From positions 1-20,504 of the IMG/VR virus record IMGVR_UViG_3300040811_000612: a DNA stretch of 20,504 nucleotides, one strand, 5' to 3'. The notes beneath the pieces were generated by a model. It was not told where the DNA came from. It worked only from the letters and a program-made list of their open reading frames with translations, and did not search any database. Origin of the DNA: a virus. Position numbers and translations under genes: made by a program. This document shows, piece after piece, positions 1 through 20,504 of this stretch; the stretch's first letter is position 1; the number at the start of each line of letters is the position of its first letter.

Positions 1-789
1 AATGTATCAGGTAGACAAGTCGAAATAGTAGTTGGTTATAGAAATTTAGGTGAACTATCTGAAAAAATAAAACCTTTTTCTTACAGAGTTTTAAAAGATG
101 ATTGTTTAGATCTTCCTAAAAAAACTTTTATGAAAAGAGTTATACAGTTAACTGATGAACAAAAGAAACTATATAAACAAATGAAAGAACAGGCTTTAGC
201 TATGTTAAATGGTAAGATGACAACTACTGCAACTGTAATTACTCAAATGATGAGACTTCATCAAATTACATGTGGTCATTTCAAAGCAGATGATGACTCT
301 GTTCAAGAAGTAAAAAGTAATAGATTAACTGAACTGATGAATATACTTGAAGAAGTTGAAGGTAAGGCTGTTATATGGGCCCACTATAGACATGATATTG
401 AAAGTATATATCAAGCTTTAGAAAAAAAATATCCAGGTGAAACAGTTACTTATTATGGTGACACTACTACTGAAGATAGACAAAAAGCAATTAAAGAAAT
501 ACAAAACCCTGATAGTAAAGTAAGATTTATCCTAGGGACTCCACAAACTGGCGGATATGGTATTACACTAACTGGTGCTAGTACAATGATTTATTATTCT
601 AATGGTTATGATCTTGAAAAAAGACAACAATCAGAGGCAAGAATAGATCGTATTGGCCAAGAAAGACCTATGACTTATATAGATATAATTGCTGAAGAAA
701 CTATTGATGAAAAAATTGTAAAAGCTTTAAGAGATAAAGTTAATATTGCAACTCAAATAATGGGTGAAGAACTTAAAGAGTGGATTTAA
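1..789 (+). CDS. SNF2/DEAD-like helicase, C-terminal half (5' partial)
   Basis: The frame is open from base 1, so the gene begins upstream and the ATG at 130 is internal; 262 residues are visible. It resembles the C-terminal RecA-like lobe of phage SNF2/superfamily 2 helicases, ATP-driven DNA translocases usually placed in the replication or recombination module. Before residue 44 there is the typical linker with SYRV and DLP-K. Then come MRLHQITCG (about residues 123-131), motif IV (KAVIWAHYRHDIES), motif V (TPQTGGYGITLTGAS) and motif VI (EARIDRIGQ, around 634-660 nt), which carries the arginine finger region. The N-terminal Walker A and DEAH lobe lies outside the window. It is the only plus-strand gene, and its stop codon overlaps that of the convergent minus-strand gene by 2 bases. 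Family assignment is strong; the exact role is inferred. Confidence 0.93.
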   Translation, partial: NVSGRQVEIVVGYRNLGELSEKIKPFSYRVLKDDCLDLPKKTFMKRVIQLTDEQKKLYKQMKEQALAMLNGKMTTTATVITQMMRLHQITCGHFKADDDSVQEVKSNRLTELMNILEEVEGKAVIWAHYRHDIESIYQALEKKYPGETVTYYGDTTTEDRQKAIKEIQNPDSKVRFILGTPQTGGYGITLTGASTMIYYSNGYDLEKRQQSEARIDRIGQERPMTYIDIIAEETIDEKIVKALRDKVNIATQIMGEELKEWI

Positions 790-796
790 AGTTTTT
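770..796 (+). terminator. weak hairpin plus T-run at helicase stop
   Basis: AACTT (770-774) can pair with AAGTT (789-793). AAA (775-777) can pair with TTT (785-787) across a one-base bulge, leaving a loop at 778-784, with TTT at 794-796 following. This would be a very weak, AT-only intrinsic terminator spanning the helicase stop codon. No comparable hairpin with a U-run is seen for the opposing minus-strand transcript. Low confidence: such structures arise easily in AT-rich DNA. Confidence 0.2.
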
Positions 797-983
797 CAAA
801 TAGTATAATGATAATAGTAAACATACCCGCTACTAAAGCAGTCATTGCATAACGCATATGATTTTTAATTTCTTTAATATCGTTTTCTATTCCTGAAATT
901 TTTTGATGAGTTTGTTTTTGCATGATACGACAAAGCTTTTCGTGAGATTCTATTTTCTCTAAAGCTAAATCTTTTTTAGGCAT
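786..983 (-). CDS. small membrane protein, holin/XhlA-like
   Basis: 65 residues. Residues 1 to about 42 are charged and helical with heptad-like hydrophobic spacing (LEKIESHEKLCRIMQKQ, then GIENDIKEIKNHM), suggesting a coiled coil. Residues about 43-62 form a single hydrophobic segment (AMTALVAGMFTIIIILF) ending in EKL. This coiled-coil plus C-terminal membrane anchor matches XhlA/haemolysin-type phage lysis-accessory proteins and small holins. It is the last gene of the late module, a common place for lysis genes, and its start overlaps the previous stop (TAATG at 985-981). No endolysin is seen beside it, so a lysis role is inferred from architecture only. A membrane-bound virion or superinfection protein is an alternative. 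Confidence 0.7.
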   Translation of the reverse strand: MPKKDLALEKIESHEKLCRIMQKQTHQKISGIENDIKEIKNHMRYAMTALVAGMFTIIIILFEKL

Positions 984-1594
984 TACAACATTCCCAACTG
1001 TTGTAAGTATTGGTTATAATATTGAGCTACTCCACCTTGTGGATTTTCTCCTGCTTCTTGAGCTTGAATAATGTTTTGTAATGGATTGTCGTTTCCTTGA
1101 TTTAAAGGATTACCATAAGCATCTGTTTCACCTGATAATCTCCCTGACATATAGTTTTGATAAGCTTCTTCTAATTGTTGATCAGACATGTCAGAAACGG
1201 TTCCATAATTTAAACCTTCTATTTTACCCGCACCTATTACATCTCGAAAAAAATCTCTGTTTCTACCTGTAGTAAAATCTGAAAAATTTTGTATGCCTCC
1301 CTTTAAAAGATTTCCTAAAATACCTGTAAGACCAAAATTTGGAATATTAACTTCAGGTCTAAATTTTGTAAACCTATCCATAGTTTGTATATTTTTTAAT
1401 CTATTGTTTTCCAAACCACTTGCTGTATTTGCTCCACCATTATTAAATTGATCTGTATTTCTATCAAAACCACCGGCACCTCCAGTATCACCTGGCCCTG
1501 GAGCTACACTCCCACTTCCCATTCCAGTAGCACCTGCACCTAAGTCAGCGCCACCGCCTTGAAAGTATTTTCTAATTGATGTTATTCCTGGCAT
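983..1594 (-). CDS. Gly-rich virion-associated protein of unknown function
   Basis: 203 residues and no recognised enzyme motif. Residues 13-58 are a low-complexity Gly/Ala/Ser/Asn stretch, probably disordered. A central segment (about 84-115) has short hydrophobic blocks (FGLTGILGNLLKGG). The C-terminal part has a conserved-looking block, DQQLEEAYQNYMSGRLSG followed by DAYGNP (about 138-162), then another Asn/Gly/Gln-rich tail. I recall similar Gly-rich proteins at the end of the ejection-protein block in marine phages, but their role is not established. The start sits on TAATG overlapping the stop of the 1313-aa gene, with AGAGG upstream as ribosome site, so the two are probably translated together. 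Confidence 0.75.
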   Translation of the reverse strand: MPGITSIRKYFQGGGADLGAGATGMGSGSVAPGPGDTGGAGGFDRNTDQFNNGGANTASGLENNRLKNIQTMDRFTKFRPEVNIPNFGLTGILGNLLKGGIQNFSDFTTGRNRDFFRDVIGAGKIEGLNYGTVSDMSDQQLEEAYQNYMSGRLSGETDAYGNPLNQGNDNPLQNIIQAQEAGENPQGGVAQYYNQYLQQLGML

Positions 1595-4500
1595 TACATT
1601 AAACCTCTTTGTCTAAGACGTATTTGTTGTTCTTCTGGTGATAATAACGCCATTTCTGTTGGTGTCAATCCTTGAGCTGTGGCTAATTGTGTTTCTTGAT
1701 TAATAATTCCTAAATTAGGCATAGGTGTTGGAGGTAATGGTGTTTGTGCTAATGGTTCTTCTGTAGGTAACATTTCCATGAAATCTATTGGATCAACCAC
1801 ATCATTAAAATTCATATCTAAATTTAAACCTTTTAAATTATTTAACACAGCTCTAATTGCAGGTCTTGCTTGTTCATAAGGATTAACAATACCTATATTT
1901 TGTTCTATTTGCCTAAACTCTTTTCTTATATTATCCGATGGAACAAACGGAGAAAACTTAGCTCTAGTTAATCTTCTAAAATCATTTGAAAGTTGTCTTT
2001 CATTAAATTCTTTTCTAATATTTCTAGAAGGTGCACCTAAAATATTAGCTGCTAATAAATCTTTTCTCATTTCTTTTTGAACATTAAATCTAGCTTTGTT
2101 AGCTGCAATAAATCTTTGTAAAACATCTTGAGGAGTTTTAGGTCCTCCTTTTAAAAGACCTTCATCACCACCTGTAAATAATCTACGCGATTCCCTTAAT
2201 CCTCTTTGATAATCTGCTAATTTAAAACCAAGTGATTTAACGGGATCTAATTTTACTACACGGAAACCAGCGAAACCTGTTAATTCATCAGGTAATTCAA
2301 AAAATTCACCACGTTTAGATGGTTTATCTGCAGCAGCTTGATAAATTCTATTTAGGGTTGGATAAGAGAAAGGTAACATTGCTTCTGCTAAGTGTTCTAT
2401 TGAGTTTTGAACAACCTGTCCAGGTTCAGTTTCTAGTTGTGTTTCAGTCCAAATTTGCTGACCTTCTCGAGTTCGACCTCCTCTTAATGTTAAATCTACT
2501 AACGCTTGTGTATATATTGCTTCTGATATAAATGGAGAAGCAAGTTCACCAGCAGCTTCATACATTCCTCTTAACAATCCAGGCATCAATGTTTTTTCAT
2601 CTGTAATACCTTGTTGAACATTATTTAAAACAGTATTAATAGGTCTAATAGCTGTGTCGTAAGCATTACCATGACTAAAGTCTACATATTTTAAATCTCC
2701 TGTTTCTTCATCTCTAACAGGTAGTATTGTAGAATTTTTTGACCATTCAGGCAAATATCTACGCATTGCATCTATTTCTTCATTTGATACATCATACAAG
2801 GCTTGAAATCCTTTAGTAAGACCATACGGAGCAACTCCTAACACTGTGGTAAGTCCCAATAATCTTTTATATCCAATCGATCTTAAAGCAGGATCATTTA
2901 TTTCTTTGATAGCTCTATGTGCAATATTAGTTGTAGTTCTTAATATTTCTGATGGAAATGACATAAATGTACCAAGAGGTAAACGTCTTAGAGCTCTAAC
3001 TGTATCAGACACATACGCATAATTAGGCACAGTGTTTCTTACAATATCAGCCGCTTCGTTGTCTAATAAATCATCTGTAAATTCTCTACCTGCTTTTGTA
3101 AACGCATTTTTTAATCTTGATCTTTCAACTGCAAAGTTTGCTATCTTAAATAAATCGTCTTCCGCGGTATATAAATCTTCTGCAAACTTCATTCCTTTTT
3201 TTGCACCTCTTATTGTGCCACCAAAAAGTTTTTTACCCATTGATTCTAAAGGTTTATCTAAATTTAAATTTTCACCAAATCGAACATCTTTTAAAAGATT
3301 TTTTATATCTCCTAATTGCACTTGTGAATTTACTACACCTAGTTTTAATAGTTTTCTATATTGTTCATTTTGTTCTGCAGTAGTTTTTCCAACCTGTAAA
3401 TTACCAAAAGCTTCTTTAAAAGCTTTTCCAACAGTAATTGGATTTTCAAACATAATACCATTTGCTGCAGAAAAACCTGTCGCAGAAAATAAATTTCTAA
3501 AGTGTGTGACCGGTGATAGAATTGTTTTAGCAACTTGAGCTGCTCCTTTTGGAGCTAATATTAAATTTCTATACATCCAAGTCCCTAGCTCCTCGATACC
3601 AGTTGCCCCTTCCCTTGGTTCAAATAAACCTTTAAATGCTCTTGAGCTATCTCCAAGACCTTCTGCAATTGCTTTAGATGTGTATAAACCCTGTAATGGA
3701 TTCACTGCAAAATCATCTTTAAAAAAAGGTGCTAGATATTTATCTAATTCTACTATTTCTTGATTGGGTAATGCTCTTTGAGCTTTTAAATTTTTTACAT
3801 CATCTAAAGTAAAAAAGAAACCTTCTTCTCCAGCTCCTCCTGCTTTTGCACCAGATGATACATCAAACTTTATTTTATCATCATTTTTTGCCAAAGACTC
3901 TAGTAATTCGTTTCTTCGTGCAACACTCGATAATCTTGCCATGCCATTGTATATAGAATATCTTGGATCTTCCATCTTTCCAAAATAGTCTCTAAATATT
4001 TTACTTCCTTCTCCAATAACTTGATCTACTTTCTGACCATTTATATCTCTTGTTACAATTTGTTTAAAATATTTTTTAGTAACAACATCATCGGCTCCAG
4101 GTGTTAAATTTATATATTTAGTAAAAGATAATTGTTTAGGTGATTTAGCTTCTGTTGCATTTTTATATATATTATTAACTAACGTGTCTGCTTCCATATC
4201 TGTTAATCCATTTTTAATGGGATCAAAATTAGGATTTTTTCTATTTGCAAATCTATGATATCTTTTAAATAATTGTTTTACGTTTTTAGTTGCATCATCT
4301 GTTGGTTTATAACTTAAAAAAGGTATAGAAGATTTGTCTTCAAATATTTGATATGTGTTACCTAAATATTCTTTTGTTCTTTCACCTAATAAACTTTTTA
4401 ATTGAGCAACGTCTTTAGGTGCATTTGAACTTGCGTCTATTAATGATGTAAATTTATTTCTACTAATATCTATTATATCAAACAAGTTATTAACACCCTC

Positions 4501-5535
4501 TTGATCAAGACCTTTTGCTTTTAATATTTCTTCTAAAGATTCTCTAGCTGGAGCATTGATAGGTTCATCTAATTTACCAGAAAACATTGCTTCATTAATT
4601 TCTTTTAAAATTTTTTGTTTTTCTATTCCCGTAGATTTACTAAAAGAAGACTTTAAAACAGGAAACATTTTGTCTACCTCTTTGTCTATACCTTTAACTA
4701 ATTCCATTGCTTGATTAGTATCAGCCATAGTTGCGCCTTTTTCAGCCATTTTGGCTTCAAAAATTTCTTGTGGTTTAGCACCTCTTGCTCTTAATGCAGA
4801 ATAAGTTTTATTAAAAAATTGATCTAGTTTTGAGTTACTAAACTCTATTCGCTTACCTCTTGTCGCTGCAGCCTTAATTCCTTTTGCAGCTCCATACACA
4901 ATTGGAGTTATTAATATAGATTCAGCTCCAAACTTAGCTCTATTTAATAATTTTCTAGCAGCGTCTTCTTTACCACCTTCATCTGTTACTTCTTCAAGTT
5001 GAGTAGGCCCTGCTTCAAAAGTATCTCCTAAACTTCCAATGTCTTCAACATCAGCAACAAAAGCTTCTCCAGCAGCTCCCCCTAACACACCCGCTGCAAA
5101 TCTTTTAGCGTTTGATCTTTTATTTAAACCCACTGCAGTATTAACTGCTTTAGAAAGATTGGAACTAGCAAGGTTTGCATAGTTACCTGCTTTTTTTGCT
5201 TTTAATGCTTTATCAGCTAATTTAGTTGCTGCTTTAAAACCAATTGTTCCAGGGATAGCAACTGAAGTTAATGCTTCAGTTATTTTACCAATAGCTCTAT
5301 CTTCTGCAACTTCTTCAAATGGATTTATTTTATCAAAAAATTTTTCTACATCTGCCGCCGTGTTTGTATCTAAACCTAAATCCATAAGTTCAGCTCCTAA
5401 AGATACAACACCTTCAGGTACTTTTAAAACACCTGATGCAATTCCAGCCAAAGCTGCAACTATTGCATTTGTTTCACTTCCTAATTCTTCTTCTGCTAGT
5501 GTTAGAGGTTCAAATTCGTCAAATTTTGTTGACAT
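1594..5535 (-). CDS. giant internal virion (DNA ejection-type) protein, 1313 aa
   Basis: Largest gene in the window. Residues about 20-230 are rich in Ala/Gly helices with hydrophobic stretches (AIVAALAGIASGVL; RFAAGVLGGAAGEAFVA), suited to membrane insertion. About 250-420 is charged and helical. About 660-905 holds what looks like the best-conserved block: TILSPVTHFRNLFSA (671-685), LYTAEDDLFKIANF (788-801) and LRRLPLGTFMSFPSEILR (849-866), then a hydrophobic helix around 890-905. The tail is Pro-rich and ends with LTPTEMALLSPEEQQIRLR. Size, composition and its place last of four helical virion genes suggest an ejected inner-core protein analogous to T7 gp16, delivering DNA through the cell envelope. 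No lytic transglycosylase or polymerase active site was found by eye. Its Shine-Dalgarno (TAGGAGG) contains the stop codon of the preceding gene. Role inferred; gene certain. Confidence 0.85.
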   Translation of the reverse strand: MSTKFDEFEPLTLAEEELGSETNAIVAALAGIASGVLKVPEGVVSLGAELMDLGLDTNTAADVEKFFDKINPFEEVAEDRAIGKITEALTSVAIPGTIGFKAATKLADKALKAKKAGNYANLASSNLSKAVNTAVGLNKRSNAKRFAAGVLGGAAGEAFVADVEDIGSLGDTFEAGPTQLEEVTDEGGKEDAARKLLNRAKFGAESILITPIVYGAAKGIKAAATRGKRIEFSNSKLDQFFNKTYSALRARGAKPQEIFEAKMAEKGATMADTNQAMELVKGIDKEVDKMFPVLKSSFSKSTGIEKQKILKEINEAMFSGKLDEPINAPARESLEEILKAKGLDQEGVNNLFDIIDISRNKFTSLIDASSNAPKDVAQLKSLLGERTKEYLGNTYQIFEDKSSIPFLSYKPTDDATKNVKQLFKRYHRFANRKNPNFDPIKNGLTDMEADTLVNNIYKNATEAKSPKQLSFTKYINLTPGADDVVTKKYFKQIVTRDINGQKVDQVIGEGSKIFRDYFGKMEDPRYSIYNGMARLSSVARRNELLESLAKNDDKIKFDVSSGAKAGGAGEEGFFFTLDDVKNLKAQRALPNQEIVELDKYLAPFFKDDFAVNPLQGLYTSKAIAEGLGDSSRAFKGLFEPREGATGIEELGTWMYRNLILAPKGAAQVAKTILSPVTHFRNLFSATGFSAANGIMFENPITVGKAFKEAFGNLQVGKTTAEQNEQYRKLLKLGVVNSQVQLGDIKNLLKDVRFGENLNLDKPLESMGKKLFGGTIRGAKKGMKFAEDLYTAEDDLFKIANFAVERSRLKNAFTKAGREFTDDLLDNEAADIVRNTVPNYAYVSDTVRALRRLPLGTFMSFPSEILRTTTNIAHRAIKEINDPALRSIGYKRLLGLTTVLGVAPYGLTKGFQALYDVSNEEIDAMRRYLPEWSKNSTILPVRDEETGDLKYVDFSHGNAYDTAIRPINTVLNNVQQGITDEKTLMPGLLRGMYEAAGELASPFISEAIYTQALVDLTLRGGRTREGQQIWTETQLETEPGQVVQNSIEHLAEAMLPFSYPTLNRIYQAAADKPSKRGEFFELPDELTGFAGFRVVKLDPVKSLGFKLADYQRGLRESRRLFTGGDEGLLKGGPKTPQDVLQRFIAANKARFNVQKEMRKDLLAANILGAPSRNIRKEFNERQLSNDFRRLTRAKFSPFVPSDNIRKEFRQIEQNIGIVNPYEQARPAIRAVLNNLKGLNLDMNFNDVVDPIDFMEMLPTEEPLAQTPLPPTPMPNLGIINQETQLATAQGLTPTEMALLSPEEQQIRLRQRGLM

Positions 5536-5543
5536 ACATCCTC

Positions 5544-6554
5544 CTATCTAAATCTTTGAGACTCTGGTCTTTGTGCTATAATTTGAGTTTCCTCTTCAAA
5601 AGAACTAGGTCTGTTACCCATTCCTCTTGCGTTTTGTGTTAATCTTTTTTCTTCAATAATTTCTTCTCCAGGTTCTACTTTAATTGAAGTATCTTCAATA
5701 GTGGTAGATGTAAATGGATCAGGTATAATTGAAGGTCTACCGCTTTGAATTTTTACATAAGTTTTATTAGTGGGATCTAAATATATTCCATCTGGTAAAG
5801 ATTTAGCAGCTGCACCATAATCTAGTTTTCCGTTTTTAATGAAGCCAATGATAACACCACCTCTTGCTCCAATATCTAAACCAGTTGCCTCTTTAACTTT
5901 TTTAGAATTTTGTTGAAATTCATAAACTGCCGCAGCTTCGGGAAAAGATAAATCTTCTTGTTTTTGAATAACTTCTATCCTATCCATTTCTTGAGCTTTT
6001 TTAAATCTTTGACCAACTCCAAAACTTTTTTCTTTTTGTATATCTCCCGCTAATTTATTTATTTGTTCTTGTGATGCATCAGGTCCTAAAATTACTTTTG
6101 CTTCTTCAACAGCCTTAGCTAGATCTTCTTTATTTTTTAACATTTGTAATCGTTCTGCACCTTTTTGTGCAATAGCTGTTTTAGCAGTTAACATTTTTGC
6201 AGGGTCTTGTCTTAATCCCTTCATTTCTGTTAATGCTTGTTCAGTTGGTTTTTTAAATGCAGTTGCAATAGAACCTAGTGTTCCTTTACCTGCACCTTCA
6301 CCAGATACTAAACCTAAGCCACCTCTAATTAATAAATTAGCAAGTACATCTTTTCTTTCTCTTGCTACATCTCTACCATAACCTGCTTTTGCAAGTTCGT
6401 ACGTTTCTTGTAAATACGGATCATCTTCAAGTAATTTTTCAAAATCAACAGCGCCACCTGTTTCGTAATTATTTCTAGGTGCAGCTAAAGACATTACACC
6501 TTCTTCAACCTTACCACCTTTTCTAAACATGGGTCTTTTTAAAATTTTACTCAT
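5544..6554 (-). CDS. putative internal virion protein, 336 aa
   Basis: The N-terminus carries a Gly-Gly signature (RPMFRKGGKVEEGVMSL, about residues 7-23, then YETGGAVDF). Next comes a helical region with GGLGLVSGEGAGKGTLGSI (78-96) and AFKKPTEQALTEMKGLRQDP (99-118). Residues about 120-220 are a long Lys/Glu/Ala-rich, probably coiled-coil segment. The last 100 or so residues look like a small beta-rich domain followed by a charged tail. I place it among the inner-core or ejection proteins because it sits between the 276-aa Gln/Ala-rich protein and the 1313-aa giant. No enzymatic motif is visible. The start at 6554 follows the upstream TAG stop at 6563-6561, and the TAGGTAG around that stop gives only a weak ribosome site. 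Confidence 0.75.
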   Translation of the reverse strand: MSKILKRPMFRKGGKVEEGVMSLAAPRNNYETGGAVDFEKLLEDDPYLQETYELAKAGYGRDVARERKDVLANLLIRGGLGLVSGEGAGKGTLGSIATAFKKPTEQALTEMKGLRQDPAKMLTAKTAIAQKGAERLQMLKNKEDLAKAVEEAKVILGPDASQEQINKLAGDIQKEKSFGVGQRFKKAQEMDRIEVIQKQEDLSFPEAAAVYEFQQNSKKVKEATGLDIGARGGVIIGFIKNGKLDYGAAAKSLPDGIYLDPTNKTYVKIQSGRPSIIPDPFTSTTIEDTSIKVEPGEEIIEEKRLTQNARGMGNRPSSFEEETQIIAQRPESQRFR

Positions 6555-6560
6555 TACTAC

Positions 6561-7391
6561 CTATTTAATTAAATTATATATACCAGCGAGTGTTGATGCA
6601 ACTCCTAGCCCTGTCGATAATCCTGATGGTGATGGTTGTATCATTTGTTTTGTTTGAGCGGGATAGCCTGAAATTAAACCCATAACACCTTGTCCAAGTT
6701 GTTGAACGTTTTGAAAAGGTTGATACGCAGTTTGATATGCAAGTTGTTTTTGTGCATCAAAAATAGCTTGTTGTTGAGCTTGTTGACCAGCTCCTAATGC
6801 GCTTAAAGCACTTATCTGTTGACCTGCTAATGCAGGAGTAGTTCTTGCTAAATTCATTTGTTGACCAAAAGCTTGACTTGCCAATTGTTGCGCTTGACCA
6901 AAACCTTGTTGTAATAAATTTGCTTGTAGCGCAGCTCTGTTTCTATCAGATTCTCCTCCATAAACTGCTCTTTGCACACCTTCACGTCCTCCACCAAAAG
7001 CTCCTGCACTGATTGCTGATGCTGCTAAACCTGGTACACCTCTTTGCGCTTGAATATCATATTCTGCTAAAGTTGTATCAATAACATCTTTTTGATAAGG
7101 AGACATATATGCTTTATACGCATTAGGGTCTGATAATCCTGCAGCTGCTTTTAAAAATGGCTCATAAGAACCAATTCCTTGTAAAGCTAATTCTTCGGCT
7201 TTTTGAGTTAAAGCTCCTGGACCAGCTACAAACTTCTCTCCATAAAATTTAGATGGGTCAATATCTACTAATCCTTTTCCAGCAAATTGATCTGTTCCAC
7301 CGTAAGCTTTTGTTAATAAATCAGCAAAAGTTTTACCTAATCCTTCAATAAATTCTGCAGGTAGTTGTCTTATTTCTTGTACTTCAGCCAT
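6561..7391 (-). CDS. putative internal virion/injection protein, Gln/Ala-rich, 276 aa
   Basis: Residues about 95-142 hold the recognisable block: YMSPYQKDVIDTTLAEYD followed by ASAISAGAFGGGREGVQRA. This pattern (SPY-x-Q-x-V, later AGAFGG-x-R) recurs in phage virion proteins often labelled DNA-transfer or injection proteins. Residues 150-235 are strikingly Gln/Ala-rich and helical (QQGFGQAQQLASQAFGQQ). The C-terminus (about 250-276) has a short hydrophobic stretch, GLGVASTLAGIYNLI, which could contact membrane. The strong Shine-Dalgarno (GGAGG about 9 bases upstream) and the TAATG overlap with the preceding stop support the start at 7391. A T7 gp14/gp15 or P22 ejection-protein-like role is inferred from position and composition. 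Confidence 0.78.
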   Translation of the reverse strand: MAEVQEIRQLPAEFIEGLGKTFADLLTKAYGGTDQFAGKGLVDIDPSKFYGEKFVAGPGALTQKAEELALQGIGSYEPFLKAAAGLSDPNAYKAYMSPYQKDVIDTTLAEYDIQAQRGVPGLAASAISAGAFGGGREGVQRAVYGGESDRNRAALQANLLQQGFGQAQQLASQAFGQQMNLARTTPALAGQQISALSALGAGQQAQQQAIFDAQKQLAYQTAYQPFQNVQQLGQGVMGLISGYPAQTKQMIQPSPSGLSTGLGVASTLAGIYNLIK

Positions 7392-8566
7392 TAAACTTTT
7401 CCTCCATTTTCTAAAGTCTTCATTAGTCTATACATCTTTTGTGCACCAGTTTCAATGTTTCCATTACCGGCTCCCCTTACTGCATCTGCAGTCATAACAA
7501 ACTCATTTTTAGACAACATTGCAGGAACATCATCTGCTTTTTCTTTAATTCCTACAGGAACAAAACCACCTTCTTCTCTATAATCTCGTTCCATTATACC
7601 TGCTTGATTAGTTCTCATTATACCCATAGGCATGCCACCATCTGCTTTTTTAGTTCTAATTTCAGCCACTGCTTCTTTTATTAAATTGTTCGCTTCTTCT
7701 AAAGATAAACCATAATTTTCCATTAATTCTTTTCTTTTTGGTTTAAAATATTCATTAATCATAAAATCTTTAGTGCTCATTGTTTCTGTATCTTCTAGTT
7801 CACCATCTTCTCTAGGTAAACTTCTTACTGCCATCATTGTTCTTGCTATTTCAGTTGCTGCTTGTCTATCAGCATCTTCAGGAATAGGGTTATATGTTGT
7901 TGTATCAATTTGTAATCCTCTTGGAAGATCTTCTAAATTATTATCTGTTCCACCTTCTTCAAAACCAACTCTACCTCCTGTAGCTAAATCTTGTTTAGCT
8001 GCATATTCACCTAATTGTGAACTTGCAAATTCTTCTGCTTCTTCTTCACTAGCCTCTTTATTTATATTTTGATAGTATTGTTTTATGTATTGCTTAACAA
8101 CAGCTGGATCTCTTTGATAAGCTTTTTGTGCTTCTAATGGACTTCCAAATAAAGAAGTTAGTAAAGCCGATCCACCTAATATTTTTCCACCTGTTTTTAA
8201 AATATCACTTATTCCTCCACTCTTAGTAATTCCTTCAGCTAAACCTTTTAATGAATATTGTGGACCACCAGGAGTTTTAGAAAATAAACTAGCGCCGGGT
8301 AAATTACCTAACTTAAAACCAGACATACCTGCTCTTTGAAAAGGACCAAGTGCTCCTCCACCTAGATAATATCCACCAGCAGCTAATAATGCTGCCTTAC
8401 CTAAATCAGAAGACAATATATCTTTAATACCACCAGTAACACCTTTAACAGCTTTTTTAACTTTTTTAGCTATACCGCCAAATAAATATTTTTGCCTGGT
8501 TTCTAAATTCATGATTCCACCTTGGCTTTGTAATTGTCTATACATTTGTGATCTTGATATCGCCAT
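7391..8566 (-). CDS. virion protein with EKADDVPAML-type C-terminus, 391 aa
   Basis: N-terminal residues 1-50 are basic and Gly-rich (GGIMNLETRQKYLFGGIAKK, 16-35). A hydrophobic Ala/Gly segment (58-75, ALLAAGGYYLGGGALG) may be a membrane helix. Residues 120-145 are again Gly/Leu-rich. ATGGRVGFEEGG (195-206) is a Gly-Gly signature I associate with many marine phage virion proteins. The C-terminal 55 residues form the conserved block: GGFVPVGIKEKADDVPAMLS (333-352), then FVMTADAVRGAGNGNIETGA, then YRLMKTLENGG. Related sequences occur in phage tail or internal structural proteins. It is first of the four ejection-type genes and is preceded by a 55-bp gap with a candidate promoter. The ribosome site is weak (AATAAGAAT before ATG). 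Exact function unknown. Confidence 0.8.
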   Translation of the reverse strand: MAISRSQMYRQLQSQGGIMNLETRQKYLFGGIAKKVKKAVKGVTGGIKDILSSDLGKAALLAAGGYYLGGGALGPFQRAGMSGFKLGNLPGASLFSKTPGGPQYSLKGLAEGITKSGGISDILKTGGKILGGSALLTSLFGSPLEAQKAYQRDPAVVKQYIKQYYQNINKEASEEEAEEFASSQLGEYAAKQDLATGGRVGFEEGGTDNNLEDLPRGLQIDTTTYNPIPEDADRQAATEIARTMMAVRSLPREDGELEDTETMSTKDFMINEYFKPKRKELMENYGLSLEEANNLIKEAVAEIRTKKADGGMPMGIMRTNQAGIMERDYREEGGFVPVGIKEKADDVPAMLSKNEFVMTADAVRGAGNGNIETGAQKMYRLMKTLENGGKV

Positions 8567-8583
8567 ATTCTTATTAAAATTTT

Positions 8584-8612
8584 ATGTTAAGGCAGGTATA
8601 CAAACCTGTAAA
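8584..8612 (-). promoter_or_regulatory. candidate sigma70-type promoter with inverted repeat in spacer
   Basis: On the minus strand, TTTACA (8612-8607) is followed after exactly 17 bases by TAACAT (8589-8584). This matches the -35 consensus at five of six positions and the -10 at four of six. It would start transcription just ahead of the 391-aa virion gene. The spacer contains a perfect 5-bp inverted repeat, CAGGT (8593-8597) and ACCTG (8604-8608), with a 6-base loop, which could be an operator. The hairpin has no U-run after it, so a terminator is less likely. The site lies in the 55-bp gap 8567-8621, one of the two largest non-coding stretches in the window. Chance matches are common in AT-rich DNA. 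Confidence 0.35.
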
Positions 8613-8621
8613 TGTTATACT

Positions 8622-9509
8622 TTATTTGATTTTTTCACTATCGTCAATATGTTTAAGATACTCTAATTCATCAAAAAATCTACCACAATATTGGTGCTCT
8701 CCAACGTGAGTAATATAGTCCATGATATACACATATACCTTACCTCCCATATCCGTCCATCGTTGACAAAAGCCAAAATCTTCTCCAAAATACCTTTTAG
8801 TATCTGGTTCATGTAAAGTATCAAAAAGATTAAAAAACTTTTCTTTTTTAGACTCTTTACCATTAATAATTGTGGGTTGATATATCTCTAATTCAGGATG
8901 ATTATCTATAAGTTTTTCTAGTACATGTCTTTTTATTAACATACACCCTGTAGGAGCATGAGACACTTCTAGTATTCCTTTATCTACTACTATATTTTTT
9001 TTGTCCTTTAACTTTAATGGAAACATATAAGAAGATCTAAGAAAGTCTTCTTTATTTTTAATTGTTTCATATTTTTCTGTAGCTCTTCTCCACATCTTAT
9101 TGGTGTCAATTGTTTTCATAGGATAAGGACAAGAGATTATATCTTTATCTGCCTCAATCATTTTCATAATCGTATTATATTCAAAGTCTATGTCTGAATC
9201 TATAAACAATAAATATTCATAATCATGATCATGATTTAAAAATTCTGCTACACAAAGGTTTCTTCCTTGTGTAACTAATGATGACTTTAATAATGTAAAA
9301 CTAACTAGTATATCATTTTTCATACATTGTTGTTGAAACATTAGTACAGCTTGAGTGTAATGCATCGATACTTCTGAATGACAAGGAGTACATACCATTA
9401 TTTTATACTTTGGTTTTTTATTACCTAAATGTATCTCTTGTACTTTTGATTCTTTTATTGTTTGGTAAGTGTCTTCATTAAACCATATCGGTTCATTGTT
9501 TTTTTGCAT
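8622..9509 (-). CDS. GT-A fold glycosyltransferase-like protein
   Basis: 295 residues. KIMVCTPCHSEVSMHYTQA (36-54) is the nucleotide-sugar-binding first strand and loop. LVTQGRNLCVAEFL (78-91) carries a conserved Arg. YLLFIDSDIDF (99-109) contains the DSD metal-binding triad (D104, D106). SHAPTGCMLIKR (183-194) precedes YFGEDFGFCQRW (240-251), where the Glu-Asp pair resembles the catalytic region, and THVGEH (267-272) supplies a late metal-ligand His. This is a standard GT-A layout, so transfer of a sugar to an unknown acceptor in the cytoplasm is expected. It overlaps the preceding glycosyltransferase by 17 bp and has a good ribosome site (GAAGGAG). It may glycosylate virion fibres or host surface polymers; substrate unknown. 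Confidence 0.85.
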   Translation of the reverse strand: MQKNNEPIWFNEDTYQTIKESKVQEIHLGNKKPKYKIMVCTPCHSEVSMHYTQAVLMFQQQCMKNDILVSFTLLKSSLVTQGRNLCVAEFLNHDHDYEYLLFIDSDIDFEYNTIMKMIEADKDIISCPYPMKTIDTNKMWRRATEKYETIKNKEDFLRSSYMFPLKLKDKKNIVVDKGILEVSHAPTGCMLIKRHVLEKLIDNHPELEIYQPTIINGKESKKEKFFNLFDTLHEPDTKRYFGEDFGFCQRWTDMGGKVYVYIMDYITHVGEHQYCGRFFDELEYLKHIDDSEKIK

Positions 9510-10434
9510 TAATTGCTCCTTCTAAAAACAAAGACCACGCAATGCCTTGTTTTTTCCAATTGTATGATTTGTTTGTATAGTTTATTTGTAGTTTTAAATG
9601 TTCTTGTATATTTTTATGATGTAAAGTCGCTGCAGCAGTATCTATTGCTTTTGCAAATTTAACAGCTAATTGTTTATAATTTTTATTATAAGGAACATAT
9701 ACTGGAAATTCTGCACCAGTTTCATATATTGCACCAAAGTTAGTAACAATACAATATAAACCTGCAGCCATAGATTCTATTAAAGATATACAAGAAGTTT
9801 CTTCCCATATGCTAGGATACACATACATACGATAATTCTTTAATTGTTTTTTTATAAAATCGTTTGATTTATAACCTATATAATTTACGTTTGGTAAAAA
9901 GTCTGCTTGTTCGTAAAGTGTTTTATAATACTTATCATGTTGATCATAAAAATCTTTGCCATATATTTGAGTAGAGGAATAAACATCTAGACTAACTAAA
10001 GGATTGGTAACTAATTGCATAGCACCTAATAAAACACTTAAACCTCTCCAAGGTGTGTTGTGATGTATTATTTTTATTTTTTCTCCGGTAGTGTATTGTG
10101 TTAAAATAGGTTCTATATTATCAATACCATTTTTAACAACTAAACATTTTTCTGTAGGTAAATCAAAAAACATTCTAAACTTTTCACAATTCCAATGACT
10201 GTTAAATACATACCAATCATACTTGTGATGATTTGATTTATCTTTAAACCATGGAACAAGATTTGGTTGATCATAAGAATTTTTTTGCCAAAGAATATTT
10301 ACTTTGTTAGGATCTATAGTTATTTTTTCAGGTATAGATGTACAAATTTGAACTTGATCCAACAAATCTTGTTTTACATATTTGGTTAGATAGTCAAATT
10401 GTAACTCTGTTCCACCTTTAGCTGTTTGGTTCAT
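9493..10434 (-). CDS. GT-B (family 4-like) glycosyltransferase
   Basis: 313 residues. The N-terminus shows KGGTEL (6-11), the usual opening glycine loop, which supports the ATG at 10434. VFNSHWNCEKFRMFFDLP (76-93) and VVKNGID (99-105) match the inter-domain region. IIHHNTPWRGLSVLLGAM (122-139) begins the C-terminal Rossmann domain and carries the donor-binding Arg. YVYPSIWEETSCISLIESMA (204-223) holds the E-x7-E motif (E212, E220) that binds the sugar nucleotide. The protein is shorter than most GT4 enzymes because the N-terminal domain is compact. It overlaps both neighbours by 17 bp, so it is probably translated together with the GT-A enzyme as a pair adding successive sugars. Acceptor unknown. 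Confidence 0.85.
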   Translation of the reverse strand: MNQTAKGGTELQFDYLTKYVKQDLLDQVQICTSIPEKITIDPNKVNILWQKNSYDQPNLVPWFKDKSNHHKYDWYVFNSHWNCEKFRMFFDLPTEKCLVVKNGIDNIEPILTQYTTGEKIKIIHHNTPWRGLSVLLGAMQLVTNPLVSLDVYSSTQIYGKDFYDQHDKYYKTLYEQADFLPNVNYIGYKSNDFIKKQLKNYRMYVYPSIWEETSCISLIESMAAGLYCIVTNFGAIYETGAEFPVYVPYNKNYKQLAVKFAKAIDTAAATLHHKNIQEHLKLQINYTNKSYNWKKQGIAWSLFLEGAINAKKQ

Positions 10435-10603
10435 TATCTTTTTTCATAACTTTCTGTAAAATTTCTAAACCTTTTGGAGAAACCTCAATGGTTACATCTT
10501 GAACAATATCTTTCCCTTCTTTCTTATTTTTAAAAACTTCCCCTGTTTTTGTATTTCTATATGTTATTGTAGTTGTACAATTAATTTTTGGTAAATTATC
10601 CAT
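10418..10603 (-). CDS. small conserved phage protein, 61 aa, unknown function
   Basis: A short acidic and basic protein with a predicted beta-rich core: INCTTTITYRNTKTGEVFKN (8-27), then DIVQDVTIEVSPKGLEIL (32-49). The pattern ITYRN-x-K-TG-E followed by DVTI-x-V reminds me of small proteins near tail genes in marine phages, but I cannot name a function. It overlaps the preceding gene by 8 bp and the following glycosyltransferase by 17 bp, and has a modest purine-rich ribosome site (AAGAGA). The overlapping arrangement on both sides supports a real gene rather than a chance frame. Confidence 0.65.
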   Translation of the reverse strand: MDNLPKINCTTTITYRNTKTGEVFKNKKEGKDIVQDVTIEVSPKGLEILQKVMKKDNEPNS

Positions 10604-10931
10604 TCTCTTGCGATCTATCTATTAAAGCATAACTCACAACGCCTGTTATTTCATTCGCTGAACTTGCTTGCATCTTTATAACATCTCCTGCTTCTAAATT
10701 CAAGGTATTTACAATCATATTTACCATACTTTTATTAAGTTGTGCATGTCCTATTTCTGTATCACTGCCACCAGATTTTTTTAAATATAGATCAGCGTCT
10801 ACGTTTGATGAATCTTGATGACTAGCTTGTACAGTTTTTACAATTGCTACTGCAGAAGTAGCTACTGTTAATACTGTTGTTAAATTAGTATCTGTTAAAT
10901 CAAATACTTCACTTTTATATTGTATGGTCAT
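10596..10931 (-). CDS. small beta-sandwich virion protein, 111 aa
   Basis: Alternating hydrophobic beta pattern throughout, with no charged helices: VFDLTDTNLTTVLTVATSAV (9-28), IVKTVQASHQ, VDADLYLKKSG, then LEAGDVIKMQASSANEITGV (76-95) and VSYALID near the end. The block L-x-x-GD-x-I-x-x-x-A followed by G-x-x-SY is typical of small phage head-tail or decoration proteins with a jelly-roll or Ig-like fold. Its start overlaps the preceding stop (ATGA at 10931-10928) and the ribosome site is weak, so expression probably depends on translational coupling. Structural role inferred; exact position in the particle unknown. Confidence 0.68.
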   Translation of the reverse strand: MTIQYKSEVFDLTDTNLTTVLTVATSAVAIVKTVQASHQDSSNVDADLYLKKSGGSDTEIGHAQLNKSMVNMIVNTLNLEAGDVIKMQASSANEITGVVSYALIDRSQENG

Positions 10932-11092
10932 GATAAAAAATAATTATATGTATCTTGTTCTTCTTTCAAGTCATTTTGAAATGAAAAATTAAGTTGATTC
11001 TTTACAGTGTCTAGTGCTTCTATAATTTGTCTTTGGTTTGATACTTCGTATTCTTCTTTTGGTTCAGGTATGTATGCTGCTATCTTAGCCAT
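10928..11092 (-). CDS. small hypothetical protein, 54 aa
   Basis: A longer frame runs to 11143, but I choose the internal ATG at 11092-11090. That ATG has a good ribosome site (GGAAGAAG about 5 bases upstream), forms TAATG with the stop of the 720-aa gene, and avoids a 52-bp overlap. The product begins MAKIAAYIPEPKEEYEVSNQ. It is acidic and helical, with RQIIEALDTVKNQLNFSF near the middle (20-37), and ends in a polar tail. No family recognised. Its place directly after the neck/tail protein and before a small beta protein suggests a minor virion or assembly component. Confidence 0.65.
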   Translation of the reverse strand: MAKIAAYIPEPKEEYEVSNQRQIIEALDTVKNQLNFSFQNDLKEEQDTYNYFLS

Positions 11093-13254
11093 TATCTTCT
11101 TCCATCTGGTTTTATATCTACTCGTAATGTTCCATAACGCCAAGTCTCCCCTATAGCATCATTTTCTATTTTAATTGCAAGTAGTCTTCCTCTAGCTCTA
11201 GTATCTACTTTATCAGTAGAAGATGTTATTGTAAAGGGTCCAAGAGGTGAGCTAGATGCTGTATCTGTTGGATAATTATTTAGTAATAATGTAATTTTTG
11301 AATTGCCGTCTAATACTTTAAAATCTGGTACAAATCTTTTTATAGACATTATAAATTGACCATCTCCTTGTAAGTTAGCCATATTATTGGAGTTAACAAT
11401 ATCAAAATCTCCTGATTGTATAAAGGCATCAATTGATGTTGTACCAGAACTGTTGACTTGATCGGTTCCGGTCTCATGTTCGTAATAAGTTGTTGCTCCA
11501 TAAGTTGCTGTAACTCCTTGTATTGAAAAAGTAGGTAAAGCAGTTTTACTATATTCAGTTGCATATGGTAAATCATATACTCCTGTATCGATATAAGTTG
11601 TTCTTGCTAATGAAGATGTAGTCCAAAGATTTTCTGCGTAGTTATATACTACACATCTATTAATTTGTTGTGAGTCGGACGTTGGGTAAAACCAACTAAT
11701 TTCATTATATAAACTATTGTGTTCTGCATATATTAACATACTAGAGTTGTAGTTAATTCCTAAGTTGTCTCCACTTGTTGTAAACACAAAGTCTTCCACT
11801 AAACATGATATAGCTTTAACTGTACCATCAAATACAAAAAATCCTCCTTCACCTGACATCCAAAACACTTTACCATCAGAATAACTTAATGCGTTTTGAC
11901 CAATCAATCCACAGTTTGTACCGACTTGTCTAATACTAAATGTAAAAGGTGGCCCAACATATTGAATTACATAAGCAGAGGTATCTGTTAATACTAATGT
12001 ATAATCTTTACCAGATACTGCTCCAATAATCTCATTACCTTTATCTAATCTAAATGTACCTGCAGTATTAATTGCAGTTGGTTGATATACATTAAAATTT
12101 TCTTGATCACTAAATCTAATAAACATTGGATCTTGAGTTGTTGAATCACCTATTGTTGTTTCTGTTCCAAAATGGAATACGTGTCTATCTCTATCAGATA
12201 CTTGAGTTAATCTTGTTCTAGTTGGAGCGTTTGCCATGATAGTTGCTCTAACGTTTCTAGCTGACGCAGTGCCAGCATTCCATGTAAATGTTTCTCCGTT
12301 GTGAATAGTTGCAATTAATATTTGACCAAAATTATCTAATGACCATAAACCTGGATCCAATGTTATAGTAGATGATATTGCAGACTCCCCCCATCCTATA
12401 TAGTATTCAACAGAAGCTCCATTAGAATGAGCAGACCTTGTTCCTGCAGCTGCTCTTGTTATTCCTGTTAAATCATTTCCAGATATTCCGGTATAAGAAA
12501 TAAATTCTGCTCCTACTTTAATAGCTCCTGTTGTTGGAAAATTATCTGTTGAAGTTAAAGTTATACTTGTACCACTTCCTCCAGTACCATTTGTATCATC
12601 TAACAATGCGCCGTTAAGTGTTGTTGTAAGACCAGAAGCACCATCCCAACCAGCTGTACCCCAACCAAGGCCCACAGTTTGAAAAGTTGGACCTATAATT
12701 ACATATGGATCAATTTGTGCAGCGCCTGTCCCTGATGTAGTACCAGCTGAATTAGATGGCATTGTAATTTCAAATGTATCATTTGTTTTATTTAATACTT
12801 CAAAAGAATTATTAGTAAAATCAGTTGTTGCATAACCAGAACCTGTTGGAACAGTAACTGAAGAAAAAGTTATATATCTTCCATTTTGTAAACCATGACT
12901 AGTTTTGTTAACTGTAACAGTAGCAGATCCACTAGTTGCATCAAAATCAGCTCCAGTAATTACATCATTATCTATTGGAGTAATGTCAAAAAACTCACCC
13001 TCATAGTATAAAAACAAACCTTGAGAAGTACCAATAGCAACATATCTTTCACCTGTAAGACTAGTAAACGCGTGTTGAGCACGTGCTACTCCAGGTAATG
13101 TGGTATTAGAGTTTGTAAGTTGTTTCCAACCACCTATTTTTTCTGGTAACCCATATCTAAATCTAACAAAGTCACCATCAACCCATTGAGACTCAGCGCC
13201 TGAATCTGTAATTTGTTTATTAAAACCTGGTTTAAAATTTAATTTTTGTAACAT
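11092..13254 (-). CDS. large neck/tail structural protein, possible gp10-like propeller
   Basis: 720 residues, beta-rich throughout. It opens with NFKPGFNKQITDSGAESQWV then GDFVRFRYGLPEKIGGW (27-43), a start typical of a family of phage neck/tail proteins. Repeated short strands such as YVAIGTSQGLFLYYEG (71-86), DYTLVLTDTSAYVIQY and GKVFWMSGEGGFFVFDG look like propeller blades, as in the P22 gp10 packaged-DNA stabilisation hub. Two inserted modules interrupt it. Residues about 100-181 match the FCCH-like beta module seen in phage proteins (TVNKTSHGLQNGRYITF, then FEVLNKTNDTFEI). Residues about 228-285 carry AIKVGAEFISYTG and a THR/AHSNGASVEY-like ending. It likely closes the tail channel or anchors fibres. 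The ribosome site is weak and a candidate promoter lies 30-60 bp upstream. Assignment to gp10 is tentative. Confidence 0.75.
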   Translation of the reverse strand: MLQKLNFKPGFNKQITDSGAESQWVDGDFVRFRYGLPEKIGGWKQLTNSNTTLPGVARAQHAFTSLTGERYVAIGTSQGLFLYYEGEFFDITPIDNDVITGADFDATSGSATVTVNKTSHGLQNGRYITFSSVTVPTGSGYATTDFTNNSFEVLNKTNDTFEITMPSNSAGTTSGTGAAQIDPYVIIGPTFQTVGLGWGTAGWDGASGLTTTLNGALLDDTNGTGGSGTSITLTSTDNFPTTGAIKVGAEFISYTGISGNDLTGITRAAAGTRSAHSNGASVEYYIGWGESAISSTITLDPGLWSLDNFGQILIATIHNGETFTWNAGTASARNVRATIMANAPTRTRLTQVSDRDRHVFHFGTETTIGDSTTQDPMFIRFSDQENFNVYQPTAINTAGTFRLDKGNEIIGAVSGKDYTLVLTDTSAYVIQYVGPPFTFSIRQVGTNCGLIGQNALSYSDGKVFWMSGEGGFFVFDGTVKAISCLVEDFVFTTSGDNLGINYNSSMLIYAEHNSLYNEISWFYPTSDSQQINRCVVYNYAENLWTTSSLARTTYIDTGVYDLPYATEYSKTALPTFSIQGVTATYGATTYYEHETGTDQVNSSGTTSIDAFIQSGDFDIVNSNNMANLQGDGQFIMSIKRFVPDFKVLDGNSKITLLLNNYPTDTASSSPLGPFTITSSTDKVDTRARGRLLAIKIENDAIGETWRYGTLRVDIKPDGRR

Positions 13255-13261
13255 AGTTAAA

Positions 13262-13293
13262 AGTATTTTAATAAATACTATATAATATATAGT
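13262..13293. repeat. two overlapping perfect inverted repeats in 60-bp gap
   Basis: AGTATTT (13262-13268) and AAATACT (13273-13279) form a 7-bp stem with a 4-base TAAT loop. Immediately overlapping, ACTATATA (13277-13284) and TATATAGT (13286-13293) form an 8-bp palindrome around one central base. They occupy half of the 60-bp gap between the oxygenase stop and the 720-aa gene start. Possible roles are an operator, a weak terminator for the oxygenase, or a leader hairpin near the 720-aa ribosome site. The DNA here is over 80% A/T, which raises the chance expectation. Confidence 0.5.
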
Positions 13294-13312
13294 GTTCTAA
13301 ATATACAGTAAA
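13284..13312 (-). promoter_or_regulatory. candidate late promoter ahead of 720-aa tail gene
   Basis: On the minus strand TTTACT (13312-13307) precedes TATATT (13289-13284) by 17 bases. This matches sigma70 -35 at four of six and -10 at five of six positions. The -10 lies inside the 8-bp palindrome at 13277-13293, which could let a repressor or activator control it. Transcription would start near 13277 and the 7-bp hairpin would form in the short leader. The composition is so A/T-rich that a chance match is quite possible. Confidence 0.35.
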
Positions 13313-13314
13313 TT

Positions 13315-13989
13315 TTATATTTTAAACCAACTATTTGGTGAAGGTAAATTATGCTCAGATTTAACACCTTCTTTCATAGTAATCATAATATCTCCCGATA
13401 TAGATATACGCGGTTTTTCTTTTGTATTTTTACCCGTTTCATGAAATATCATAGATGGAAATATAATTATATTACCTGTTTCTGCAGGATATTCAGCCTT
13501 ACCGTAATTAGTATTATTCCACTCTGTAAAGTATGGATCTCTTTTAGGTATATTTAATCCTACCTTATGGGCATCATCATCAAGCAAAAATAAATTACCT
13601 TGTTCATGAGCTTGTGGATAATAGACAAAACTAAAATGACTACTCATATGTCTATGATAAGAAATAAATTGTTCTTTAGTGGATAAAGTTGCCCAGGACT
13701 TGGTAATGTATATTTCAAATAAATCTAAATTATATTTTTGTGCTAATAAACAATCTTTAATTATTTTAGATAATTCAATGTATAATTCATTAAATCTTTT
13801 ATCTTTGTGTAAATTGTCATCAATTGATTGTAATTCTTTCGGTTTTACATCTGTAGTTGTTGAATACTGAGAATTAGTTGGAGTAATATCTTTTAATATT
13901 ATAGGTACTATTTTTTTATTAATATTTTCAAAATTTTTTAATTTAGTTATAAATATTGGATAACCAAACCATTTAGTAATGTTGCTCAT
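13315..13989 (-). CDS. 2OG-Fe(II) oxygenase-like protein
   Basis: 224 residues. FISYHRHMSSHFSFVYYPQ (108-126) supplies the proximal iron ligand region (H112, H114) followed by the FSFVYY strand. GNIIIFPSMIFHETGKNT (172-189) supplies the distal ligand H183, and R194 in KPRISISGD would bind the 2-oxoglutarate carboxylate. This layout (H-x-H, VYY, then FPS-x-x-x-H and R-x-S-x-S-x-D) fits the phage and marine-bacterial 2OG-Fe(II) oxygenase families such as the PF13759 group. Such enzymes use iron, oxygen and 2-oxoglutarate to hydroxylate a protein or small molecule. It is the only enzyme inside the structural block here, flanked on both sides by palindromes (13262-13293 and 14007-14016). The ribosome site is weak (AAAGAAAG). 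Substrate unknown; a virion protein is one possibility. Confidence 0.85.
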   Translation of the reverse strand: MSNITKWFGYPIFITKLKNFENINKKIVPIILKDITPTNSQYSTTTDVKPKELQSIDDNLHKDKRFNELYIELSKIIKDCLLAQKYNLDLFEIYITKSWATLSTKEQFISYHRHMSSHFSFVYYPQAHEQGNLFLLDDDAHKVGLNIPKRDPYFTEWNNTNYGKAEYPAETGNIIIFPSMIFHETGKNTKEKPRISISGDIMITMKEGVKSEHNLPSPNSWFKI

Positions 13990-14006
13990 AATTCTTTCTT
14001 TTTAAT

Positions 14007-14016
14007 TAGTATACTA
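14007..14016. repeat. 10-bp perfect palindrome at oxygenase upstream boundary
   Basis: TAGTATACTA reads the same on both strands and contains the TAG stop codon (14016-14014) of the glycine-rich adhesin gene. It lies in the 24-bp gap upstream of the oxygenase start. It shares the TAGTAT core with the repeat on the other side of the oxygenase gene (13274-13280 region). It might be a regulator site or an insertion scar; on its own a 10-bp AT-rich palindrome is weak evidence. Confidence 0.3.
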
Positions 14017-14865
14017 GATTACTTGTAAAAATCTATATTTAATTTCACCATCACCACCTGCAGCACCTTGGGTAGATCCACTATTTACTTGTGCAGCTCC
14101 ACCTCCACCGCCAGATCCTCTTGTTCCAGCAGTACCTGCAGTACCTGCACCTACAGAAGAACCTCCAGCTCCACCTAAAATACTTCCGTCATAAGAATCT
14201 GCTCCATCATTACCATTTATTCTACAGTTATCTCCATTACAGTTACCCGGTCCTCGACCAACATCTCCTGATATATTTCCCACAGCTCCGTCACCCGAAT
14301 CATTAAATGTAGTTGTTGGACCTGAGGTGTTACTGGTTACATTTTTAACACTGTTGTCTGAATCTGAAAAAATTCCTGAAGTAATTGCAGTGCCGTTAAT
14401 AGTAGCTGATCCTGCTGTTCCTGCTGTATTATCTCTTACAGGGCCTTGTACTCCACCATTTGCACATGAAGATCCTCCACCACCACTTAATGTAAATATT
14501 GCTCCTGTTGTTGATCCAGATAAAGTCGTATCCGTTCCATCACCTGCACTTCCACTATAAACACCTGTGCCTCTTGCACCTCCTTCGCCAACTGCGTAAG
14601 TTATTGTTTCTCCCGCTGTAACAGAAAATATTTTATCAGATATAAACGCACCCGATCCTCCACCCGCTCCGGCAGATTCTCCTCCTGCTTTATCATAGTC
14701 AGCACCTCGCATTGCACCTCCACCGGCACCTACAGCATATTGAATATGAATTGCATTATATCCAGTTGGAACACTGAATGTAGAAGATCCAGAAGTTAGT
14801 TCAACAAACGATGTTGCTGGAAGACCGCCTCCACTGGAACCTATTAATAAACTATAATGGGTCAT
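14014..14865 (-). CDS. glycine-rich tail adhesin
   Basis: 283 residues. Residues about 18-45 form a beta strand pair (FSVPTGYNAIHIQYAVGAGG) that introduces a glycine-rich domain. Poly-Gly blocks follow at 45-72, 93-112, 127-140 and 230-275, separated by short strands such as FISDKIFSVTAGETITYAVG. This is the pattern of the Gly-rich domain in phage tail fibres. In gp38-type adhesins such blocks pack as polyglycine-II helices whose loops bind host receptors. Three Cys residues (134, 209, 214) lie in the loops. The C-terminus ends in a strand (GEIKYRFLQVI). The ribosome site AGGA overlaps the previous TAG stop (14877-14875). Receptor-binding role is inferred from family behaviour. Confidence 0.82.
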   Translation of the reverse strand: MTHYSLLIGSSGGGLPATSFVELTSGSSTFSVPTGYNAIHIQYAVGAGGGAMRGADYDKAGGESAGAGGGSGAFISDKIFSVTAGETITYAVGEGGARGTGVYSGSAGDGTDTTLSGSTTGAIFTLSGGGGSSCANGGVQGPVRDNTAGTAGSATINGTAITSGIFSDSDNSVKNVTSNTSGPTTTFNDSGDGAVGNISGDVGRGPGNCNGDNCRINGNDGADSYDGSILGGAGGSSVGAGTAGTAGTRGSGGGGGAAQVNSGSTQGAAGGDGEIKYRFLQVI

Positions 14866-14874
14866 AGTTTTTTC

Positions 14875-15771
14875 CTATGATAAAAGTCCGCCAGTAATTA
14901 CAAATGTATTAGTTCCTACACAAAGAACTGTTGCAACTCCTCTAGTTGCTAGAGTTCTATTTGCATCTGTTCCATCGGTTACCCAATACATAGTAACTCC
15001 AGTTCCTTTTGAAATAGTTAAATCACTAACTGTATTATTATAAACTGTTACAGTTTGCCCTGCAGAAAAAATTGAAGGAGGAACAGTAATATTTCCTGAT
15101 GCCAAAACCACTTTACCATGGTCACTTGCAACAAAAGTATAAGTAGATGCTTGAGTATTAGTTGGAACTAATCGTATTTCTCCTTTTTGATCAACCATGT
15201 CTCCAGCAGTTGTTGTAATATTATTTGCTGCTGTAACATTGTCACTAACAGTAATACCACTAACATTAGTAGTATTTGTAACAGTTACATTACTGACACT
15301 AATTGTTCCATCAGAAGTACTGCCATTTGATACGACTTGTTGTAAAGTTGTATTTGCTAAACTAGATCCACTAATATCTGTTACATTAGTTCCGTCAGAA
15401 TATACTATATGAATTTTATTATTAATTAGAGTAACACCTGTTCCAGAAACAGTTTTAAAAGTTAAACTATAACCTCCACGACTTGTTGTATCATGTAAAA
15501 TATAAACTTTTTCTATATTATCTGGAATAGTAACTGTAGTATTAGCAGTTAAAGACCCAGTAAATTTAAGGACCATATTCTTACCATTAGAAACAGCTCC
15601 ATTAGAAACAGACAAAGCAGCTGAAGTAGTGGTTATATTATATGAGTCATAACCAGATATAGCTTGTTCTAATATAAGTAAATTAGTATTAGTAATCTGA
15701 CCCCAAGTTCCTGAATTTTCTCCAGTTTGTTGGACAGTTAATTTTAAATTCGCTGATGTGGTATTTGCCAT
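14875..15771 (-). CDS. tail fibre-like protein, 298 aa
   Basis: Opens with MANTTSANLKLTVQQTGENS then GTWGQITNTNLLILEQAISG (21-40), a start I associate with tail-fibre-like proteins of marine phages. The body is nearly all Ser/Thr/Val/Asn beta strands. Residues about 65-140 include KNMVLKFTGSLTANTTVTIP and VYILHDTTSRGGYSLTFKT. Residues 145-200 are a short-strand repetitive shaft rich in VSNVTVTN. The C-terminal 90 residues (GEIRLVPTNTQASTYTFVAS onward) look like a compact beta domain. Ribosome site GGAG lies about 9 bases upstream. It neighbours the Gly-rich adhesin and the repeat protein, which fits a fibre gene cluster. A chance hydrolase was looked for and not seen. Confidence 0.78.
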   Translation of the reverse strand: MANTTSANLKLTVQQTGENSGTWGQITNTNLLILEQAISGYDSYNITTTSAALSVSNGAVSNGKNMVLKFTGSLTANTTVTIPDNIEKVYILHDTTSRGGYSLTFKTVSGTGVTLINNKIHIVYSDGTNVTDISGSSLANTTLQQVVSNGSTSDGTISVSNVTVTNTTNVSGITVSDNVTAANNITTTAGDMVDQKGEIRLVPTNTQASTYTFVASDHGKVVLASGNITVPPSIFSAGQTVTVYNNTVSDLTISKGTGVTMYWVTDGTDANRTLATRGVATVLCVGTNTFVITGGLLS

Positions 15772-15805
15772 GTTTTATTTCTCCAATTATATACTTTTAT
15801 TAGAT

Positions 15806-16375
15806 TTATGCTGCGGTGTCAACTTCTGTCCAAGTGTTTGAGGACCCTTGATTTACTTCAGTCCACGTGCTGTTTGATCCTTCTGAAACTTCTGTCCAAG
15901 TTGTATCATTTCCTTGTGGAACAATCGCCCATCTAATTCCAGCGATTCCTAATGTACTTGTTAATGTTTGTCCAGTTACAGCAACATTAGCGTTTGCTCT
16001 AGTTGTAACAGAATCTAATGTTACAGTTGCTAGTTGACCGGTTACAGGTATATTTGCAGTTCCAACAACAACTGTTCCAACTGCTAAAGAAGCAGACATT
16101 CCAATACCAACAACGGAAGCGTCTGGAGAAGGATCAACTGTACCTAGATTAGAATCTAATAGATCTCCAGTTACAGCAACATCAGCGTTTGCTCTAGCTG
16201 TAACAGTGCCAAGATTAGATGATACTAACTGACCTGTTACAGAAAGAGTGGCTGTGCCTGTCTGAGTGGTATTTCCTAAATTAGAAGATAAGGCTTGACC
16301 GGTTACTACAGCTACTACATCTCCACCTAATGCTGCAAAGGGTGCTTCTGCAAATGCTGTTAAACCGAAAGCCAT
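15806..16375 (-). CDS. fibre-like protein with 22-residue repeats and WTEV tail
   Basis: 189 residues. Five clear units with the pattern V-T-G-Q/D-x-L-x-S-x-L-G start near residues 24, 46, 68, 111 and 133, and a degenerate unit sits near 90, giving a period of about 22. The C-terminus has three WTEV copies (W160, W171, W181) separated by SEGSN/NQGSS linkers. At DNA level 15971-16011 and 16166-16206 match at 39 of 41 positions. Such periodic beta repeats suggest a rod or solenoid attached to the tail. Related proteins occur next to fibre genes in marine phages; function not established. The start is supported by its position after the previous stop, though its ribosome site is weak. Confidence 0.75.
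   Translation of the reverse strand: MAFGLTAFAEAPFAALGGDVVAVVTGQALSSNLGNTTQTGTATLSVTGQLVSSNLGTVTARANADVAVTGDLLDSNLGTVDPSPDASVVGIGMSASLAVGTVVVGTANIPVTGQLATVTLDSVTTRANANVAVTGQTLTSTLGIAGIRWAIVPQGNDTTWTEVSEGSNSTWTEVNQGSSNTWTEVDTAA
15971..16206. repeat. near-identical 41-nt direct repeat inside repeat-protein gene
   Basis: Copies at 15971-16011 and 16166-16206 differ at two positions and are 195 nt apart, which is 65 codons, about three repeat units. They encode the linker and the start of VAVTG in the 22-residue repeats. Such high nucleotide identity points to recent duplication or recombination among the units. Confidence 0.8.
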
Positions 16376-16392
16376 AGTACTCTATTTAATTC

Positions 16393-16695
16393 CTACCACT
16401 CTTTTGTTTTTGATGTCAATGCAGGTGCTTTCTGTTCTTCGATTTGTGCAGACAAGTTGCTTTGCATATCTTCAATTGTAGTATCTTGATTTTCAAGAAC
16501 ACAATTTTCGCAATGCTCCTTAGTCATAGCATCAAAGTTCATACCTTCTGAACCTGCACAAGAGCCATACATAGATGCAGTATGAGTATCTTCTCCTACT
16601 GTTTCTGTAGCTGTATATCTCCAGTGTATTGTCTTAACTACATTCTCTGAGTCTGTCTCAAAGTTTGGAAAAGACCATTCGTATGTTATTGCCAT
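16393..16695 (-). CDS. small conserved phage protein, DUF7936-like, 100 aa
   Basis: Opens MAITYEWSFPNFETDSENVV with a strand containing TIHWRYTATE (22-31). It then has a helical half with FDAMTKEHCENCVLENQ (54-70) and ends SKTKEW. The N-terminal beta, Trp-containing start and the helix ending in a Trp resemble a small phage protein family I know as DUF7936, found beside tail and fibre genes. Cys46 and a Cys-x-x-Cys pair (62, 65) are present and may bind metal or form a disulfide. A strong ribosome site (AAGGAG) lies upstream. Role unknown; it may assist fibre assembly. Confidence 0.68.
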   Translation of the reverse strand: MAITYEWSFPNFETDSENVVKTIHWRYTATETVGEDTHTASMYGSCAGSEGMNFDAMTKEHCENCVLENQDTTIEDMQSNLSAQIEEQKAPALTSKTKEW

Positions 16696-16709
16696 GTTGT
16701 TTCTCCTTA

Positions 16710-16997
16710 TTATGGTTTGGGGTTGTCTAATTTAACTTTTGCTATTGCATCTTCCCAGTTAGTAGTGCCATTAACTTTATCCCAGTATTGCATATCTAAC
16801 TGTTCTTGAATTGATGGATATTCTTTTTCTCTATTATATTTGTATGTGTTTGGGTCAATCCAAGCATTGACTGATGACCAATTAATACTTACTTCATTTC
16901 CATCATTATCGGTTGCAATAATATTTTCTTGTGTATCTCCATTTATAGATACAACTGAATTATGAATTGCTCTGATTGCTTTGTGTAAATCTGCCAT
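16710..16997 (-). CDS. tail assembly chaperone-like protein, 95 aa
   Basis: Residues 1-55 are a mixed domain with IHNSVVSINGD (11-21) and EVSINWSSVNAWI (35-47). The C-terminal segment EKEYPSIQEQLDMQYWDKVN (58-77), then TTNWEDAIAKVKLDNPKP, matches the YPSI-x-x-QLD-x-x-Y/W pattern typical of small phage tail fibre or tail assembly chaperones (XkdW-like and related). It lies immediately after the 598-aa fibre gene, with which it shares a TAATG junction (16999-16995), and has a good ribosome site (TAGGAG). Adjacency to a fibre fits a chaperone role. I cannot exclude a structural role. Confidence 0.75.
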   Translation of the reverse strand: MADLHKAIRAIHNSVVSINGDTQENIIATDNDGNEVSINWSSVNAWIDPNTYKYNREKEYPSIQEQLDMQYWDKVNGTTNWEDAIAKVKLDNPKP

Positions 16998-18793
16998 TAT
17001 GCTCCTATTTCCATTAGAGTTATTGAACTTGCAGTTGCTGAATGATAAGCACCACTTGTTTGATATGAACCTCCAATTTGTGCAGTACCACCACTTTCTG
17101 TACCCAGTTGTAATTTATATGTAACTGATGAAGTTGATGATGGAGAATCTAAAATTTGAGCTCCAACTTGATATGATTCGCCAGTACCAAGTCCTTGTCC
17201 AGCTAACATCCTTGTAGAACTACCAGAACTATCTCCTATATAAATTGCTGAACCATTCCTTACCATCCTCATACCAGTTCCATAACTACCATTACCCTGA
17301 CTAAAAACACCATTTACTAAAACTAAAATTTTTGAGCTAATAGCAGATGGTGTGATTGATACTGACATTCCAGTAATATCAGTAAATGAGGGTAATGCTG
17401 TTGTTGTTGTAAATTTGTCTGTTTTTGTAACATTAACAACTTGTAAAACTTTTCCACCACCAGGAAGATTAGTTAATGCAGAACCATCTCCTTGAAATGC
17501 TGTAGCTTTTACTGTTCCACTAACATCTAGTTTTTGTGTTGGAGAAGTTGTACCAATCCCTACATTACCAGAACTGTTGATACGCATTTTTTCAACTAGG
17601 TTAATTCCAAATAAAAGTGGATTGCCTGAAGAATCAGAACTAATTGTTGAACTATCTCCAGTTCCAATAATTAAATGGTCTTTGATATAAACATTTCCAC
17701 CTTCAACTAATAATCTATTACTACCTGGACTACTTGTACCAATACCTACGTTACCATTATTAGAAATTCTTAATCTCTCTGTTTGTGAACTTGAATTTCC
17801 TGTAGTAAAATATATTCCTGTAGCTCCAGCAGAACCTTCATCAACAAAACCAAATGATGAAAGTATATTTGTTCCATTACTTAAACCAATTTGATTTCCA
17901 TATTCTCCTGTTGCACCAAAACTATCAAATGTTAAAGAATAATTTGTTGGTACAGTTTGAATTGAACTATTAAAATTATCTCTTGATATATTTAAAGCAC
18001 CTTCTGGAGAACTTGTACCAATACCTACGTTACCAGAACTGTCTATACGCATACGTTCTGAACCATTGGTAGAAAATGTTAAAGGTTGATTTTCATAATT
18101 TATAATAAAAGCATTTGAACCACCAATACCAATTATCATACCATCAGAATTTGTAGTTCCAGAAGTAGAATTTTGTAAAGCTAAATAAGGAGACGAACTA
18201 TCATATATTGTAACTTTTCTACCTGGAGAACTTGTACCAATACCTACGTTACCTGCATCTGTTATACGCATACGTTCTGTAGGTGAATTTGCTCCATTTG
18301 CAGTTGTAGAAAAATATAAAGATGTTGGCAATTCATCTCCACTAACTCCTTGTGTTACTCTAGCTGTTAAAGAAGAACCAGTTCTATAAACACCTGCAGA
18401 AGTATATCCTTTAAAACTTAAAACTCCTAACGTTTGACCATTAGCAACTGCTGTAGGTGAACCTGAAGAACCTTGCGCTCTTTGTATAATTAAATCACTC
18501 TGTGAAGCAAACTGTTGTACTCTAGATTCATTTACAAATGTTCCAGTACCACTTGCTGTTAGGTTTCCTACGACATCTAATGCTTGTGTTGGAGAACTTG
18601 TACCAATACCAACTCTGTTATTTGTGCTATCAACTTTTAAAGAATTAGTATCAACAGTTAAATCTCCAGTAACCGTTAGGTTTTCAAAGTTTGGTAATAC
18701 ACCACTACCAAAATTAATTGTATCTCCGGTATCTCCTAAGGTAAGAGTAGTACCTGACTGAGGTATTATTTTATCTACTTCTAATTGACTCAT
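16997..18793 (-). CDS. tail fibre with GNVGIGTSSP repeats, 598 aa
   Basis: The N-terminus (1-58) is a virion-attachment-like region opening MSQLEVDKIIPQSGTTLTLG. Five copies of the shaft motif R/N-VGIGT-S/T-SP lie at residues about 60, 182, 255, 348 and 409, usually preceded by ERMRI. They separate variable beta modules, as in long intertwined fibre shafts. The C-terminal domain (about 447-598) begins GGGKVLQVVNVTKTDKFTTT and continues with SVSITPSAISSKILVLVNGV, then ends SSITLMEIGA. This is a trimeric-type beta head rather than the S74 intramolecular chaperone peptidase often found after such shafts; no Ser-Lys protease pair was seen. It should bind the host receptor. The ribosome site is weak, so coupling to the upstream gene (TAATG) is likely. 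Confidence 0.85.
   Translation of the reverse strand: MSQLEVDKIIPQSGTTLTLGDTGDTINFGSGVLPNFENLTVTGDLTVDTNSLKVDSTNNRVGIGTSSPTQALDVVGNLTASGTGTFVNESRVQQFASQSDLIIQRAQGSSGSPTAVANGQTLGVLSFKGYTSAGVYRTGSSLTARVTQGVSGDELPTSLYFSTTANGANSPTERMRITDAGNVGIGTSSPGRKVTIYDSSSPYLALQNSTSGTTNSDGMIIGIGGSNAFIINYENQPLTFSTNGSERMRIDSSGNVGIGTSSPEGALNISRDNFNSSIQTVPTNYSLTFDSFGATGEYGNQIGLSNGTNILSSFGFVDEGSAGATGIYFTTGNSSSQTERLRISNNGNVGIGTSSPGSNRLLVEGGNVYIKDHLIIGTGDSSTISSDSSGNPLLFGINLVEKMRINSSGNVGIGTTSPTQKLDVSGTVKATAFQGDGSALTNLPGGGKVLQVVNVTKTDKFTTTTALPSFTDITGMSVSITPSAISSKILVLVNGVFSQGNGSYGTGMRMVRNGSAIYIGDSSGSSTRMLAGQGLGTGESYQVGAQILDSPSSTSSVTYKLQLGTESGGTAQIGGSYQTSGAYHSATASSITLMEIGA
17547..18610. repeat. five dispersed direct repeats encoding GNVGIGTS
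   Basis: Three exact 23-nt copies lie at 17733-17755, 18012-18034 and 18231-18253. A fourth copy with several differences is at 17547-17569, and a shortened one is at 18597-18610. The exact copies are 279 and 219 nt apart and sit in the same codon phase, so recombination between them would keep the frame and add or remove whole fibre modules. Confidence 0.85.
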
Positions 18794-19248
18794 TATATAA
18801 TTACCAAGGTTCCTGTTACGGTTTGTGTTCCTGTGATTGTTACGGGGCCTGCTAGAACACCTGAATCTATTGTTTGATCTTCTGATATTGTTGAGCTATG
18901 TGTAACAACATAACTTGTTGCATCCATAACCGGTGACATTGTTTTTTTAGCAGGAAGAGTACAAAAAACATCTTTTATTCCTGAAGTAAAATTTACTAAA
19001 GCATCCGAGTTAGAAGAAGAAATAACCGTATCTCTAGATAAAGTATCTGGAGTTGCGTCCGTTACTGTTCCAATACCAACTTCAAATTCACCTGTTCCAG
19101 AATTTATTATACAATAATAAGTCGTATTAGTTGTACCAACCCCTGCAACAAATGTTTCAAAATCTTGAACCGCTCCTCCAAGATCTAAAGTACCTGTTCC
19201 GGTAGTTGTACTTGTTTCTTTAACTCTATCATTTATAACCAGAGCCAC
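18793..19248 (-). CDS. conserved marine-phage structural protein, 151 aa (GTG start)
   Basis: The start codon is GTG (19248-19246), backed by a strong ribosome site GGAGG 5 bases upstream, part of TAGGAGG, where TAG is the preceding stop. The product opens ALVINDRVKETST, followed by GTGTLDLGGAVQDFETFVAG, a sequence type I recall from many marine phages next to tail fibres. Residues 40-105 have the block TYYCIINSGTGEFEVGIGTV and DTLSRDTVISSSNSDALVNF. The C-terminus is a Thr/Val/Ile beta repeat (GPVTITGTQTVTGTLVII) that may pair with the 598-aa fibre encoded next. Probably a fibre base or accessory subunit; mechanism unknown. Confidence 0.8.
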   Translation of the reverse strand: MALVINDRVKETSTTTGTGTLDLGGAVQDFETFVAGVGTTNTTYYCIINSGTGEFEVGIGTVTDATPDTLSRDTVISSSNSDALVNFTSGIKDVFCTLPAKKTMSPVMDATSYVVTHSSTISEDQTIDSGVLAGPVTITGTQTVTGTLVII

Positions 19249-19257
19249 TTTATCCTC

Positions 19258-19710
19258 CTATCCAGAGATTCTTAAGATGGCTGCTGAAGTTGTAGCTGCT
19301 GGAAACTGAATTGTGAAAGTTCCTGATGTAGCTGTTTTATCTCCTCCAAAATCTAAAACCGCAACAGCTGCATTTGTAGTGGCAGACGAAGTGTTATAGA
19401 TTAAAGCCCCTCTAGCAGTTAATGTTACACCTGTAAAAGATCTATCTGCAAAATCAACGAATGCAACACCTTGACCTGTACCACTTCCGATTGAAGTTCC
19501 ATTATTAACTAATGCTCCACCGCCCGCTGTATACTGCCCTGAGTTTGAAACTTCATTTGTAGCAGCGTAAGCAGTTGTAGTTGAGTTTAGAGTAGCTGAA
19601 GAAGTATATAGAGCTAATTTAAAAACATCACCACCACTTGATTTAAAGTTATGGTCACCTTCTAACAATTGTTGTTTAAACGCATTTGCAATCGCTTGTG
19701 TTATAGCCAT
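19258..19710 (-). CDS. conserved phage virion protein, 150 aa
   Basis: Opens MAITQAIANAFKQQLLEGDH with an amphipathic helix (1-16). It then becomes a beta-rich Gly/Ser/Thr protein: VFKLALYTSSATLNSTTTAY (29-48), VSNSGQYTAGGGALVNNG, and FTGVTLTARGALIYNTSSAT (91-110). The pattern A-F-K-x-x-L followed by F-K-x-A-L-Y and later GA-L-I-Y-N recurs in small phage structural proteins near tails. The last stretch, TIQFPAATTSAAILRISG, forms strands. Excellent ribosome site (AAGGAG about 7 bases upstream). Placed between the adaptor and the fibre genes, so a tail-tip or neck component is likely. No catalytic motif. Confidence 0.77.
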   Translation of the reverse strand: MAITQAIANAFKQQLLEGDHNFKSSGGDVFKLALYTSSATLNSTTTAYAATNEVSNSGQYTAGGGALVNNGTSIGSGTGQGVAFVDFADRSFTGVTLTARGALIYNTSSATTNAAVAVLDFGGDKTATSGTFTIQFPAATTSAAILRISG

Positions 19711-19721
19711 ATTTAATCTCC

Positions 19722-20375
19722 TTATTTTCCTCCGACTCGAGGAACACCTGATTGATATTCATCTCGTCTTCTTCTTCCCATTTGTTCTATAGAGAAGCCT
19801 TCAACTACTTGTTTATATCTTCCCTCATATAATTGCAATAAATCATTTGGTCCTTTTAGAAAACCATATGCTTCAACTAAGCATGCATACAAAAGCCCAT
19901 TGGGAAAATTTGTACTTATGTATGTAGTAGTATTAGTACTAGATAAACCTGGATTTTTCAAGATATAGTTTAGTTGAATTGTATATCCAGCATTAGGTGT
20001 TGGAGCAAAAACTAATGTATTATCGTCCCACATACCATAATATTTTGGTACTCCACTAGATTCACTAGAATTATATTCAGACATAAAACTAGTATCTCTA
20101 TATTCTAAAAAATCTCTATTATTTGCTTGACCTACACCATCAGAATCTACTATTTGAGCTGATCTAACAATTAAAGTATTATCAGGAACATTAATAAATC
20201 TTTGACCACTGATTAAAGGAGCGGTAGCATATCTTTTGTTTTGGTCTGAATCAATATCTCTCATGATTCTAAACTCAGCATTTTCAATAAATGTATCTAT
20301 AATACTTTGTGTTAATACATTACTATCAACTTCTGTGTAGTCTCTAATGTTTGTTGTAAGTTCGCTGTAATTCAT
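19722..20375 (-). CDS. head-tail adaptor-like protein (SU10 adaptor type)
   Basis: 217 residues. The N-terminus is helical: MNYSELTTNIRDYTEVDSNV then IDTFIENAEFRIMRDID (26-42), the NYSEL, ENAE and RIMR features of phage adaptor proteins. A beta-rich middle follows: APLISGQRFINVPDNTLIVR (52-71), AQIVDSDGVGQ, and LVFAPTPNAGYTIQLNYILK. A C-terminal helical segment (LLYACLVEAYGFLKGPNDLL, about 161-180) is followed by a basic tail with GRRRRDE (200-206). This helix-beta-helix layout fits the neck adaptor ring that docks the tail onto the portal, as in phage SU10. Its start overlaps the preceding gene's stop (ATGA at 20375-20372). The family call is from pattern memory, not a search. Confidence 0.72.
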   Translation of the reverse strand: MNYSELTTNIRDYTEVDSNVLTQSIIDTFIENAEFRIMRDIDSDQNKRYATAPLISGQRFINVPDNTLIVRSAQIVDSDGVGQANNRDFLEYRDTSFMSEYNSSESSGVPKYYGMWDDNTLVFAPTPNAGYTIQLNYILKNPGLSSTNTTTYISTNFPNGLLYACLVEAYGFLKGPNDLLQLYEGRYKQVVEGFSIEQMGRRRRDEYQSGVPRVGGK

Positions 20376-20504
20376 GGTGTTAACGTAACTGGACCTGCGG
20401 TCACAGTCATTCCTCCTGATTTTCCTGTTAATGTTGCATTACTTCCGCAATCAAAACTATAACTATTTGTATCTATAACTGTTATACTAAATCCTGAAGC
20501 ATTT
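20372..20504 (-). CDS. C-terminal end of a structural protein (5' partial)
   Basis: This short frame is open to the window edge; stop TGA at 20374-20372. The visible residues end with FSITVIDTNSYSFDCGSN, then ATLTGKSGGMTVTAGPVTLTP. They resemble the end of an FCCH-like beta module (pattern D-T-N-x-Y-x-F/D-C), as also seen inside the 720-aa protein. The overlap ATGA with the adaptor start supports a real gene. Probably a head or tail structural protein; identity cannot be judged from about 43 residues. Confidence 0.6.
   Translation of the reverse strand, partial: NASGFSITVIDTNSYSFDCGSNATLTGKSGGMTVTAGPVTLTP

Follow-up and report, generated by a model that had tools for sequence, protein, structure and literature searches.

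Gene content of the locus

The window, i.e. the whole stretch of DNA that was analysed, comprises 20,504 nt of IMG/VR record IMGVR_UViG_3300040811_000612 and covers part of the genome of a Pelagibacter podovirus of the HTVC023P type, a marine phage whose hosts are SAR11 bacteria. All genes named in the original prediction were confirmed at their positions on the minus strand. The region of interest contains the following genes:

7391..8566, minus strand: late protein of 391 aa, flanking the glycosyltransferase (GT) pair on its other side
8622..9509, minus strand: GT-A, a GT-A-fold glycosyltransferase (phrog_1574) by profile match, motif and fold model; second gene of the GT pair
9493..10434, minus strand: GT-B, a GT4-like glycosyltransferase (PF00534) by profile match and motif
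10418..10603, minus strand: 61-aa ORF overlapping the start of GT-B; usually accompanies the GT pair
10596..10931, minus strand: conserved late protein of 111 aa between p720 and the GT pair
11092..13254, minus strand: p720, a virion structural protein of 720 aa (phrog_3287); right border of the adhesin slot
13315..13989, minus strand: OXY, a PF13759 oxygenase of 224 aa; last gene of the adhesin slot
14014..14865, minus strand: gly283, a Gly-rich adhesin-like protein (PF21722) of 283 aa; partner of OXY
14875..15771, minus strand: p298, a protein of 298 aa with a conserved N-terminus (MANTTSANLKLTVQ); left border of the adhesin slot

The gly283 gene lies ~25 nt upstream of the OXY gene, and the GT-A and GT-B genes overlap by 17 nt. 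Comparison with relatives gave dN/dS values of 0.09 for OXY, 0.06 for GT-A and 0.09 for GT-B, where both GT values are based on two relatives only. These low values indicate that the three are real genes rather than chance ORFs.

The oxygenase and the two GTs had been described as the only enzymes encoded here. These enzymes are indeed present, but positions 130-789 probably also encode the C-terminal part of an SF2 helicase, judging from the sequence and the position of its counterpart in HTVC027P. This helicase fragment falls outside the late operon.

Characterization of the proteins

In profile searches, OXY matched PF13759 with 55.9 bits (cut-off 27) and phrog_81 with an E-value of 4e-32; its score against TIGR02466 was 60.9, slightly under the cut-off of 62.5. 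The predicted structure is of the double-stranded beta-helix type (pLDDT 79, pTM 0.81); the alignments behind this and the other structure model consisted of window and contig sequences only. The nearest structures were 3bvc and 2rg4, two uncharacterised proteins, followed by known 2OG oxygenases, and the lower-ranked neighbours included prolyl hydroxylases acting on proteins, among metabolite enzymes. By profile and predicted fold, OXY is thus assigned to the PF13759 branch of the 2OG-Fe(II) oxygenase superfamily. H112 and H114 were nearly invariant among its homologues and H183 was invariant, and these residues are putative metal ligands. The homologues as well as 3bvc and 2rg4 have HxH where the superfamily has HxD/E; hence, turnover of 2OG is not assured.

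GT-A matched phrog_1574 in a profile search (E 4e-36), carries a D104-S105-D106 motif that was invariant in 28 homologues, and was predicted to adopt a GT-A fold (pLDDT 86.5). A weak match to PF03452 (Anp1) was obtained for 20 of the 28 homologues. STIV A197 was the top match both by profile and by structure. The next structural matches were human LH3 and the LH3/ColGalT1 complex (E ~1e-7 to 7e-6), with mimivirus R699 at rank 14. TM-scores against LH3 were only ~0.4, and the Pfam matches of the 28 GT-A members included no PLOD-type GT domain, so that the resemblance is at fold level only.

GT-B matched PF00534 with 49.4 bits (cut-off 26.4), and E212 and E220 of its EX7E motif were invariant. 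The adhesin-like gly283 matched PF21722 with 30.5 bits (cut-off 24.3) and, at a length of 283 residues, contains just 4 Lys and 5 Pro. Sequence searches of GT-B and gly283 against solved structures returned no match.

Distribution of the genes in related phages

We used p720 as a neutral anchor for presence/absence counts. The GT pair was found in all 26 p720-anchored contigs that reach the GT site, and in 51 of 51 GT-anchored contigs. It was present in every slot type, whichever adhesin or oxygenase accompanied it; HTVC027P, for example, combines the pair with a collar-type adhesin and other oxygenases. OXY, in contrast, was found in only 2 of 54 p720-anchored contigs. OXY and both GTs occur together in the window, and the same holds for most OXY loci whose sequence extends to the GT site. 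However, contig L091 has OXY and the adhesin but a virion module without the GT pair, and the complete relative 023Pt_psg01 has oxygenases and Gly-rich adhesins but neither GT-A nor GT-B. Distances between OXY sequences correlated with those of p720 (rho 0.69-0.76) but hardly with those of GT-B (0.23). Because the GT pair is near-universal, OXY is rare, and OXY and adhesin also occur without the GT pair, the three enzymes are not one cassette. The original prediction of such a cassette, gained and lost jointly across relatives, is therefore contradicted by their independent occurrence, an outcome that the prediction itself had set against it.

The predicted linkage between the oxygenase and the neighbouring Gly-rich adhesin, by contrast, was borne out. 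A gly283-type adhesin was found at all 54 OXY-anchored loci with enough upstream sequence, and the OXY-gly283 pair recurs on distant p720 lineages. In L091 and L144, OXY is 85-93% identical to that of the window where p720 is only ~40% identical. The partnership is not obligate, since the close relatives L173, L175 and L176 have gly283 without OXY, which makes OXY dispensable for gly283. A comparison of distances revealed no OXY-gly283 coevolution beyond shared ancestry: OXY divergence follows that of p720 no less closely than that of gly283, so that an adhesin-specific signal is lacking. Similarly, a comparison with two sequences from relatives without OXY yielded no gly283 positions that separate relatives with and without OXY.

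OXY plus gly283 is one interchangeable content of a receptor-binding slot that is delimited by p298 and p720; some relatives have a p298 with a Gly-rich C-terminus fused to it. A tree of 134 p720 sequences implies at least 23 changes of slot content, and 8 changes of the OXY-plus-gly state. Among 69 complete slots, picked regardless of OXY presence, 55 contained oxygenases (1-9 per slot), namely 33 of 37 Gly-rich slots, 19 of 22 collar-type slots and 3 of 10 others. Some slots also contained a tryptophan halogenase or a carbamoyltransferase. The pattern H.[DEH]...H...R/K was present in 323 of the 328 proteins called as slot oxygenases and in 40 of the 680 remaining slot proteins. All 51 oxygenases in collar-type slots lie on the opposite strand. 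An apparent exclusivity of oxygenases to Gly-rich adhesins (Fisher p 1e-7) was rejected as an artefact: ORFs had been read from a single strand, which misses these antisense genes. As oxygenases occur in collar-type slots too, a single polyglycine-directed chemistry is not indicated.

Oxygenases were also found near Gly-rich genes of other phages. Of the 66 PF13640 oxygenases in nine T4-like marine phages, 29 had a PF21722 gene within 12 kb, where 9.5 were expected; none of 5000 circular shifts reached the observed count. In syn9, a Gly-rich fibre gene is followed by halogenases and oxygenases. The OXY-related gene phrog_2954, found in the replication region of some cyanophages, was rejected as a universal adhesin marker because several cyanophages have it beside dam or replication genes. 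Moreover, hypervariable host-recognition regions of marine phages gather many accessory genes (PMC7029224), and nearness alone is therefore no proof of substrate.

Interpretation of the locus

We give a probability of about 0.5 to the reading that two independent modules lie side by side: an exchangeable, adhesin-tailoring oxygenase and a separate, near-core GT pair. The oxygenase module is supported by its linkage to the adhesin, their exchange as a unit, the intact, conserved fold with putative metal-site histidines, purifying selection and the many oxygenase-bearing slots. OXY would most likely work inside the infected cell as a tailoring enzyme that oxidises, and probably hydroxylates, adhesin side chains while the virion is being assembled or beforehand. 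Such a modification would tune the binding of the receptor or the stability of the Gly-rich tip. The GT module is supported by its near-universal presence and its active-site motifs. The most likely role of GT-A and GT-B would be to glycosylate either a virion protein or a host surface glycan with one or two sugars, with no need for OXY.

The original prediction had proposed a cascade: the Gly-rich adhesin or fibres would first be hydroxylated by OXY, and the hydroxyl so created would then receive a sugar from the GT pair. LH3 acts on collagen in this order. The structural ranking of GT-A, with LH3 and LH3/ColGalT1 directly after STIV A197 and with R699, a proven collagen glucosyltransferase (PMC9546862), further down, fits such a scheme, as does the co-presence of the three enzymes in the window and at most informative OXY loci. 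This modelled likeness leaves hydroxylation-glycosylation chemistry as a weak lead, but the cascade itself is very improbable given that no slot type lacks the pair, which is also found in the absence of OXY, that L091 has OXY and adhesin with no pair in its virion module, that the match to LH3 is poor in TM-score and absent from sequence for PLOD-type GTs, and that gly283 is poor in Lys and Pro. A role of the GT pair in glycosylating phage DNA or host O-antigen, rather than a virion protein, is a real though less than even possibility and is compatible with any reading of OXY. Next to its primase, HTVC027P carries another GT-A homologue, which is interrupted (3472-4188), and Cr30 has a GT-B relative among sugar-nucleotide genes. 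Some HTVC023P-type clades are reported to have DNA hypermodification genes (PMC9599517), and GTs of SAR11 myophages have been read as O-chain modifiers (PMC7029224). Yet the pair is fixed in a tail/internal-protein operon outside the replication module, the annotations of HTVC027P and HTVC023P include no hydroxymethylase, and SAR11 bacteria seldom have restriction systems (PMC7029224).

For OXY itself, two other roles were weighed. It might alter the host surface or a lipid or sugar precursor, such that a receptor change blocks rival phages and the adhesin is linked as a fellow host-range gene. Kdo and lipid A hydroxylases of bacteria are oxygenases, and the location of OXY within the receptor-binding slot fits this role, as does its exchange together with the adhesin. 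Host-recognition clusters of pelagimyophages contain surface-modifying GTs that were interpreted as superinfection blockers (PMC7029224). We regard this role as unlikely, since up to nine different oxygenases per slot exceed the need of one receptor change, relatives exist with the adhesin but without OXY, and the structural neighbours include protein prolyl hydroxylases, although fold does not fix substrate. Published work reads related genes as metabolic auxiliary genes, serving 2-oxoglutarate/nitrogen balance, iron or DNA repair (PMC3037559, PMC2984593, PMC9599517), and an incidental location would agree with the gathering of accessory genes in hypervariable regions. This role is rather improbable for OXY: it leaves unexplained the pairing of one orthologue with one adhesin type (54/54), the 1-9 different oxygenases per slot and the enrichment near Gly-rich genes of unrelated phages, and the 'ferrochelatase' partner behind the iron idea bears the oxygenase-typical HxD...H motif.

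The two-module reading can be extended, tentatively and at odds well short of even, to an adhesin-tailoring system of marine phages, in which exchangeable oxygenases, in some cases joined by a tryptophan halogenase and a carbamoyltransferase, chemically diversify the adhesin post-translationally. If so, host-binding chemistry would vary beyond the twenty amino acids, and the host range of phages on the most abundant ocean bacteria would partly be a matter of post-translational chemistry. Genes for 2OG-Fe(II) oxygenases rank among the most frequent of the unexplained 'auxiliary metabolic genes' in ocean phages, and are usually linked with nitrogen, iron or DNA repair; a large annotation category would change its meaning if many of them encoded adhesin-tailoring enzymes. 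The claim is directly testable, because the cultured isolate HTVC023P has orthologues of OXY, gly283 and both GTs.

Comparison with known systems

OXY shares its profile, fold and HxH...H...R pattern with the PF13759/TIGR02466 proteins 3bvc and 2rg4 from Roseovarius and Oceanicola. These are uncharacterised bacterial proteins, with no virion partner known among the material examined here. GT-A resembles the archaeal-virus GT-A STIV A197 (2c0n) in profile and structure, but at 18% identity; the latter has an archaeal host and, among the material examined here, no known paired GT-B. The mycobacteriophages Che8 and Rita, as cited in PMC11256854 from Freeman 2023, modify their own virions with phage-encoded GTs. 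In that account the GTs act on the capsid and are encoded close to the genome's 3' end, whereas the window pair lies in a tail/internal-protein operon.

In the LH3 and mimivirus L230/R699 systems a Gly-rich protein, collagen, is first hydroxylated and then glycosylated, and GT-A shows a structural likeness to these systems (PMC6082870, PMC9546862). In contrast, the GTs and the oxygenase of the window are separate, independently occurring genes without a sequence match to these enzymes. A further parallel is the pair of 2OG-Fe(II) oxygenase and ferrochelatase partner in HTVC023P-type pelagiphages (PMC9599517), which, by annotation, comprises the same kinds of genes in the same phage group. These were interpreted as auxiliary metabolic genes, whereas we found them in the receptor-binding slot, with oxygenase-type motifs in the 'ferrochelatase'.

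Genomic setting and anchors

The window is a virus record of 20.5 kb. Among annotated genomes it is closest to those of the Pelagibacter podoviruses HTVC027P and HTVC023P, which share 68–74% DNA identity with it over three quarters of 8600–14000 and have a similar gene order. The original prediction placed an oxygenase and two glycosyltransferases among the late genes, and these positions were confirmed, all on the minus strand:

8622–9509, minus strand: glycosyltransferase GT-A
9493–10434, minus strand: glycosyltransferase GT-B
11092–13254, minus strand: p720, a 720-aa virion structural protein
13315–13989, minus strand: OXY, the oxygenase
14014–14865, minus strand: gly283, a Gly-rich adhesin-like protein (PF21722)
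14875–15771, minus strand: p298, a 298-aa protein

Three anchors served to collect related contigs: GT-B, OXY and p720, the last of these a neutral neighbour.

Linkage of the enzymes

In p720-anchored contigs, the GT pair was present in all 26 that reached the GT site, and OXY, scored as present at ≥60% identity, in two of 54. Both glycosyltransferases were found in 51/51 GT-anchored contigs. Contig L091 has OXY and its adhesin with no GT among 6 kb of downstream virion genes; in L144 a GT-A is located elsewhere and GT-B is absent within 11 kb. The complete circular record 023Pt_psg01 carries oxygenases and Gly-rich adhesins without GT-A and GT-B. OXY distances correlated with p720 distances at rho 0.69–0.76 and with GT-B distances at rho 0.23. 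The p720 anchor, L091 and 023Pt_psg01 thus show that the enzymes occur independently, an outcome that the original prediction itself had named as its refutation, and the predicted three-enzyme cassette is not supported.

Every OXY-anchored locus that extended far enough upstream (54/54) had a gly283-type adhesin, which adjoins OXY on the gene maps. L091 and L144 encode an OXY 88–89% identical to that of the window, although their p720 has only ~40% identity. A tree built from 134 p720 sequences requires at least 8 changes for OXY plus gly283 and at least 23 for the content of the variable receptor-binding slot between p298 and p720. OXY and its adhesin therefore move together as one unit. From adhesin to OXY the link has exceptions: the close relatives L173, L175 and L176 keep the adhesin and lack OXY, while in L070 an oxygenase of 35% identity stands in its place.

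Contents of the receptor-binding slot

In the 69 complete slots chosen without selection for OXY, Gly-rich proteins occupied 37, collar-type fibres 22 and other fibres 10, with oxygenases in 33, 19 and three of these, respectively. Oxygenases were mostly co-oriented with the structural genes in Gly-rich slots (98/112) and antisense in collar-type slots (51/51; e.g. L001 13843–15504, L009, L017, L220), a contrast which suggests separate expression. An earlier idea that oxygenases are exclusive to Gly-rich adhesins was rejected, as a single-strand reading had missed these antisense genes.

Some slots contained a tryptophan halogenase (PF04820, E 2e-28) or a Nol-like carbamoyltransferase. Flavin-dependent tryptophan halogenase genes accompany oxygenases in or beside the slot in L043, L045 and L173 (in the last of these ~4.5 kb upstream of p720); carbamoyltransferase genes lie within or next to arrays of oxygenases in the L079, L084, L232 and L177 slots and in HTVC008M (L169 1306–2751). 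A 105-aa ParB-like protein was seen in the adhesin slot of L094 and 18 other loci; in L070 it lies between the adhesin and an oxygenase. In L183, L200 and L235, oxygenases come after a fusion of a p298-type protein with a Gly-rich C-terminus, and hence the adhesin may have its own connector in p298.

In the T4-like cyanophage syn9, two tryptophan halogenases (L168 1778–4883) and a run of oxygenases come after a gene for a Gly-rich fibre. In nine T4-like marine phage genomes with a PF21722 gene, most picked via phrog_2954 and partly syntenic, 29 of 66 PF13640 matches fell within 12 kb of that gene (9.5 expected; 0 of 5000 circular shifts as high). This proximity must be read with caution, because host-recognition regions of marine phages gather many accessory genes (PMC7029224).

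Two families common in slots, phrog_2954 ('ferrochelatase') and phrog_274 ('DNA endonuclease V'), have HxD...H motifs typical of oxygenases, seen in L173, L074, L084, other loci and syn9 gp54 (L168 11415–11957). Profile searches gave a sub-threshold PF13640 match for phrog_274 and no Pfam support for phrog_2954, whose re-reading therefore rests on motif and context; in some cyanophages it lies in the replication region. The 'ferrochelatase' described in the literature as a partner of phage oxygenases may itself be an oxygenase.

Predicted folds and active sites

OXY matches the PF13759 profile, and its predicted fold (pLDDT 79) is nearest to 3bvc and 2rg4, both uncharacterised bacterial proteins; small-molecule oxygenases and prolyl hydroxylases come next. 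Across homologues H183 is invariant and H112 and H114 nearly so. OXY, its aligned homologues, 3bvc and 2rg4 have HxH...H in place of the superfamily's usual HxD/E...H, which makes the metal site unusual, possibly a three-histidine site throughout PF13759; because of this replacement, 2-oxoglutarate use is something we infer.

GT-B has a PF00534 match and a conserved EX7E. GT-A has an invariant DSD motif, a confident GT-A-type model and, in 20 of 28 homologues, a weak Anp1-family match. STIV A197 is nearest to it by sequence (E 0.0045) and also by structure, followed by human LH3, with mimivirus R699 at rank 14; TM-scores to LH3 are ~0.4, so that resemblance is at fold level only. A 61-aa ORF (10418–10603), which overlaps the GT-B start and usually accompanies the GT pair, is a possible accessory or substrate. 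Purifying selection acts on all three enzymes (dN/dS 0.06–0.09, the GT values from two relatives only).

Proposed roles and known systems

Linkage, exchange, folds and conservation of these genes were observed; we infer substrates and products. OXY would most likely act late in infection, oxidising residues of the Gly-rich adhesin encoded next door and so altering the folding or binding of its tip. In the open-access papers searched, mostly as titles and abstracts, no proposal of adhesin modification by such oxygenases was found. Earlier papers tie such phage oxygenases to 2-oxoglutarate and nitrogen status (PMC3037559), DNA repair (PMC2984593) or iron, with a ferrochelatase partner (PMC9599517).

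The GT pair, kept with any adhesin, would most likely glycosylate a virion protein or the host surface (PMC7029224). Glycosylation of DNA is a lesser option, favoured by a second GT-A homologue that adjoins the primase in HTVC027P (MN698241.1, 3472–4188) and is interrupted by an in-frame TAA. For action of the pair on a virion protein, the closest precedent is mycobacteriophage virion glycosylation (PMC11256854).
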